Shown: positions 1 to 64,000 of the stretch, one piece after another
Layout of the letters: every line of letters begins with the position of its first letter
Numbering within the stretch: position 1 is the first letter of the stretch
Origin: Bacteroidales bacterium
Lineage (GTDB): Bacteria; Bacteroidota; Bacteroidia; Bacteroidales; NBLH01
Assembly: GCA_016937695.1 (NCBI GenBank)
Contig: JAFGWC010000056.1
Span: 1-64,000, forward strand
Length of the DNA: 64,000 nt
Direction of reading: 5' to 3'
The notes under the pieces: model-generated
Seen by the model: only the letters and a program-made list of their open reading frames with translations
Databases searched by the model: none
Told to the model about the DNA's origin: nothing
Translations under genes and position numbers: made by a program

Positions 1-1
1 T

Positions 2-991
2 GAAATGGACATATCTAATATTAGAGTAATTGCAGAAGATACTCAAGGTCATTCTTATTCAGCTTTAACCGATAAACAAGGCAATTTTATTCTTTATACA
101 CCTGTTGCTGATCATTATATTGTAAAAATAAATAATATTTTTTATGAAAGTTTTGATTTACAGCAACCTGAGTTTATTGTTAAATTTAACGGATATAAAC
201 AATTTGAAGTGCAATTTGTATTTGATGAAAAGAAAAGAAAAATAAATTTTGAGAATGATGTAAACACTGATGATTTAAAATTAGAAGATTTAAAAGTTAT
301 ACAAAAAACCACTTTAACAGGGAAAATTAGAGATGCCATTAGTTTGGAACCAATTGAGGCAAGCGTTAAAATTGTAGATAATAAAACGAACGTTGTTATA
401 TCTAATACTATTTCCAATAAAATGAATGGTAATTATGCAATATCTTATGTTGCAGGAGATCATTTTAGAATAGAAATAAATGCACCTGGTTATAATATTC
501 ATGTAGAAAATTTGTATATCGAACAAGTTATTTCTATACAGAATATTTCAAAAGATTTAATGTTAAGCAAACCATCTTCAGGCGCAGAAGATAAAACATT
601 TATTTTATATAATGAGAAAGAAGAACAAGAATTTACAGAAAATTTTAAACCTGGACAAAAAATACCAATGAATAATTTGAACTTTGATGAAAAAGAAACT
701 AGATTAAGTCCAAATGCCTATCCTGAACTTGACAGGCTGATTGATATATTGAATAAAAATAAAAATGTTACAATTGAAATAGCAGGACATGCAGATGATA
801 GTGGAAAAGATAGAATAGATAAAATACTTGCTATGAGAAGAGCTAAAGCTGTTGAAAAATATTTAACTATGCACGGTTTGTCAAAAGATAGAGTAGAATC
901 AAAATCTTATTCGAATAGAAGACCTATAGTACCAGGTAAATCAGAAAAAGCTAAAAAGAAAAATAGGAGAGTGGAAATTATAGTTAAATAA
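2..991 (+). CDS. OmpA-family C-terminal domain protein with carboxypeptidase-regulatory-like/CnaB-type repeats (5' end cut by window edge)
   Basis: Frame is open to the window edge; C-terminal OmpA-like motif 'NVTIEIAGHADDSGKDRIDKILAMRRAKAVEKYLTMHGLSKDRVESKSYSNRRPIVPG..KNRRVEI'. Confidence 0.85.
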   Translation, partial: EMDISNIRVIAEDTQGHSYSALTDKQGNFILYTPVADHYIVKINNIFYESFDLQQPEFIVKFNGYKQFEVQFVFDEKKRKINFENDVNTDDLKLEDLKVIQKTTLTGKIRDAISLEPIEASVKIVDNKTNVVISNTISNKMNGNYAISYVAGDHFRIEINAPGYNIHVENLYIEQVISIQNISKDLMLSKPSSGAEDKTFILYNEKEEQEFTENFKPGQKIPMNNLNFDEKETRLSPNAYPELDRLIDILNKNKNVTIEIAGHADDSGKDRIDKILAMRRAKAVEKYLTMHGLSKDRVESKSYSNRRPIVPGKSEKAKKKNRRVEIIVK

Positions 992-1028
992 TTCACAATT
1001 AAAAAATTTCAAACTAATAATTAAATAA

Positions 1029-1847
1029 ATGATGAAAGGAAGATTATATTTAAAATTGACATTTTTAATAATGATATTTTTATTATCAAATAATATAAAT
1101 AGCCAGGATTTTGAAATATCTCCTGCAACAATGAATTTTAATGCTGAACCAGGGCAAACTCAAACAATTCCTATGAATATAATAAATCATTCTAGTCAAA
1201 AGTCTGCTTTTACTGTAGTATTGTCTGATTATATTATTAATAAAGAGGGAAATAAAATTATTATGCCACCTGCAAGCACCGAGCATTCATTAGTTAATTG
1301 GATAAGTATTAATCCTCCTTTTTTTGAATTAAATCCTAATGAGAGCAGACAAGTTATTGTTAGCATACAAGCACCTGTTGGCGATTATTCAACAAAATGG
1401 GCTCACATTAATGTAAGAAGCACTACTGAACAAACTGCTTCATTGGCAGATAAAAAGCTACAAACCGGTATGTTAGTTCAAGGGCAAATTGTTGTTAATG
1501 CAATACAATCGCCTAGATCAAATGTAAATTATAAAATGAAAATTACAAGTTTAGCAGAAAATACAAATATTAACGATACAATAAGAACCTTTACAGCTAA
1601 TATTGATAATTTGGGAGATAAAATTTCTGATTGTAAGGTTACTTTGTTGGCCTCAGATTTATCTAATGCAAAAGAATATGTTTTGCAAGTGATTGAATTT
1701 CAGGTATTTCCAGATTCTCCAAGAATAATTATAATGTCTTTTAATAAAAATGCACTGCCAAAAGGAACTTATTCTTTAGCCGCAATATTAGATTACGGGC
1801 CAAAAGCAAATCTTGAAGGAACTCAAATGATGATTACTGTAGACTGA
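1029..1847 (+). CDS. Secreted Ig-fold protein resembling periplasmic pilus-chaperone/DUF916-like proteins
   Basis: Signal peptide, then 'FEISPATMNFNAEPGQTQTIPMNIINHSSQKSAFTV...NPNESRQVIVSIQAP'. Confidence 0.6.
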   Translation: MMKGRLYLKLTFLIMIFLLSNNINSQDFEISPATMNFNAEPGQTQTIPMNIINHSSQKSAFTVVLSDYIINKEGNKIIMPPASTEHSLVNWISINPPFFELNPNESRQVIVSIQAPVGDYSTKWAHINVRSTTEQTASLADKKLQTGMLVQGQIVVNAIQSPRSNVNYKMKITSLAENTNINDTIRTFTANIDNLGDKISDCKVTLLASDLSNAKEYVLQVIEFQVFPDSPRIIIMSFNKNALPKGTYSLAAILDYGPKANLEGTQMMITVD

Positions 1848-1904
1848 TGAATTAATGATTTATTTATGTATTAAAAGTTTAGATATTAAACTTATGGAAA
1901 CCAA

Positions 1905-2996
1905 ATGAAAATTCTTATTTTATTTATAGCTTTTTTTTATATTAGTAATACTCTTTTTGCACAATCTGATAAAATATTTGTTTATTATGATGATAATAAA
2001 TTTATAAAAGAAGAATATTTTGCTGATATTATTGATAATGACACAATTAAGAATGGTGAATATAAATTTTATTATAAAACCGGAAATGTTTATCAGCAAG
2101 GAAATTTTGTGAATAATAAATTAGAAGGAAAGTGGAATATATTTTACGAATCGGGAAAATTAAAAAATATTGTTAGCTTTAAAAACAATTTGCGCAATGG
2201 TTTATATAAATCTTTTTATGAAACAGGTGAAACAGAGATAATTGGAAACTATATTAATTCAAAAAGAGAAGGCGAATTTTTTGAATATTTTGAATGCGGG
2301 AATATAAAATCAAAATTTATTTATATAAATGATTATTTAAATGGTATATCAATAAGTTATTTTGAAGATGGAAATAACAGATTTATAATTGAATATAAAG
2401 AAGGTATAAATAATGGCTTGTGGGAAAAATATTATGAAACAGGCGAATTAAATTATAAAGGAACAAAATTAGGTAAATACTTTGTTGATACTTTGTGGAC
2501 ATATTATAAAAATGGTCAAATTGAAAGAATTTCGACATATAAAAACGGAAAATTAAACGGTAACTTTGTTTCTTTTTATCAAACAGGCGAAAAACAATCG
2601 GAATGTTCTTATAGAGATGATAATATTGAAGGTAAATATACAGATTATCATAAAAATGGAAATGTTTTTCAAACAGGCGAATATTTGAGAAACATGAAAA
2701 TCAGAAAATGGAAATCATTTTATGCTGATAATGAATTATTTACAGAAGGTGAATTTTTAAATGATAAATATGAAGGAGAGTGGAAAGTTTATTATCGAAA
2801 TGGTAAATTAAAACAAATAGGAAAATACAAAAATGGAAAATCAATAGAGAATTGGAAATTCTACTATGAAAATGGAAATATTTGGGAAGAAGGCAGTTAT
2901 TTTGATGATTTAAAAGATGGTGAATGGAAAATTTTTGATGAACAAGGAAAATTATTTAGAACTGAAATTTATGAAAAAGGGATATTGAAAAATTAA
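1905..2996 (+). CDS. Secreted YwqK/MORN-variant repeat protein
   Basis: Signal peptide plus about 13 repeats of ~23-24 aa of the type 'GxWxxYYxxGxLxxxGxYKNxxxx'. Confidence 0.85.
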   Translation: MKILILFIAFFYISNTLFAQSDKIFVYYDDNKFIKEEYFADIIDNDTIKNGEYKFYYKTGNVYQQGNFVNNKLEGKWNIFYESGKLKNIVSFKNNLRNGLYKSFYETGETEIIGNYINSKREGEFFEYFECGNIKSKFIYINDYLNGISISYFEDGNNRFIIEYKEGINNGLWEKYYETGELNYKGTKLGKYFVDTLWTYYKNGQIERISTYKNGKLNGNFVSFYQTGEKQSECSYRDDNIEGKYTDYHKNGNVFQTGEYLRNMKIRKWKSFYADNELFTEGEFLNDKYEGEWKVYYRNGKLKQIGKYKNGKSIENWKFYYENGNIWEEGSYFDDLKDGEWKIFDEQGKLFRTEIYEKGILKN

Positions 2997-3159
2997 AAAT
3001 TGATTATCTGCAACATAAATTTATATTTAATTGTCTTATTAATAAATGATTGAAAATTTTAAAAGATTAATATTAATTATTTAAGTAAATAATTAACTTT
3101 GAAAGTTCATAATTTTTATTTTATTTTATAACAGAAAGATTTTTAATATTATTGCAAAA

Positions 3160-4323
3160 ATGATGGAAAAGACTGCAATAGCAAATAATACTAATAAGAT
3201 GCAATTAAAATTAGCTTATGATTTAATTCAAGGAATTGATAAACAAAACTACGAATATATCTACAGAGGAAAATTTACTCAAAAAATTACAGCTAATTTA
3301 TTAAATCTTGCAGAAATTTATCTTGATAAATCTCCTGATACTCAGAAGCTTAAAAAGAAAATATATTTTGTTATGGTAGAATGTCTGCAAAATATTACAA
3401 AGCATCAGGATAAGGTAAAAGATATTGTTAGTGAAGAATCAGCAATATTAGTTTTAGAAAAAAGAGATGGAAGATATTTTGTAACTACCGGAAATGTAAT
3501 AGAAAACGAAAATATTATTAAATTAAAAGGGCAATTAGATAAAGTAAATGGATTAAATCAGCAAGAGCTTAAAGTTTATTATCAAGAAATGCTTGTTACT
3601 GGGCAAATCTCGCATAAAGGCGGAGCAGGTTTGGGCTTAATTGCAATGGCCAGAAAAACTGAAAATAAGCTTTTATATGATTTTCAAAAAGTAAATGATG
3701 TATTTTCATATTTTTATTTAAGAACAGAAATTCCTTTAGATGATAGAATAATTGAGCAAAAGAAAAATTACGAGAAAAGTAAATTTTCTTTTGAGAAGAT
3801 AAAAAAAATGCATGCTATCTTATTAGAACAAGATATTTTATTGAATTTTAACGGAACTTTTGACAGAGATAATTTGATAAATTTACTGCCAATAATTGAT
3901 GCTCAGGTGCATGGATCGGTTGATTTTAAAAAGCGGATTTATAAAATAATGTTTGAAATGCTTCATAATATTGTAAATTATTCCGAAAATCATACTAATG
4001 ATGATGATAATTCTGTTGGTGATAATCCGGGAATTTTTTTACTAAGTAATAAAGATAATACATTATTTTTTACAGCCGGAAACTATATACATTCTTCTAA
4101 AATTGAGGTTTTAGAAGAAAAAATTAATTTTGTTAATAAGTTAAGTGAAAGTGAATTATTAAAATTTTATACAAATATTTCTGGCTTTTTTGAAAAAGAG
4201 GAAATAAACAAACCAGACTTAAGTATTATTGAAATGAAATTAAAATCTGGTAATAAGCTTAGTTATGAATTTAGAGATATTTCTAAAAACTATTCATTTT
4301 TTACAATTCAGACTTCAATATAA
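3160..4323 (+). CDS. Tandem SiaB-like (DUF6272, GHKL-related) protein
   Basis: Two similar halves: 'KKKIYFVMVECLQNITKHQ..' / 'KKRIYKIMFEMLHNIVNYSE..' and 'ILVLEKRDGRYFVTTGNVI' / 'IFLLSNKDNTLFFTAGNYI'. The first half has 'KGGAGLGLIAMARKT'. Confidence 0.7.
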   Translation: MMEKTAIANNTNKMQLKLAYDLIQGIDKQNYEYIYRGKFTQKITANLLNLAEIYLDKSPDTQKLKKKIYFVMVECLQNITKHQDKVKDIVSEESAILVLEKRDGRYFVTTGNVIENENIIKLKGQLDKVNGLNQQELKVYYQEMLVTGQISHKGGAGLGLIAMARKTENKLLYDFQKVNDVFSYFYLRTEIPLDDRIIEQKKNYEKSKFSFEKIKKMHAILLEQDILLNFNGTFDRDNLINLLPIIDAQVHGSVDFKKRIYKIMFEMLHNIVNYSENHTNDDDNSVGDNPGIFLLSNKDNTLFFTAGNYIHSSKIEVLEEKINFVNKLSESELLKFYTNISGFFEKEEINKPDLSIIEMKLKSGNKLSYEFRDISKNYSFFTIQTSI

Positions 4324-4343
4324 ATAATTGAAATTTAAGTTTT

Positions 4344-4387
4344 AAAAAAAGCTCAAAGTTTTATTTTTAACCTTTGAGCTTTTTTGT
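4344..4387. terminator. Bidirectional intrinsic terminator between convergent genes
   Basis: AGCTCAAAG-N13-CTTTGAGCT flanked by an A-run on the left and a T-run on the right. Confidence 0.85.
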
Positions 4388-4390
4388 TTT

Positions 4391-5137
4391 TTAGTTCTTT
4401 TTAAAAATTTCGTATTTTGCAATTCCTAATTTTTGAAAAAAGTATTTTAAAGATACTCCAAGAACTCCTAAACCGTATTTTATACTTCTTTTTAAATTTA
4501 TTGATGAAGCTTCATCAAAATATTTAGTTGGACAAGTAATTTCAGCAATTTCGTAACCTGCATAAAAAATCTGCGCAAGCATTTGATTATCAAATACAAA
4601 ATCATCAGAATTTATATTGTAAGAAATGCTTTTTAAAACTTCTGCTGAAAAAGCTCTGTAACCTGTATGATATTCAGAAAGTTTTTGTCCCATTAAAATA
4701 TTTTGTGTTAAAGTTAAAAACCTATTTGCAATATATTTGTATAAAGGCATTCCGCCTTTTAAAGCTCCTTTTCCTAAAATACGCGAACCAATTACAACTT
4801 GATAAACATCATTGGCAATTAAATAACACATTGAATGAATAAGCTTTGGAGTATATTGATAATCAGGATGTAACATAACTACAATATCAGCATTTAATTC
4901 TAGGGCTTTATTGTAACATGATTTTTGATTTCCTCCATAGCCTTTATTTACTTCGTGCGTTATTACATGTTTTATTCCGATATTTTTTGCAACTTCAACA
5001 GTATTGTCTGTGCTTAAATCATCAACTAAAATAACATCATCAACAATATCGTGTGGTATTTCGTTATACGTAATTCCTATTGTTTTTGCTGCGTTATAAG
5101 CCGGAAGAACAATTACTACTTTTTTATTATTTATCAT
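4391..5137 (-). CDS. Glycosyltransferase family 2 (polyprenyl-phosphate sugar transferase type)
   Basis: 'KVVIVLPAYNAAKTIGITYNEIPHDIVDDVILVDDLSTDNTVEVAK', 'ADIVVMLHPDYQYTP'. Confidence 0.85.
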   Translation of the reverse strand: MINNKKVVIVLPAYNAAKTIGITYNEIPHDIVDDVILVDDLSTDNTVEVAKNIGIKHVITHEVNKGYGGNQKSCYNKALELNADIVVMLHPDYQYTPKLIHSMCYLIANDVYQVVIGSRILGKGALKGGMPLYKYIANRFLTLTQNILMGQKLSEYHTGYRAFSAEVLKSISYNINSDDFVFDNQMLAQIFYAGYEIAEITCPTKYFDEASSINLKRSIKYGLGVLGVSLKYFFQKLGIAKYEIFKKN

Positions 5138-5162
5138 TTTTATTAAATTTAAAATATAAGTT

Positions 5163-6827
5163 TTATAAAGGTTTTCTTAAAAAAAATACAAATCCATTTT
5201 CTGATTTTACTTGTTCAAAATTTGTGAAAGTGTTTGAAAATTCTTTTGCGCTTGTGATTTTACAAATAAAATATACAGGTTTATCAATATTCCCGCTTGT
5301 AAGCCATTTAAAATCATACGAATTCTTATTTTCTGGGATATTCTTTTTTGTGTAAAAATATTGCGCATAGCTTTTAAAATAATATGTATTTACATAACAA
5401 TCTTTATTCGAAATTTCCTTATAAAAGCTTATTGCAGCATTTTGACTATATTTTTCAATTTTTGGAACTATAAAAAATAATGTGAGATTAACAAAAATTA
5501 ATGTGCTTGAAAAAATTGTAATTATTTGATATCTAGTCGTTTTTATGAAAAATATAGATATAATAACGCCCAAAATTAAAATTATTCCGATTAAAAATTC
5601 GTAACCTGACCAATTTACATTGGCTTGCAAATTAGCTATTGCAAATTCATCGTCAATTAATCCTGAATTTATAATTTTGTCTTTATATTTTACAAAAAAT
5701 TGTATTGCTATTACTGATATTCCAATAATAAAAGAAACAAAAACAAGTAAAGTTTTTATCCAGATTTTTATTGTTTCATTTTTTTCTAAAGTGTTGTATA
5801 TCACCAAAGTAGCAAGAAAACTTAATGGAAAATAGCATAATGAAGAATAGTGCACAATTTTTGTGTTTACAATGGTAAATAATATTAAAACAAGCCAAAA
5901 CAATATAAGCATCCATTGTTTAAAGTTTTTTTGTTCTGTATTAATATCAGTACTTTTTTTGAAGGCTTTTAATGCAAAAATTGATGCCGGAAAAACGCCA
6001 AAAAATAAAACTACAAAATGATAAAGCATAAATCCGCCATGTCCGGCGTCTTTTTCGCTAAAAAGCCTAATTTGATATTCAATAAAATCGACAATTATAT
6101 TGAAATTTCCATTTAAAATTTGAAGAATAAACCAAAATCCGCCAACAAATAAAATGGTTACAGCGTAAATTAAAATTACTTTTAAATTTAAAAATTGTTT
6201 GTACTTTTTATTTAAAACCATGTAAATAAATGCTGTTAATCCAAACAATAAAAATCCAACAGGACCTTTTGTAAGTACTGATAATCCAATTAAAAATGCC
6301 GATATAAAAATCATCAGCAATGGTTTTTTGGTTTTTTTATTACTATATAATATGAAAAAATAAAGTCCAGAAAAAATAAATAAATTAAACCAAGGATCTA
6401 TAATTCCTGATTTAAAGTATAAAAAAGGTAGAATTGAGCCTAAATAAACTAAAACCCAAATTAATCCGAACTTATTGTTATACAGTCGTTTACCAATATT
6501 GAAAAACAATAAAAGACTTACGATTCCGGCAATTACGTTAGGAAAACGTGCAGCAAATTCATTTATTCCAAATATTTTCATGCTTAAAACCTGCATCCAG
6601 ATAAAAAGTGGTGGTTTTTCCCAAAACGGTACATAATCTATTTGAACAGATAAGTAATTTCCTGTAACTATCATTTCTCTGGCCGATTCGGCAAAATTTA
6701 TTTCGTCCCAATCGAATAAATGAACGCTTCCTAAAAATGGAATAAAAAATATTGCCGAAATTACGATAATTGAAATGTGAATTATATAATTTTCTTGTTT
6801 AGCTGATATGTTTTTCATAAAAAACAA
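5163..6827 (-). CDS. ArnT/PMT-like GT39-family integral membrane glycosyltransferase
   Basis: 'FDWDEINFAESAREMIVTGNYLSVQIDYVPFWEKPPLFIWMQ' N-terminal motif; multiple TM segments. Confidence 0.85.
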   Translation of the reverse strand: MFFMKNISAKQENYIIHISIIVISAIFFIPFLGSVHLFDWDEINFAESAREMIVTGNYLSVQIDYVPFWEKPPLFIWMQVLSMKIFGINEFAARFPNVIAGIVSLLLFFNIGKRLYNNKFGLIWVLVYLGSILPFLYFKSGIIDPWFNLFIFSGLYFFILYSNKKTKKPLLMIFISAFLIGLSVLTKGPVGFLLFGLTAFIYMVLNKKYKQFLNLKVILIYAVTILFVGGFWFILQILNGNFNIIVDFIEYQIRLFSEKDAGHGGFMLYHFVVLFFGVFPASIFALKAFKKSTDINTEQKNFKQWMLILFWLVLILFTIVNTKIVHYSSLCYFPLSFLATLVIYNTLEKNETIKIWIKTLLVFVSFIIGISVIAIQFFVKYKDKIINSGLIDDEFAIANLQANVNWSGYEFLIGIILILGVIISIFFIKTTRYQIITIFSSTLIFVNLTLFFIVPKIEKYSQNAAISFYKEISNKDCYVNTYYFKSYAQYFYTKKNIPENKNSYDFKWLTSGNIDKPVYFICKITSAKEFSNTFTNFEQVKSENGFVFFLRKPL

Positions 6828-6861
6828 TTGTTGTTAATCTGTTATAAATCAGTAATATAAA

Positions 6862-7515
6862 TTATATTTTTGAATTAAATAAATTTAAAATCGAATTATC
6901 TAATTTATTATTTTTCCAGTTTGAAACCCAAAAAAATGTAAAGAAACCGATTATTATACTAAAAATTGATGCAAAATAAACATCGTTTAAAAAATGTTGC
7001 GATAAATATACTCTTGAATATCCAATAAGAATTGCAAATATTAAAAACAAGAATTTAAGAAATTTATTGTTTGTGATTAAAGCTGAAATAAAAAATATTA
7101 AAAATCCGGTAGTTGTGTGTCCTGAAGGAAAACTGTGTGATGTGTGAGTTATAACATCAGGAACAAAATAAAGTTCATGTATTCCTTTAAAAAATAATTC
7201 GGGTCTGTTTACATCAGGAATTATATATCTTTTTAATGATTGAACAACAATAATTGCTAAAATACCACTAATTGCAGTTATAATTGCATATCGGTATTTA
7301 ATAAAAAGTAAAATAAAAATAAATACAGCAACAACAATTCCATCGCCTAAATGTGTGTAATATTTAAAGAATAAATCGAAAAAAGAATTATGAAATTTAT
7401 TTATAAATAGATGTATTTCAGATTTTGAATAACTTAATAGTATAATGCTGATTATGAGAATAATACCAAAGTATGGACAAAGAAAATATTTGTTTTTTCG
7501 TATTAAATTGAACAT
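6862..7515 (-). CDS. PAP2-family membrane phosphatase
   Basis: 'SFPSGHTTTGF' and 'YSRVYLSQHFLNDVYFASI' PAP2 signature motifs. Confidence 0.9.
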   Translation of the reverse strand: MFNLIRKNKYFLCPYFGIILIISIILLSYSKSEIHLFINKFHNSFFDLFFKYYTHLGDGIVVAVFIFILLFIKYRYAIITAISGILAIIVVQSLKRYIIPDVNRPELFFKGIHELYFVPDVITHTSHSFPSGHTTTGFLIFFISALITNNKFLKFLFLIFAILIGYSRVYLSQHFLNDVYFASIFSIIIGFFTFFWVSNWKNNKLDNSILNLFNSKI

Positions 7516-7673
7516 TGGAGTTTAAGTATAACTTAATTTAAATTTATTGCAAAAATAGATAATATGATTTATTTTGCGAATAAATAACAAAATTTAACAA
7601 GTTATTTTTTTCTGTTTTTGTTAGTTTCAATTTATTGATTTAACTTTAAAACTTAAACTTTATTTATAAAATT

Positions 7674-10085
7674 ATGACTGAATTTTTAATTTTTCTGGTT
7701 TTTCTGGTTTTTATATTTATTATTACAATTTTCATTATTATTCTTAATTTAAAATCTTTTTTGGGCGTGAATTTCAGGTCAATAAAAAAGCAAATAGACC
7801 AATTATCAAATGATTTGAAAAATGTTAAAACTATTGATAGTAATGTATTGTATGAAGAAAAAATATCTGAAATAAAAGTAGACGATTTAATTAAAGAAAA
7901 AATTGAAGAAATAGAAGAAAAAATAGTTGAAGAAACAACTGAAAAGGAAAATGTTTACCAATATAAATCAAAAGAGAATATTGAAAAAATATCAAAGCAA
8001 CATAAAGAGCAATTATCTGCAAATCAGATATATGTAAAAGCAAAAAAAATAAGACAGAAAACAGATATTGAGAAATTTATTGGTGAAAACCTTATAAACA
8101 AAATTGGAATTGTTGTTTTAGTTTTGTCGCTTTTCTTTTTTGTACAATATGCAATTGGAAAAGGCTGGATAAACGATGCCGGTAGAGTTGCAATTGGAAT
8201 TTTTAGTGGTGGAGTATTAATTGGAATTGCACATTATTTAAGAAAAACATACACTGCTTTTAGTTCTGTTCTTGCAGGTGGCGGAATAGCAGTTTTATAT
8301 TCCACAATAGCGCTTGGATTTCAGTTATATTTGCTTTTTAATCAAGTACAAGCATTTTCTTTAATGGTTGTTATCACAGTATTTGCGATTTTATTATCTC
8401 TTGTTTATGATAGAAAAGAGTTAGCCGTGTTAGCGATTCTTGGTGGATTTGCAACTCCATTATCTTTAAGTACCGGCGAAGGAAATTATATCGTTCTTTT
8501 TTCATATATATTAATATTAGATATTGGAATGATTGTATTAGCTTATTTTAAAAAATGGAATATCGTTAATATAATTTCGTTTGTTCTTACTGTTATTTTG
8601 TTTATGATTTGGATGATTTCATCGAATATTGATATGAAATTACCATTTAAGGGTGCTTTAATTTTTGCAACTGCTTTTTATTTGGTGTTTTTTATTATGA
8701 ATATCATAAACAACCTAAAAGAAAACAGGAAATTTTCTGTTTTAGACTTTCTGATGGTAATTTTTAATACATTTCTATACTATGCCGCAGGAATGTTTCT
8801 ATTTGATAAGTTTAATGATGATTTTATGGGAATATTCACAGTTATTCTTGGAGTTTTTAATTTCGGTTTTGCTTTTCCATTATATAAAAGAAAGCAAATT
8901 GATAAAAACCTTGTATTTCTTTTAATTGGTTTAGTTTTAACTTTTGTTAGTTTAACTGCACCAGTTCAATTAAACGGAAATTATATAACAATGTTTTGGG
9001 CTGTAGAATCAGTTTTACTTTTATGGTTAAGTCAGCAATCAGGATTAAAATTATTGAAAATTGCCTCATTTATTGTTATATTTTTAATGATAATAAGCTT
9101 AATAATTGATTGGAATCAAGTTTATATTAATCCTCCATATGAAGCTAGTGTGTTAACTTTATTTCTAAATAAAGGATTCATTACCAGTATATTCACTATT
9201 TTATCTATTGTTGTTAATATACGATTATTAAAAAATGATGACGATATTTCTGTATTTAAAAATTTATCTGCCGAATCATTTAAATTAATTTTAGTAGTTT
9301 TCCTGATTGTGTCATTATATATCAGTTTTTTACTGGAAATTGCTTATCAGGTTAGTAGTTATTATGAATATCAGAAACTTACAAATGTTGCTGTTTCGCT
9401 TTATAACTATTTTTATTTAACAGTAATTGTAATTTGGGCTAGCAAAAAACAAATAAAATATATTTTTGAAGGCATTACAATAATAACATTTTTTAGTATA
9501 TTCATATATGTTTTTAATGTAATTCCTGAGTATATTTCTGTAAGAGATAGATATTTATTAGGTGAAATTCAAAATAATTTTAGTCTGCTTCATTTTTTTA
9601 ATTCGTTTCTGGTAATTGTACTTTGCTATTTTACATGGAAAAATATCAGTATAATGCTAAAAGAACAAAAAATATTTGGAAATATAGCAATATGGCTTTC
9701 AATAATTGTAGGTATAATTGTTTTAAGCGTTGATATAGATAATATTTTACTATATATAAGTTCGAATACTGAAAGCATAAGTGAAATTGAAAGGCAATCT
9801 CATTTAATAGCTTGGCCGATTTTATGGGGCGTAATTGCCTTTGTATTAATGATTTTGGGAATGAAAACCAATATGAAAAATTTAAGAATTATTTCATTAT
9901 TTATATTCTTTTTTACTTTATTAAAACTTTTTGCCAAAGATGTTTGGAGCATGTCTGAAGGGGGAAGAATTGCAGCTTTTATTTCACTTGGAGTTTTACT
10001 TTTAACAGTTTCATTTTTATATCAGAAATTAAGACAATTAATTTTTGAAGATGAAAAAGAAGAAGAGCTGGAAAATTTAAATTAG
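7674..10085 (+). CDS. DUF2339 multi-pass membrane protein
   Basis: Coiled N-terminus, then 'IEKFIGENLINKIGIVVLVLSLFFFVQYAIGKGWINDAGRVAIGIFSGGVLIGIAHYLRK' and many TM segments. Confidence 0.8.
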   Translation: MTEFLIFLVFLVFIFIITIFIIILNLKSFLGVNFRSIKKQIDQLSNDLKNVKTIDSNVLYEEKISEIKVDDLIKEKIEEIEEKIVEETTEKENVYQYKSKENIEKISKQHKEQLSANQIYVKAKKIRQKTDIEKFIGENLINKIGIVVLVLSLFFFVQYAIGKGWINDAGRVAIGIFSGGVLIGIAHYLRKTYTAFSSVLAGGGIAVLYSTIALGFQLYLLFNQVQAFSLMVVITVFAILLSLVYDRKELAVLAILGGFATPLSLSTGEGNYIVLFSYILILDIGMIVLAYFKKWNIVNIISFVLTVILFMIWMISSNIDMKLPFKGALIFATAFYLVFFIMNIINNLKENRKFSVLDFLMVIFNTFLYYAAGMFLFDKFNDDFMGIFTVILGVFNFGFAFPLYKRKQIDKNLVFLLIGLVLTFVSLTAPVQLNGNYITMFWAVESVLLLWLSQQSGLKLLKIASFIVIFLMIISLIIDWNQVYINPPYEASVLTLFLNKGFITSIFTILSIVVNIRLLKNDDDISVFKNLSAESFKLILVVFLIVSLYISFLLEIAYQVSSYYEYQKLTNVAVSLYNYFYLTVIVIWASKKQIKYIFEGITIITFFSIFIYVFNVIPEYISVRDRYLLGEIQNNFSLLHFFNSFLVIVLCYFTWKNISIMLKEQKIFGNIAIWLSIIVGIIVLSVDIDNILLYISSNTESISEIERQSHLIAWPILWGVIAFVLMILGMKTNMKNLRIISLFIFFFTLLKLFAKDVWSMSEGGRIAAFISLGVLLLTVSFLYQKLRQLIFEDEKEEELENLN

Positions 10086-10140
10086 AATTTATTAATGGTA
10101 ATACTGCAAATTTAGTAGGTAATTAATTAAAATATATATT

Positions 10141-10235
10141 GGTTATTTGTTTATACGTTTATTTGTTTATGTCATATATGCTTACACTACATAATTATGC
10201 AGCTTGTAAACAGATAAACAAATCAACAAATAACC
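10141..10235. repeat. Imperfect inverted repeat made of ~8-nt words (TTATTTGT-type)
   Basis: Arm 10141-10169 ggttatttgtttatacgtttatttgttta; arm 10207-10235 is its reverse complement at 25/29 positions. Each arm reads as degenerate 8-mers. Confidence 0.85.
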
Positions 10236-10346
10236 ATAGTAAATTTTGACTGAAATTTACATCATGGTTAAGCACCCACTAAAATGGTAGTAGAACCTTA
10301 TTAATTAAGCTTTACTATATTGATATTTAGATAAATATAATTAAAA

Positions 10347-11246
10347 TTGAAAAAAGTACTATTTATAATAAATCCAATTGCTGGATCCGAAAAAAATATA
10401 CAAAACTTAGAAAAGCTTATTAAAAAAAATATCGATAAAAATAAGTTTGAACTAATTATTGAATATACTAAATATGCTTTGCATGCTACAGAAATTGCAA
10501 AACAAGCTGTTGAAAACAAAATTGAGATTGTTGTTGCAGTAGGTGGCGATGGAACTGTTAACGAAATAAGCAAATCTTTAAATAATACTGATACATCGCT
10601 TGCAATTATACCAAAAGGTTCCGGAAATGGTTTAGCAAGGTCTTTAGGCATTTCGATGAATACAAAAAAAGCTGTTAAATTGATTAACAGCTTTAATATC
10701 AGTGAAATAGATACAATAAAAATAAATGATTCAGCCTTTGTAAATGTTGCCGGAATTGGATTTGATGCTCATATTAGTCATTTATTTGCTGACTTTGGTA
10801 AAAGAGGTTTTTTTTCGTATTTAAAATTAGTATTTAAAGAGTTTTTTAGTTATAAATCTGCCGAATATTTTGTTAAAACTGAAAATCAGGAATTAAAAGT
10901 AAATGCATTTTTAATTAGTTTGGCAAACTCTTCTCAATTTGGAAATGAAGCTCATATTGCTCCTTTGGCAAAAGTTAATGATGGTTTAATCGATATTTGT
11001 ATTTTAGAAAAATTTCCAATTTGGAAAGCTTTTTTTATTGGTATAATGCTTTATAACAAGCAATTACATAAATGTAAATATTACAAATTAATTAAATCTG
11101 ATAAAGTTGAAATAGAATCGAAAAATAAAATAAAAGGACATATTGACGGGGATCCAATAATATTTGATGAAAAAATTAATGCTGTATTAACAAAAAATTC
11201 TTTAAAAGTTATTGTGCCTTATACCAAGTTGCGTTCAAAAAGATAA
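10347..11246 (+). CDS. YegS/BmrU-type diacylglycerol/lipid kinase (TTG start)
   Basis: 'KVLFIINPIAGSEKN', 'VVAVGGDGTVNEI', 'IIPKGSGNGLARSLGI'. Confidence 0.9.
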   Translation: MKKVLFIINPIAGSEKNIQNLEKLIKKNIDKNKFELIIEYTKYALHATEIAKQAVENKIEIVVAVGGDGTVNEISKSLNNTDTSLAIIPKGSGNGLARSLGISMNTKKAVKLINSFNISEIDTIKINDSAFVNVAGIGFDAHISHLFADFGKRGFFSYLKLVFKEFFSYKSAEYFVKTENQELKVNAFLISLANSSQFGNEAHIAPLAKVNDGLIDICILEKFPIWKAFFIGIMLYNKQLHKCKYYKLIKSDKVEIESKNKIKGHIDGDPIIFDEKINAVLTKNSLKVIVPYTKLRSKR

Positions 11247-11340
11247 AATTGAAATTGAACGTTACTTGGTATTATGCCGAGCTGCATTCATTGTAATTTT
11301 AACATAAAATTACATTTATGAATGCAAATCGGTATTAATT
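11221..11340. repeat. Mosaic of four alternating copies of a ~17-nt module (two adjacent hairpins)
   Basis: ATACCAAGTTGCGTTCAA (11221-11238, +), TTGAACGTTACTTGGTAT (11255-11272, -), ATGCCGAGCTGCATTCA (from ~11274, +), TGAATGCAAATCGGTAT (~11319-11335, -). Confidence 0.8.
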
Positions 11341-11757
11341 GTTTATTTTTCTCTTCAAATCTAAAATAAAATCTTCTGGCGCCTTTCTTGGTTTTCTGGT
11401 TTTTTCATCAACAAAAACCAAAGTTGTTTCGCCTAAATTTAGTAATTCGTTGTTTTGATTGTAAATTTCGTATTTGAATTCAATTTTAATAGAAGGTACT
11501 TTTTCTAAAATTGTTTTAATAGTAAGAAAATCGTCGTAAAAAGCTGGTTTTAAGTATTTTATATTCATTGAAACAACAGGTAACATAATTCCATTTTTTT
11601 CAATTTCTTTATATGTTAAACCGAATTCTCGCATTAATTCTGTTCTACCAACTTCATAATATTCGGCAAAAATACCATAATAAACATATCCCATTTTATC
11701 TGTTTCGCCGTACCTGACTCTTAAATTTGTATTATTTACTATCATTTTTTTTTTCAC
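11335..11757 (-). CDS. Acyl-CoA thioesterase, YbgC/FadM hot-dog family
   Basis: 'LRVRYGETDKMGYVYYGIFAEYYEVGRTELMRE' hot-dog thioesterase motif. Confidence 0.9.
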   Translation of the reverse strand: MKKKMIVNNTNLRVRYGETDKMGYVYYGIFAEYYEVGRTELMREFGLTYKEIEKNGIMLPVVSMNIKYLKPAFYDDFLTIKTILEKVPSIKIEFKYEIYNQNNELLNLGETTLVFVDEKTRKPRKAPEDFILDLKRKINN

Positions 11758-11816
11758 AAGATAAAAAAAGAACTTAATTTATAAAACAAGTACAAATTTT
11801 ACTTGAAAAATCAGAC

Positions 11817-11846
11817 TTGACAATATGCAATTAAATATTATATTTG
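11817..11846 (+). promoter_or_regulatory. Bacteroidota-type promoter upstream of the YfiR operon
   Basis: TTG (11817-11819), 19-nt spacer, TATATTTG (11839-11846), matching the TTG/TAnnTTTG pattern; CDS begins at 11866. Confidence 0.65.
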
Positions 11847-11865
11847 TTTGTAATAAAAGAATAAA

Positions 11866-12450
11866 GTGGACAATATTAAAAAAATAAACAATAAAATTAA
11901 ATTAGATAAATTACTGATTTGGATAATATTTACTATACTTTTCGTAATTAATAGTGAGTATAAAAGCTATGCGCAAAAAGTTGATGAATATAATTTAAAA
12001 ATGGCATATATTTTAAACTTTCCACTTCTTGTTGAATGGCCGGAGAATTCGAATGTAAATAATGAAAATGAACCTTTTGTAATTACAATAATTGGCGACA
12101 ATCCTTTTAACGGAAAATTTAAAGCTGTTATTGAAACAGGAAAGAAAAAAATAAAAAATAAAACAGTAGTTTTAAGACAAGTTGACAATATTGAAGAAAT
12201 TAGAAATCCGAATTTAGTATTTATTTCATCTTCAGAAAAACATGAAATTTCAAAAATTATAGATTATTTAAGTGGAAAACCAATATTAATAATTGGTGAT
12301 ACAGAAGGATATTCAAATAGAGGTGTGATGATAAATATGTTTAAAAGAAATTCAAAAATTCAATTTAATATAAATATAAAAGAAGCAAAAAAATCAAATA
12401 TGCATATTAGCTCCAGATTATTGGTTAACGCTTCAAAAGTTTATAAATAG
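11866..12450 (+). CDS. YfiR-family (DUF4154) periplasmic protein (GTG start)
   Basis: 'EYNLKMAYILNFPLLVEWPEN...FVITIIGDNPF', 'VDNIEEIRNPNLVFISSSEKHEISKIIDYLSGKPILIIGDTEGYSNRGVMINMF'. Confidence 0.85.
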   Translation: MDNIKKINNKIKLDKLLIWIIFTILFVINSEYKSYAQKVDEYNLKMAYILNFPLLVEWPENSNVNNENEPFVITIIGDNPFNGKFKAVIETGKKKIKNKTVVLRQVDNIEEIRNPNLVFISSSEKHEISKIIDYLSGKPILIIGDTEGYSNRGVMINMFKRNSKIQFNINIKEAKKSNMHISSRLLVNASKVYK

Positions 12451-12459
12451 TATTTTAAT

Positions 12460-14247
12460 ATGAAATATTTTTACAATTTATCGATAAAAACAAAAATAAG
12501 CTTAATAATTATTAGTATCAGCTTGTTTGCTGTTATTTTTAGTTTTTTTGTTATATCAATAAATAACGTACAAACTTTTAAAAATGATTTAGTATTACAA
12601 AATTCTTTAACTGCAAAGCTTATTTCAGAATATTTAATTTATGCAATTGCATTTGACGATACAAAAGATGCTGTTGAAACACTTGATAAATTAAACACAC
12701 AACCATTTGTTTTAAAAGCAGAATTATACGACTCAAAAGGTAAGTTTTTTGCTTCATATAAAAATAAAAAAGCTTCAAGAAAAAATCTTATTTATAAGAA
12801 TTCAAGCTTCAATTTTAGTGGCGATAAGTTACATATTTATGAATCTATTCATGCTGATGGAGAATTTTTTGGCACTTTACATTTATTAATTACAACCGAG
12901 TATTTAAATCAAAAAGTAAAAGATTATTTTTTTTTAATGCTGATAATTATTTTTGTAATGAGCTTATTTGTTGTTTTTCTGGCAAATTCATTTCAAAATA
13001 TTATTACAAAGCCTATATTAAAACTTGCAAGTTTAACACAAGAAATATCTAAAACCAACGATTACACAATTAGAATTAATAAGTTTTTTGATGATGAAAT
13101 TGGTATTTTATATGAAGGTTTTAATGAAATGCTTGAGCAAATAGTTAAAAATGAGACAAATACGAGAAAAGCTCAAACAGCCTTAATAAAATCAGAAGAA
13201 CAATTTAGCATTTTTATGCAAATGTTACCAGCCGGAGCTTTTATTAAAAACGCAGATTATACTTATAAATATGTAAATAAATTTTTAATTGATGAGTTTG
13301 ATGCACATTATTGGGTTGATAAAAATATTACATCAAATTTACCTTCAGAAAGAAAACAATTAAAAAATGAAGGCGATATTGAGGCTTTGGAAAATGTTTT
13401 TCATTTGGAGGACTCATTATATGATAATAAGAACGAACTACGATTTTTGGAAACATGGAAATTCCCAATAAAAAGACATAAAACAGAAACATTAATTGGT
13501 GGTTTTACAATTGACGTTACAAAACGAAAAAATGCTGAACAAAAAGTTAAATATTATATTAAGGAATTAGAAAGAAACAATAGTGACCTTGAAGAATTTA
13601 ATTACGTTGCAAGTCATGATTTGAGAGAGCCTTTAAGAACGATAACAAGTTATTGCGATTTATTGAAAGAAGATTTGGGCGATGAATTAAATAAAGATTC
13701 TAGTGAAGATATTAATTTTATTACTGATGCTGCCGCAAGAATGAATACTTTAATTCAGGATATATTGCAACTTTCAAGAGCCGGAAGAGTAGAATTTGAA
13801 CAAGAAGCAGTAGATCTTAATGTAATTATGTCTAATATTGTTAAAGATTTAAAACTGAAAATTGAAGAAAATTTAGCAGAAGTAAAATATAGTAACTTGC
13901 CTATCGTTAAAGGAGATGCTGTTCAATTAAGTCGTGTTTTTCAAAACTTATTAACCAATTCGTTAAAATTTAAATCAGAAAAAAAACCAATAATTGAAAT
14001 TACTACCAAGTTAAATGATGATTTTTATATTTTGAACTTTTCCGATAATGGAATTGGAATAGAAAAACAATATCATATGCAAATTTTTTCAGCCTTTAAA
14101 CGCTTGCATTCTCGAGAAGAATATGAAGGAACTGGTATAGGTTTAGCTATTTGCAAAAAAATTATTGAAAGGCATAATGGTTCAATAAGTTTAGAATCTG
14201 AAAAAAATATAGGTACAAAATTTATTATAAAGCTCAATAAATACTAG
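12460..14247 (+). CDS. Sensor histidine kinase: CHASE8-like sensor, HAMP, PAS, HisKA, HATPase
   Basis: N-terminal TM-sensor-TM; 'VASHDLREPLRTITSYCDLL' H-box; 'NLLTNSLKFKS', 'FSDNGIGIEKQY', 'GTGIGLAICKKI'. Confidence 0.9.
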   Translation: MKYFYNLSIKTKISLIIISISLFAVIFSFFVISINNVQTFKNDLVLQNSLTAKLISEYLIYAIAFDDTKDAVETLDKLNTQPFVLKAELYDSKGKFFASYKNKKASRKNLIYKNSSFNFSGDKLHIYESIHADGEFFGTLHLLITTEYLNQKVKDYFFLMLIIIFVMSLFVVFLANSFQNIITKPILKLASLTQEISKTNDYTIRINKFFDDEIGILYEGFNEMLEQIVKNETNTRKAQTALIKSEEQFSIFMQMLPAGAFIKNADYTYKYVNKFLIDEFDAHYWVDKNITSNLPSERKQLKNEGDIEALENVFHLEDSLYDNKNELRFLETWKFPIKRHKTETLIGGFTIDVTKRKNAEQKVKYYIKELERNNSDLEEFNYVASHDLREPLRTITSYCDLLKEDLGDELNKDSSEDINFITDAAARMNTLIQDILQLSRAGRVEFEQEAVDLNVIMSNIVKDLKLKIEENLAEVKYSNLPIVKGDAVQLSRVFQNLLTNSLKFKSEKKPIIEITTKLNDDFYILNFSDNGIGIEKQYHMQIFSAFKRLHSREEYEGTGIGLAICKKIIERHNGSISLESEKNIGTKFIIKLNKY

Positions 14248-14256
14248 TATAAACTC

Positions 14257-14727
14257 ATGTACACTTTGGAACATAATAAAAATAATATTGCAGTTACATT
14301 ACTTGTTGAGGATAATATTGCAGATCAGCAACTTACAGTTAGAGCATTTAAAAAAGGGAAAATTAATACAAATCTACAAATAGTAAATGACGGACAAGAA
14401 GCAATGGATTATTTACTTGGCGTAGGAAAATATAGTAACCAAGAAGAATATCCATGGCCTGATTTAATTTTATTGGATATTAATATGCCAAAAAAAGATG
14501 GAAAACAAGTTTTAAAAGAAATAAGACAACATCCTGATTTAAAAACAATTCCGGTTGTAATGCTAACAACTTCTGATCAAGAAAATGATGTTTTAGATTC
14601 TTACAAATTTGGAGCTAATTCATATATAACCAAACCAGTTAGAATTAATGATTTTATTGATGTTGTTAACAAATTGGAAGAATTTTGGTTTACATTAAGT
14701 CTTTTACCACCAAAGAAACAAAAATAA
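14257..14727 (+). CDS. Single-domain response regulator (Rcp1-like)
   Basis: 'LLVEDNIADQQLTVRAFKKG', 'DLILLDINMPKKDGKQVLKEI', 'PVVMLTTS..YITKPV'. Confidence 0.95.
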   Translation: MYTLEHNKNNIAVTLLVEDNIADQQLTVRAFKKGKINTNLQIVNDGQEAMDYLLGVGKYSNQEEYPWPDLILLDINMPKKDGKQVLKEIRQHPDLKTIPVVMLTTSDQENDVLDSYKFGANSYITKPVRINDFIDVVNKLEEFWFTLSLLPPKKQK

Positions 14728-14753
14728 TTATATTTGTAAAAGAATAATAAATT

Positions 14754-16670
14754 GTGAAAGAAAATAAATGTACCATATTAATTATAGACGATAATCCGGC
14801 TGACCAAAATTTGCTAAAACGATATTTTAGAAAAATTGAGGTTTCCAGGGAAATTGAAATATTTACAGCATCAACAAGCGATTCTGGCATTTCGATTAGC
14901 TATTTGAACAAACCGGATATCATAATTATTGATTATTTATTAGGCAATGAAAATGGTATAGAAGTAATAAAAAAATTTAAAAATATTGGTTGCAAAGCAG
15001 AGTTTGTTCTTTTAACGGGATATGGTAGTGAAATGGTTGTTACTGATGCACTTAGAGCAGGAGCAAGCGACTATATCAATAAAGCAAATTTGTCTGTTCA
15101 GATGCTTGAACGAACAATGAGACAAATCAGGCACAAATTAGATGCAGAAGAAAAAATTAGAAAAACAGAATCAAAATTAAGCTATATTCTCGAAAAAACT
15201 AATACTGGTCTTGTTATTCTTGATTCTAAAGGTTTATTGATAGATGCTAATGAATCATATTTAAAAATGGTTGGATTTAGCTCAGTTGATTCACTTATTG
15301 GTCGTTCAATGATTGATTGGTCAGTTGAATCATGCGAAAATGAAATTAATAATGCAATTAAAAAATGTGTTGGCGAAGGCTCAATTACAGATTTTGAAAC
15401 AATTTATGTTCATCCTAATGGCGAACAAACATATGTGTTAATTAATGCTTTGTTAGAAAGTGAAAATAAAGAAAATAAGATATTTGCTATATGCAGAGAT
15501 ATTACAGAAATAAAACTTTATGAAAACAGCTTAAAACAAGCAAAAACAAAAGCCGAAGAATCAGATAATTTAAAATCAGCATTTCTTGCAAATATGAGTC
15601 ATGAAATTAGAACTCCAATGAATGCTATTATCGGTTTTGCTGATTTATTGAGTAAACCATATACACCTGAAAATGAAAAAGAGAAATATTATAATATAAT
15701 TAAAAATAGTGGAAATAGCTTGCTCAATATAATTGATGATATTATAGATTTATCCAAAATTGAAGTAGAAAAAATTGAAATCTATAAACAAAATTTTGAT
15801 GCGAATAAATTATTAAAAACTCTTTACATTACATATTCTCAATATTCTAATTCTAAAATTGAATTTGATTACGATAATAAACAAACTAATATTGAAATTA
15901 TTATAAATTCAGACCAGCAAAGGTTTAAACAGATTTTTGATAATCTTTTAAATAATGCATTTAAATTTACTGATGCCGGAAAAATTAATTTTGGATATAA
16001 AATTGAAAAAAATAATAAAATCCTTTTTTATGTTAAAGATACAGGTATTGGAATTATAAAAAATAAACAAGAAATTATTTTCGATAGATTTAGAAAAATT
16101 GAAGATAATAATACTAAACTTTACAGAGGAACAGGATTAGGATTAACAATATCAAAAAAACTAATAGGACTTTTGGGTGGAGAAATATGGGTGGAATCGG
16201 AATTAGGAAAAGGCTCCGAATTTTATTTTAAATTACCATATAAACATACTACTAAAAAAAATATTCAAGAAAAAGATAAAATGATAGATACAGACACTAT
16301 TCAAAATTGGGGAGATAAAACATTATTAATAGTAGAAGACGAAGAATTAAATTATTTGTTTTTAGAAAAGCTATTAGCTCCTACTAAAGCATTGATTATC
16401 AGAGCTAGAACAGGAATTGAAGCTGTAGAAAATGTTAAAAATAATAAATCTATAGATTTAATTTTAATGGATATTAAATTACCGGAAATGGATGGTGTTA
16501 CTGCAACTAAAGCAATTAAAAATATTTTTCCTGATTTACCAATTATTGCTCAAACTGCATATGCGATGATAGGAGACAAAGATGAATTTTTAATTGCCGG
16601 TTGTGATGATTATATTGCAAAACCTATTAATGCTGTAAAATTAATTTCTAAAATGAAAAAGCTTTTATAG
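14754..16670 (+). CDS. Hybrid histidine kinase: REC-PAS-HisKA-HATPase-REC (GTG start)
   Basis: '[17 protein letters not shown]', '[19 protein letters not shown]', '[18 protein letters not shown]...[15 protein letters not shown]'. Confidence 0.92.
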
Positions 16671-16748
16671 TTCTTTTTTTCTCTGAAAAAATGTCTCAAC
16701 GTATAAACTTTGATAAATAGTATTGGCTAATGAGTAAATAATTTATTT

Positions 16749-19700
16749 ATGAGTAAAGAAAAAAAATTTGGTGTATTTGCAGGTGTTTTTACACCTTCAA
16801 TTTTAACCATTCTTGGCGTAATTATGTACTTAAGGTTGGGCTGGGTTGTTGGTCAAGGCGGATTATTGATGACTTTAGGTATTATTTTTATTGCTCATAT
16901 TATTTCTGTTTCAACCGGATTAAGTATTTCATCAATAGCCACTGATAAAAAAATTAAAACAGGAGGAATTTATTATATTTTATCAAGAAGTTTAGGACTT
17001 CCAATGGGAGGAGCTATTGGGATAGCATTATTTACCGGAACAGCATTAAGCATTTCTTTATATATTGTGGGTTTTACCGAAAGTTTTATAGGTATTAAAT
17101 GGATAAGTGAATTCTTTTCTTTAACAGGAAGCACAAATGAAATAAGATTTATAGGCACAATTGTTATTATTGTGCTTGTTACATTAGCTTTTATCAGTAC
17201 ATCATTAGTAATAAAAACTCAATTTTATATTCTTGGGGCAATAGCTTTATCCTTAATTTCAATTGCTATTGGATTTTATACAAACGAACTGCCTGAAACT
17301 CACAGTGTTATTTTAAAACCATCAGTAAATGAAATACCTTTTGAGTATTTATTTGCTGTTTTTTTTCCTGCAGTTACTGGTTTTACTGCAGGTGTTGCTA
17401 TGTCTGGTGATTTAAAAAATCCACAAAAAGATATTCTTAAAGGTACTTTAATTGCAATATTAGTTGGTTTATTTATTTATGTGATCTTAGCTATTGGTGC
17501 AGCATATTATGTTGACAGAGATATGCTTATTAATAACAGTAATTATCTTATCGAAATTGCATGGATTTCGCCTTTTGTAGTAATTGGTATTTGGGGTGCT
17601 ACTTTATCATCAGCTTTAGGAGGTATTTTAGGTGGACCAAGAATATTGCAAGCTATTGCTAATGACAACATTATGCCTAAAATTTTAGGTAAAGGATATG
17701 GCCAAAATAATGAACCCAGAAACGCTTTAATTCTAATTTTTATAATTTCTGAACTTGGAATTTTAATTGGTGATTTAAATATGATTGCCGGAGTTGTTTC
17801 TATGTTTTATTTAGCTTCTTATGGATTTATTAATTTGGCTTATGCTCTTGAAAGCTGGGCAAGTACTGATTTTAGACCAAGTTTTAGAATTTCGGGTTGG
17901 ATTGGAATAGTTGGTTTTTTTGCAAGTTTTGCTGTTATGTTTAAGCTAGATACAACGGCAATGTTCGCTTCTCTTATTATTATGGCTGCTATTTTTTTGA
18001 TTATCAAAAGAAAAGAGCTACAATCAGATTTTGGTGATGTTTGGCAATCTGTTTGGTCTTCTATTATTAGAACTGCGCTTCATAAAATTGATAATAATAA
18101 AACTGAAGACAGAAGTTGGCAGCCAAACATAATTTTGTTTAGCGGAGCTTCTGAAAAAAGACCGCATTTAGTCGAATTTGGTAAAAATTTAGTCGGAAAG
18201 TTTGGAGTTCTTTCAAATTTTGATCTTATCGAAAATAAATCATCAAATTTCTTATTCTCTAGGCAGGAGCAATCGCTTGATAATGACAACAATGACAAAG
18301 GAATTTTTTATCGGAAACAATCGTGTAAAGATTTGTATGACGGCATTGAAATTATTGCAAGCACTTATGGTTTTTCCGGAATTGAGCCAAATACAGTTCT
18401 TATGGGCTGGGCAAGCCAATCTAAAAATCCTAAACGATTTGCAAATTTAATTATGAGATTATACGAATTAGATTTGAATATTGTGCTTATGGATTATGAT
18501 AAGAGATATGGTTTTGGAGATAAAAACTCTATTGATATTTGGTGGCGTGACGAAGGACAAAATAATAATTTATCGCTGTTTCTTGCTAAATTTTTAATTT
18601 TAAATGACGATTGGGCTAATTCTAAATTAAGACTTATTATTGTTAGCGATAAAAGTTTACAAAATGAACAAATATTTAAAAAAGCACAGTGTGTAATTGA
18701 AAATCTGAGAATTGAAACTGAAATTAAAATAATTAATAATCAAATTGACCAAAAAGATTTTTATGATATAATTAGAATTGAATCGAAAGAAACTAATCTT
18801 GTATTTATTGGTATTCCTGATATTGAAGAAAATAAGGAAAGCGAATTTGTTGAAAATACTTCAAAGCTTTTAACTGATATTGGAACTGTGGTTATGATTA
18901 AAGCTTCTTCTTTTTTTAAAAACACTGTTTTTTTTAAAAAGCGAGAAAATATTTCTATTAATATTTTGAGCCAAAATATTGATAATGTAATTGTTGCAGA
19001 TGATTCTATTGACCAAAAATATAATCTTAAACAAGATTATAAAGAAAAATTAATTGAAATAAATCAAAAAATAATTTCTATTAATAAAGAAGTTAACGAG
19101 AAATTTTTAAGCGATAGCATCAATAAATATATTTCTGTAAGTAAAAATTATTTAAACGAACAGATAAAAAGAATTAAAGAAATTAATAAGTCTAAAAACT
19201 ATACACAGTTTGATGAAGTTTATAATTCGGCAAATTATATTATTGATGAATTGAATAAAATTTCGATTGAAAATAATAATAATTATGTAAAAGCTATTAA
19301 CTATTTTCAGGAAAAAACACTTGAATTTATTGATGAACTTCCTGATAATATGTATATTAAATGCGATATTGAAGAACTTAAAATTCATGAGAACGATAGT
19401 TTTTCTACAAAAAGAAAAAAAAATATACTTAAATTGTTTTCAAAATTTAATGGCGGAAAAGTTACAAATCAAATTAAATTTAAGAAGTTTATAAAAAATA
19501 AGCTTCCTTTAATTACAAGTGAAGCTATTAAAAATTTTATTACAAATTGGGATAAAATTATTTTTGAAATATTTGTGATGTTGAAAGAAATGCATCAATC
19601 ATTACAATTATGCATTCAGTTTAATAATAAATTAGTTAAAAACAATTGCGTTTGGTCTAATGATAATATTTTAAAAATTGATAAGATAAATTTCGATTTT

Positions 19701-21899
19701 ATTGAAAATGAAACAAAAGTTTTAAATCAATTATCGTTTCTTTATAATATTTTGAATAAGGAAATTGCTGATAACCTGGCACTTGACTTTGAAAATTTTA
19801 ATTTAAACAGTCTTATTAAACTTACAAAACCCGAAAAATTAAATTTTAAACAAACTATAAATCAGTTATCTGATTTTACAAATCAAAGTTTAAAATGGCA
19901 TAAGTATTATTATAACGAACTTAAACTTGAAATTGATTTAATTCAATTAAACATTGAGTTGTATAAATTATCTTCAGATGTTTATAACGAGCTGGAAAAG
20001 AACATTGATAAAGTTTTAGTTAAAAATATCAATATTTTAAAAAGCAATATATCTAAAGCATTAAATTTTTTATCAGATACGGCTAAAAATGGAACTTTAA
20101 AGTTTGAAAATATTAATGGATTTAATTTTGAAACTATTGACCAACTAATCAATGCTTTAATTGAAAATTCAATTGCTAAAATAGATTCATTTTTGATTAT
20201 TGTTGAAGAAAAAACAGAAGTTTTTGAAAACAATATTTCTGATGATGGAGATTCTAAAATTCTTATTGATACAAAAAAAATATTATCAAAACGTTTAGCT
20301 GAAGAATTAATAGCAAATAGCTTTACAAAAATGCTTTATCAAATATCTGAAAATTTGCCGGAACAAATAAAAGAAGCTGAAAATGAAATACTTAACAATA
20401 ACAGATTAATAAAATATAGCATTATTAAAAGTGATAATGCAAAGGATACAGAATTTATAAATGAAGCTGATGTAAAAGCGTTTTTAGAAAAAAAATTGAT
20501 AGAGTCAGAAAGTTTCTTTGATGAAATTAATCGTATAAAAAATGAAACACACCAAAAAATAATTAATAATTTTAGTTTAACTTTTGAAAAACTACAACTC
20601 TATAATTTTAAAAAAGAAGCAAACAGTTGGAATCAATTATTGCCATCAAGTAAAAATATTAATAAAATATCAAAAATAAAGCAATATTTATCAAAAGTAA
20701 ATTCATTTATCGATATACAAATAAACCAGTTTTGGTATAAACAAAGTGATGCTTTATTGCTTGCAAATCAACTAACTAACAATGATGTTAATGAAAAAAT
20801 ATCTTTAAATAAAATATTAGATTTTACCGAAAAAGTTTCCATAAAACCAGAAATTGAAAAAAATCTTCCTTTTTATTACAAACATTTATTTTTGAACAAG
20901 AATTATTATAATAAAGATTTTTGGTTTGGACGCAACGACGAACTAAAAAGAGCAGATAAAGCTTACGAAAGATTTCTAAATAATTTTCAGGCTGCTCTTT
21001 TGGTTACAGGCGAAAAAAACTCGGGGAAATCCTTTTTTATAAATATATTTTGTCAGAATAAACCTAAAATTAAACATTATTTTGTAAACGCACCAAACGA
21101 TGGCAGTACTGATGAAAAACAATTTTTAAAAGCACTTCAGGACGCAACAAATATTGATGGTGATTATAAAAACATATTTAAAACCATTAAAAAAAATTCG
21201 ATTATTATTATTGAAGATATTGAATTGTGGTGGACAAAATCGGAAAATGGAAATACGCTTATTCAGGAAATTTACAAACTTATAAATGAATACAGCAAAA
21301 AAGTATTTTTTATTGTTAGCGCAAACTTTTACAGTTATAAAATTATTGATGAAATAAATCCTTCAAACTATTTATTTTTAGATACTATTATCTGTAATCC
21401 ACTAAATACTAAAACATTACAAGATATTATAATGTTCAGACACCAATCTAGCGGATTAAAATTTGCAATAAAAGAAAATCAAGATAAATTACTTATTCAA
21501 AAGGATTTTAAATCAAAGAATTTTGCAAAGCTTTTTTCAAAATATTTTAATTATACCGATGGAAATGTTGGAGCTGCTTTATTAAGCTGGATTGCAAATA
21601 TCGAAGAAATTAAAGATTCTGAAATAATTATGAAATCGCCAAAAAATATAAATCTTTCAGTTTTTGATTTTTTAGAAAAATCTTTTCTGATGATTTTAAA
21701 TCAATTTGTTATTCATAATAAATTAAACATAGACAAACTTTCGCAAATTTTACTAATTGAAAAATCGATATTAAATAATAAATTGGAATTATTAATAAGA
21801 ACCGGAATTATTAATATAAACAATCATAACGTAATGGAGATAAATCCATTTTTAAATAAACATATTGTTAATTTGCTGAAAGAAAATGAATTGCTTTAA
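16749..21899 (+). CDS. SLC12/NKCC-like APC-superfamily transporter fused to a helical region and a C-terminal P-loop (AAA/STAND-like) ATPase
   Basis: N-terminus 'FGVFAGVFTPSILTILGVIMYLRLGWVVGQGG' and 'FFPAVTGFTAGVAMSGDLKNPQKDILKGTL'; C-terminus Walker A 'VTGEKNSGKSFF' and Walker B 'SIIIIEDIELWW'. Single uninterrupted 1716-aa ORF. Confidence 0.88.
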   Translation: MSKEKKFGVFAGVFTPSILTILGVIMYLRLGWVVGQGGLLMTLGIIFIAHIISVSTGLSISSIATDKKIKTGGIYYILSRSLGLPMGGAIGIALFTGTALSISLYIVGFTESFIGIKWISEFFSLTGSTNEIRFIGTIVIIVLVTLAFISTSLVIKTQFYILGAIALSLISIAIGFYTNELPETHSVILKPSVNEIPFEYLFAVFFPAVTGFTAGVAMSGDLKNPQKDILKGTLIAILVGLFIYVILAIGAAYYVDRDMLINNSNYLIEIAWISPFVVIGIWGATLSSALGGILGGPRILQAIANDNIMPKILGKGYGQNNEPRNALILIFIISELGILIGDLNMIAGVVSMFYLASYGFINLAYALESWASTDFRPSFRISGWIGIVGFFASFAVMFKLDTTAMFASLIIMAAIFLIIKRKELQSDFGDVWQSVWSSIIRTALHKIDNNKTEDRSWQPNIILFSGASEKRPHLVEFGKNLVGKFGVLSNFDLIENKSSNFLFSRQEQSLDNDNNDKGIFYRKQSCKDLYDGIEIIASTYGFSGIEPNTVLMGWASQSKNPKRFANLIMRLYELDLNIVLMDYDKRYGFGDKNSIDIWWRDEGQNNNLSLFLAKFLILNDDWANSKLRLIIVSDKSLQNEQIFKKAQCVIENLRIETEIKIINNQIDQKDFYDIIRIESKETNLVFIGIPDIEENKESEFVENTSKLLTDIGTVVMIKASSFFKNTVFFKKRENISINILSQNIDNVIVADDSIDQKYNLKQDYKEKLIEINQKIISINKEVNEKFLSDSINKYISVSKNYLNEQIKRIKEINKSKNYTQFDEVYNSANYIIDELNKISIENNNNYVKAINYFQEKTLEFIDELPDNMYIKCDIEELKIHENDSFSTKRKKNILKLFSKFNGGKVTNQIKFKKFIKNKLPLITSEAIKNFITNWDKIIFEIFVMLKEMHQSLQLCIQFNNKLVKNNCVWSNDNILKIDKINFDFIENETKVLNQLSFLYNILNKEIADNLALDFENFNLNSLIKLTKPEKLNFKQTINQLSDFTNQSLKWHKYYYNELKLEIDLIQLNIELYKLSSDVYNELEKNIDKVLVKNINILKSNISKALNFLSDTAKNGTLKFENINGFNFETIDQLINALIENSIAKIDSFLIIVEEKTEVFENNISDDGDSKILIDTKKILSKRLAEELIANSFTKMLYQISENLPEQIKEAENEILNNNRLIKYSIIKSDNAKDTEFINEADVKAFLEKKLIESESFFDEINRIKNETHQKIINNFSLTFEKLQLYNFKKEANSWNQLLPSSKNINKISKIKQYLSKVNSFIDIQINQFWYKQSDALLLANQLTNNDVNEKISLNKILDFTEKVSIKPEIEKNLPFYYKHLFLNKNYYNKDFWFGRNDELKRADKAYERFLNNFQAALLVTGEKNSGKSFFINIFCQNKPKIKHYFVNAPNDGSTDEKQFLKALQDATNIDGDYKNIFKTIKKNSIIIIEDIELWWTKSENGNTLIQEIYKLINEYSKKVFFIVSANFYSYKIIDEINPSNYLFLDTIICNPLNTKTLQDIIMFRHQSSGLKFAIKENQDKLLIQKDFKSKNFAKLFSKYFNYTDGNVGAALLSWIANIEEIKDSEIIMKSPKNINLSVFDFLEKSFLMILNQFVIHNKLNIDKLSQILLIEKSILNNKLELLIRTGIININNHNVMEINPFLNKHIVNLLKENELL

Positions 21900-21974
21900 T
21901 AAATTAATTTACTGATTGCGAAAAAAATATCTGCAAAATTAAAATTAGTAATTGTACATTATAAATTGTAAAAA

Positions 21975-22706
21975 ATGGATACAGAATTTAACTTAACAAA
22001 TCCGAATATATATGCTTTTATAATTTTTGGTGTAATTATCTATTTCATATTCAGAATATTACATTTTGTAAATAAAAAAATTACTTATAAAAATATTTTA
22101 AAACCTAAAATCGCTAAATCTATTTACATTTTAGAGCTTTTTACTTGGTTTCTGTTTCTTTTTAAGTCAATTCAGCATTTTACTACTAAAAATCCACTTT
22201 TTAGTTATTTACTGATTTTTATTTTGGCTTTTCTTTTAATTTGGACTTTGTGGTATATTTTAAAAGATTATTTTGCAGGATTATATATTAAAATATGCGG
22301 AAAATATAAAAAAGACGATATAATTTCATTTGATACAATATCAGGAAAAATAGTAAAATTTGCTGAAAGAAAGCTAATTATAGAAACAAACGGATTACAA
22401 AATCTAGAAATTCCTTACAGCAAACTTTTTGATAAATATATCTCTATTTCAACAAGTGTTGGAAATTTTTCAAAAGCCGATTTTTTAATTAAAATTAGTA
22501 ATAATGTTGATATTGAGGAAGTTATAGAAAAAATTAAAATAAGTTTAATTCAGTTTCCTTGGACAAATACTAAATTTACGCCAAGCATTAAAATTGAAAG
22601 ACTTGAAGCTGATTTTGTTTGTTTAAGAGTTACAGCATCAATAATCGACAATAAATATATTTCTGTTTTAGAATCTAAAATAAAAGAAAAATTTGAGAAC
22701 AATTAA
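21975..22706 (+). CDS. Small MscS-like mechanosensitive channel family protein
   Basis: TM segments then 'DYFAGLYIKICGKYKKDDIISFDTISGKIVKFAERKLIIETNGLQNLEIPYSKLFDKYI', the MscS TM3/beta-domain pattern. Confidence 0.65.
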   Translation: MDTEFNLTNPNIYAFIIFGVIIYFIFRILHFVNKKITYKNILKPKIAKSIYILELFTWFLFLFKSIQHFTTKNPLFSYLLIFILAFLLIWTLWYILKDYFAGLYIKICGKYKKDDIISFDTISGKIVKFAERKLIIETNGLQNLEIPYSKLFDKYISISTSVGNFSKADFLIKISNNVDIEEVIEKIKISLIQFPWTNTKFTPSIKIERLEADFVCLRVTASIIDNKYISVLESKIKEKFENN

Positions 22707-22755
22707 CAGTTTACAATTTTAAAATATCTAATTACTAATTAATAATTTCAAACAC

Positions 22756-24015
22756 ATGAAAAATTCAAATATCAAAAGCTTTATATTATTAATTTTTCTA
22801 TTTTCTCAAATAAGTTTATTTGCACAAGATTTTGTGTGGCAAGCAAAAGTTGGACTTGTATCACAAAATTCATATCAAAAAATAAATTTAAATCCGTCAA
22901 TTATCTCTAAAATGGAAAATGGTTTTGATGATATTAGAATTTATGATTCGAAAAATATTGAAGTTCCATATATTTTAGAAAGCGAAAATCTTGTTAATAA
23001 AAGCGATTATTTTATTGAATATGAGATAGTTTCAAAAGAAAATATCAATAAATGGCCATATTATACAAGATTAATAATCCATAATCCTTATAAAAATAAT
23101 ATAACTAAATTTTATTTGGTAATAAAAAATTCAGATGTAACCAAATCTCTTAAATTAAGCGGTAGCGATGATAAATCTAATTGGTATATCATAAAAGATA
23201 ATTATCAGTTTCAATCTGTTTACAGTAACCAAAACACATCAGAAATTGAGATAATGAACTTTCCTAAAAGCAATTACGAATATTTTGAAATTCTTATCGA
23301 CGATTGGAAAAATAATCCTATAAATATTCTAAAAGCAGGTTATTTCGACAGCTCTTACGAAGAAGGAAAATTCTCTAAAATTGAAGCGCCAATAATAATT
23401 CAAGAAGAACTATCGGCTGATAAACAAAGTTTAGTGAAGATACAATATGCTTATAATCAATTAATTAATAAATTATCTGTTGATATTCCAACATCAGATT
23501 TTTATTTCAGAAAAGCGGAAATACAAATTAAAGACAGCATTATTTATAAAAAAAAGAAACCCGAAATTTATTATAGAACTATAAAAGAAATAACATTAAG
23601 CTCAAATAGCTCAAATACATTTTATTTAGACAATTTTAAAACAAAAGAATTTTACTTAAGAATTTATAATAAAGATAACAAAGCATTGAAAATTGATAGC
23701 GTAAATGCTTATCAATTAAATAATTACCTTATTTGCAAATTAGAAAAACGAGGTTCGTATATTTTAAAATTTGGTGATAAAAACACACCAAAAGCTGAAT
23801 ATGATTTGGCGTATTTTATAAACGATATTCCTACAGATATTCCAAATATAGATTGCAGCAATGTCGAAAAAATAAGTTCTGCAATTATGCAAAAAGAAGC
23901 AGGTGTAAAAATCAGTAAAACTTACATTTGGCTTGCCATTTTTCTTGTAATTTCATTTTTGGCTTATATGACTTTTAAAATGCTGAAAGACATGAAAAAA
24001 GAGCAAAAAGAATAG
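22756..24015 (+). CDS. DUF3999-like secreted protein with C-terminal TM anchor
   Basis: Signal peptide; 'VWQAKVGLVSQNSYQKINLNPSIISKMENGFDDIRIYDSKNIEVPYIL'; C-terminal TM 'TYIWLAIFLVISFLAYMTF'. Confidence 0.6.
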   Translation: MKNSNIKSFILLIFLFSQISLFAQDFVWQAKVGLVSQNSYQKINLNPSIISKMENGFDDIRIYDSKNIEVPYILESENLVNKSDYFIEYEIVSKENINKWPYYTRLIIHNPYKNNITKFYLVIKNSDVTKSLKLSGSDDKSNWYIIKDNYQFQSVYSNQNTSEIEIMNFPKSNYEYFEILIDDWKNNPINILKAGYFDSSYEEGKFSKIEAPIIIQEELSADKQSLVKIQYAYNQLINKLSVDIPTSDFYFRKAEIQIKDSIIYKKKKPEIYYRTIKEITLSSNSSNTFYLDNFKTKEFYLRIYNKDNKALKIDSVNAYQLNNYLICKLEKRGSYILKFGDKNTPKAEYDLAYFINDIPTDIPNIDCSNVEKISSAIMQKEAGVKISKTYIWLAIFLVISFLAYMTFKMLKDMKKEQKE

Positions 24016-24038
24016 TTATAATTTACTGTTTATTATTC

Positions 24039-24178
24039 AATGTCGTTTAGTTAATGGGTATAATATAATGCATTCTATATATTTTCAAGTTACAAGTTTC
24101 AAGTTGTAGGTTACAGGTTAACTTGCAACTTGTAACTGTTGTAGTAAATTTAGTTAAAATGCTTAACTAAACGATATT
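24039..24178. repeat. Nested inverted repeat with heptad-word core
   Basis: Outer arms aatgtcgtttagttaa (24039-24054) / ttaactaaacgatatt (24163-24178), 15/16. Inner arms agttacaagtttcaagt (24088-24104) / acttgcaacttgtaact (24121-24137), 16/17. Core reads as 7-mers AAGTTAC AAGTTTC AAGTTGT AGGTTAC AGGTTAA. Confidence 0.85.
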
Positions 24179-24330
24179 GATTTATGATTTATTATTTAAT
24201 AATTTCAAATTTTTAATTAATAATTTTCAATATTAAATTTCTAATTTTTAATGTTTATTCTATCATATTTTTGTAATTTTATATGTTTTAGAATCGAGCT
24301 ATTTACTTTAAACATAAAATCCTAACACAC

Positions 24331-27300
24331 ATGAAAAAGCTATTTGTAATTTTCTTCCTTATTTTATTTGTTTTCTCAAATTGTTCCGAATCAATAAAGC
24401 TTTCAAAAAGTGGCTTTCGCGATGTTGTTCCAATGGGTGGAAATATAAGTTTTACATTTAATCAGGATATTGTTTCTGATGAACAAATTGATATTTGGGA
24501 TACAACTCAATATATATTATTTGATCCGCCAATAAATGGAAAATTTAAATGGAAATCAAAGCGTCATCTTATTTTTTCTCCAACTCATTTCTTGCGTCCG
24601 GCAACTTCATATTCGGCAAAATTTAACGATGCACTAAGTCCTATTTCTACCGATGAAGAAAATATTGAATTTCATACTCCTTTTTTTGATTTAAATAACT
24701 TTAAAGCTTATTATGCAAAAGTTCCTTTAAAAACCGAAGAAATAGCTATAAGATACGATTTTGAGTTTAATTATAATATAAATCCGAAAGAACTTAAAAA
24801 AAATCTAAAAATATTGATAAACGGCAAAAAGGTTGATTTTGAGCTACTTAGTCACGAACAATCAAGTAAAATTTCTGTTTATACAATCGACTTTGATAAA
24901 GCCGAAGAAACTCATAATACCGAAATTATTATTTCAAAAGGCATAGAATTGTTAAACATGTCGATTAGCAATGCTGAAATTGTAGAAAAAACTAAAGTGC
25001 TTGATCCTGATGATTTTCAAATAGATAATGTTGATGCTCAACACGATGGAATTTCAGGAACAATTACTGTAACTGCAACACAAGATGTAATTGGTACAGA
25101 TATTAAAAATTTTATAGAAATTCTTCCTAATCTAAAATATACGGTAAATGTTGAAGGAAGAAAAATTATTATTTCAAGCGAAGAGTTTGATATCTCTAAA
25201 ACATATGTCTTAAATATTAAAGAAGGACTTACAGGAACTCTTGGTGGAAAATTAAAATATGAATACACCGAAGAAATAACTTTTGGAAAATTAGATCCTA
25301 AAATTCAATTTGTAAATAAAAAAGCAGAATATTTAAGTGCAAACGGAAATAAAAATGTGGAAATTAGAATTATTAATGTTCCTGATGTTCAAGTTAAAAT
25401 TAGTAAAGTTTATAAAAACAATATAATCAGTTACCTAGGTAATCGCACATCTTACGATTATGAAGATAATTATGATGATTATGACGACTATTATTATTAC
25501 GATTACGGCCCAAAAGAGGTTGGTGATTATGGTGATTTAATTTGGGAAAAATCAATAAGTACAAAAAGCCTAGTAAAACAAAATGACTTAAGAATTTTCA
25601 ATCTTGATTTTCAAGATAAAATTGGACATCTTGAAGGACTTTATGTTGTTGAAGTTTATTCTAAAAACGATTATTGGTTAAAAGCTAGAAAAATTATCTC
25701 AATTTCTGATATTGGATTAATTACTAAAAAAGGTAAAAATAATATTGTTGTTTTTGCAAATTCAATAAAAACAGCAAAACCGCTTTCAAATGTAAATATT
25801 GAGTTTACAGGAAAAAATAATCAGCTAATTGGCTCTGTATTAACTAATAATGATGGATTTGCAATTTTTAATTTATCCAATAAATTAGCTGATGGTTTCG
25901 AACCAGCTTTAATTACTGCTAAATATGGAAAAGATTTTAATTATTTGCCCCTAAATCGTACAAATATTTCTACTTCTAGATTTGATATTTCCGGTAGATA
26001 TGAAAACCTTGCAGGTTACGATGCTTTTATTTATGGCGATAGAGATATTTATCGTCCTGGCGAAACTATTCATTTATCTACAATTATTAGAGATGAAAAA
26101 TGGAATTTGCCAGGTGAAATTCCTGTCTTGGTTAAATTACTAGCTCCAAATGGTAAAGCTTTTACTACAATTAAAAAAACACTAAATCAATACGGTTCTT
26201 TCGAAACAGATATAATTTTACCTGCAGCAGCACCAACAGGTAGCTATTCAGTTGAGGTTTATACATCAACAAATGTTTTGCTTAGCTCTAAAATAATAAA
26301 AATTGAAGAATTTGTACCAGATAGAATTAAAGTTGTTGCCAAACTTAATAAAAACGAGCTTAATTTAAACGAGCCGATTGAAGTTAATTTAACGGCAACA
26401 AACTTATTTGGTCCGCCTGCTGCAAATAGAAATTATGAAGTGCAAGAAAATTTAAGTAGAAGATATTTTTACTCAAGCAAATTTTATATGTATAATTTTG
26501 GTTTAACAGGCGGAAAAACATATTTCAGCTCTACTGTTAGAACAGGAAAAACTAATGCCCAGGGAATTGGTTCCGAAACTTATAAATATCCTTCGACTTA
26601 TGCAGATATGGGTATTATAGAAGCAAATTATTATATTACTTTGTTTGATGAAACAGGCAGGCCAGTAAATAGAAAGCAAACTGCTAAAATTTATACTCAA
26701 AATAATTTTTATGGAATTTCTGTTCCAGATTATTATAATAAAACAGACAGATTAATGACATTTCCTTTAATTGTTGTTGATAAAGATGGAAAAGCATTGT
26801 CTGGCGTTCAAGCTAATGTTAAAATTATTAAACATGAATATAAAACCGTTTTAGCTAAATCTGGCTCATATTATAGATATAAGTCTGAACATGAAGAAGT
26901 TATACTTCAAAACAAAATTATCACTCTTGATGGAGAAAAATCAAGTTTTAGCTTTACACCAAAAACTTCAGGAAGATATGAGATTAGAATCAGCAAACCA
27001 GGAGTTAGTACTTATGTTACTTCTGATTTTTATGCTTATGGTTGGGGAAGTACAACAAACAGTTCTTTTCAAGTAAATAACGAAGGTAATATTGATATTG
27101 AGCTTGATAAAGAAAAATATAATGTGGGAGATAATGCTAAAGTTATATTAAAAACTCCTTTTTCAGGAAAAGTATTGGTTACTATTGAAAGAAATGATGT
27201 AATTGAGCATTTTGTTCAAAATACTGATAAACGAGCAATTAGTTTTGATTTAAAAATTAAAGATGATTATGTGCCAAATATCTATATATCAGCAACTTTA

Positions 27301-29697
27301 ATAAAAGCTCATGAAGTTTCTGATATTCCTTTAACTGTTGCTCATGGATATAAATCTGTAATGGTTGAAAACACAAACAATAAAATTCCTATTGAAATTT
27401 CGGCAGTTAAAAAATCTAAATCTAAAACAAAACAAACAATTAAAATAAAATCGGCACCAAATACTGCTATTACTGTTGCTGTTGTTGATGAAGGTATTTT
27501 GCAAGTTACAGGTTATTCTAGTCCCGATCCTTATAAATTTTTCTACAGAAAAAGAGCTCTAGAAGTAAGTTCATACAATATTTATCCATATTTATTTCCC
27601 GAAATCGAAATAAAAACAGGTAGAGAAGGTGGAGGCGAAGGCTCTTTGGAAAAAAGAATTAATCCGATGACTAATAAACGATTTAAACTTGTTTCCTTCT
27701 GGAGTGGCATTTTAGAAACTGATAATAAAGGAAATGCTGAATATACAGTTGATATTCCTCAATTTTCTGGAGATTTAAGAATTATGGCTGTAGCATATAA
27801 AGGAAAAGCTTTTGGTGCAAGTTCAGATAATATGAAAGTTGCTGATCCAATTGTAATTAGCTCTGCTTTACCGCGATTTTTAAGTCCGAAAGATACTATC
27901 GAAATGAGCGTAAGTATTAGTAATACAACTGAAAGTTCAACAAAATGTGCATTGCAAATTGTTACCAGCGATTTAATAACTTCTATTGATGCGGAAAAGA
28001 AAGTATTTGATATTGAGGCTAATAGCGAAAAACAACTTTATTTTAGATTAGTTGCCAAAGCTCAAATTGGAGAAGCTAAGGTTGATGTTAGTGTTATTGC
28101 AAACGGTAAAAAATATGAGAATGAAACAGATATTAGTTTGCGACCAGCTTCGCCTCTTCAAAAATTAAGCGGTTCAGGTTCTATTGTTGCAGGAACTACA
28201 AAATCTGTGAATATGGATATTGCAAGTTTTATGAGACAAAGTGTTGATAATATGCTCATTGTTAGTAATTCACCTCTTGTTCAATTTGCTGATGATTTAG
28301 ATTATCTTGTTGGTTATCCATATGGATGTGTTGAACAAACTGTTTCAAGCGCTTTTCCTCAATTGTATTATCAGGATTTAGCTAAAGAAGTATTTGGAAA
28401 TGCTAAGTTTAATGCAAACTATAATGTTAAAGAAGCAATTAGAAAATTGCAACTAATGCAATTATACAATGGCGCAATGAGTTATTGGCCTGGTTACGGT
28501 AGCGAAACTTGGTGGGGAAGTGTATTTGCTGCACATTTCTTGATTGAAGCTAAAAAAGTTGGATATAGTGTAGATGAAGATATGCTTGATAAATTATTGG
28601 ATTATTTAGAATCGAAATTAAGAAATAAAAATACAATTTCGTACTGGTTTAATAATAATCAGAATAAAAAAATTGCTCCTAAAGAATTATCTTATTCATT
28701 GTATGTTTTGGCCTTGGGAGGCAAACCAAAAATTTCTACTATGAATTATTATAAATCAAAGCGAGAATTATTAAGTCTTGATGCTCAATATTTGTTAGCT
28801 GTTTCGTATGCACTTTCTGGAGATCAGAAAAAGTATAATCAAATTTTACCACCACAATTTGCAGGTGAAGTTTCAAAACCTGTTTTTGGTGGAAGTTTTT
28901 ATTCGCCAATTCGTGACGAAGCTATTGCCTTAAATGCAATGCTTGAGGTAGATCCTGATAATCAGCAAGTTGGAATTATGGCGAAGCATCTTTCTGATAA
29001 ATTGAAAAACAGCAGATATTTAAATACTCAAGAAAGAGTTTTTGCATTTTTGGCACTAGGTAAAATTGCTCAAAAAGCTGCAAAATCTGATATTTCAGCT
29101 AAAATTTTATCTGATGGTAAACTAATTGAAAAATATGAAAATAAAACATTAAAGTTGAATACAAATCAGTTAAAAGGAAGCAATATTACTATTGAATCTA
29201 AAGGAAAAGGCAATTTATATTATTTCTGGGAAGCTGAAGGCATTAGCCGAGATGGTTCGTATAAAGAAGAAGATAATTTTATTAAAGTTAGGAAAACTTT
29301 TTACGATAGAACCGGAAAACAAATTACTAATAACACATTCAAACAGAACGATTTAGTTGTTATTAAATTAAGTATCGTTGGAACTTACAATACTCAAATC
29401 GATAATGTGGTAATTTCTGATATTTTGCCTGCCGGTTTTGAAATTGAAAATCCTAGAATTAGTTCTATACCTGGAATGGATTGGATAAAAAACAAATCTT
29501 ATCCTACGTACTATGATGTTCGTGATGACAGAATTAATTTGTTTGTTAATGTAGATAATAAATTAGATAATTATTATTATGTTGTAAGAGCTGTAACGCC
29601 CGGAACTTTCCAAATGGGACCTGTTGGAGCAGATGCTATGTATAATGGCGAATATCACTCATATAATGGAGGAGGTATTATTAGAATTCTAAAATAA
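24331..29697 (+). CDS. Alpha-2-macroglobulin family lipoprotein with thioester motif
   Basis: Lipobox 'LFVFSNC'; MG2-like 'RDIYRPGETIHLSTIIRDE'; thioester 'YPYGCVEQTVSS'; C-terminal 'SDILPAGFEIENPRI'. Confidence 0.95.
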   Translation: MKKLFVIFFLILFVFSNCSESIKLSKSGFRDVVPMGGNISFTFNQDIVSDEQIDIWDTTQYILFDPPINGKFKWKSKRHLIFSPTHFLRPATSYSAKFNDALSPISTDEENIEFHTPFFDLNNFKAYYAKVPLKTEEIAIRYDFEFNYNINPKELKKNLKILINGKKVDFELLSHEQSSKISVYTIDFDKAEETHNTEIIISKGIELLNMSISNAEIVEKTKVLDPDDFQIDNVDAQHDGISGTITVTATQDVIGTDIKNFIEILPNLKYTVNVEGRKIIISSEEFDISKTYVLNIKEGLTGTLGGKLKYEYTEEITFGKLDPKIQFVNKKAEYLSANGNKNVEIRIINVPDVQVKISKVYKNNIISYLGNRTSYDYEDNYDDYDDYYYYDYGPKEVGDYGDLIWEKSISTKSLVKQNDLRIFNLDFQDKIGHLEGLYVVEVYSKNDYWLKARKIISISDIGLITKKGKNNIVVFANSIKTAKPLSNVNIEFTGKNNQLIGSVLTNNDGFAIFNLSNKLADGFEPALITAKYGKDFNYLPLNRTNISTSRFDISGRYENLAGYDAFIYGDRDIYRPGETIHLSTIIRDEKWNLPGEIPVLVKLLAPNGKAFTTIKKTLNQYGSFETDIILPAAAPTGSYSVEVYTSTNVLLSSKIIKIEEFVPDRIKVVAKLNKNELNLNEPIEVNLTATNLFGPPAANRNYEVQENLSRRYFYSSKFYMYNFGLTGGKTYFSSTVRTGKTNAQGIGSETYKYPSTYADMGIIEANYYITLFDETGRPVNRKQTAKIYTQNNFYGISVPDYYNKTDRLMTFPLIVVDKDGKALSGVQANVKIIKHEYKTVLAKSGSYYRYKSEHEEVILQNKIITLDGEKSSFSFTPKTSGRYEIRISKPGVSTYVTSDFYAYGWGSTTNSSFQVNNEGNIDIELDKEKYNVGDNAKVILKTPFSGKVLVTIERNDVIEHFVQNTDKRAISFDLKIKDDYVPNIYISATLIKAHEVSDIPLTVAHGYKSVMVENTNNKIPIEISAVKKSKSKTKQTIKIKSAPNTAITVAVVDEGILQVTGYSSPDPYKFFYRKRALEVSSYNIYPYLFPEIEIKTGREGGGEGSLEKRINPMTNKRFKLVSFWSGILETDNKGNAEYTVDIPQFSGDLRIMAVAYKGKAFGASSDNMKVADPIVISSALPRFLSPKDTIEMSVSISNTTESSTKCALQIVTSDLITSIDAEKKVFDIEANSEKQLYFRLVAKAQIGEAKVDVSVIANGKKYENETDISLRPASPLQKLSGSGSIVAGTTKSVNMDIASFMRQSVDNMLIVSNSPLVQFADDLDYLVGYPYGCVEQTVSSAFPQLYYQDLAKEVFGNAKFNANYNVKEAIRKLQLMQLYNGAMSYWPGYGSETWWGSVFAAHFLIEAKKVGYSVDEDMLDKLLDYLESKLRNKNTISYWFNNNQNKKIAPKELSYSLYVLALGGKPKISTMNYYKSKRELLSLDAQYLLAVSYALSGDQKKYNQILPPQFAGEVSKPVFGGSFYSPIRDEAIALNAMLEVDPDNQQVGIMAKHLSDKLKNSRYLNTQERVFAFLALGKIAQKAAKSDISAKILSDGKLIEKYENKTLKLNTNQLKGSNITIESKGKGNLYYFWEAEGISRDGSYKEEDNFIKVRKTFYDRTGKQITNNTFKQNDLVVIKLSIVGTYNTQIDNVVISDILPAGFEIENPRISSIPGMDWIKNKSYPTYYDVRDDRINLFVNVDNKLDNYYYVVRAVTPGTFQMGPVGADAMYNGEYHSYNGGGIIRILK

Positions 29698-29840
29698 AAT
29701 ATTATTGTTGGCTCTGGTTTAAAATAGAATAGTATTTGTTTTGCATTAATTAATTGCAAAAAATAAGCAATACAGATATTTAAAATCTTACAGAAAATTT
29801 AAACTAAAGCGTTATTGTTTTGTAATTGTCAGATATTTAG

Positions 29841-29882
29841 AAAGTTACAAGTTGCAGAGATTTATCAGCAACTTGTAACTTT
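29841..29882. repeat. Perfect 15-bp inverted repeat of the same heptad word family as 24088-24137
   Basis: aaagttacaagttgc (29841-29855) / gcaacttgtaacttt (29868-29882). Confidence 0.85.
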
Positions 29883-29888
29883 AATATT

Positions 29889-30635
29889 TTAGTTTAATGC
29901 TTTTTCGTAATTTTCACTTACTTTATTCCAATCAATAACATTCCAATTTTCACTTATAAAATCGCTTCTTTTATTTTGAAATTTTAGATAATAAGCGTGT
30001 TCCCAAACATCAATTACAAGTATTGGTTTGCCTTTTACTTTTGCTATATCCATTAATGGATTATCGTGATCGCGTGTTGAACAAACTTCTAATTTATTTT
30101 CATTATTAACAATAAGCCAAGCCCAACCTGAACCGAATTGACTTGATGCTGAATTACTTACTGTATTTATTAAACTGTCTAATGTTACAAATTCATTTGA
30201 TATTGCTTCGGCAAATTTACCAGAAGGTTTTGTTTCTCTTTTATTTGATAATATCGACCAAAATAAGCTGTGATTAAAATGTCCGCCGGCATTATTTCTA
30301 ATTGCATCAGAAAATTTTGAAACATTTTGTAAAATTTCTTCTAAAGTCATTGCTTCTGCTTCTGTTCCGATTATTGCTTTATTCAATTTCTTTACATATC
30401 CTGCGTGATGCTTTGTATAATGTATTTCCATTGTTCGTGCATCAAGAAAAGGTTCAAGTGCATTGTATTCAAATCCAAGAGCTTCTTGTTTAAATTTTCC
30501 TAAAATTTCAGGTTCTGCTGTTTCTTTTACTAAGGTTTTTTCTGTTTGTTTTTCTTCTTTGTTGTTATCATTATTTGGACAACATGCTGAAAATAAAAAG
30601 AATACAGAAGCTAATAAAATTAATGTTTTTTTCAT
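29889..30635 (-). CDS. Fe/Mn superoxide dismutase with lipoprotein signal peptide
   Basis: Lipobox 'FLFSACC'; 'MEIHYTKHHAGYVKKLNK', 'GGHFNHSLFW', 'VIDVWEHAYYLKFQNKRSDFI'. Confidence 0.92.
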   Translation of the reverse strand: MKKTLILLASVFFLFSACCPNNDNNKEEKQTEKTLVKETAEPEILGKFKQEALGFEYNALEPFLDARTMEIHYTKHHAGYVKKLNKAIIGTEAEAMTLEEILQNVSKFSDAIRNNAGGHFNHSLFWSILSNKRETKPSGKFAEAISNEFVTLDSLINTVSNSASSQFGSGWAWLIVNNENKLEVCSTRDHDNPLMDIAKVKGKPILVIDVWEHAYYLKFQNKRSDFISENWNVIDWNKVSENYEKALN

Positions 30636-30967
30636 TTCTCTTTTGTTTTAGTTAATATTAGATTTATAGTTACTTTTTTCGCGAAAGTCAATCTTTTTTT
30701 AATTCTTTATATTTAGTAATTTAGATTTAATTTTTTTTATAGATTTATTTTAATTAAAAATAGTTAGAATTTATAAATTAAGTCAAAATTGTAAATTATC
30801 ATATTATTTATCTAAATTTTTTTGAACTTTTGTAAATGTATATTCATTTTTATTAAAAAGTAGTTTTGGCTGTTATAATTTTATTTATATCAATTAAACA
30901 ATTGAATAATCTTATGTATGTATTATCTTTTTTCGTAACTTTATATAAAGTAGATAATTAAGATAAA

Positions 30968-31648
30968 ATGTTCAGCTTAAAAAAATATTTGGATAAATAT
31001 TCAGGAAGAAAAATAATATCTGAAAGGGAGAAAGGTCCTGTAGTTACTATTTCCAGAGAATATGCTTGTTCTGGAAAAGATTTGGCTATGGAATTGACAA
31101 AGCGGTTAAATCAACTCCCAAATATAGATAAAAAATGGACTTGGATTAATAAAGAAGTATTTGAAGGAACATCTGAAGCCTTACATCTTAAAAAAGAAAA
31201 AATATTGCATGTGTTTGAAGCTGAGTATATTAGCACAATTGATAGCATAATTTTAAACGATGGCGATAAATATTATAAAAGCGATAAAGAAATAAAAGAA
31301 AAAATTATTGAAATAGTAAGAAGTTTTGCCGAAAATGGAAATACAATAATAATTGGTTTAGCCGGTGCAATTATTACAAGAGATATTAAAAAATCTTTAC
31401 ATATCAGACTCTATGCACCTTTTGATTGGCGAGTAAAAAAAGCCGCCAAAGAAAGAAATAGAAGCATATCTGATACAATAAAACTTGCTATAAAAATTGA
31501 TAGGAAAAGAGATAATTTAAAAAAATCATTTCAAGAAAAAAATGCTCATACCGAACTTTTCGATTTAAGCTTTAATGTAATGACAATGACGCAGAATGAA
31601 ATAATTGATACAATTATATTTATGATGAAAAAAAGAAAGCTGATTTAA
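30968..31648 (+). CDS. Cytidylate kinase-like family protein
   Basis: 'GPVVTISREYACSGKDLAMELTKRLNQ', 'NTIIIGLAGAIITRDIKKSLHIRLYAPFDWRVKKAAKERNRS'. Confidence 0.85.
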   Translation: MFSLKKYLDKYSGRKIISEREKGPVVTISREYACSGKDLAMELTKRLNQLPNIDKKWTWINKEVFEGTSEALHLKKEKILHVFEAEYISTIDSIILNDGDKYYKSDKEIKEKIIEIVRSFAENGNTIIIGLAGAIITRDIKKSLHIRLYAPFDWRVKKAAKERNRSISDTIKLAIKIDRKRDNLKKSFQEKNAHTELFDLSFNVMTMTQNEIIDTIIFMMKKRKLI

Positions 31649-31667
31649 AATATCAGCTTTCTTTTTA
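31632..31667. terminator. Intrinsic terminator overlapping the 3' end of the kinase gene, shared with the convergent ppa gene
   Basis: aaagaaagctgat (31632-31644) / atcagctttcttt (31652-31664), followed by T-rich sequence. Confidence 0.85.
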
Positions 31668-31670
31668 ATT

Positions 31671-32348
31671 TTATGAAAATAATAAATTTTCAACAAAATT
31701 TCTATAATCCTTTACAGCTCTGTTAATTACATCATGAGCTTCTTTTTTGTTATAAACATGCGTTATTTCGCAGTCACGTTTTTCGCCTGGCATATCTTTG
31801 TATGTTAAAAAATAATGTCTTAATCTGTCAATTACAGCTTTTGGAACATCTGTAATATCCTTATATTCACCATAAACGGCATCGTTTTTCATTACTGCAA
31901 TAATTTTATCATCAGCTTCGTTTCCGTCAATCATTCTAAAACCACCAATTGGTACTGATTGTACTAAAATATCTCCGTGAGTTATTTCTTTTTCTGTTAA
32001 TATACATATATCCAAAGGATCACCATCACCAATAATATCAGGTCTTTTCAAAACACTTGAACTTTTTTCGGCAACATTTTTACTGCAATATGTTTGTGGT
32101 ATAAAACCATAAAGCGCAGGTAATATGCTCGAAAATTTTTGAGGCCTGTCTATTGATAAATATCCACTGGCCTTATCTGCTTCATACTTAACGGTATCAG
32201 TTGGAACCATTTCTATAAAGCTTGTTATTACTTGTGGAGCATTTTCACCTATATCTACTCCATGCCAAGGGTGAGATTTATATCTTAATCCCATTAATTT
32301 TCCTATCGGATCTAATGTTTTTCTACTCATATTAATATTTTTTTTCAA
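31671..32348 (-). CDS. ppa: Inorganic pyrophosphatase
   Basis: 'GYLSIDRPQKFSSILPALYGFIPQTYC', 'GDGDPLDICILTEKEITHGDILV'. Confidence 0.9.
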   Translation of the reverse strand: MKKNINMSRKTLDPIGKLMGLRYKSHPWHGVDIGENAPQVITSFIEMVPTDTVKYEADKASGYLSIDRPQKFSSILPALYGFIPQTYCSKNVAEKSSSVLKRPDIIGDGDPLDICILTEKEITHGDILVQSVPIGGFRMIDGNEADDKIIAVMKNDAVYGEYKDITDVPKAVIDRLRHYFLTYKDMPGEKRDCEITHVYNKKEAHDVINRAVKDYRNFVENLLFS

Positions 32349-32439
32349 AGGTAATGATTAGTTTTTAGTTATTAATTTTTTTATAAATTGTTTTATTGTA
32401 GATTATTTTTCAATTTATTGTTTTATTTGCAATTTTGAT

Positions 32440-33543
32440 TTAAAAATTTGGAGTCGGAAAACTTATTTGTTTCATGCAATCTAATGCATAAGAGTCTGTC
32501 ATTCCGGCAACATAGTCTGTTATAATTTGTTCGTGATTTTCCTCGTTTCTGTAAAAATTATCCATAGATTCTAAATATTTACCAAAAGCCTTATCTAATT
32601 TAAGTTTCTGATTTTCATATGCTCGAAAATCGTTTTGAAATCTGGTATAAAGCACTAACAAATAATCAAAAAGACTGTAAATTATTTTTCCAGCAATAAT
32701 TTTATTTTCTTCTTTTGAAGGATTATTATATATGTATTTGTAATTGAAGTCTTTAAGCTTTTTAAAAAGTTCAAAAATATTGTCAGAAAAGCCTATTTCT
32801 TGTTTTTCTTTTGAATTATCTATAATATCGTTTACTAAAGTGTCTATAATAATACTGTTGTTTGAGCCTAAGTTTTCTTTTATTTCTGTAGGAATATCAT
32901 CTCGTTTAATAAATTTGGCTGTTATTGCGTCTTCAATATCTCTGCCCAAATATGCAATTTTATCAGAAAATCTAACTATACAGCCTTCATAAGAACTGGG
33001 TTTTATTTTTCTGTTTATAACTAAATCCAGATTTTTTTTTTCTGCATCAGGACTTAAATATTGTTCAAAACTTTCGCCATTATGAGAAATAATACCATCT
33101 TTTACAGCATAAGTTAAGTTTAATCCTTTTCCGTTATTTGTAAGTTTTTCTACAACTCTGTAACTGTTTATTTCATGTATAAATGAATTTGCGCTGCCAA
33201 GTCTTTTATTTAAAAAATATTCGCCTTCGTGACCAAAAGGCGCATGACCTAAATCATGTCCTAAACCAATCGCAAAAGCCATATCAGCATCTAAATTCCA
33301 TTCAAAATTGTTTAAACCAATACATATTGATTTTGCAATTGTAGCAACATGCAGAACATGCTCAATTCGTGTACAAACATGATCGTTTTCAGGTGCAAAA
33401 AAAACTTGAGTTTTGTGTTTTAATCGCCTAAAAGGCATTGAATGGATTATCGCAGTTTGATCTCTAAAATATGAGCCGCGTATTGGTGTATTTTTATCTA
33501 TACTTCTTTTTAAATATATGTTTTCAGATAAAGGATTTTGCAT
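32440..33543 (-). CDS. dGTPase-like HD-domain dNTP triphosphohydrolase
   Basis: 'SYFRDQTAIIHSMPFRRLKHKTQVFFAPENDHVCTRIEHVLHVATIAKSI', 'GLGHDLGHAPFGHEGE'. Confidence 0.92.
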   Translation of the reverse strand: MQNPLSENIYLKRSIDKNTPIRGSYFRDQTAIIHSMPFRRLKHKTQVFFAPENDHVCTRIEHVLHVATIAKSICIGLNNFEWNLDADMAFAIGLGHDLGHAPFGHEGEYFLNKRLGSANSFIHEINSYRVVEKLTNNGKGLNLTYAVKDGIISHNGESFEQYLSPDAEKKNLDLVINRKIKPSSYEGCIVRFSDKIAYLGRDIEDAITAKFIKRDDIPTEIKENLGSNNSIIIDTLVNDIIDNSKEKQEIGFSDNIFELFKKLKDFNYKYIYNNPSKEENKIIAGKIIYSLFDYLLVLYTRFQNDFRAYENQKLKLDKAFGKYLESMDNFYRNEENHEQIITDYVAGMTDSYALDCMKQISFPTPNF

Positions 33544-33660
33544 TTTACTGATAATAAGTTATTTAATGCATAAAATTAATCAAATATCACAAAATATTTA
33601 TTAAAATGCAATTTTATAGTTATAACTATCAGAAAATAAATTTAATGGCAGAATATTTAT

Positions 33661-34434
33661 TTACAAAAACTTTTCTAAAAATAAATTACCAACTTCTACC
33701 ATAATAAGAACAATTATTATTATTTCAAGTAAATTACTTCGTTTATGTTGCATTAAATCTTTAAAAAGCTCAAGATTATCATTAACTATTTGCAAAGTGT
33801 AGTCAACACTTTTAAAACGAGTTTTTATATCAAATATTTGTCGCAATCCTGTATCAATTTTACTTAAATACTCATCATTCCAGGCTGCTTCCGGTTGATC
33901 AAATACATATAGCTGATCAAAAATATTATTTTTAACATTTAGTGTTTTGCCAATAAATTTAAGAAGTGTAGTATTTCTCATTCGAAGTCTTCCTTTTTCT
34001 TCAAGCGCTTTAGTATAACTATTTGTTTCATCAAGTAACTGAGCAGCTTGTATTTGATAATAGTCAAGTGCAACTGATTGGCCTATATTAAGAGAAACAA
34101 TTTTTATAACTTCAGGTGATATTTTCGATATATAAACTTCATTATGTCCAAATTTATCAGATTCTACATTTGTATGAATAAAAAATTCTTCAGTTAATTT
34201 TTCGTTTAATGGATTAATTACATAATTCATCATAAATTCAATATTTTCAGAGATTTTAAGTTCATCATATCCACAAAATACAACAACTCCGTATGATAAT
34301 ATATATAAATATCGATTATTTTCATTTATATAGAATAAATCCGAACTAGAATAATTATGTAATTCTCCTTTATAATCGTTTTTGAATTGCTTTATATTTA
34401 TATAATCTGCAATTTGATAAGCTTTAATTTCCAT
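33661..34434 (-). CDS. RMD1/DUF155 family protein
   Basis: 'YLYILSYGVVVFCGYDE..', 'IFDQPE'-like 'YVFDQPEAAWNDEYLSKIDTGLRQIFDIKTRFKSVDYTLQIVNDNLELFKDLMQHKRSNLLEIIIIVLI' and C-terminal TM. Confidence 0.75.
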   Translation of the reverse strand: MEIKAYQIADYINIKQFKNDYKGELHNYSSSDLFYINENNRYLYILSYGVVVFCGYDELKISENIEFMMNYVINPLNEKLTEEFFIHTNVESDKFGHNEVYISKISPEVIKIVSLNIGQSVALDYYQIQAAQLLDETNSYTKALEEKGRLRMRNTTLLKFIGKTLNVKNNIFDQLYVFDQPEAAWNDEYLSKIDTGLRQIFDIKTRFKSVDYTLQIVNDNLELFKDLMQHKRSNLLEIIIIVLIMVEVGNLFLEKFL

Positions 34435-34511
34435 ATTTTATTTAAAATGTATGCAAATATATTAAATTTTGATTTTGCTGATATATTTTAATGCTGATTG
34501 TTAATTTACAA

Positions 34512-35224
34512 CTATTTTGATCGTTTAATTATTTCATCAAGATTAATTAAATTTTTATAACTTCTCCCAATTGGCAAAGTAACACCATTAATCTCCACTA
34601 TTGATTTTGTATATGCATTAATTTTTTCGGTTGGCACAAGAAAAGAATTATGAATTCTGATAAAAGAAAAAGGTATTAGCAGTTCTTCAAAATATTTTAA
34701 ACTTTGCTTGGTTATTATAAATTTATTTTTGATATATATTTTAACATATTCCTTAATACTTTCTATATAGTAAATCTGTTTTATATCAATTTTAATAGTT
34801 TTGTAGTTTTCTTTAACATAAATTGATTTTTCTTTTGGCTGTTCTATTTCATTATTTGGAATAGAAGCAATTATTTTTTTAAACTTATTTACAGCCTTAA
34901 AAAAACGATCAAATTTTATAGGCTTCATCAGATAGTCTATTACATCTAAATTAAAACCTTCAACTGCATATTTATTCGAAGCAGTAATTAAAATAATATT
35001 TCGGCTATCTGAAATTAGCTTTATTAACTCAATTCCATTTAAACTCGGCATTTCAACATCTAAAAATATCAAATCCGGTTGAATTTTTTTATCTCTGGAT
35101 AGGCTTCGAGAGGATTAGTGAATTTACCAACAATTTCAAACTCAGTAAGTTGACTAAGTAGTTTTTCTATAACAGAAATGCTACCATAATCATCATCTAT
35201 AATCATGCATTTATAGGTGTTCAT
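34512..35224 (-). pseudogene. LytTR-family response regulator interrupted by a single-nt frameshift in the REC domain
   Basis: Minus strand from 35224: MNTYKCMIIDDDYGSISVIEKLLSQLTEFEIVGKFTNPLEAYPEIKK then stop. A -1 shift at the A7 run (35083-35090) continues IQPDLIFLDVEMPSLNGIEL...LytTR 'FIRIHNSFLVPTEKINAYT'. Confidence 0.85.
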
Positions 35225-35798
35225 TTTTTGTTATAATATATAAATTATACTTTTTATTATTAAATAAATGTAAATTTATTGCTTAAATATTATTTTATTA
35301 ATCTGAATTTGATATTAAAATCGAATTCAAATGATTGTTAATAGATTACCCTAAAATTTAGGATTGTAAAATATGTATAAAGATAATATTAAATCAAGGA
35401 AAATTTCTTAAATAAAATTCATTTCGTTTAAAAATAGCTTCTCGAAACAAATACTAATTCATTGATATAATGACAATTAAATCTCCTTTGTTATTTGTGT
35501 ATTTAATATAAGAGTATATGCAATTATTCAAAAACAAATTTACAATAAAGAGATAAACTAAATGTTTATAAAAATTATTAGCCATAAAATAATAACGCCC
35601 TCAAACGTTATTATAATTTTGCTAAAATCAATTTGCCAAATTTACATATTTTTCCTTAATTAAATATGCATTGCATTGACATAAAATGGTTGTTTGTTGA
35701 TACTTTGCAATTGTATAGATACAAGCGTTTTTATTTTTGTTTAGTAAAATTTACTTTAGTATTACTATTACCAAAATATTAACTAACCAATTTTAATT

Positions 35799-38167
35799 AT
35801 GAAAAAAAATTACTTTTTTTTACTGATAAGCATTTTTGTTTTATCATTATTTCCTAAAAGCCTAATCGGACAAAGAACATGTGCTGCACATGAGCATATG
35901 TTAGAGCAGCATGCAAAAAGTCCTAAAATGCAACAAAAGGCTCAGGAACTTGAAGATTATACAAAGCTGTTTGTTAAAAACTTTTCTGCAAATAAGGCAA
36001 GTAATACTCGCACAATTCCTGTTAATGTTATTGTTATTTATTCAAATACACAACAAAACATTAGCGATGCGCAAATTCAATCGCAAATTTCAGTATTAAA
36101 TAAAGATTATGGTGGAATAAATACTGATTTGTCTGGCGTTCCTTCTGAGTTTACAGGAGTTACTTCAAGTGGTACAGGAATTCAATTTGTACTTGCAAAC
36201 ATCGAAAGGCATTCAAATAGTAAATCAGAATGGGGTTACCAAGATGCTATGAAAATAGCATATCCGCCAACAAGTCCATCAACAACATTAAATATGTGGA
36301 TTTGTAATATTGGTGGTGGTATATTAGGTTATGCTCAATTTCCTGGAGGAGCTGCTTCAACTGATGGTGTTGTTTTTTCACCTCTGTATTGTGGTAGTTC
36401 TGATTATGGAAGTACATTTTATTTAGATGCACCTTTTGATAAAGGAAGAACAGCAACTCATGAAATAGGTCATTATTTAAATTTACGCCATATTTGGGGT
36501 GATGGAAATTGTACTGCTACTGATTATGTTGATGATACTCCAAGTGCTGAATCTGAATATTATGGTTGTCCTACTTATCCACAAAATTCTTGTAATAGCA
36601 ATGATATGTTCATGAATTATATGGATTATGTTGATGATCAGTGTATGTTTATGTTTTCTGACGGACAGGAAGCAAGAATGTGGGCTTGTTTAAATACAAC
36701 TAGATCAGAACTAGGTACTTCAAGTGGAAATATTGATCCAACTGCAGATGCAAATGGACCTTATACTGGAGATACTGGAATTGCAATCAATTTTAGCAGT
36801 AATGGTTCTTCAGATTCTGACGGAACAATTGCTAGTTATTCTTGGAATTTCGGTGATGGTAGCACTAGTACTTCTGCTAATCCATCTCATACTTATTCTG
36901 CTGATGGAAATTATAATGTAAGCTTGACAGTAACTGATAATCAAGGTGCTACAGATGTAGATAATACAACTGCAGTTATAGGCGAAAATGCATGTTCTGG
37001 TGTTTCAGCATGCGACGGAGCAATTAAATTAACACTTTTAACAGATAAATATGGTTCTGAAACCAGTTGGACACTTAAAAATAGTTCTGGAACAACAGTT
37101 CAATCAGGTTCAGGATATTCAAATAGCACTACTTATAATATTAATTGGAATTTAACCGAAGGCCAATATACATTTACTATTAACGATTCATATGGAGATG
37201 GTATTTGTTGTGCTTACGGAAGTGGTTCTTATAAATTAACTGATGGATGTAATGCAACATTAGTTGCAGGTGGAGCTTTTGGCAGTTCAGAATCAACAAT
37301 ATTCTGCACAGGAACTACAGAAAACAATGCACCGGTTGCTGAAGCTAATGGACCTTATTCTGCATATAAAGGTGTTGCTATTAGTTTTTCTAGTGCCGGT
37401 ACAGCCGATTCTGACGGAACAATTTCTTCATATTCATGGAATTTTGGAGATGGAACTACAAGTACTTCTGCTAATCCAAGCCATTCTTATTCTTCTGTAG
37501 GTAATTACACTGCAACATTAACTGTTACTGATAATGCAGGAGCAACAGACTCAGACCAAGCTAGTGTTTCAATTACTGAAGCGCCTTCTTGTATAAATGT
37601 TAACTTAACAATTAAATTGGATAATTATCCTGAAGAAACAAGCTGGACATTAAAAACTAGTACAGGTTCTACTGTTGCGTCTGGTGGAACTTATGGTAAT
37701 ATGGCTGATGGTTCTATTGTTACAAGTAGCAATTGCTTAGCAGTTGGTTGTTATACTTTTACCATTAATGATACTTATGGAGATGGTATTTGCTGTAAAT
37801 ACGGAAGTGGCTCTTATAATCTTGTTGATGCTTCTGGAACTGTATTAGCTTCAGGCGGTACATTTATTAAAACTCAAGCAACTAATTTCTGTTTAGGTTC
37901 AGGTAGAAATTCAGCTGGAAATGTTAGTCAGGAAATGGATATTGAAGACTCTAGAATTTATCCTAATCCAACTGATGATTTTATTAATGTAAAAGTTGCT
38001 GAAGGACATATAATTTATGCAATATTATTACTCTTGATGGAAAAGTTATTGAAACTGAAGTAAATGATAATAAAGTAAATGTATCGCAGCTTAAGCCTGG
38101 TGTATATTTTATTTCTATCAAAATGGATAATGAGAAGATTATCGAAGAAAGATTTGTTAAAAAATAG
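35799..38167 (+). CDS. Secreted M43-type metalloprotease with two PKD domains and T9SS C-terminal sorting domain (frameshift near 38003-38006)
   Basis: 'TATHEIGHYLNLRHIWGDG' zincin motif; PKD 'SWNFGDGSTSTSANPSHTYS' twice; 'RIYPNPTDDFINVKVAEG'. Alternate frame after ~38005 reads TYNLCNIITLDGKVIETEVNDNKVNVSQLKPGVYFISIKMDNEKIIEERFVKK*, a T9SS CTD. Confidence 0.85.
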
Positions 38168-38186
38168 AATAAACCATTACTAACGT

Positions 38187-38220
38187 AAAAGCTGCTCAAA
38201 AATTTTGAGCAGCTTTTTTT
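38187..38220 (+). terminator. Intrinsic terminator after the metalloprotease gene
   Basis: gctgctcaaaa / ttttgagcagc followed by TTTTTTT. Confidence 0.88.
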
Positions 38221-38285
38221 ATATGTTAATTTGTTGATTATTAATTGTTAAGTAAATTTATTTTGTTGATTTATTTGCTGAAAAA

Positions 38286-38795
38286 TTAAATTTCTTCTTC
38301 AACTTTTTCTTCAAATTGGCTTAATGGAGTGTAATTTTCTGGGATTTTATCATTTATTACTTCATCTTTTTTGAAAAATGGAAATACGTCCATAATTGGT
38401 GATTCCTGAATCGCAGGTATATCATACTCACTTATCATATCTTTTAATAAATCTACTATACTGTCAAAAGCTTCTTTTACTGTATTAGCTTGAATTAACA
38501 TATATGAGTTAGTTTTTCTCTCAACACCTTTTTCTTCATCCAAATTAATGTATGATACTTTGCTTTTATACCATCTGTCGCCATTTTCGTTTGGGTGAAT
38601 TTCGCTATAATTTGCTATTTTAATATTTGTTACAAAAAAATCACCCGAAATGTAAGATTCAAGCATTTCATGAATTCTTTTTTCTGCATCTGTAAATGAA
38701 ACAGCATCAACAAGATAAGGCTCAGTTACCTTTTTTTCTCTGCCATCTTCCATTCTTTTTTCATATCTAACTTTGCATTCAAACCAAGTGCTCAT
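38286..38795 (-). CDS. DUF4494 domain-containing protein
   Basis: 'WFECKVRYEKRMEDGREKKVTEPYLVDAVSFTDAEKRIHEMLESYISGDFFVTNIK'. Confidence 0.85.
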   Translation of the reverse strand: MSTWFECKVRYEKRMEDGREKKVTEPYLVDAVSFTDAEKRIHEMLESYISGDFFVTNIKIANYSEIHPNENGDRWYKSKVSYINLDEEKGVERKTNSYMLIQANTVKEAFDSIVDLLKDMISEYDIPAIQESPIMDVFPFFKKDEVINDKIPENYTPLSQFEEKVEEEI

Positions 38796-38802
38796 AATAT
38801 TA

Positions 38803-38879
38803 GTAATTTGTAAATTAGTAATTTTGTGTATTAGTGTATTAGTGTATTAGTAATTAGTATATTAGTATATTAGTAATTA
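38803..38879. repeat. 8-nt word repeat tract (TATTAGTG-type)
   Basis: gtgtattagtgtattagtgtattagtaattagtatattagtatattagtaatt, directly upstream of the DUF4494 gene start. Confidence 0.8.
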
Positions 38880-39068
38880 AGAATATTAAAAGTTCATTTT
38901 AATATTCAATTTCTAATTTCATGTCAATTAGTGCAAACAAATAATATTAGGCATCAGAAATATTTTAAATGATAGCCATAACCAAAATCCAATAAAAATG
39001 CGACAAAGATAATAATATATGAAAAGTATTTTTTTGATTGTAAATTTAGTTATTAACAAAAATTGCAA

Positions 39069-39707
39069 TTATTTTTTTTCCTGATAAAACTTGCAATATT
39101 CTGTCAAACCACATTCGTTGCATTTTGGGTTTCTTGCCACACAAGTGTATCTTCCATGAAGAATTAGCCAATGGTGAGCTAGAGGAATTATTTCGTCGGG
39201 AATGTATTTTACAAGTTGCTTTTCTGTTTCGAGTGGAGTTTTTGAGTTTGTTGTTAATCCAATTCTTGCGGAAACACGAAATACATGAGTATCAACAGCC
39301 ATTGCAGGTTGATTGTAAAGTACTGATGCTAAAACGTTTGCAGTTTTACGGCCAACACCCGGAAGCTTTTGCATTTCGTTAATATCACTTGGTAAAATGC
39401 CATTAAAACTTTCTAAAACCATTTTTGCCATTCCAACTAAATGTTTTGCTTTATTATTAGGATATGAACAGCTTCTTATATAATCAAAAACTTCAGCAGA
39501 ATCAACATTTGCAAGTTCTTTAAAATCTTTAAATCTTTTAAAAAAATCAACAGTTATAACATTTACTCGTTTATCTGTGCATTGTGCCGAAAGTATAACT
39601 GCAACAATTAATTCGTAAGGTGAATTGTAATTTAGTTCGGTTTCTGCAATCGGCCTATGTTCTTTAAAATATTCTATTATCTTTTCAAAACGTTCTTTTT
39701 TTGTCAT
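39069..39707 (-). CDS. nth: Endonuclease III
   Basis: HhH 'LPGVGRKTANVLASVLYNQPAMAVDTHVFRVSARIGL' and C-terminal 4Fe-4S cysteines 'CVARNPKCNECGLTEYC'. Confidence 0.95.
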   Translation of the reverse strand: MTKKERFEKIIEYFKEHRPIAETELNYNSPYELIVAVILSAQCTDKRVNVITVDFFKRFKDFKELANVDSAEVFDYIRSCSYPNNKAKHLVGMAKMVLESFNGILPSDINEMQKLPGVGRKTANVLASVLYNQPAMAVDTHVFRVSARIGLTTNSKTPLETEKQLVKYIPDEIIPLAHHWLILHGRYTCVARNPKCNECGLTEYCKFYQEKK

Positions 39708-39725
39708 ATAAAATTGATTATTTGT

Positions 39726-41546
39726 TTATTTAATTAGTTTTTTCAATAAATCCATTCTGCCAATGTTTGAAAGCTTATTTTCAATTTTTTTCCTAAATTC
39801 TTTTTTATACCAAAAGAAAAATAATCTTTGATTTAATTTTTCATCCTTATTTCTTGCTGTATAAACTTTCTCCATTGTAAATGGATGATAACCAGAGTAA
39901 TATATCACTGTTGAAAGTGTCATTGGTGTTGGTGTAAAATCCTGAACTTGTTCAAGTTTAAAATCTAATTCTTTGGTTTCATAGGCTAATTCTGCCATAT
40001 CTGTTATTTGACTTGCAGGATGGCTGGAAATAAAATATGGTATTAATTGTTGATTTAAATTTGCTGATTTATTGATTTTTTCAAAAATGCTATTGAATTT
40101 TTTGAAGAATTTAAAAGAAGGTTTGCGCATCATTTTTAATACTGCATCTGATGTGTGCTCCGGCGCTACTTTTAATCTTCCCGAAACATGATTTTGGATG
40201 AGATTTTTTGTGTATTCTAATTTGTTGCCTTTTATTTCGTCATTTTTATCAAATAATAAATCATATCTGATACCGCTTCCTATAAAAATTTTTTTTATTC
40301 CTTCAATTTTTTCGGCTTTATTGTATATATTATTTAGTTCTTTATGGCTGGTATTCAGATTATTACAGATATTTGGAAAAATACATGAAGGTCTTTTACA
40401 TTTTTCGCAAATAGATAAATCAAAACCTTCCATTTTGTACATATTTGCCGATGGACCGCCAAGATCTGAAATATAGCCTTTGAAATCAGGCATTTTTGTT
40501 ATTTGTTTTACTTCTTCTAATATTGATTTTTCTGATCTGCTTTGAATAAATTTTCCCTGATGTGCCGATATTGTACAAAAACTGCAACCGCCAAAACATC
40601 CTCTGTGAATATTTATCGAAAATTTTATCATGTCAAATGCCGGAATTGCTCCTTTTTTTTGATATTTAGGATGTGGCAATCTAGAGTAGGGGAGATTGAA
40701 AATTTTGTTAAGTTCTTTTTCTGGCAAAATATCGTTTGGCGGATTTACAATAACTACTTGATTTCCAATTTGTTGAACTAATATTTTAGCAAGTTTTTTA
40801 TTCGATTCTTCTTCAATATGCTTAAAATTTTCAGCAAATTTCTTTTTGCTTTTTAAACATTCTTCGTGCGAATGCAATTTAATTGTATTTTCAGATTTAT
40901 TATTCGTAATCTCCTTTAAATCAGCAATATAGGCAGTTTGATTAATGTTTATTAACTCATTAATTTTTTTTCCTGCTTTTAAATTCAATGCAATTTCGGT
41001 AATAGCTTTTTCGCCCATTCCATAAACTAATAAATCGGCTTTGCTTTCTGCTAAAATGCTTTGCTTTAATGTGTTAGACCAATAATCGTAATGCGTTAAA
41101 CGACGAAGAGATGCCTCAACTCCGCCAATAATTAAAGGAACATCAGGATAAATATTTTTTAAGATATTTGAATATACAATTGTTGCATAATCGGGTCTAA
41201 AACCACTTTGTCCGCCTGCTGTATAAGCATCGTTAGAGCGCAGTCTTTTATTTGCGGTATAATGATTTACCATAGAATCCATATTTCCTGCACTTACGCC
41301 AAAAAATAAACGTGGTTTTCCTAATTTTTTAAAATCTCGTAAATCGTCTTGCCAGTTTGGTTGTGGAATAATAGCAACTTTTAAATCTAAATTCTCTAAA
41401 ACTCTTCCAATTACGGCAATTCCAAACGATGGATGATCAATATAAGCATCGCCGCTAAAAAGAATTACATCAATATAATCCCAGCCTCTTTCTTTTACTT
41501 CTTTAGCTGTGGTTGGGAGATGCGTAAATTTTTTGTCTGATTTCAA
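39726..41546 (-). CDS. ygiQ: YgiQ family radical SAM protein
   Basis: 'YIDVILFSGDAYIDHPSFGIAVIGRVLE', radical SAM 'HRGCFGGCSFCTISAHQGKFIQSRS'. Confidence 0.93.
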   Translation of the reverse strand: MKSDKKFTHLPTTAKEVKERGWDYIDVILFSGDAYIDHPSFGIAVIGRVLENLDLKVAIIPQPNWQDDLRDFKKLGKPRLFFGVSAGNMDSMVNHYTANKRLRSNDAYTAGGQSGFRPDYATIVYSNILKNIYPDVPLIIGGVEASLRRLTHYDYWSNTLKQSILAESKADLLVYGMGEKAITEIALNLKAGKKINELININQTAYIADLKEITNNKSENTIKLHSHEECLKSKKKFAENFKHIEEESNKKLAKILVQQIGNQVVIVNPPNDILPEKELNKIFNLPYSRLPHPKYQKKGAIPAFDMIKFSINIHRGCFGGCSFCTISAHQGKFIQSRSEKSILEEVKQITKMPDFKGYISDLGGPSANMYKMEGFDLSICEKCKRPSCIFPNICNNLNTSHKELNNIYNKAEKIEGIKKIFIGSGIRYDLLFDKNDEIKGNKLEYTKNLIQNHVSGRLKVAPEHTSDAVLKMMRKPSFKFFKKFNSIFEKINKSANLNQQLIPYFISSHPASQITDMAELAYETKELDFKLEQVQDFTPTPMTLSTVIYYSGYHPFTMEKVYTARNKDEKLNQRLFFFWYKKEFRKKIENKLSNIGRMDLLKKLIK

Positions 41547-41665
41547 AGTTGTAAATTGTTTTGTTGGTTATTTGTTTATTTTAAAATAGAAATAAAAGTG
41601 TCTATTTTTTTTACAAAGATATATAACAAATTAAATATTTTAATTGGTTTAAAGCAATTGGTAAT

Positions 41666-42075
41666 TTATTCAATAATTGTTAAAACAAGTTTTCTTGAGC
41701 CGCCTCGATTTCTAAATTCGCATAAATAAATGCCTTGCCAAGTTCCCAGATTTAATTTGCCGTTAGATATTGGAATTGTTAACGAATTACCTATTAATGA
41801 GGCTTTTATATGTGCAGGCATATCGTCTGCTCCTTCCGTTGTATGTGTGTAATAAGTCATATTTTCAGGTATTAATTTGTTGAAAATATTTTCAAAATCA
41901 ACTCTAACAGATGGATCAGCATTTTCGTTTATTGTTATGCTGCTGAAGTATGTTTTATAAAAATATTTAGTAAACCTGATTTTGGAAGTTTATCTATCTT
42001 ATTTTCAATAACATCGGTAATTAAATGATATCCTCTTTTGTATGCCGGTAATTGTATTTCTAATTGATGTGTCAT
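41666..42075 (-). pseudogene. YjbQ/UPF0047 family protein split by a single-nt frameshift near 41937-41945
   Basis: Frame 1 from 42075: MTHQLEIQLPAYKRGYHLITDVIENKIDKLPKSGLLNIFIKHTSAA*. The shifted frame continues ITINENADPSVRVDFENIFNKLIPENMTYYTHTTEGADDMPAHIKASLIGNSLTIPISNGKLNLGTWQGIYLCEFRNRGGSRKLVLTIIE*. Confidence 0.85.
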
Positions 42076-42104
42076 AATACGATTTTTTATTTGAAAATTT
42101 ATTT

Positions 42105-42812
42105 TCAGTAGATTTTATCGTCAAAATTTAATTTTTTATTCAGCATATCTTTTTCCCAATTCGGAGGAAAACTTGCATGAGAATTATTATGCATATCAGT
42201 AATTACTTTTTTTACATTTTTTTGAATTTCATTTGGTAATTTGTAAAACATACTGTCAACTTTAGTAAATCTAAAACGATCATATTCACTATTTTGATTT
42301 CGAATTGCTCTTTTTTTACCTTTATAAAATGTTAAAATCTTAACTCTTGCTTCTCCAACGTATGATTTACCGTAAGTTCCATAAACTATAACAGGCTCGA
42401 TTAAACCATCTTTGTTAAAATCTTCTAATTTTAAATATTTTGTCCAAAAACCAATAGAGTCTTCCGGTTCTATATATCTTTCTGTTTTAACAAAATCAAT
42501 AATTGACCAATTTAAAAAATATGAGCCATTTATGTATCTAAAGTTAAATGCTTTTAAGGAATCTTGTTCAAATTTATCATTTTTTTTAACTGTTGATTTT
42601 TCAGTTAAGATAATAAAATTTGTACCGGATTTATCTGTGTATTTATAAATTTTTGCTATTGGGAAATCAATATTTAAATGATTTAAAAGACTATCAGAAA
42701 ATATTGAATCAATTTGATTTTCAGAAAGTTGAATGTTTTTTGTTTGTATTTTTTGTGCAAAACAATTTAAATTTATTATTGAAATAAAAACTATTAATAA
42801 TATCTTTTTCAT
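42105..42812 (-). CDS. Secreted hypothetical protein with a VCBS-like 'DFNKDGLIE' motif
   Basis: Signal peptide 'MKKILLIVFISIINLNCFAQ'; 'KLEDFNKDGLIEPVIVYGTYG'. Confidence 0.5.
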   Translation of the reverse strand: MKKILLIVFISIINLNCFAQKIQTKNIQLSENQIDSIFSDSLLNHLNIDFPIAKIYKYTDKSGTNFIILTEKSTVKKNDKFEQDSLKAFNFRYINGSYFLNWSIIDFVKTERYIEPEDSIGFWTKYLKLEDFNKDGLIEPVIVYGTYGKSYVGEARVKILTFYKGKKRAIRNQNSEYDRFRFTKVDSMFYKLPNEIQKNVKKVITDMHNNSHASFPPNWEKDMLNKKLNFDDKIY

Positions 42813-42856
42813 ATTATATTATCTTTTTAGTAATACAAATATAGATTTAATATTAT

Positions 42857-42895
42857 AAAAAATTAAAGCAGCAATTATTTAAAATGCTGCTTTAA
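42857..42895 (-). terminator. Intrinsic terminator of the iorBA unit (minus strand)
   Basis: ttaaagcagca (42863-42873) / tgctgctttaa (42885-42895); on the minus strand the hairpin is followed by TTTTTTAT. Confidence 0.75.
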
Positions 42896-42925
42896 TAAAA
42901 AAATATTCCGCTGATTAATAGATAA

Positions 42926-43507
42926 TTACATTTGGGTTTCAGCAAATTCTCTTCCTAATTTTAATGCTTTTAAGTTTATATTAACAATTTCTTCGCCTTT
43001 TCTTTCAAATATTGTTCTTATGGCTTTTTCTAAATCTTCAAATTTAATATTTAAAAATGGCGAAGCAGCACCAAGCACAACTATATTTGATGATCGAGAA
43101 GCTTTTATCTCTTTTGCCATTGCATCTGCATCAATAATAATATGATTTTTAATCGACTTAATTTCATTTGTAATATCTTGATTATCAGGATAATTAGAAA
43201 TATTTATAAAGGGTGTTGAATTTGTAACCAACCAACCATTTTTCGATAAAAAAGGCAGATAGCGTAAGCCTTCCATTGGCTCAACAGCAATAATAATATC
43301 TGCTGATCCATTTCCAATTAAGTCTGAAGCTATAGGTTTATCTGAAATTCTTAAATGAGATTGAACATCGCCACCTCTTTGGCTCATACCGTGAACTTCA
43401 GATTGTTTTATATGTAAATTGTTTTGCAATGCGGCAGTACCAATTGTGGCAGCAATTGTTAAAATTCCTTGTCCGCCTACGCCTGCTAAAATTATATCTG
43501 TTTTCAT
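42926..43507 (-). CDS. iorB: Indolepyruvate oxidoreductase subunit beta
   Basis: 'DIILAGVGGQGILTIAATIGTAAL', 'KQSEVHGMSQRGGDVQSHLRIS'. Confidence 0.9.
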   Translation of the reverse strand: MKTDIILAGVGGQGILTIAATIGTAALQNNLHIKQSEVHGMSQRGGDVQSHLRISDKPIASDLIGNGSADIIIAVEPMEGLRYLPFLSKNGWLVTNSTPFINISNYPDNQDITNEIKSIKNHIIIDADAMAKEIKASRSSNIVVLGAASPFLNIKFEDLEKAIRTIFERKGEEIVNINLKALKLGREFAETQM

Positions 43508-43510
43508 TTG

Positions 43511-43594
43511 TTTAAATTGTTAAATTGTTAAATTGCTGAATTGTTAAAATTGATAAAAAAATTATGTTAATAAAATCAAATTAACAATTCAAAT
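43511..43594. repeat. 8-nt word repeat (TTAAATTG-type) with an inverted copy, in the iorA-iorB spacer
   Basis: TTAAATTG x3, CTGAATTG, TTAAAATTG (43512-43552), followed by caaattaacaattcaaat (43577-43594), which is inverse to gctgaattgttaaaattg with mismatches. Confidence 0.75.
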
Positions 43595-43613
43595 AATCAT
43601 AATAAATATCTAC

Positions 43614-45227
43614 TTATCTTAAATTAAGTTCTCTTAATTTTTGAGTCAGATTTTTATTTGTTAGAGTTTGAATACACTGTCTTCTTGGTATTACAACAGA
43701 AACTCCATTGTAAGCCATTTCTTCTTTTAAAACTCTCACCATTTCATCATGATTTTTTTTAGTTGGATTCATCACGATAATATGCTCAGGATCAACGCCT
43801 ACGCCTTTACAAATATCTTCAATTTTACCAAGAGCTTTAGAGTCTTGCTGTCCGGTCATTCCTGTTGTAAAATTATCCGAAATTATTATTGTAATCGGTG
43901 AATTTTCAGAAACTGCATCTAAAAGCCCTGTTATGCCTGAGTGAGTAAAAGTTGAATCGCCAATTACAGCAACTGCCGGAATTAAACCTGCATCAGCAGC
44001 ACCTTTTGCCATTGTAATAGATGCTCCCATATCAACACATGAATTAATTGCGTTATATGGTTCTAAAGCACCTAAAGTATAACAGCCGATATCGGCAAAA
44101 ACTCTTCCTGCTCCGAATTCTGCAATAGCCTCATTTAAAGCTATATATGCATCAATATGTCCACATCCCACACACATTGCCGGTGGTCTTCCTGCTACAA
44201 GTTCAGGTATATTTTGTGTTTCTTCTTGTTTAAAACCAAGAGCCTTTCCAACAATGTTTGGATTTAATTCGCCATCTCTTGGTAAAGTTCCGTCAAGTCG
44301 TCCTTTTACTTTTTCTTTTTCAAGATATCCTTTAAGCGATTCTTCAACGATTGGTGCACCTTCTTCAAGAACCAGAATTTCTTCGCATTGGTTAAATATT
44401 TTTTCAATTAATTTTCGAGGTAGAGGATATTGTCCGATTTTTAAAACAGGATAAGGCACTTCTGTATCTACATAATTCTCGTTTAGATAGTTAAGAGCTA
44501 ATCCACAGGCAATTATACCAAGAGATTTATCTTTTCCATCAGTATATTTATTAAATTCTGATGCTTCTGAATCGATTTCAAAATTGATTTGATTGCTTAA
44601 AAGTCCTTTATATCGTTTTCTCGCAATTGAAGGAAGTAATACAAACTGACGAGGATCTCCGGGTAGACTATTTTTGTTTTGTTCAATTAAATCAAATCTG
44701 GAAATACCTGAACGTGAGTGAGATAACCTTGTTGTTATTCTTAAAAGAACCGGAACTTTAAATTTTTCTGAAAGCTCAAAGCCTTTATAAGCCATTTCGT
44801 AAGCTTCTTGCTGATTAGATGGTTCAAGAATCGGAATCATTGCAAATTTGGCATAAAATCTTGAATCTTGCTCATTTTGAGATGAATGCATTGATGGATC
44901 ATCTGCAACTGTAACAATTAAGCCGCCATTAACTCCTGTAATTGCAGAGTTTACAAAAGCATCTGCAGCAACGTTTAGGCCAACGTGTTTCATACAAACC
45001 ATTGCACGTTTTCCTGCATACGACATTCCAATTGCAGCTTCCATTGCTGTTTTTTCATTTGAAGACCATTTGCTGTGGATGTTTTTTTCAATTGCTGTTT
45101 TATCTCTTTGAATATATTCTGTAATTTCTGTTGAAGGTGTTCCCGGATATGCATAAACACCAGATAAGCCTCCATCAATTGCACCTTGTGCTATAGCTTC
45201 AGCACCTAATAATAAAATTTTTTGCAT
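43614..45227 (-). CDS. iorA: Indolepyruvate ferredoxin oxidoreductase subunit alpha
   Basis: 'LLGAEAIAQGAIDGGLSGVYAYPGTPSTEITEYI', 'PPAMCVGCGHIDAYIALNEA', TPP-binding 'VIGDSTFTHSGITGLLDAV'. Confidence 0.92.
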   Translation of the reverse strand: MQKILLLGAEAIAQGAIDGGLSGVYAYPGTPSTEITEYIQRDKTAIEKNIHSKWSSNEKTAMEAAIGMSYAGKRAMVCMKHVGLNVAADAFVNSAITGVNGGLIVTVADDPSMHSSQNEQDSRFYAKFAMIPILEPSNQQEAYEMAYKGFELSEKFKVPVLLRITTRLSHSRSGISRFDLIEQNKNSLPGDPRQFVLLPSIARKRYKGLLSNQINFEIDSEASEFNKYTDGKDKSLGIIACGLALNYLNENYVDTEVPYPVLKIGQYPLPRKLIEKIFNQCEEILVLEEGAPIVEESLKGYLEKEKVKGRLDGTLPRDGELNPNIVGKALGFKQEETQNIPELVAGRPPAMCVGCGHIDAYIALNEAIAEFGAGRVFADIGCYTLGALEPYNAINSCVDMGASITMAKGAADAGLIPAVAVIGDSTFTHSGITGLLDAVSENSPITIIISDNFTTGMTGQQDSKALGKIEDICKGVGVDPEHIIVMNPTKKNHDEMVRVLKEEMAYNGVSVVIPRRQCIQTLTNKNLTQKLRELNLR

Positions 45228-45521
45228 ATTATTATGTTTTATCGTTTTTAAATTAATTTAAAAGTAATTTTAAGCTTTGGATATTTTTAAATTGCTTAAA
45301 TAAAGATAGTTAGCTGCTAAGATTTTAATTCTGTATTTGAGGTATTTAGCAAGCTAAATGAAATTTGGTGTTTCAAATTTGCGAACGTCTCTTCTTTTTA
45401 AAAGAGCAAATAGTATTTTTGATAATATTTGATTCTTAAAAGTCTTCATTCGTTTTTTTTACAAAAATAATCAATTTTAAGTGTTAATCAAATGTTATAT
45501 AACTGATAAATTTATAAAAAC

Positions 45522-45549
45522 AAAAAAGCCGGTTTAAACCAGCTTTTTT
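45522..45549 (-). terminator. Intrinsic terminator downstream of rocD
   Basis: AAAAAAGCcGGTTTAAACCaGCTTTTTT. Confidence 0.8.
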
Positions 45550-45585
45550 ATTCAGAATTTGATTTCAAAATTTTCTGCTAAAAGA

Positions 45586-46800
45586 CTAATTATCAAACTC
45601 AATAATTGTTTTTTTGATGATATTGATTGCTTCCATTAATTGTTCTTCGTTTATAACTAATGGCGGTGCAAATCTAATAATATGATCGTGAGTTGGTTTT
45701 GCTAAAAGACCATTATCTCTTAAAGCCAAACAAACATCCCAGGCAGTTTTTCCTTTTATTGGTTTAATTGCAATTGCATTTAATAAACCTTTTCCTCTAA
45801 CCATTTCGATTCTGTCTGAATCGATGTTTTTTAGTTCTTTTCTGAATATTTGTCCAAGTTTTTCAGCGTTTTCGGCTAGTTTTTCGTCTTTTACAACTTC
45901 GAGTGCAGCAATAGCTACTTTATTTGCAATAGGATTACCGCCAAATGTTGAACCATGTTCGCCTGGTTTAATACATAGCATTATTTCGTCATCAGCTAAA
46001 ACAGCAGAAACAGGCATAACACCACCTGAAATTGCTTTTCCAAGTATTAAAATATCAGCATGAACTCCTTCGTGGTCAACTGCTAAGAGTTTTCCTGTAC
46101 GTGCAATACCGGTTTGTACTTCATCAGCAATAAAAAGAACATTATTAGCTTTACAAAGGTCGTACGCTTTTTTTAGATATCCTTCATCAGGAACAAAAAC
46201 ACCTGCTTCGCCTTGTATTGGTTCAACAAGAAAACCAGCAACATTTGGGTCTTTTAGTTCTTTTTCTAGAGCCGGAATATCGTTGTAAGGAATTGTTATA
46301 AATCCCGGAGTAAAAGGTCCAAAATCTTTTTTTGCATCAGGATCTGTTGACATTGAAACAATTGTGATTGTTCTTCCATGAAAATTTCCTTCGCAAACTA
46401 TAATTTTTGCTTGATTTTCAGCAATACCTTTTTTTGTATAAGCCCATTTTCTACATAGTTTCAAAGCTGTTTCATCTGCTTCTGCGCCTGTGTTCATTGG
46501 TAAAACTTTATCGTATCCAAAGTATTTAGTTACATATTCTTCGTATTCGCCCAAAACATTATTATAAAATGCTCTTGAAGTTAAAGTTAATTTTTTGGCT
46601 TGATCAACCATTGCATTAACAATTTTAGGATGGCAATGTCCTTGATTAACAGCAGAATAAGCTGATAAAAAGTCGAAATATTTTTTTCCTTCAACATCCC
46701 AAACAAATACGCCTTCGCCTTTTTCAAGTACAACTGGAAGTGGATGATAATTATGTGCACCAAATTGGTCTTCTTTTTTAATATAATCTTGAGTAGTCAT
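45586..46800 (-). CDS. rocD: Ornithine aminotransferase
   Basis: '[49 protein letters not shown]', '[22 protein letters not shown]'. Confidence 0.95.
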
Positions 46801-46978
46801 AATATAATTGCTGTTTTTAAGTGTTAGAAAATCAATTATTTAAATAAGTTTACTGATATTTCAGTATCTTGATTTTTTCGCAAGTTTAAGACAAGTTTTT
46901 GTAATAACAAAATATAAAATGATGTTAAAAAATATTATTGAAAATTAATTATTTTTCAGTCTTTTAATTTCATTTTTT

Positions 46979-47317
46979 TTAATGAAAATTTGGAAATACT
47001 GCAATTGAACCTATTACAAATATAAAATAGATTATAAAAAATAGAAATAGTAAACCAGATAATGAAAGTCCAACAATGGCGGTGATTTTTCCTGCTTGTA
47101 AATTTTTTAATGATGATTGTGTGTATGCTTCCGGATTTTCGTTGTAAAGTTGCATGTCTTTATTATTTAAAATTAGTGCTATTACGCTTGTAACAACTCC
47201 TATAAAACCATAACACCAACAAGTTGCAATTGATACTATACCTAGCACTAAAACTGCTGTTGCGTTTGGTAAATCTATTTTATTATCAATTGAATAGTTT
47301 TTATTTATGGTTTCCAT
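46979..47317 (-). CDS. CCC-motif / DUF4190-like small membrane protein
   Basis: 'ATAVLVLGIVSIATCWCYGFIGVVTSVIALIL', 'GKITAIVGLSLSGLLFLFF'. Confidence 0.75.
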   Translation of the reverse strand: METINKNYSIDNKIDLPNATAVLVLGIVSIATCWCYGFIGVVTSVIALILNNKDMQLYNENPEAYTQSSLKNLQAGKITAIVGLSLSGLLFLFFIIYFIFVIGSIAVFPNFH

Positions 47318-47330
47318 TTTAATAATTGAT

Positions 47331-49391
47331 TTAGTTGTTTTTAATAAGTTTTATTAATAAAATTTCAATAACTAAAAAGAGCAAGGACAAAATAATGAAT
47401 ATTTTCCACAAATCTGTTCTTTCGTTTTTTAATTCGTTAAGTTCAGAATTTAAATTATCTTGTTTTGATGATAATATTTGTGTGTTTATTAGTTTATTTT
47501 GTTTTATTAAATTTAAAATTTCATCGTTTGTATAAAAATAGACTTCAGATTCTTTTCTGTCGTAATTAAATGATAATCCGCTAATTGTATCTCCATTATT
47601 TGTTAAAAAGTAGTTTCCTTCTTTTGTTATTTCATCAAGCATTGTTATTTTAATATTGTTTTTGGAATTTACTGTATTAGGAATAAAATCAAAATTATTT
47701 TCTGAATTTTTAATATGTAAAATTTGGTCGCCATCTAGTTTTTTTGTACTTAAATTTATATTTTTTTCTTTGCCGATTACATAGTATAATTTATTGTTTT
47801 CCAGACTATAAGCTGCAATATTATAGATTGTTGGAACAAATAATGGATGTATTACAAAATTGCTGTTTGTTTGGTTGATTGGAAAACTGAAAATATAAAC
47901 ATTAGATTTTTCAAAATTTAACTGACTTAATAAAATGTCATCATTAACAGATTTTAGTATAACTTTTTCGAAGTTTAAGGCAGAATTTGTTTTTTTGAAA
48001 TGTCTTTTTATTTCAGGAAGAATAGGTTTTTCGGTTTGTTTATTAAAAACTCCGTTGTAAATAAAATGTTGGTATTCAATTAATCCAATTTGTGTTTTAT
48101 TAGTATCTAAATATTGAAATTTTTCTGCATTTAAACTAGATAATAGCTCATTATAATTTATTAAATCGCCATTTTGATTTGGAATAAATAAAAGATTGCC
48201 GCCATTATTAATATATTCTTTTATCAATTGAATAAATCCTGAAGAAAAGTTTTCTATTTCATCGAGTATAATTAGTTGATATTTAGATATATCTGATGTT
48301 TTGAGATTTGTAATATTTGAATAATCAAGCAAAAAGTCGATTTTATTTTCGAATAATGCTTTTATAAATTTATTTTCATTATTATTAGCGAGCAAAAGTA
48401 TTTGTATTTTATTGATAATGTGGTAATTAAAATAAAAACTATTGTCAAAACTAATTGGATAATCAGTAATTTCAAGCTTTGCATTTAAATTACCTTTTTC
48501 GGTATTTGTGAAATTAATTTGGATATTTATTGTAGATTTTTCATCAATATTAAAATTGCTTACAGCTTTTTGTTTATTGTTGATTAACAGCTTTATAGGA
48601 ATATTTTCATAAGTTTCTGTGCCTGTATTTGTAATTTTCACATTAAGCGTTTCAACTTTATTAAATCTTCTTTCGGGCGATTCGAACCAAACTGAGTCTA
48701 TATAAATATTATTTAACTTATTGCCTGCTAACGGAATTATATTTAAAATTAAGTTAGAGTCTGATTTAATTTTTTGAAAATCAGAAATGTTTTTTTGAAA
48801 ATCAGAAATTAAAAAAGAATTATTCAAAAATTTTGTGTTTTTAAATTCATCGTTTAAAAATTGTGTTTGAAAATCAATAATTTCACTAATTGATTTTCTT
48901 TTTGCCGATAAATCTGTATTATTTATAAATTTTAAAATTTGTTCTTTGTTAGTAATATTTCTGTGTTTTGCTTCTAATTGATTATTTATAAAAGTAAATT
49001 TTTGATTATTATCAAAAGAATTTACAATAAGTTTAGCTCTTTCTTTTGCGGCATCAAAAATATTTCCATTTACACTTTCGGCGTTCATACTGAATGAGTT
49101 ATCTATATAAATAGAAACTATTTTTTCTTCAATATTTTTATATTCTTTATTTTTATCGATATAAGGAAAAGAAAATGCTGTAACCAAACTTATCAGAAAT
49201 AAAATTCTGCTTATTAGAATTAATATTTGTTTTAAGCGTGATTTTGAATGACTTTCATTTTTTAAGTTTTCTAAAAAACGTATATTGCTGAAATAAATAG
49301 TTTTATGAAATCTAAAATTAAAAAGATGAATTATAATTGGAATTATAATTAAGAATAAAGCCCAAAGAAAGTTAGGATATAAAAATGTCAT
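47331..49391 (-). CDS. BatA N-terminal-domain / VWA-like membrane protein
   Basis: 'MTFLYPNFLWALFLIIIPIIIHLFNFRFHKTIYFSNIRFLENLKNE' N-terminus; C-terminal TM. Confidence 0.88.
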   Translation of the reverse strand: MTFLYPNFLWALFLIIIPIIIHLFNFRFHKTIYFSNIRFLENLKNESHSKSRLKQILILISRILFLISLVTAFSFPYIDKNKEYKNIEEKIVSIYIDNSFSMNAESVNGNIFDAAKERAKLIVNSFDNNQKFTFINNQLEAKHRNITNKEQILKFINNTDLSAKRKSISEIIDFQTQFLNDEFKNTKFLNNSFLISDFQKNISDFQKIKSDSNLILNIIPLAGNKLNNIYIDSVWFESPERRFNKVETLNVKITNTGTETYENIPIKLLINNKQKAVSNFNIDEKSTINIQINFTNTEKGNLNAKLEITDYPISFDNSFYFNYHIINKIQILLLANNNENKFIKALFENKIDFLLDYSNITNLKTSDISKYQLIILDEIENFSSGFIQLIKEYINNGGNLLFIPNQNGDLINYNELLSSLNAEKFQYLDTNKTQIGLIEYQHFIYNGVFNKQTEKPILPEIKRHFKKTNSALNFEKVILKSVNDDILLSQLNFEKSNVYIFSFPINQTNSNFVIHPLFVPTIYNIAAYSLENNKLYYVIGKEKNINLSTKKLDGDQILHIKNSENNFDFIPNTVNSKNNIKITMLDEITKEGNYFLTNNGDTISGLSFNYDRKESEVYFYTNDEILNLIKQNKLINTQILSSKQDNLNSELNELKNERTDLWKIFIILSLLFLVIEILLIKLIKNN

Positions 49392-49435
49392 AGCTTATTG
49401 ACAATATTATTAAATTATGGAAAAAATTAAGGCTT

Positions 49436-50008
49436 TTATTTTTTATTTAAAACTTCAGTTTTTTCATTGGCTAAAAGAAGTAATGTTTCGTGCCAAGGTG
49501 GAGCGGCTCTTAAAACACCATCAAAAATATTTTCAGGATTTTCAATAATTTTTGAATAAATAAACTTTGTATCATCAATACATTTTTTTAAAAATGTAAT
49601 TACTTCTTTTTCATCTTTAAATTCTGAAAGTTCTTTATATCTAGGAAATTCACTGCCAATTCCTCCTCTGTCAGAAGTGTATATCATTTCATCGTCGGTT
49701 ATCCAATTTGATAGATTTTCTCTGAAAAAATCTCTGTATTTGAGCCTTAATTCACGATTTACGCCATTAGTTCTAACCAGAATATTCATTCCAACATGAC
49801 TGTAATGTTTTTTTTCACTTACTTTGAAAAAGCCAATGTTAATTCCAAAAACATAAGTCATATCGCCATTTACAAAGCCTAATCCATGAAAATGCCAATC
49901 GCCGGAAATTCTTTGATGAGTATACAAACCAAGATTATCTTTGAAATAAGGTTTTATTTCCAGAAAAACTTGTTTAATATTTTCTCGTTTAATTAAATTA
50001 TCACTCAT
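49436..50008 (-). CDS. Hypothetical protein
   Basis: Long ORF with normal composition and start; no family recognised. Confidence 0.6.
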   Translation of the reverse strand: MSDNLIKRENIKQVFLEIKPYFKDNLGLYTHQRISGDWHFHGLGFVNGDMTYVFGINIGFFKVSEKKHYSHVGMNILVRTNGVNRELRLKYRDFFRENLSNWITDDEMIYTSDRGGIGSEFPRYKELSEFKDEKEVITFLKKCIDDTKFIYSKIIENPENIFDGVLRAAPPWHETLLLLANEKTEVLNKK

Positions 50009-50401
50009 TTTCAGTTGTTTACCAGCTTTATTTATTCAATAATAGTGTAGTTTTTATTATTTATTTGTTCCAAATATAATGAAATTATTTTGCAAATAAA
50101 AAAGACTTTAATTTAAATAACCAATATCTTTATAAAAATCCTATTAAAAAATCAATTTTTATACCAATATCGATATATTAACTTGTATAATTATAAATAA
50201 AAAAAGTAATTTTTTGAATATGAGATTTTATATAAATTTATTTATTTTTGCTTTTATCTTAGAATTAAATTAATTTAGGCTTTTTATAAAAAAATAAAAT
50301 ACATTTATTTACAATTTACAAAAGATTTTAAAAAGCTTTAAACTAAAAATTGTGAATTTTGTTTAATACTGCTTCAATTAAAAAAACAATTAAAAATAAT
50401 A

Positions 50402-50812
50402 ATGATGAAAAAAACAAGCTATTTATTTATTAGTCTACTTATTATCGCATTTATAAGTTCTTGTACAAAATCACCTTCAGATATGATTGTTGGCGAATGG
50501 AAAATATCGGAAATAAAAACTTCGGAAGAAATACCTGATGAGCAAAAGGAAGTTTACAAACAAATTATGGAAGATATGAAATCCAGTACAAAAATTGAAT
50601 TTAAAAGTGATGGAACATATCAGCAAACTATTTCTGAAGAAACAACTACCGGAAAATGGAGTTTTACTGAAAATGAAAATACTTTGGTAATGATAAACGA
50701 AAATGGTAAAACAGAACCTGCTAAAATTATTGAATTAACAGAAAACAAACTTGTGTTGGAAAATCAATTAGATCAAACTAAAAATACAATTTCTTGGGAA
50801 AAAGTAAAATAG
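50402..50812 (+). CDS. Lipocalin-like lipoprotein
   Basis: Lipobox 'IAFISSC'; 'IVGEWKISEIK...TKIEFKSDGTYQQTISEETTTGKWSFTENENTLVMI'. Confidence 0.75.
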   Translation: MMKKTSYLFISLLIIAFISSCTKSPSDMIVGEWKISEIKTSEEIPDEQKEVYKQIMEDMKSSTKIEFKSDGTYQQTISEETTTGKWSFTENENTLVMINENGKTEPAKIIELTENKLVLENQLDQTKNTISWEKVK

Positions 50813-50981
50813 CTTTTAAATTTTACTTTATTTTATTAATTTAGATATTTACAATTGGTTTTTTTTTTACATGTTTGTATTTAAAATTATCAGAAAATTA
50901 ATAATTTCTGATATAAATTTACAAAATATTAGTTTTTTGTAGTCATAAAAGGTATTGTAAATAATTTGAGAAAATTGATAG

Positions 50982-51875
50982 ATGAAAGATATTTGTGCAA
51001 TATATTTAAAAGAAAATAAAGCAATTGTTAAAAAGCTTGTTTCTAAACTTGAATCTGATGGAATTTCATGCTGGGTTGCACCTCGTGATTTTAATCAAGA
51101 AGATAAAGAAATAGTAAGAGAAGTAATCGAAAAATCAAGAATTTTACTTCTTGTGTTAGATAATAATACTACTAAAAATAAACAAATAGTTGATATTCTT
51201 GAGATTGCATTAGATAATAATTTGCAAATTATTCCTTTTGTAACAGGAAAAATTGATACAGACTTATATTCAGAATACTTTTTTTATTCATTTAGTTGGG
51301 TTGATGCATTTGAAGACGAATTTGATGAAGCTTATGAAGTTTTATTAGAGGCAATTGATGAACTTTCAGAAGGTAAAACAAAGAAATCAGCGCATTTAAA
51401 AAAATCGGATACTAAAAATACAGTGAACAAAAACTGGTACATTGCAGCAATATCAACAATTGTAATTTTTGTTGTGTATTTTGTTTATAATCAAGCATTT
51501 AAAAATAAATATGAAGATGTTATTCTTGGACAATGGCAACTTGCCGATTATTCTGATAATTTGAGAAGAGCGCCTCAGGATAGTTTAAACATTATTAATC
51601 AAATACAAATAATGAAAAAAAATGCATTAATGATTTTTAATGAAGATAACTCTTTTGAAAGACGCGGATTTGCTCCGGAACCACAAATTGGACAATGGAA
51701 AATTGGCGAAAAAGGTAAATATTTATATTTAACACCATTTGGCACACAGCAAGAAGACAAAATTAATATAGAAAAACTTGATGATAATACTTTAATGCTC
51801 GTTGTTAGAGAAAAAATTCCGACTGTAAATGCAGATTCTATTGATGTAATAACTAAACTTACCTTTTCCAAATAA
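50982..51875 (+). CDS. TIR-like domain - TM helix - lipocalin-like domain protein
   Basis: 'KAIVKKLVSKLESDGISCWVAPRDFNQEDKEIVREVIEKSRILLLVLDNNTTKNKQIVDILEIALDNNLQIIPF' TIR-like; TM 'NWYIAAISTIVIFVVYFVYNQ'; C-terminal 'ILGQWQLADYS...IGQWKIGEKGKYLYLT'. Confidence 0.8.
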   Translation: MKDICAIYLKENKAIVKKLVSKLESDGISCWVAPRDFNQEDKEIVREVIEKSRILLLVLDNNTTKNKQIVDILEIALDNNLQIIPFVTGKIDTDLYSEYFFYSFSWVDAFEDEFDEAYEVLLEAIDELSEGKTKKSAHLKKSDTKNTVNKNWYIAAISTIVIFVVYFVYNQAFKNKYEDVILGQWQLADYSDNLRRAPQDSLNIINQIQIMKKNALMIFNEDNSFERRGFAPEPQIGQWKIGEKGKYLYLTPFGTQQEDKINIEKLDDNTLMLVVREKIPTVNADSIDVITKLTFSK

Positions 51876-51881
51876 ATTTTA

Positions 51882-52475
51882 ATGGAAAAAAATAAAAATA
51901 TCGAATTAAATTATATTGATATTCCAAAAGTTTTTTATGCTGAAAAATCAAATAATTTATTTTCTAAATGCATTATGTGTGATAAAAACTTATTGGAAGA
52001 AAATACATTTTATCATATCGAAAAATCTTTGAAAAAAAATTTAAAATCAGGCCAAACCGAATTAATTTTTGAATATGCTTTGTGTATAAATTGTCAACAA
52101 AAAATTGCCGAAGAATTTTCAAAAGAAACTATCGAAAGAATTAAAATGTATTATGATTTATATGTTGATTTTAAAAAAAGATACGAGGAATTGACAAAAG
52201 ATAAAATAATTGACGTAAATAGTTGGATTTCAAATTGTATTTTCACAAAAAAGCCTATTTCCGAATTAAATGAATATCACATTGGTGCATTGTGCGTTGG
52301 CAAAAAACTTATATTAGATGCTCTTCCTTTTGCTGTTAGTTGGGACGCGATTAATGAAATGGAAAGTTTATATTCAAAAAAAACAAAAGATGCACTAGAT
52401 GGATTTAAAGATTTAATAATGCCGCCAGAAATAAGAGAGAAAATCCCTGATGGGAGTAGAGTTATTTTAATTTAG
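51882..52475 (+). CDS. Hypothetical protein with two CxxC motifs (possible zinc ribbon)
   Basis: 'SKCIMCDKNLLEEN' and 'YALCINCQQKIAEEF'; starts 7 nt after the stop of the TIR-like gene. Confidence 0.65.
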   Translation: MEKNKNIELNYIDIPKVFYAEKSNNLFSKCIMCDKNLLEENTFYHIEKSLKKNLKSGQTELIFEYALCINCQQKIAEEFSKETIERIKMYYDLYVDFKKRYEELTKDKIIDVNSWISNCIFTKKPISELNEYHIGALCVGKKLILDALPFAVSWDAINEMESLYSKKTKDALDGFKDLIMPPEIREKIPDGSRVILI

Positions 52476-52527
52476 AAATAAATGCAATGAATAAAAGAGA
52501 TTTAATTTATAATAAAAATTAAAAATT

Positions 52528-53415
52528 GTGAAAAGAGCAAAAAATATTCTTAGAGTTTTGCTTTATCTTTCTGTATTTGTTGTAATTTATTACTTATATC
52601 GGTTTGATTATCTTGTTATTAGCTTAATTAAATTCAATTTTTTATACTTATTTATTTCTGTTGTTTTATTATGGCTTGGATTTTATATTAGTACACTTAG
52701 CTGGCAAAAAAGTCTGAAAGTTTATAATATTAATATAAGCAAATCGCTTGCAGTGTATTCGCATGGTATTTCTGTTTTTGCAAAATACATTCCGGGTAAA
52801 ATATGGGTTATTCTTGGCAGAGCGTCAATTGTTTCTGAGAAAGAATATTTATTATCGCAAACAGCAAGTGTTTCGTTAAAAGAACAATTGGTTTATCTTT
52901 TTACAGGACTTGTAATTAGTTGTATAATACTTCCTTTGGCAAATATTGATTTGATAATTTTATTCTTTGTTTATATTTCAACAATTGTATTAGGAATATT
53001 TCTATTTAACAAAATAGTTCATGAAAAGCTTATTCTTTTATTAGAAAAATTATTTAAAAAAAAGCTTGATATTCCATATATTAATATTAGAAAATCTTTT
53101 CCATATTATTTATATATAATTATTTACTGGTTAATATGGAGTTTTGCATTTTATTTTTTTGTGAAATCAATTTTACCCGATACACTTCTAATTACAGCTT
53201 TCTTTTTTCCAGTAAGCGTAAGTTATGGATTAATTGCAATTATTGTTCCTGGTGGAATTGGCGTTAGGGAAAGTATAATTGCATTGTTATTAACAAGTAT
53301 AGGTGTTGATGCATCTTTAGCAATAAGCATTTCAGTTATACAAAGGCTTTGGTTTATTTTTGGCGAAGTGTTTATATTTACTTTAGCTTTAATAGTTAAA
53401 AATAAAGCAATTTAG
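52528..53415 (+). CDS. Lysylphosphatidylglycerol synthase TM-like / flippase-like membrane protein (GTG start)
   Basis: 'GIVVPGGIGVRESIIALLL'-type motif: 'YGLIAIIVPGGIGVRESIIALLLTSIGVDASLAISISVIQRLWFIFGE'. Confidence 0.75.
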   Translation: MKRAKNILRVLLYLSVFVVIYYLYRFDYLVISLIKFNFLYLFISVVLLWLGFYISTLSWQKSLKVYNINISKSLAVYSHGISVFAKYIPGKIWVILGRASIVSEKEYLLSQTASVSLKEQLVYLFTGLVISCIILPLANIDLIILFFVYISTIVLGIFLFNKIVHEKLILLLEKLFKKKLDIPYINIRKSFPYYLYIIIYWLIWSFAFYFFVKSILPDTLLITAFFFPVSVSYGLIAIIVPGGIGVRESIIALLLTSIGVDASLAISISVIQRLWFIFGEVFIFTLALIVKNKAI

Positions 53416-54513
53416 TTATTTATTAAGTCTTTCATTATCCTGAATATCCATCCACATTGCAAAAAGTAACGACTGAAATCCACTAATAAATAAAAATATA
53501 AAAGCTAAAACAGTTACCGGATTTGCATTTATTCCAAGAATAACTAAGTTTAAAATTTTTAATCCAAATGGTATTGAGGTAGCAATAAGTAGAAATCCTA
53601 AATAATACAATATAAATAAAGGGTGGAAACTTTTTAATAAATATTTTTGAAAAAGACGCCTGAAAAATCCAAGAATAAGAATTAATGAAATTTTTGGAAT
53701 TACTTTAAATATTTTCATTTTTGATTCTTCACCAATTTCATAAACCGGTTTTATTGGAACCTCTTTTATTGTGCAAAAATTAATATTTAGTTTAACTAAT
53801 ATGTCGTTAGGATATCCATAAGATTTATATAATTTATGCAACTTTAATTGTTTTAATCCTTTTAAAGAAATAGCAGTAAAAGCAGTTTGTGTATCAGAAA
53901 TATGCCAATAACCGCTTGCCACTTTTGTTAAAATTGACAGCACAGAATTACCAAAGTATCTAACTTTTGGAATAACCAGATTGGCACCAGGATAAATCAA
54001 TCTGTTTCCTTTTACATAATCAATATTTTCATCAATTACCGGTAAGCATATGTTTAGTAATTCACTTGGATCCATCTGACCATCACCATCAACTTTTGCT
54101 ACACAATATATCTCATTATCTCTGCACCACTTATATCCGTTAGCAACTGAAGCACCAACACCACTATTTTTAAGATGTTCAATCAGAATAATTCTTGACT
54201 TTTCGGGAGATTTATTATAAATATCACTTTCAGGAAAAAGTTTTTTTTCTTCAATTAAAATTCGTTGTAACTCAATATCAACAGCATTATATCTATTTTT
54301 AATTATAACTTTCTTTCCAATCATTACGTTTAAATAATTGTTTTTATCATCATTAATTTTTTTTCTTACCAGCTCCGATGTTTTATCATTGGAACCATCA
54401 TTTACAATGATAATTCGATCAACAAATTCAGGAATTGAATCAATTACAAGTTCAATTTGTCGTTCTTCGTTATATGCCGGAACAACCACAGCAATGGTTT
54501 TTCCGTTAATCAT
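53416..54513 (-). CDS. Glycosyltransferase family 2 membrane protein
   Basis: 'GKTIAVVVPAYNEERQIELVIDSIPEFVDRIIIVNDGSNDKTSELV', 'VAKVDGDGQMDPSEL'. The start at 54513 fits the family better than the longer ORF. Confidence 0.85.
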   Translation of the reverse strand: MINGKTIAVVVPAYNEERQIELVIDSIPEFVDRIIIVNDGSNDKTSELVRKKINDDKNNYLNVMIGKKVIIKNRYNAVDIELQRILIEEKKLFPESDIYNKSPEKSRIILIEHLKNSGVGASVANGYKWCRDNEIYCVAKVDGDGQMDPSELLNICLPVIDENIDYVKGNRLIYPGANLVIPKVRYFGNSVLSILTKVASGYWHISDTQTAFTAISLKGLKQLKLHKLYKSYGYPNDILVKLNINFCTIKEVPIKPVYEIGEESKMKIFKVIPKISLILILGFFRRLFQKYLLKSFHPLFILYYLGFLLIATSIPFGLKILNLVILGINANPVTVLAFIFLFISGFQSLLFAMWMDIQDNERLNK

Positions 54514-56242
54514 ACTTTTCAGAATAAGTTTTAAATACCCTTTTAGCCTCAATTAATAACATTTCGTTATACGAAACATTTTTCTTTTTTGCCATTTTTT
54601 CAACTTCTAAGCGCCAATCATAACATTTGTCTATATATTGCATATAATAATCAATCTTTAATTGATTAAAATAGTTTTCTGCTTTTTTGTTTTTTATCAA
54701 TTCAAATGCATAGTTTTTTAAAATGGAATCAGTTTTAAGTGAAATACTTTTTAAACTATCTATTAGTAAATAATTTTTCTTGTAATCTTTTATAATTCTT
54801 TCAACAAGCATTGAGTCAGTTATTTCTGAATTTTTATCATGTTCCGGAATTGCTATGTAAATTCCCTGTCTGGCTTTTTCATAATCAGGAATTAAATGTA
54901 TTTTCAGGTATTTACATGTAGGATTTATTTTTAAAAATGTTTCCCAATAAGCTTCTTTTGTCATCCACCAATAATGGATTGCTCCATTTTTATATTGCCT
55001 GGTTTGAAAAAGATTAAAAAACACAAATAATACAACCAGAGAAACAGAAATTTTATAAATCCATTTTCTTTTTAATAATGAAAACATTATAGCAGCAAAT
55101 GGGAGTGCTAATATTCCATATAAATCAACCATTGATCTTTGACCAAAAGCACCGCCAAACCACCAGCTCCACCATGAAGATAATATATAAACATAAATAA
55201 TTAATAAAAAGGCAATTGCTACTGCATATTTTTTCTTTTGCTGATATAAAAAATAAATTCCAATAGTTGCAAATAACATTAAAGGAGTATAGACATACCA
55301 TCCTTTTTTATAGCTAAACAGAAAATCACTTAATTGTGGATTCAAGAAGAAAAATTTTCCACCTGTTTCTCCATAAGAAAAATACAAAAATTGTCCGGAA
55401 ATATATTTCCAGTATATAAATTGAGGAATCCAAACCAAAATAAAACTAAAAAACATCAATAAAATTAATTTCCATTTTGATAATAGGTCAATAATTGATT
55501 CTTTAAAACTTTTCAGATTATAAACTTCCCATAATGGAATTAATATAAGAATTAAAATATTTGTAGGTCTAATTAGTGAAATTATGCCGCCTAATAAACC
55601 AAGAATCACAGTATGCTTTACCGTATGGCTTTTGTGCCATTTAATCAAAAAATATAAAAATAAAACAATTAGCACAAAATTATATCCATGAGACATTGCT
55701 GCTTCATATGTAACATAATACAACAGATTGGTTCCAAATCCTACAAAAAAAAGAGTAATTGCCACAATTTTTTCAGGATAGAATTGTCTTAATATTTTCC
55801 GTAAAACAAATAATCCTAAAATAAAATAAAAAAAAGTGCTAAATGCCAAAGCATAATGATACGGTAAGGAGTATCCGTCTGCTTGGTATTGAGGATTTAA
55901 AAGAGCTACAGTATGTGCAATTGCAAAAAAAGGCGCGTATAAAACTGAAAGTCCCATGGAAGTAATAATTCCTTTTTTCCTTGTTGGAGTATTTATCGGC
56001 CAAATCCATTTATTAAATTTTTGTGGATTTTCGTTAATAAAATTTAAAGAAATGTCATGATATATAAAAGCAGCAGGTAAATATGCATAATACGATTTTA
56101 TATCCCATTTTATAACTCCTTCATTATCTGCCCAATTATGGTGATTTGTGTTAATAACAGGTATTAATAAAATATATAAAATTATAATCCAACTGCTTGG
56201 TTTTATTTTTCGCAAAGTATTTGATTTGGTTTTTATGTTCAT
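54506..56242 (-). CDS. Multi-pass membrane protein, probable GT39/GT83-like glycosyltransferase
   Basis: About 10 hydrophobic segments; 'NHHNWADNEGVIKWDIKSYYAYLPAAFIYHD'. Confidence 0.65.
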   Translation of the reverse strand: MNIKTKSNTLRKIKPSSWIIILYILLIPVINTNHHNWADNEGVIKWDIKSYYAYLPAAFIYHDISLNFINENPQKFNKWIWPINTPTRKKGIITSMGLSVLYAPFFAIAHTVALLNPQYQADGYSLPYHYALAFSTFFYFILGLFVLRKILRQFYPEKIVAITLFFVGFGTNLLYYVTYEAAMSHGYNFVLIVLFLYFLIKWHKSHTVKHTVILGLLGGIISLIRPTNILILILIPLWEVYNLKSFKESIIDLLSKWKLILLMFFSFILVWIPQFIYWKYISGQFLYFSYGETGGKFFFLNPQLSDFLFSYKKGWYVYTPLMLFATIGIYFLYQQKKKYAVAIAFLLIIYVYILSSWWSWWFGGAFGQRSMVDLYGILALPFAAIMFSLLKRKWIYKISVSLVVLFVFFNLFQTRQYKNGAIHYWWMTKEAYWETFLKINPTCKYLKIHLIPDYEKARQGIYIAIPEHDKNSEITDSMLVERIIKDYKKNYLLIDSLKSISLKTDSILKNYAFELIKNKKAENYFNQLKIDYYMQYIDKCYDWRLEVEKMAKKKNVSYNEMLLIEAKRVFKTYSEKYD

Positions 56243-56288
56243 TTTTGTAAATTTCAGATAAAGATTGTATGGTTAAACAGTCTTTTAT

Positions 56289-56681
56289 TTAATTGCTTTT
56301 TAATGAATAAATACTTATGTTTTTATAAGTTCCAATTGGTTTATCAATCCTTGCTTTTAAATATGGTATTGAAACATAAGAAGTATCATTAACAATAAGG
56401 TAATCAACTAAGTTCAGTTGTTTCATTATCCTTTTTTCTGATGAATTGTTAGTCGCTGTATATCCTTTTCGATTCATTAGGTACAAAGAAATATTAAAAC
56501 TTCCATCGCTCATAAAAAGAACTTTGTCGTTATATGTTATGTCTATTGAATTAAGAAAAGGCGTTATTGTTTCAAGCGCTTCGGTATTTGCTCGATGCTT
56601 ATCATTGGGCCATCCATTGTACCTTACATTAATATTTTCGCGGCAATGCGATATATTTTCTAAATTTAATTTGATTAACAT
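56289..56681 (-). CDS. Small soluble protein resembling a C-terminal domain of membrane glycosyltransferases; possible gene remnant
   Basis: 'EALETITPFLNSIDITYNDKVLFMSDGSFNISLYLMNRKGYT', with no TM segment in the ORF. Confidence 0.4.
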   Translation of the reverse strand: MLIKLNLENISHCRENINVRYNGWPNDKHRANTEALETITPFLNSIDITYNDKVLFMSDGSFNISLYLMNRKGYTATNNSSEKRIMKQLNLVDYLIVNDTSYVSIPYLKARIDKPIGTYKNISIYSLKSN

Positions 56682-56954
56682 AAACCTTCATTATCTATAT
56701 TTAAATATATTATCTGAATTTTTTCTGCTAAATTAATGATTTTGTGTATTTAAGCAAAGATTATTTTTGATACTTAAATTGATAAAAAAGCGGACATAAT
56801 AAATAATACTTTTATTTTTGAACACAAAAAAATTACAAAATGTTTTTAGTGTAAATTTAAACAAATTGAGAAAATATTATTGGACTATCAAAAAACAGTT
56901 TATTTGTTTAGTTTTGCATACAATATTTAAAATTTATTATAAAGCTTTTAAATA

Positions 56955-58571
56955 ATGGCAAAACTTAAACTAAAATATACTTTTTTGCTATATATTTTAA
57001 CGTGGGTAATTAATATTCTGTTAATTTTAATTGTTTTTGCTTCAATAACAGGAGAAAATTTAAATATTTATTTTAGTTCAGATACTTTATATCTAGCATC
57101 AATTTATAAAGATATTTTTATTGATGAAACAGGTTTTAAAGGATGGAATTTGAATGCAGCGCCAAATTTTTTTCCTGATATGTTTTTATATTTTATTATA
57201 AATAAAATAATTTCTGATTTCAGAACTGCATATATTGTGTTTAGTATTATACAATATTTCTTAATACTTATTCTTTTGAATATTTTATTAAAATCAGTTA
57301 AACCTGATATTAATAAAATTTACTTTAGTGTTTTAAACCTAATTTTTCCTGTTTTTTTATTAACCGCAATTATTTCAGGTTTTGATATTTACACTTATTT
57401 TATATTTAGTCATAGTTTTCACACAGGTGTTTTTATAAATGCATTATTTGGATTGATATTTTTCTTTAAGTATCTGCAAAAGCCTAGAAATTTATTTTTG
57501 TATTTATCTGCAATTATTTCATTAATAGCAGTATATAATGACAGACTATTTCTGGTATTATTTGTATTTCCGTTAATTATTGTATTTATTTTAAATTATT
57601 TTAGATTTAAAAACAAACAAATAAAAATAATTATACCAATAATCATTATAACTTCTTTAATTTCTTTATTAATAAATTGGTTTACAGCATCAAACAGCAT
57701 TTTTACATGCATAAGTCTCGGACAAAAATATATGAACTTTGAGAATATTATTCCATCTCTCAATTATTTTATTAATCAGCATTACAGATATATAGTAGAA
57801 TTTAGAATAAAAGGAATAATATCAATTATTACAATTATTAACTTTTTTGCTCTTTTATTACTAATAGTATCAAATAATAAAAAACCTGCCAATAAAGAAG
57901 GAACTAATTTTATAGATAAAATATTTTTTAGCTATATGTTTGTGGCAATATTTTTAACACTTTTTACGCCTGTAATAAATGGCTATTATTTTGGCGAAGC
58001 AACCGCACGATTTAATATATTTTCTTTCTGGTTTAGTGTTTTTAACTTAACAATTTTTATTCAATATATTTTTAAAAACAATATTAAGTATGTATATATT
58101 ATTACTACATTTTTATTTACATTTTACATTGGTTTGATAATTATAAAATTTTCTTCGATTTCAGTATTTAAAAATATTGAATCTTTTTCTAATTATTATC
58201 CTGAAAAAGTTAAAGTTATTGACGAATTTACTAAGAAAAATAAGCTTAAATATGGACTTGCTGAATATTGGAATGCCAAGTATACAACAATGTTCTCGAA
58301 AAATGAATTAAGAGTATATACAATTATCGATGAAAAATTAAACCTTTGGTTTCATGTAATGAATCGTAATTGGTATTTTGATTACAATAAAGGTAAATAT
58401 AACAAACCTGTTTTTAATTTTATTATTTTGGAAAATTTTGATAAAAATAAAATAAAAGAAAATTTTGGCGAACCAATTGACAGCTTAGTTTATAAAAATG
58501 AAACTATTTTATATTTAATAAATAATATAAAGTTTAGACGTGATGACAATAAAGCATATTTGCTTGATTAA
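56955..58571 (+). CDS. Hypothetical multi-pass membrane protein (glycosyltransferase-like topology)
   Basis: Many hydrophobic segments; soluble C-terminal tail 'KVIDEFTKKNKLKYGLAEYWNAKYTTMFSKNELRVYTI'. Confidence 0.6.
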   Translation: MAKLKLKYTFLLYILTWVINILLILIVFASITGENLNIYFSSDTLYLASIYKDIFIDETGFKGWNLNAAPNFFPDMFLYFIINKIISDFRTAYIVFSIIQYFLILILLNILLKSVKPDINKIYFSVLNLIFPVFLLTAIISGFDIYTYFIFSHSFHTGVFINALFGLIFFFKYLQKPRNLFLYLSAIISLIAVYNDRLFLVLFVFPLIIVFILNYFRFKNKQIKIIIPIIIITSLISLLINWFTASNSIFTCISLGQKYMNFENIIPSLNYFINQHYRYIVEFRIKGIISIITIINFFALLLLIVSNNKKPANKEGTNFIDKIFFSYMFVAIFLTLFTPVINGYYFGEATARFNIFSFWFSVFNLTIFIQYIFKNNIKYVYIITTFLFTFYIGLIIIKFSSISVFKNIESFSNYYPEKVKVIDEFTKKNKLKYGLAEYWNAKYTTMFSKNELRVYTIIDEKLNLWFHVMNRNWYFDYNKGKYNKPVFNFIILENFDKNKIKENFGEPIDSLVYKNETILYLINNIKFRRDDNKAYLLD

Positions 58572-58613
58572 TAGTTGCTATATGATTTTATTTATATTTT
58601 AATGCTAAAAAAA

Positions 58614-59528
58614 CTAGCATTTATCTTTGATAAAATAATGAGGCCTGTTTTTCGATTCATTAAAAATACGAGCAATATATTCTCCAATTATTCCTATGCT
58701 TAATAATTGAAATCCGCCTAAAAATAAAATTACCAACATCGTTGAAGTCCAGCCCGAAGTTGTATTCCCTGATATGTATGCTACAAAAACATATACAGAA
58801 TAAATAAGTCCTAACAAAATTGCAGAAAAACCAAGTATTAGGCTTATTTTCAAAGGTTTACTTGAAAAAGCAGTAATGCCATCAAATGCCAAACGCAACA
58901 TTTTATTTAGTGTATATTTGGTTGTTCCTGTCATTCGTTCAGGCGCATCAAATTCTATAATTGATTGCTTAAATCCCATCCATTTAATTAAACCTCTTGT
59001 AAACCTATCTCTTTCTTCAATTTTTAAATAAGCATCAACGGTTTTTCTAGACATTAAACGAAAGTCTGACGAAGCAGGTTCTATTTGCACATCTGTTAAA
59101 GTATTCAATATTTTATAATACCATTTTGAGAAAAGTTTTTTCATGTACTTTGTGTCAGCAGTAGATATGCGTCTGGTATTAACAATATCATAACCTTTCA
59201 AGTGTTCTTCAATTAATTTTTTTATTACCTCTGGTGGATGCTGACCATCGGCATCCATAGTTATTACTATTTCGTTTTTCGCCTCATTCAATCCGGCAAG
59301 TAAAGCCGTTTGGTGTCCAAAATTTCTAGATAAAGACAAACCTTTAACTCGTTTATCTTTGTCTGCAAGAATTTTAATCTCAGCAAAAGTTTTATCCTCA
59401 CTGCCATCATCAACAAAAATACATTCAAATTCTATATCAGATAAAGATTCTGTAATTTGCGAATACAATAAATGAATGTTTCTTTCTTCATTAAAAGCAG
59501 GAATAATAATACTTAGTTTCATAATCAA
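58614..59528 (-). CDS. GtrB/DPM1-like polyisoprenyl-phosphate glycosyltransferase (GT2)
   Basis: 'KLSIIIPAFNEERNIHLLYSQITESL', 'FVDDGSEDKTFAEI', 'LSRNFGHQTALLAGLNEAKNEIVITMDADGQHPPE'; two C-terminal TMs. Confidence 0.93.
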   Translation of the reverse strand: MIMKLSIIIPAFNEERNIHLLYSQITESLSDIEFECIFVDDGSEDKTFAEIKILADKDKRVKGLSLSRNFGHQTALLAGLNEAKNEIVITMDADGQHPPEVIKKLIEEHLKGYDIVNTRRISTADTKYMKKLFSKWYYKILNTLTDVQIEPASSDFRLMSRKTVDAYLKIEERDRFTRGLIKWMGFKQSIIEFDAPERMTGTTKYTLNKMLRLAFDGITAFSSKPLKISLILGFSAILLGLIYSVYVFVAYISGNTTSGWTSTMLVILFLGGFQLLSIGIIGEYIARIFNESKNRPHYFIKDKC

Positions 59529-59603
59529 ACAATATAATAAATCCCCACAAAATTAACTATTGTGAGGAGCAAAAAAATTAAAATATACAATTGCACAAAC
59601 TTT

Positions 59604-60155
59604 TTAAACAATTAGCCTGCTTTTAAATGGTAAAAAAGTCATAAAATCAGCATGGTGAACTACATATGCTTCGGTTGAACGCTTTACCATATCTCCTTCG
59701 CCGGCGTGTGTTGCTATTATATGACAAACTTCAGCAGGAACGCCACATTGCTCTGCTAAAGAAACTCCCGAAAATGGATGACGAAGATATTTTCCATATG
59801 TGCCTTGAACAGCTTTGCCTGTTTCGTCAAGCACATATTCAAGTAGTTTACCAACATCGGCTAAAATAGCTCCTGAAATTAATATATCCATATCTACAGG
59901 TAAATCATCTTTAAAAAACTTATTCATCTGATTTCCAGAGTCTCTGGCTATATGAACTACTGCTCGCTTATGTGCCATAAATGATACTTTTAAATCAGGA
60001 ACTAATAATGTAAATGGAATTTCAATTAAATCATCAGCAGATAAAACACTTTTTTCTAAAGCCAGTTCCCAAGTATTAGCTGTTTTTGCTCTTAAATCAT
60101 CATTTTTTATCCATGCAAGTTCTTCACCCCAAAGTTTTTTTATGTCTTCAGTCAT
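59604..60155 (-). CDS. HD-domain phosphohydrolase-like protein
   Basis: 'MTEDIKKLWGEELAWIKNDDLR...VSFMAHKRAVVHIARDSGN...ILISGAILADVGKLLEY...HPFSGVSLAEQCGVPAEVCHIIATHAGEGD'. The longer ORF extends into repeat DNA. Confidence 0.8.
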   Translation of the reverse strand: MTEDIKKLWGEELAWIKNDDLRAKTANTWELALEKSVLSADDLIEIPFTLLVPDLKVSFMAHKRAVVHIARDSGNQMNKFFKDDLPVDMDILISGAILADVGKLLEYVLDETGKAVQGTYGKYLRHPFSGVSLAEQCGVPAEVCHIIATHAGEGDMVKRSTEAYVVHHADFMTFLPFKSRLIV

Positions 60156-60390
60156 TTTATATAGTTTTAAAATTTTCTGCTCAAAATTAGTTAAATTGTT
60201 TATAATTATACAATTATTTAATTGTTCAATTGTACAGTTTTGTAAAAAAAGTTGTAACAAATCTAGCTGCTAATTTTTAATTTTATTTTAGATATATATA
60301 TGATTTTCAGTATTTAACATGTATATTAATAATATAATTGATTGAACTATAGGACTATTATTTAATTATATTATTTTATTAAAAAATTAC

Positions 60391-60398
60391 TACATTTG
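60391..60398 (+). promoter_or_regulatory. Putative -7 element (TACATTTG) for kdnA
   Basis: TAnnTTTG match 43 nt upstream of the CDS start; -33 element weak. Confidence 0.45.
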
Positions 60399-60440
60399 TG
60401 TTTTAAAATATAAAGTTTTTAAACATTAAAAATTATAGAT

Positions 60441-61637
60441 ATGCCGGGAATGGAATTATTTGGCGCTGAAGAACGTAAAGAAATAATGGATGTTCTTGAA
60501 ACTGGTGCTTTGTTTCGTTATAATCATGATGAAATGAGAAAAGGTCATTGGAAAGCAAAGGAGCTTGAAAATGAGGTTGAGAATTTTACTGGTGCTAAGT
60601 TTGCTCATGCTGTATCTAGTGGCTCAACTGCTGTTGCTACTGCACTTGCCGCTGCTGGAATTGGTCATGGCGATGAAGTTATTGTTCCGCCTTTTACTTA
60701 TATAGCAACAGTTGAAGCTGTCCTTTTTGCAGGTGCTTTACCTGTTTTTGCCGAAATTGATGAAAATCTTTGTTTAAGTGCCGAAGGAATTGAAAAAGTT
60801 GTAACAGATAAAACTAAGGCTGTACTCTTAGTTCACATGACAGGTGCTGCAGCTGATATGGATTCTATAATGCCTGTTATAGAAAAGCACAATTTAACTC
60901 TTGTTGAAGACGCAGGTCAAGCTCTTGGTGCTTTTTATAAAGGTAAATCAGTTGGTTTGTTTGGTAAAACCGGATCTTTTTCTTTCGATTTTTTTAAAAT
61001 TACAACCGCAGCCGAAGGTGGTTTATTTATAACTAATGATGAAAATGCCTATAAACTTGCTGATAGTTATTCTGATCATGGTCACGACCATATAGGAAAT
61101 AACAGAGGTATGGAAAACCACCCGATTATTGGTTTTAATTATAGAATTAGTGAACTTCATGCTGCTGTAGGAAAAGCTCAAATGCAAAAAATTAATATGC
61201 TAAGAGATAAGAATAGAGCTAATAAACAATATTTAAAAGAAAAACTGTCACAGATAAAAGGTATTACATTTCGTCCTATGCCTGATCCTGAAGGTGATTC
61301 TGCTACTTTTTTAAATTTTTTCCTCCCTACAACATCAGATGCTGGAAATGTTATGAAAGAATTTGTTAAAGATGGTGTTCAAGGATGTAATTACTGGTTT
61401 ACAAATATGTATCACTTTATAAATCAGTGGGATCACCTTAAAAATTTGGAATCTGCAGCACCTTTGGCTATTCATCATTTAGGAGCGCCTCAAGATTATA
61501 ATAATTTACAATTACCTAAATCTCAGGAGGTTATAGGAAAATTAATTTCTTTAGGAATAAAAGCTACATGGTCGAAAGCAGAAATGGATATGCTTGCCGA
61601 TAAAATGATTATTGCTATCAAAAGAATTATTGGATAA
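60441..61637 (+). CDS. kdnA: DegT/DnrJ/EryC1-family PLP aminotransferase, KdnA-like (Kdo8N biosynthesis)
   Basis: 'MPGMELFGAEERKEIMDVLETGALFRYN', 'SHGHDHIGNNRGMENHPIIGFNYRISELHAA'-type motif, 'FKITTAAEGG' PLP-lysine region; next to an iron-ADH gene and kdsA. Confidence 0.82.
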   Translation: MPGMELFGAEERKEIMDVLETGALFRYNHDEMRKGHWKAKELENEVENFTGAKFAHAVSSGSTAVATALAAAGIGHGDEVIVPPFTYIATVEAVLFAGALPVFAEIDENLCLSAEGIEKVVTDKTKAVLLVHMTGAAADMDSIMPVIEKHNLTLVEDAGQALGAFYKGKSVGLFGKTGSFSFDFFKITTAAEGGLFITNDENAYKLADSYSDHGHDHIGNNRGMENHPIIGFNYRISELHAAVGKAQMQKINMLRDKNRANKQYLKEKLSQIKGITFRPMPDPEGDSATFLNFFLPTTSDAGNVMKEFVKDGVQGCNYWFTNMYHFINQWDHLKNLESAAPLAIHHLGAPQDYNNLQLPKSQEVIGKLISLGIKATWSKAEMDMLADKMIIAIKRIIG

Positions 61638-61662
61638 CATTAAATAAAATAATTAAATTTAG

Positions 61663-61703
61663 GTGTTCAAAATATATTTTATGATATTTTGAACACTTTT
61701 TTT
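61663..61703 (+). terminator. Intrinsic terminator after kdnA
   Basis: gtgttcaaaatat (61663-61675) / atattttgaacac (61684-61696) followed by TTTTTTT. Confidence 0.9.
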
Positions 61704-61832
61704 ATTTGTAAAATAATTAATTAAAGTTAAATTTTTCTTAATTTTCACCATAATATTTCAGCATTTAATTAAAAATATAGATATTTATATTTTATCAAAA
61801 ATATTTGATTAGCAGAAAACGAAAAAAAAAGA

Positions 61833-61840
61833 TAAATTTG
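61833..61840 (+). promoter_or_regulatory. Putative -7 element (TAAATTTG) for kdnB
   Basis: TAnnTTTG match 35 nt upstream of the GTG start at 61875 and downstream of the kdnA terminator. Confidence 0.4.
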
Positions 61841-61874
61841 CAGTTTAAAATTTTTAAAAATAAAATTTATTACA

Positions 61875-62954
61875 GTGATAAAAAATATCAGAAATATAGA
61901 CAAAATAGTTTTTGGCGGAGGTAGTTTTTCTCAATTAGAAGATATAATACAATCAAAACGCACAGAAAATGATAAATTTTTTGTTTTTATTGTAGATGAC
62001 TTTTTTAAAGGCAAATATTTAGAAAAAAGTCTTCCTGCCTATGAAGATGATTTAGTTTTCTTTTTAGACGCAAGTCATGAAGAGCCTAAAACAGGGCAAA
62101 TTGATGAATTAAGAGATGAAATTTTAAGTAAAAGTGGTTTGCCATCAGGTATAGTTGGAATAGGTGGCGGAAGCATAATGGATATCGCTAAAGCATTGTC
62201 AGTTATGGTAAAGCAAGAAGGTTCATCAACTTTGTATCAAGGTTTAAATCTTGTTGAAAATCCTGGAATTTATCATGTCGGAATTCCTACAATTTCAGGA
62301 ACAGGTGCTGAGTGTTCAACTACAGCAGTATTAACCGGACCAGTAAAAAAATTAGGAATTAAATGCGAATGGACTCCATTTAATCAGCTTATTTTAGATC
62401 CTGATTTGACATTAACTGTTCCGAAAAATCAGTGGTTTTATACAGGAATGGATTCATATATTCATTGTATAGAATCTGAATCCGGAAGATTATATAATAC
62501 ATTTAGTAAAGCATATGGCGATCAGTCTATAGAGCTATGTAGAGAAGTTTTTCTTGGCGAAGATAGTGGCCAAAGTCCCGAAAATAGTGAAAAATTGATG
62601 GTTGCATCCTTATTTGGTGGTTTAAGTTTAAGTTATTCAGAAGTAGGAGTTTGTCATGCATTATCATATGGTTTATCATATGTTTTTGGAACCAGACATG
62701 GAATAGCTAATTGCATAGCATTCAATGTATTAGAAGATTTTTATCCTCAAGGTGTTGCTGAGTTTAAAGAAATGGTAAGAAAACATAATATTGAACTTCC
62801 TGAGAATCTTGCTGCAAAATGGACAGATGAACAAGTAACAAAAATGGCTGAAATAGCTTATGCATTAAGTCATATGTGGGATCATGCAGTTGGTGAAAAT
62901 TGGAAAGAAAAGGTTACAATTGATACAATTAAAGACCTTTTTTATAGAATGTAG
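61875..62954 (+). CDS. kdnB: Iron-containing alcohol dehydrogenase, KdnB-like (GTG start)
   Basis: 'VGIGGGSIMDIAKALSVM', 'VGIPTISGTGAECSTTAVLTG', 'GMDSYIHCIESESGR', 'SEVGVCHALSYGLSYVFGTRHGIAN'. Confidence 0.82.
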   Translation: MIKNIRNIDKIVFGGGSFSQLEDIIQSKRTENDKFFVFIVDDFFKGKYLEKSLPAYEDDLVFFLDASHEEPKTGQIDELRDEILSKSGLPSGIVGIGGGSIMDIAKALSVMVKQEGSSTLYQGLNLVENPGIYHVGIPTISGTGAECSTTAVLTGPVKKLGIKCEWTPFNQLILDPDLTLTVPKNQWFYTGMDSYIHCIESESGRLYNTFSKAYGDQSIELCREVFLGEDSGQSPENSEKLMVASLFGGLSLSYSEVGVCHALSYGLSYVFGTRHGIANCIAFNVLEDFYPQGVAEFKEMVRKHNIELPENLAAKWTDEQVTKMAEIAYALSHMWDHAVGENWKEKVTIDTIKDLFYRM

Positions 62955-63003
62955 ATAATTTATTAACTGTTGTTATTAAAAATTTAGAGAAAAAAATAAA
63001 TAA

Positions 63004-63837
63004 ATGAATAAAAAAATTGTAAAAGTAGGCGATATACAATGCGGTTCTGACCAGTTATTTCTTATTTCCGGTCCTTGTGTTATCGAAGATGAATCAACAA
63101 TGATGAAAACAGCTGAAATGTTGAAAGAAGTTTCAGAAAGAATAAAAATTCCGGTTATTTTTAAATCATCATTTACAAAAGATAATAGAAGCGCATTAAA
63201 ATATTATAACGGACCAGGTTTAGATGAAGGATTAAAAATGCTTCAAAGAGTAAAAGAGCAATTCGGTTTTCCCGTACTTTCTGATATTCACGATTTTACA
63301 CAAGCTAAACCTGCTGCAGAAGTACTTGATGTAATACAAATTCCTGCATATTTATGTATGCAAACATCAATTGTTACAGAAGCTGCAAAAACAGGTAAAG
63401 TAATCAATATTAAGCATGGGCAGTTTATTGCACCTGAAAATATGATTAAACCAGTTCTAAAAGCTGTTGAAATGGGTAACGATCAAATAATATTAACAGA
63501 AAGAGGATATACTTTTGGATATAATGATTTAATTGTTGATCCTAGAAGTTTTTATGAAATGAATAAAACAGGATATCCGGTAGTATTTGATGTAACTCAT
63601 TCAATTCGTAAATATGGAATTCCAAGTGCTGACCCAAGCGGAGGAGCAAGAGAGTATTTGCCTGTTTTATCACGAGCAGGAGTTGCTTCAGGAATTGATG
63701 GTATTTTTATCGAAGCTCATCCTGAACCACAAAGAGCTCTTTGTGATGCTGCAAGTCAACTTTGTGTTTTTGATTTAGAAGAATTTTTAAAACCAATTAT
63801 TGAATTTCACCAACTAGAAGTTAAATATAGAAAATAA
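63004..63837 (+). CDS. kdsA: 3-deoxy-8-phosphooctulonate (Kdo-8-P) synthase
   Basis: 'LFLISGPCVIEDESTMMKTAEMLKEV', 'FKSSFTKDNRSA', 'FDVTHSIRKYGIPSADPSGGAREYLPVLSRAGVASGIDGIFIEAHPEP'. Confidence 0.95.
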   Translation: MNKKIVKVGDIQCGSDQLFLISGPCVIEDESTMMKTAEMLKEVSERIKIPVIFKSSFTKDNRSALKYYNGPGLDEGLKMLQRVKEQFGFPVLSDIHDFTQAKPAAEVLDVIQIPAYLCMQTSIVTEAAKTGKVINIKHGQFIAPENMIKPVLKAVEMGNDQIILTERGYTFGYNDLIVDPRSFYEMNKTGYPVVFDVTHSIRKYGIPSADPSGGAREYLPVLSRAGVASGIDGIFIEAHPEPQRALCDAASQLCVFDLEEFLKPIIEFHQLEVKYRK

Positions 63838-63843
63838 TAAAAA

Positions 63844-64000
63844 ATGGAATTATATTTAGATAGTGCCGATTTTAACGAAATTGAAAAAGCCTTTAAATTA
63901 GGATTTTTAGATGGACTTACAACTACACCAACATTCATGCACAGACATGGTGTTACTGATGTAGATAGTTTAATTTTAAAACTTGCAGATATTGTGCCTG
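63844..64000 (+). CDS. Transaldolase family protein (3' end cut by window edge)
   Basis: ATG at 63844: MELYLDSADFNEIEKAFKLGFLDGLTTTPTFMHRHGVTDVDSLILKLADIVP..., transaldolase/TalC-type N-terminus. Not in the supplied ORF list because it runs off the window. Confidence 0.85.
   Translation, partial: MELYLDSADFNEIEKAFKLGFLDGLTTTPTFMHRHGVTDVDSLILKLADIVP

Follow-up and report, generated by a model that had tools for sequence, protein, structure and literature searches.

A bacterial SLC12 cotransporter fused to an AAA+/STAND-like ATPase and encoded beside an MscS-like protein: a candidate module for osmotic and K+ regulation

Why should a cation-chloride cotransporter carry a P-loop ATPase at its C-terminus, and is a gene with this architecture real? 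The question was raised by an earlier note on the window (the whole stretch of 64,000 nucleotides of Bacteroidales DNA that was analysed), which had singled out a long reading frame of this kind as one uninterrupted ORF. It is indeed a single ORF, and its product of 1716 residues consists of an NKCC-type SLC12 transporter (residues 1–735), a cytosolic helical arm of ~620 residues and an AAA+/STAND-like ATPase with a winged helix (Table 1). Mis-assembly of two genes, an objection that the note had itself put forward, is ruled out by ~90 independent full-length orthologues of identical architecture in Bacteroidota and neighbouring phyla, by the isolates among them (Mangrovivirga halotolerans, Fulvivirga marina and Marinigracilibium pacificum) and by a second SLC12-ATPase fusion of 1667 residues in the same genome (L003, 5707–10710, − strand). 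A first scan of genome contigs with the ATPase fragment alone as query returned no match; an alignment-based scan of GTDB genomes found the fusion in Bacteroidota, Chlorobiota, Ignavibacteriota, Calditrichota, Marinimicrobia and Latescibacterota, cultured isolates included, and a family-level search gave a match in 7 of 7 genomes and the fusion itself in 6 of these. The fusion's ATPase is present in about 35 of the 198 genomes of the order. The second fusion of the window's genome, which is paired with an MscS-like gene of its own (4991–5695, − strand), has only 35% identity to the window copy and falls in a different subclade, so that this genome holds two ancient versions of the fusion. Identity to the window protein is mostly 51–77% in the transporter, 28–42% in the ATPase and lowest in the arm (Table 1), but the divergence of the last two segments is not decay, because the Gly and Lys of Walker A and the Arg-His pair are kept throughout. 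We conclude that the fusion is real and ancient.

Table 1. Features of the fusion gene and its surroundings, with positions in the window
Feature	Positions	Strand	Basis or remark
Sensor kinase / response regulator genes, co-directional	12460..16670	+	also beside the SLC12-less ATPase of G002 (L046)
SLC12–helical arm–AAA+ ATPase fusion gene, 1716 aa	16749..21899	+	same architecture in ~90 loci
APC-fold SLC12 transmembrane core with NKCC-type ion sites, residues 1–436	16749..18056	+	profile and structure matches, site alignment
Tyr105, equivalent to human NKCC1 Tyr383 (K+ site); Tyr in 85/89 fusions	17061..17063	+	NKCC1 alignment; PMC7889885
Ser287-Ser288, equivalent to NKCC1 Ser613-Ser614 (Na+ site)	17607..17612	+	NKCC1 alignment; PMC7889885
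CCC-type cytosolic C-terminal domain, residues 437–735	18057..18953	+	KCC/NKCC alignments reach residue ~713
Cytosolic helical arm, residues ~736–1360, fast evolving (11–24% identity to orthologues)	18954..20828	+	model, segment identities
AAA+/STAND-like ATPase core, residues ~1361–1640	20829..21668	+	profiles, model, fold search
Walker A GEKNSGKS, residues 1421–1428; Lys in 93/93 SLC12-fused homologues	21009..21032	+	alignment
Walker B IIIIED, residues 1485–1490; acids drift to Asn/Gln/His in some homologues	21201..21218	+	alignment
Conserved Arg-His pair, residues 1564–1565; RH in 88/93 fusions	21438..21443	+	alignment
Winged-helix-like C-terminus, residues ~1641–1716	21669..21896	+	weak wHTH profile matches, model, fold search
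MscS-like partner, 243 aa: three helices, beta domain, alpha/beta tail; TM3 without Ala/Gly pattern	21975..22706	+	
DUF3999-like gene, co-directional	22756..24015	+	only a weak candidate for co-transcription

The reading of the N-terminal part as an SLC12 core followed by an SLC12_C-like domain is borne out by profile and structure comparison. Pfam AA_permease matches residues 13–429 at 2.5e-44, and KCC and NKCC structures in the PDB align at E values down to 4e-78 with coverage up to residue ~713, which means that the transmembrane core and the CCC-type C-terminal domain are both present. The K-Cl cotransporter model TIGR00930 matches residues 3–675 at 2.8e-114, but its 383 bits lie below the cut-off of 953, and the fusion is therefore homologous to this KCC subfamily model of NCBIfam without being a member of it. 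To assign site residues, the fusion was aligned to human NKCC1, for which the Na+, K+, Cl− and gate residues are given in PMC7889885, and conservation was counted over 90 fusions. Besides the tyrosine and the serine pair listed in Table 1, residues L19/T20/I21/L22/G23/V24/I25 align to NKCC1 L297–M303, R29 and E111 to the R307–E389 gate, P207/T210/G211 to P496/T499/G500, A284 (beside S287/S288) to the Na+ site residue A610, and Y358 to Y686. Y105, S287/S288, T210, G211, Y358 and R29/E111 are kept in 85–90 of the 90 fusions (Ser287 in 89, Ser288 in 86 with Thr in three more); the NKCC1 TM1 Asn, which is Thr in the fusions, is the sole exception among the site residues. A KCC type rather than an NKCC type is ruled out by the Ser-Ser Na+ site, since that pair is absent from KCCs, and because the NKCC1 site residues are retained almost without exception we predict, from residue identity only, transport of the Na+-K+-2Cl− type. 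In one fusion on a long branch (L065, genome G009) the SLC12 part is without the Ser-Ser site and other site residues, and the arm, the ATPase and the MscS-like partner are still there.

The segment that follows, for which ~600 residues of helical sequence had been predicted, is charged, belongs to no Pfam family and contains no transmembrane segment. In a model of residues 687–1716, for which 60 homologues were aligned (pLDDT 80 on average and ~90 over the ATPase), it is composed of long helices of 43–83 residues each, followed by an AAA+ core and then a winged helix. In sequence comparisons the ATPase is faint: the window protein matches AAA_22 at an E value of 0.003, the ATPase profile gives only weak matches against the PDB (best E 0.009), and AAA_16 is matched by 22 of 23 family members (best 3e-8), with nSTAND profiles matching as well. 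The fold search with the modelled C-terminal half resolved its identity, returning RuvB, PABY2304 and Cdc6/Orc1 at E values from 6.5e-7 to 2.6e-6, winged helix included, as well as TnsC and p97; the matches listed are AAA+ proteins, none of them indicating a relative of the helical arm. As modelled, the C-terminal part has the AAA+ fold with a winged helix, in agreement with the AAA/STAND-like assignment in the earlier note, and the two Walker motifs lie exactly where they had been placed there. That the domain might be a degenerate ATPase, the other objection foreseen, is ruled out by the Walker A Lys, which is invariant among the SLC12-fused homologues (Table 1), and by the fold. The acidic pair of Walker B is ED or DD in 39 of 93 SLC12 fusions, and in the rest usually a single acid is kept, its companion being N, Q, H, C, A or E; the usual sensor-2 Arg of AAA+ proteins is absent from the alignment as read by eye, GN[V/I/P]G standing at the expected place. 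Because neither the Walker B acids nor this Arg are strictly kept, the domain may bind nucleotide only, and in both respects it would seem more like STAND switches than motors.

Directly downstream of the fusion, in the window and in most of its homologues, lies a gene for an MscS-like protein of ~240 residues. In the window its product matches PF00924, the MscS beta domain, with 24.7 bits (cut-off 20.2), and its model (pLDDT 90.6) matches the MscS fold at an E value of 2e-11; by model and by profile, the partner has the MscS fold. The fold search lists E. coli MscK first, then YnaI and MscS, close together; MscK is K+-regulated in E. coli. The MscS-like gene is next in 69 of 83 readable SLC12 fusion loci, in 5 of 5 Na+/H+-exchanger fusions and in 38 of 43 ATPase-only ORFs, being directly upstream in two more (three of these ORFs, L067–L069, are fusions cut by the extent of the fetched stretch), while the SLC12-only genes of the order, which encode ~740 residues, have a downstream MscS-like neighbour in none of 23 cases. 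Across the 198 genomes of the order, with partner-family matches at E 1e-37 or better and generic MscS proteins appearing from 4e-23, the partner was detected in 32 of 35 ATPase-positive and in none of 163 ATPase-negative genomes (Fisher p 8e-34), a result that partly repeats the adjacency signal, since the partner profile was built from the fusions' neighbours. The three ATPase-positive genomes with no detectable partner (G006, G103 and G119) are 87–93% complete. Among six genomes with an unlinked fusion, five have the partner elsewhere (G005, G022, G082, G178 and G185; not G103), as does G002, in which the ATPase is without the SLC12 part, and none of the five genomes whose fusion-lineage SLC12 gene is without the ATPase (G081, G107, G160, G184 and G191) has the partner. 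From the genome-level comparison, G002 and these five genomes it follows that the partner tracks the ATPase and not SLC12, in a near-obligatory pairing for which the SLC12 part is dispensable. When joint loss of the two is traced on the SLC12 tree, the result leans the same way, but the test is underpowered (four independent pairs of ATPase and partner loss, sign-test p ~0.5).

This distribution bears on the simplest account of the neighbouring gene, namely that the MscS-like protein acts on its own as an efflux channel, a safety valve merely co-expressed with an ATPase that regulates SLC12 alone. Its clear MscS fold would suit such a role, and co-expression by itself would make sense if both proteins served osmotic balance. 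We nevertheless consider this account unlikely, for the partner is absent where the fusion lineage has lost the ATPase, yet persists where SLC12 has been lost (G002) or is replaced by a Na+/H+ exchanger or by nothing, and the pore helix also argues against it. The Ala+Gly fraction of TM3 is 0.17 in the partners of SLC12 fusions (n=69) and 0.16 in those of exchanger fusions (n=6), as opposed to 0.31 in the partners of stand-alone ATPases (n=34), which retain the MscS TM3 pattern, e.g. ASVGIAIGLAAQDLLKNVFGG. Judged by these sequences, the Ala/Gly-rich pore helix has been lost from the partners of fused transporters, and what was a pore may have become a structural or sensory subunit once the transporter took over the flux.

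The ATPase family is found fused to SLC12, fused to a transporter of the Na+/H+-exchanger type, in a trio of separate genes, and alone beside a canonical MscS channel. The exchanger-ATPase fusion matches PF00999 at 7e-19 and 4e-21, and its operon comprises a 414-aa ORF, the MscS-like gene, TrkH and TrkA; two proteins with no significant PF00999 match were assigned to this group, L098 by similarity and L101 (1465 aa, beside TrkH/TrkA) by its position in the ATPase tree and its operon. The three-gene form, in the order ATPase, MscS-like gene and Na+/H+ exchanger, occurs at two loci (L111 and L224). In the ATPase tree the SLC12 fusions make up one supported clade, which includes G002, nested within it, and one long-branch row, L111; the exchanger fusions form a clade of their own (98/91), a long branch away. 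The ATPase has therefore been attached at least two separate times to unrelated transporters. The presence of the same ATPase on an unrelated exchanger fold, or on no transporter, makes it highly improbable that it powers transport directly, as part of a primary pump built from an SLC12 carrier; the union of ATPase and transporter on one chain would be expected of such a pump, but the Na+ site needed for secondary coupling is preserved and the hydrolytic residues drift.

Reduced forms of the module were also observed. In the congeneric genome G002 the SLC12 part has been lost, and the arm and ATPase form an ORF of their own (L046, 6127–9111, + strand, 994 aa), with the MscS-like partner on another contig. 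Elsewhere there is a stepwise reduction to SLC12 plus arm without ATPase (1310–1345 aa) and to SLC12 alone (736–737 aa), and the loci concerned (L036, L161, L191, L195; L034, L187, L194) have no adjacent MscS-like gene, L034 lying near a contig end. G192, considered as a natural split into SLC12 and ATPase genes, was rejected since both ends are truncated at contig boundaries. In another group of stand-alone ATPases (L048–L051 and L047, in which the contig end cuts after the MscS-like N-terminus) the Walker A Lys is replaced (GEKGSG[ITV][TS]) and a canonical MscS channel is still the partner; these are possibly nucleotide-independent relatives of the module. Such Lys-less relatives, still paired with MscS, do not sit well with the idea that the ATPase is an AAA+ chaperone that assembles or remodels the MscS-like ring and the transporter and is no moment-to-moment regulator, and a permanent fusion to a transporter, at one copy per chain, would be unusual for a factor of this kind. 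The winged helix of the AAA+ domain, the long helical arm and the occurrence of stand-alone ATPases beside canonical MscS channels are all compatible with a chaperone, which on balance we regard as improbable.

The gene neighbourhood was considered for what it says of function. Pairings of STAND-like ATPases with membrane effectors are frequent among anti-phage defence systems, and an abortive-infection system with the STAND ATPase as sensor and the transporter or MscS channel as effector would fit that general pattern as well as the weak PADLOC matches. These matches are to generic P-loop models, however, and the search for a known defence model or a defence-island context recognised no defence genes among the neighbours, which are Trk or housekeeping genes; with ion-binding sites and architecture kept over ~90 orthologues from several phyla, a defence role appears very unlikely. 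Directly upstream of the fusion (11866–16670, + strand) are genes for a possible YfiR-like protein of 194 residues, a sensor kinase, a response regulator and a hybrid PAS/HisKA/receiver protein, and this same cluster also stands ahead of the SLC12-less ATPase in G002. Farther downstream (29889–30635, − strand) is a gene for a protein that resembles, by eye, an Fe/Mn superoxide dismutase with a lipoprotein-type signal (SACCP), possibly a membrane-anchored enzyme.

The suggestion in the earlier note that ATPase and arm could gate, assemble or sense fits these observations but was unspecific, having been made without the partner gene, the paralogue, the exchanger fusion and the Trk operon, all of which indicate a module that regulates cation transport and osmotic balance. 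We favour, with some confidence, an ATP-dependent module of osmotic or K+ homeostasis in which an MscS-like ring is the membrane subunit. We propose that a cotransporter of the Na+-K+-2Cl− type is governed by an ATP-dependent switch at its own C-terminus, where the arm and the AAA+/STAND-like ATPase form a cytosolic assembly that would act with the MscS-like membrane protein of the adjacent gene. Like MscS, this protein probably assembles into a ring, and it could provide a membrane or cytosolic platform for the ATPase, possibly also a sensor of tension or ionic strength. Binding or hydrolysis of ATP would then activate or silence the transporter, or else bring about assembly of the complex, depending on osmotic or K+ state. 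In this scheme we infer the physical contact, the direction of control, the signal that is sensed and the hydrolysis of ATP.

Bacteria couple their ion uptake to turgor or to K+ state in ways that are understood only in part, and the roles of bacterial SLC12 proteins seem to be poorly known. SLC12, AAA+/STAND and MscS are each established families, and the transporter belongs with SLC12 by homology, but neither the SLC12-ATPase fusion nor the AAA+-MscS pair turned up in searches of Pfam, of NCBIfam and of a largely open-access literature. A single genetic unit here joins an NKCC-type transporter, a putative ATP switch and an MscS-like protein, with the ATPase-MscS pair as its conserved core, an arrangement that suggests that an MscS-family protein is able to serve as a non-pore subunit and that bacteria may have an undescribed way of controlling salt uptake. 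More speculatively, and as a tentative extension that is less likely than not, the AAA+/STAND ATPase, always with an MscS-family ring, could define an undescribed class of bacterial ion-transport regulators that attaches to secondary transporters of unrelated kinds (SLC12, Na+/H+ exchangers, a Trk context), the MscS fold having been turned from a tension-gated pore into a sensor of tension or ionic strength that feeds an ATP switch. If this is true, turgor directly controls the uptake of K+, Na+ and Cl−.

With NKCC1 and KCC1–4 the fusion shares the transmembrane core and the CCC C-terminal domain, and with NKCC1 in particular the Na+, K+, Cl− and gate residues; it differs from them by ~980 extra residues, the helical arm and the AAA+ ATPase. 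Eukaryotic SLC12 members are phosphoregulated, and the added part of the fusion lies outside every family model used. The CCC of Methanosarcina acetivorans and the ~740-aa SLC12 genes of the order have the same core and C-terminal domain but no ATPase, and the latter genes, with their lack of a downstream MscS-like neighbour, form a clade distinct from the fusions in the SLC12 tree. The ATPase resembles Cdc6/Orc1, RuvB and PABY2304 in Walker A, fold and winged helix; unlike these, it is fused to a transporter, has GN[V/I/P]G where the sensor-2 Arg motif would be expected and stands outside a DNA-related context. The partner has the PF00924 beta domain and overall fold of MscS, MscK and YnaI, from which the fusion partners differ by the loss of the Ala/Gly-rich TM3 pore helix and by being paired with an ATPase. 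In Trk/Ktr systems TrkA forms a Rossmann RCK ring rather than an AAA+ assembly, and there is no MscS-like subunit; the likeness lies in nucleotide-dependent cytosolic control of cation transport, and Trk genes are found in the same operon as the ATPase of the exchanger-fusion lineage.

Follow-up and report, generated by a model that had tools for sequence, protein, structure and literature searches.

Two neighboring genes of a Bacteroidales genome, one encoding a lipocalin-type lipoprotein and the other a membrane protein that unites a TIR domain with a second lipocalin domain, form a conserved pair, which we tentatively regard as a possible, vertically inherited sensor of the cell envelope whose TIR domain would act as a non-enzymatic adaptor in the cytosol. 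The pair resides in a window of 64,000 nucleotides (contig C89) belonging to a genome of 3.9 Mb that is 99.6% complete; the relatives of this window are Bacteroidales MAGs. The original prediction had described an operon of three genes, the last of which encodes a CxxC/CxxC protein. All three open reading frames were confirmed at their positions (Table 1), and the CxxC gene indeed follows the TIR gene, though with six intervening nucleotides and not seven. Since the lipoprotein gene and the TIR gene are 169 nt apart, a single transcript is not established for the window; in nine relatives the corresponding gap is smaller than 40 nt.

Table 1. Positions of the genes and protein domains within the window.
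Feature	Position	Strand	Evidence or remark
Lipocalin-type lipoprotein, 136 aa	50402..50812	+	Lipocalin_4 E 3e-10; lipobox ISSC (Cys21), signal peptide, GxW lipocalin motif
TIR–TM–lipocalin protein, 297 aa	50982..51875	+	TIR_2 40.1 bits; AlphaFold2 model m8f74b9e73c88, mean pLDDT 78; 24-member family
Cytosolic TIR domain (predicted location), residues 1-129	50982..51368	+	VIA-align Z against known TIR structures
Codon of Ile72, at the catalytic-glutamate position of NADase TIRs	51195..51197	+	Alignment column
Transmembrane helix, residues 152-181	51435..51524	+	Hydropathy, Lys-rich N-terminal flank, helix in model
Lipocalin-like domain, probably periplasmic, residues 183-297	51528..51872	+	Profile cross-match, Lipocalin_4 in relatives, Foldseek
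CxxC/CxxC protein, 197 aa, probable zinc ribbon	51882..52475	+	Genus-specific neighbor, outside core pair

A search with the single sequence of the TIR protein in 395 genomes of the class returned the window only, and the family became visible by profile search. When the order was searched with a profile and GTDB contigs were scanned as well, 24 genes encoding TIR–TM–lipocalin proteins were obtained, which are distributed over many Bacteroidales families. In a sample of 395 genomes of the phylum, the profile detected no full-length protein of this kind outside the order; what it matched there extended no further than a TIR-length stretch or the TIR together with the TM part. Leaving aside L115, whose contig ends too near, 23 loci could be inspected, and in 18 of them the lipoprotein gene lies immediately upstream on the same strand. 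The soluble paralogue of the sensor that had been proposed as a partner was thus found again, in lipid-anchored form. Of six further genomes from the genus of the window, three possess the whole gene trio in unchanged order with approximately 50% identity, which excludes a chance association. The five loci without the lipoprotein (L116, L117, L119, L120, L124) contain a conserved TPR-like gene of ~460 aa less than ~100 nt downstream, the product of which is possibly an alternative partner.

The surroundings of the pair are partly shared within the genus. In L013 and L015 the flanks contain the aminotransferase gene. In L014, it is the 190-aa gene (49436-50008, - strand), which has no Pfam family above cut-off, that recurs beside the pair along with a gene for a large membrane protein. 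The 686-aa gene at 47331-49391 stands with the 190-aa gene beside the pair in L014. On the other side of the window's genes, an LPG_synthase_TM-type gene with a GTG start (52528-53415, + strand) precedes glycosyltransferase-type genes; its place is taken by other membrane genes in relatives. Three loci possess a third, more diverged lipocalin-like lipoprotein gene after the TIR gene (L114, 8222-8872; L122, 6669-7241; and L123, where the downstream gene was called by eye). Upstream of the pair, a gene transcribed divergently and containing a Cys-rich motif (ECPxCxxxFRKFLPYG...RLCPxCLSLERH), perhaps encoding a methyltransferase, was seen in L087, L088, L089, L091, L092, L095, L118 and L121.

The first gene had rightly been taken for that of a lipocalin-like lipoprotein. 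Its product combines the lipobox FISSC with a Lipocalin_4 domain (Pfam, 41 bits, cut-off 22.4, E 3e-10), and each of the 18 lipoproteins encoded upstream of a family member likewise has the lipobox cysteine. Judged by reciprocal profile searches, the C-terminal domain of the TIR protein is a true homologue of this lipoprotein: the profile of the TIR protein hit the window lipoprotein with E 1.6e-9 and the lipoprotein profile hit the window TIR protein with E 5.8e-11, by which the likeness of motifs noticed at the outset was upheld. The fused domain of the window did not match Lipocalin_4 in Pfam when searched alone, and 12 of 23 family members gave this match with the fused protein; its place among the Lipocalin_4 homologues follows from the matches of its relatives, the profile cross-match and the fold. 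The AlphaFold2 model, calculated from 12 input sequences, exhibits the strand/helix alternation of a TIR domain, a long helix (152-181) and an eight-stranded barrel (183-296). With this middle protein, the top match of Foldseek overall was 4nw4, a DUF4822 protein of Enterococcus, and the lipocalin-like protein 4kh8 also ranked high. By the positive-inside rule, the Lys-rich N-terminal flank of the transmembrane segment suggests an N-in/C-out topology, in which the TIR domain would lie inside and the lipocalin domain probably in the periplasm.

The history of the two lipocalins was traced in a tree. Fused and upstream copies are located on opposite sides of a starred branch (96/92), and both sides repeat the same sub-groups. 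On this tree the labels fused and upstream changed once each, and none of 500 label shuffles gave a value as low. The two-sided tree with its parallel topologies points to one old duplication, after which the copies were inherited jointly, and this is the simplest account of the pair. Three plain lipoproteins without TIR (L125, L126, L127) possess a lipocalin domain of the fused type, and those of L125 and L127 branch beside the fused copies (fused side 93/91). Furthermore, HD-domain-like and IDH-like genes lie downstream of the lipocalin gene, encoded on the other strand, in L014, L088, L095, L113, L125 and L127. Judging from their gene order, these loci with or without a TIR fusion look like one ancestral locus; by the same neighbors, the anchor of the same lipocalin appears to be a lipid in certain lineages and TIR with TM in others. 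The loci of the family are inherited vertically among housekeeping genes, and the synteny in the genus and the HD/IDH neighbors of six loci do not agree with a mobile or patchy defence-island context.

The N-terminal domain of the second protein belongs to the TIR superfamily, as had been supposed. It scored 40.1 bits with PF13676 (TIR_2, cut-off 28) and 22.0 with Pfam TIR (cut-off 21.3), and its flavodoxin-like model was aligned by VIA-align to the TIR domains of SPARTA (Z 16.6), Hydra TRR-2 (16.3) and SARM1 (15.8), the values ranging from 14 to 17 across SPARTA, Hydra TRR-2, SARM1, MyD88 and TLR TIRs. The question of the fold, on which the original prediction depended, was thereby settled in its favor (Z ~16), as was the single TM helix behind the domain; the hydrophobic stretch of this helix covers residues ~152-174. 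At the catalytic-glutamate column on helix alphaC, each of the 50 control TIR_2 domains of the order (30 high-scoring and 20 mid-scoring, all outside the family) carried glutamate. Among the 24 family members, two have E and 13 have Q, the others carrying A, L, I, S, D, N or T; hence 22 of them have lost the residue, including all four of the window's genus (I/A/S/A, with Ile72 in the window). The alphaC glutamate of NADases is therefore missing from the window TIR, and only L113 and L116 retain it, the former together with typical Box 1 and BB-loop residues. Glu74, two residues past Ile72, is kept across the genus. A shift by two residues on a helix leaves the side chain facing away. In SARM1, positions 71 and 75 lie on one side and position 73 on the other (PMC7075850). 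Because the catalytic glutamate is gone in nearly all members and invariant in the controls, the aligned sequences suggest that the TIR domain of the family is probably not an NADase.

Several members show changes or shortening in Box 1 and the BB loop. Most of the invariant columns fall in the lipocalin domain, and the TIR domain is the less conserved of the two. The changed BB-loop regions and the weaker conservation could indicate a fading domain. In three close pairs, all of which carry Gln at the catalytic column (the window's genus was left out as too diverged, i.e., saturated), the dN/dS ratios of the TIR domain amounted to 0.105, 0.113 and 0.136, those of the lipocalin domain to 0.03-0.09. 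Values of ~0.11 are far from neutral; thus, we concluded that the TIR domain devoid of its glutamate is still under purifying selection.

Taken as a sensor, the pair might work as follows. The lipocalin lipoprotein, probably located at the outer membrane, would pair with the inner-membrane protein by way of the paralogous periplasmic lipocalin. An alteration of the lipoprotein or its ligand, caused by loss of cargo, mis-sorting or envelope damage, may then shift the contact between the lipocalins or the way in which the inner-membrane protein clusters. Acting as a non-enzymatic assembly or adaptor domain, like the self-associating TIRs of the MyD88 type, the TIR domain in the cytosol would relay this change. 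In MyD88, TIRAP and endosomal TLRs the catalytic glutamate is rare (<10%), and the TIRs there are signalling platforms (PMC7075850). The two-membrane layout has its closest described precedent in NlpE–CpxA, where a lipoprotein with a barrel fold signals to a receptor of the inner membrane (PMC6737893). A narrower assignment, to a Toll-like receptor class that comprises a periplasmic lipocalin as sensor, one helix, a non-enzymatic TIR signalling by assembly alone and the lipid-anchored twin as co-receptor, appears rather unlikely to us in this full form. The main weakness of a receptor is the missing output. No output partner was found: in the 24 family loci, no regulator or enzyme conserved in all lineages stands beside the pair, and the window genome encodes no second TIR_2 or TIR protein. 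The five members that lack an adjacent lipoprotein and the possibly fading TIR domain also speak against a sensor.

The main rival of a receptor is a plain anchor. In this case, TIR and TM would merely tether the protein to the inner membrane, the periplasmic lipocalin would be a carrier or chaperone of a hydrophobic ligand travelling between the membranes, the lipoprotein being located at the outer one, and no signal would come from the TIR domain. This explanation, though doubtful, deserves serious attention. As described above, lipocalins of the fused type also occur as plain lipoproteins, and those of L125 and L127 lie beside the same HD/IDH genes as fused members, indicating that the anchor is exchangeable; moreover, the TIR domain evolves faster than the better conserved lipocalin, its BB loop and catalytic glutamate being eroded. 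However, the low dN/dS of the TIR domain in the three close pairs is not expected of an inert tether, which also has no need of 120 cytosolic residues, and the complete TIR fold has been kept.

The original prediction had left the choice between a signalling and a defence system. A defence by abortive infection, with the ectodomain as a phage sensor at the envelope and NAD+ depletion as the task of the TIR domain, is clearly unlikely. TIR NADases are common in phage defence. PycTIR is an example (PMC11224242), and within the family L113 and L116 would still possess the required glutamate, L113 even in a typical setting. Nonetheless, this residue is absent from most members and from each of the four in the window's genus, and models of PADLOC-DB (database version 2023) gave nothing above noise with the three genes. 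Collections of phages, plasmids and viral contigs yielded no TIR–TM–lipocalin copy. Thus, the missing glutamate, the vertical housekeeping context and the lack of a PADLOC match weaken an enzymatic defence, and of the two options a non-catalytic sensor fits better.

Should the TIR domain still bind NAD+ or an ADP-ribose nucleotide but leave it uncleaved, the domain could be a metabolite sensor that controls the periplasmic lipocalin from the inside out. Gln, the commonest replacement of the glutamate (13 of 24), could preserve a polar pocket, and purifying selection persists; yet Ile, Ala and Ser occupy the position in the window's genus, and residues of Box 1 and the BB loop are changed too, so that we consider such a function quite improbable.

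The CxxC/CxxC protein is a member of a Bacteroidales family that lacks annotation and was detected in 16 of the 183 genera sampled from the order. In 23 aligned sequences, C30xxC33 and C68xxC71 are invariant, and C119 is likewise invariant in the family (the window and L035-L053); the protein is probably a zinc-ribbon protein. Sequence searches of Pfam, NCBIfam and PDB disclosed nothing above noise, its AlphaFold model (pLDDT 81) matched no PDB structure at E <= 0.001, and a PADLOC match to Cas2d was at noise level (E 0.015). The gene adjoins the TIR gene in only four of 24 loci, all of them in the window's genus, and the homologues elsewhere in the order that we examined stand alone among unrelated neighbors. 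By this distribution it was ruled out as a core component and must be regarded as a local neighbor. The predicted three-gene cluster holds with respect to its genes, their order and their recurrence in the genus, but not as to the membership of the CxxC gene; conservation of the neighborhood across many families is restricted to the lipoprotein and TIR genes. A three-gene system with the CxxC protein as output or redox partner is hardly tenable, since the gene, though close by on the same strand in all four pair-bearing genomes of the genus, is absent from the other 20 loci and its family is stand-alone elsewhere.

Characterised bacterial TIR proteins mostly serve phage defence as enzymes that consume NAD+ or make nucleotides. 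Thoeris, Pycsar, CBASS TIR-STING and SPARTA effectors have the TIR fold in common with the window protein (Z ~15-17 to SPARTA TIRs), but the pair described here has neither a partner cyclase nor an Argonaute, and it differs from them in the absence of a PADLOC match and of the catalytic glutamate. Animal TLR/IL-1R and MyD88/TIRAP proteins share the plan of an ectodomain, one TM helix and a cytosolic TIR. In our protein the order is reversed, the TIR being N-terminal, and the ectodomain is a lipocalin instead of LRR or Ig domains; the likeness amounts to TIR homology alone, and we make no claim of descent. If the comparison with Toll-like receptors were correct, the family would represent a bacterial TIR pathway without NAD+ chemistry. 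In NlpE–CpxA, a small beta-barrel lipoprotein of the outer membrane is thought to report to an inner-membrane receptor, a likeness of layout only and not of membership: the locus encodes no kinase domain in Pfam, its NlpE match is sub-threshold (13.8 against 22 bits), and in place of a histidine kinase and response regulator the putative receptor has a TIR domain and its own copy of the barrel.

Closer to the family are other TIR–TM proteins of the order (L078, L054, L175), which likewise consist of an N-terminal TIR_2 domain, a single TM and a C-terminal extension; L078 also shares the motifs CWIAPRD and HWLDA. These proteins keep the catalytic glutamate seen in the controls, whereas the TIR–TM–lipocalins constitute their own clade (97/94) and are usually accompanied by the lipocalin lipoprotein. 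The upstream gene is an ordinary member of the Lipocalin_4/DUF4923 lipoproteins of Bacteroidota, from which the second gene differs by having TIR and TM in place of the lipid anchor. TIR–TM proteins and Lipocalin_4 lipoproteins are hence kinds already known, and the open-licence literature contained no TIR–lipocalin protein that we could find. If the pair is a sensor, it would be an envelope-sensing pair of Bacteroidales of a type undescribed in this literature. A chromosomal family with a selected TIR domain lacking its glutamate makes it testable whether bacteria, like animals, use TIRs purely as scaffolds. What is new compared with the known systems is the fusion of TIR and lipocalin, its pairing with a lipoprotein and a catalytic residue that has been lost repeatedly while selection continued.
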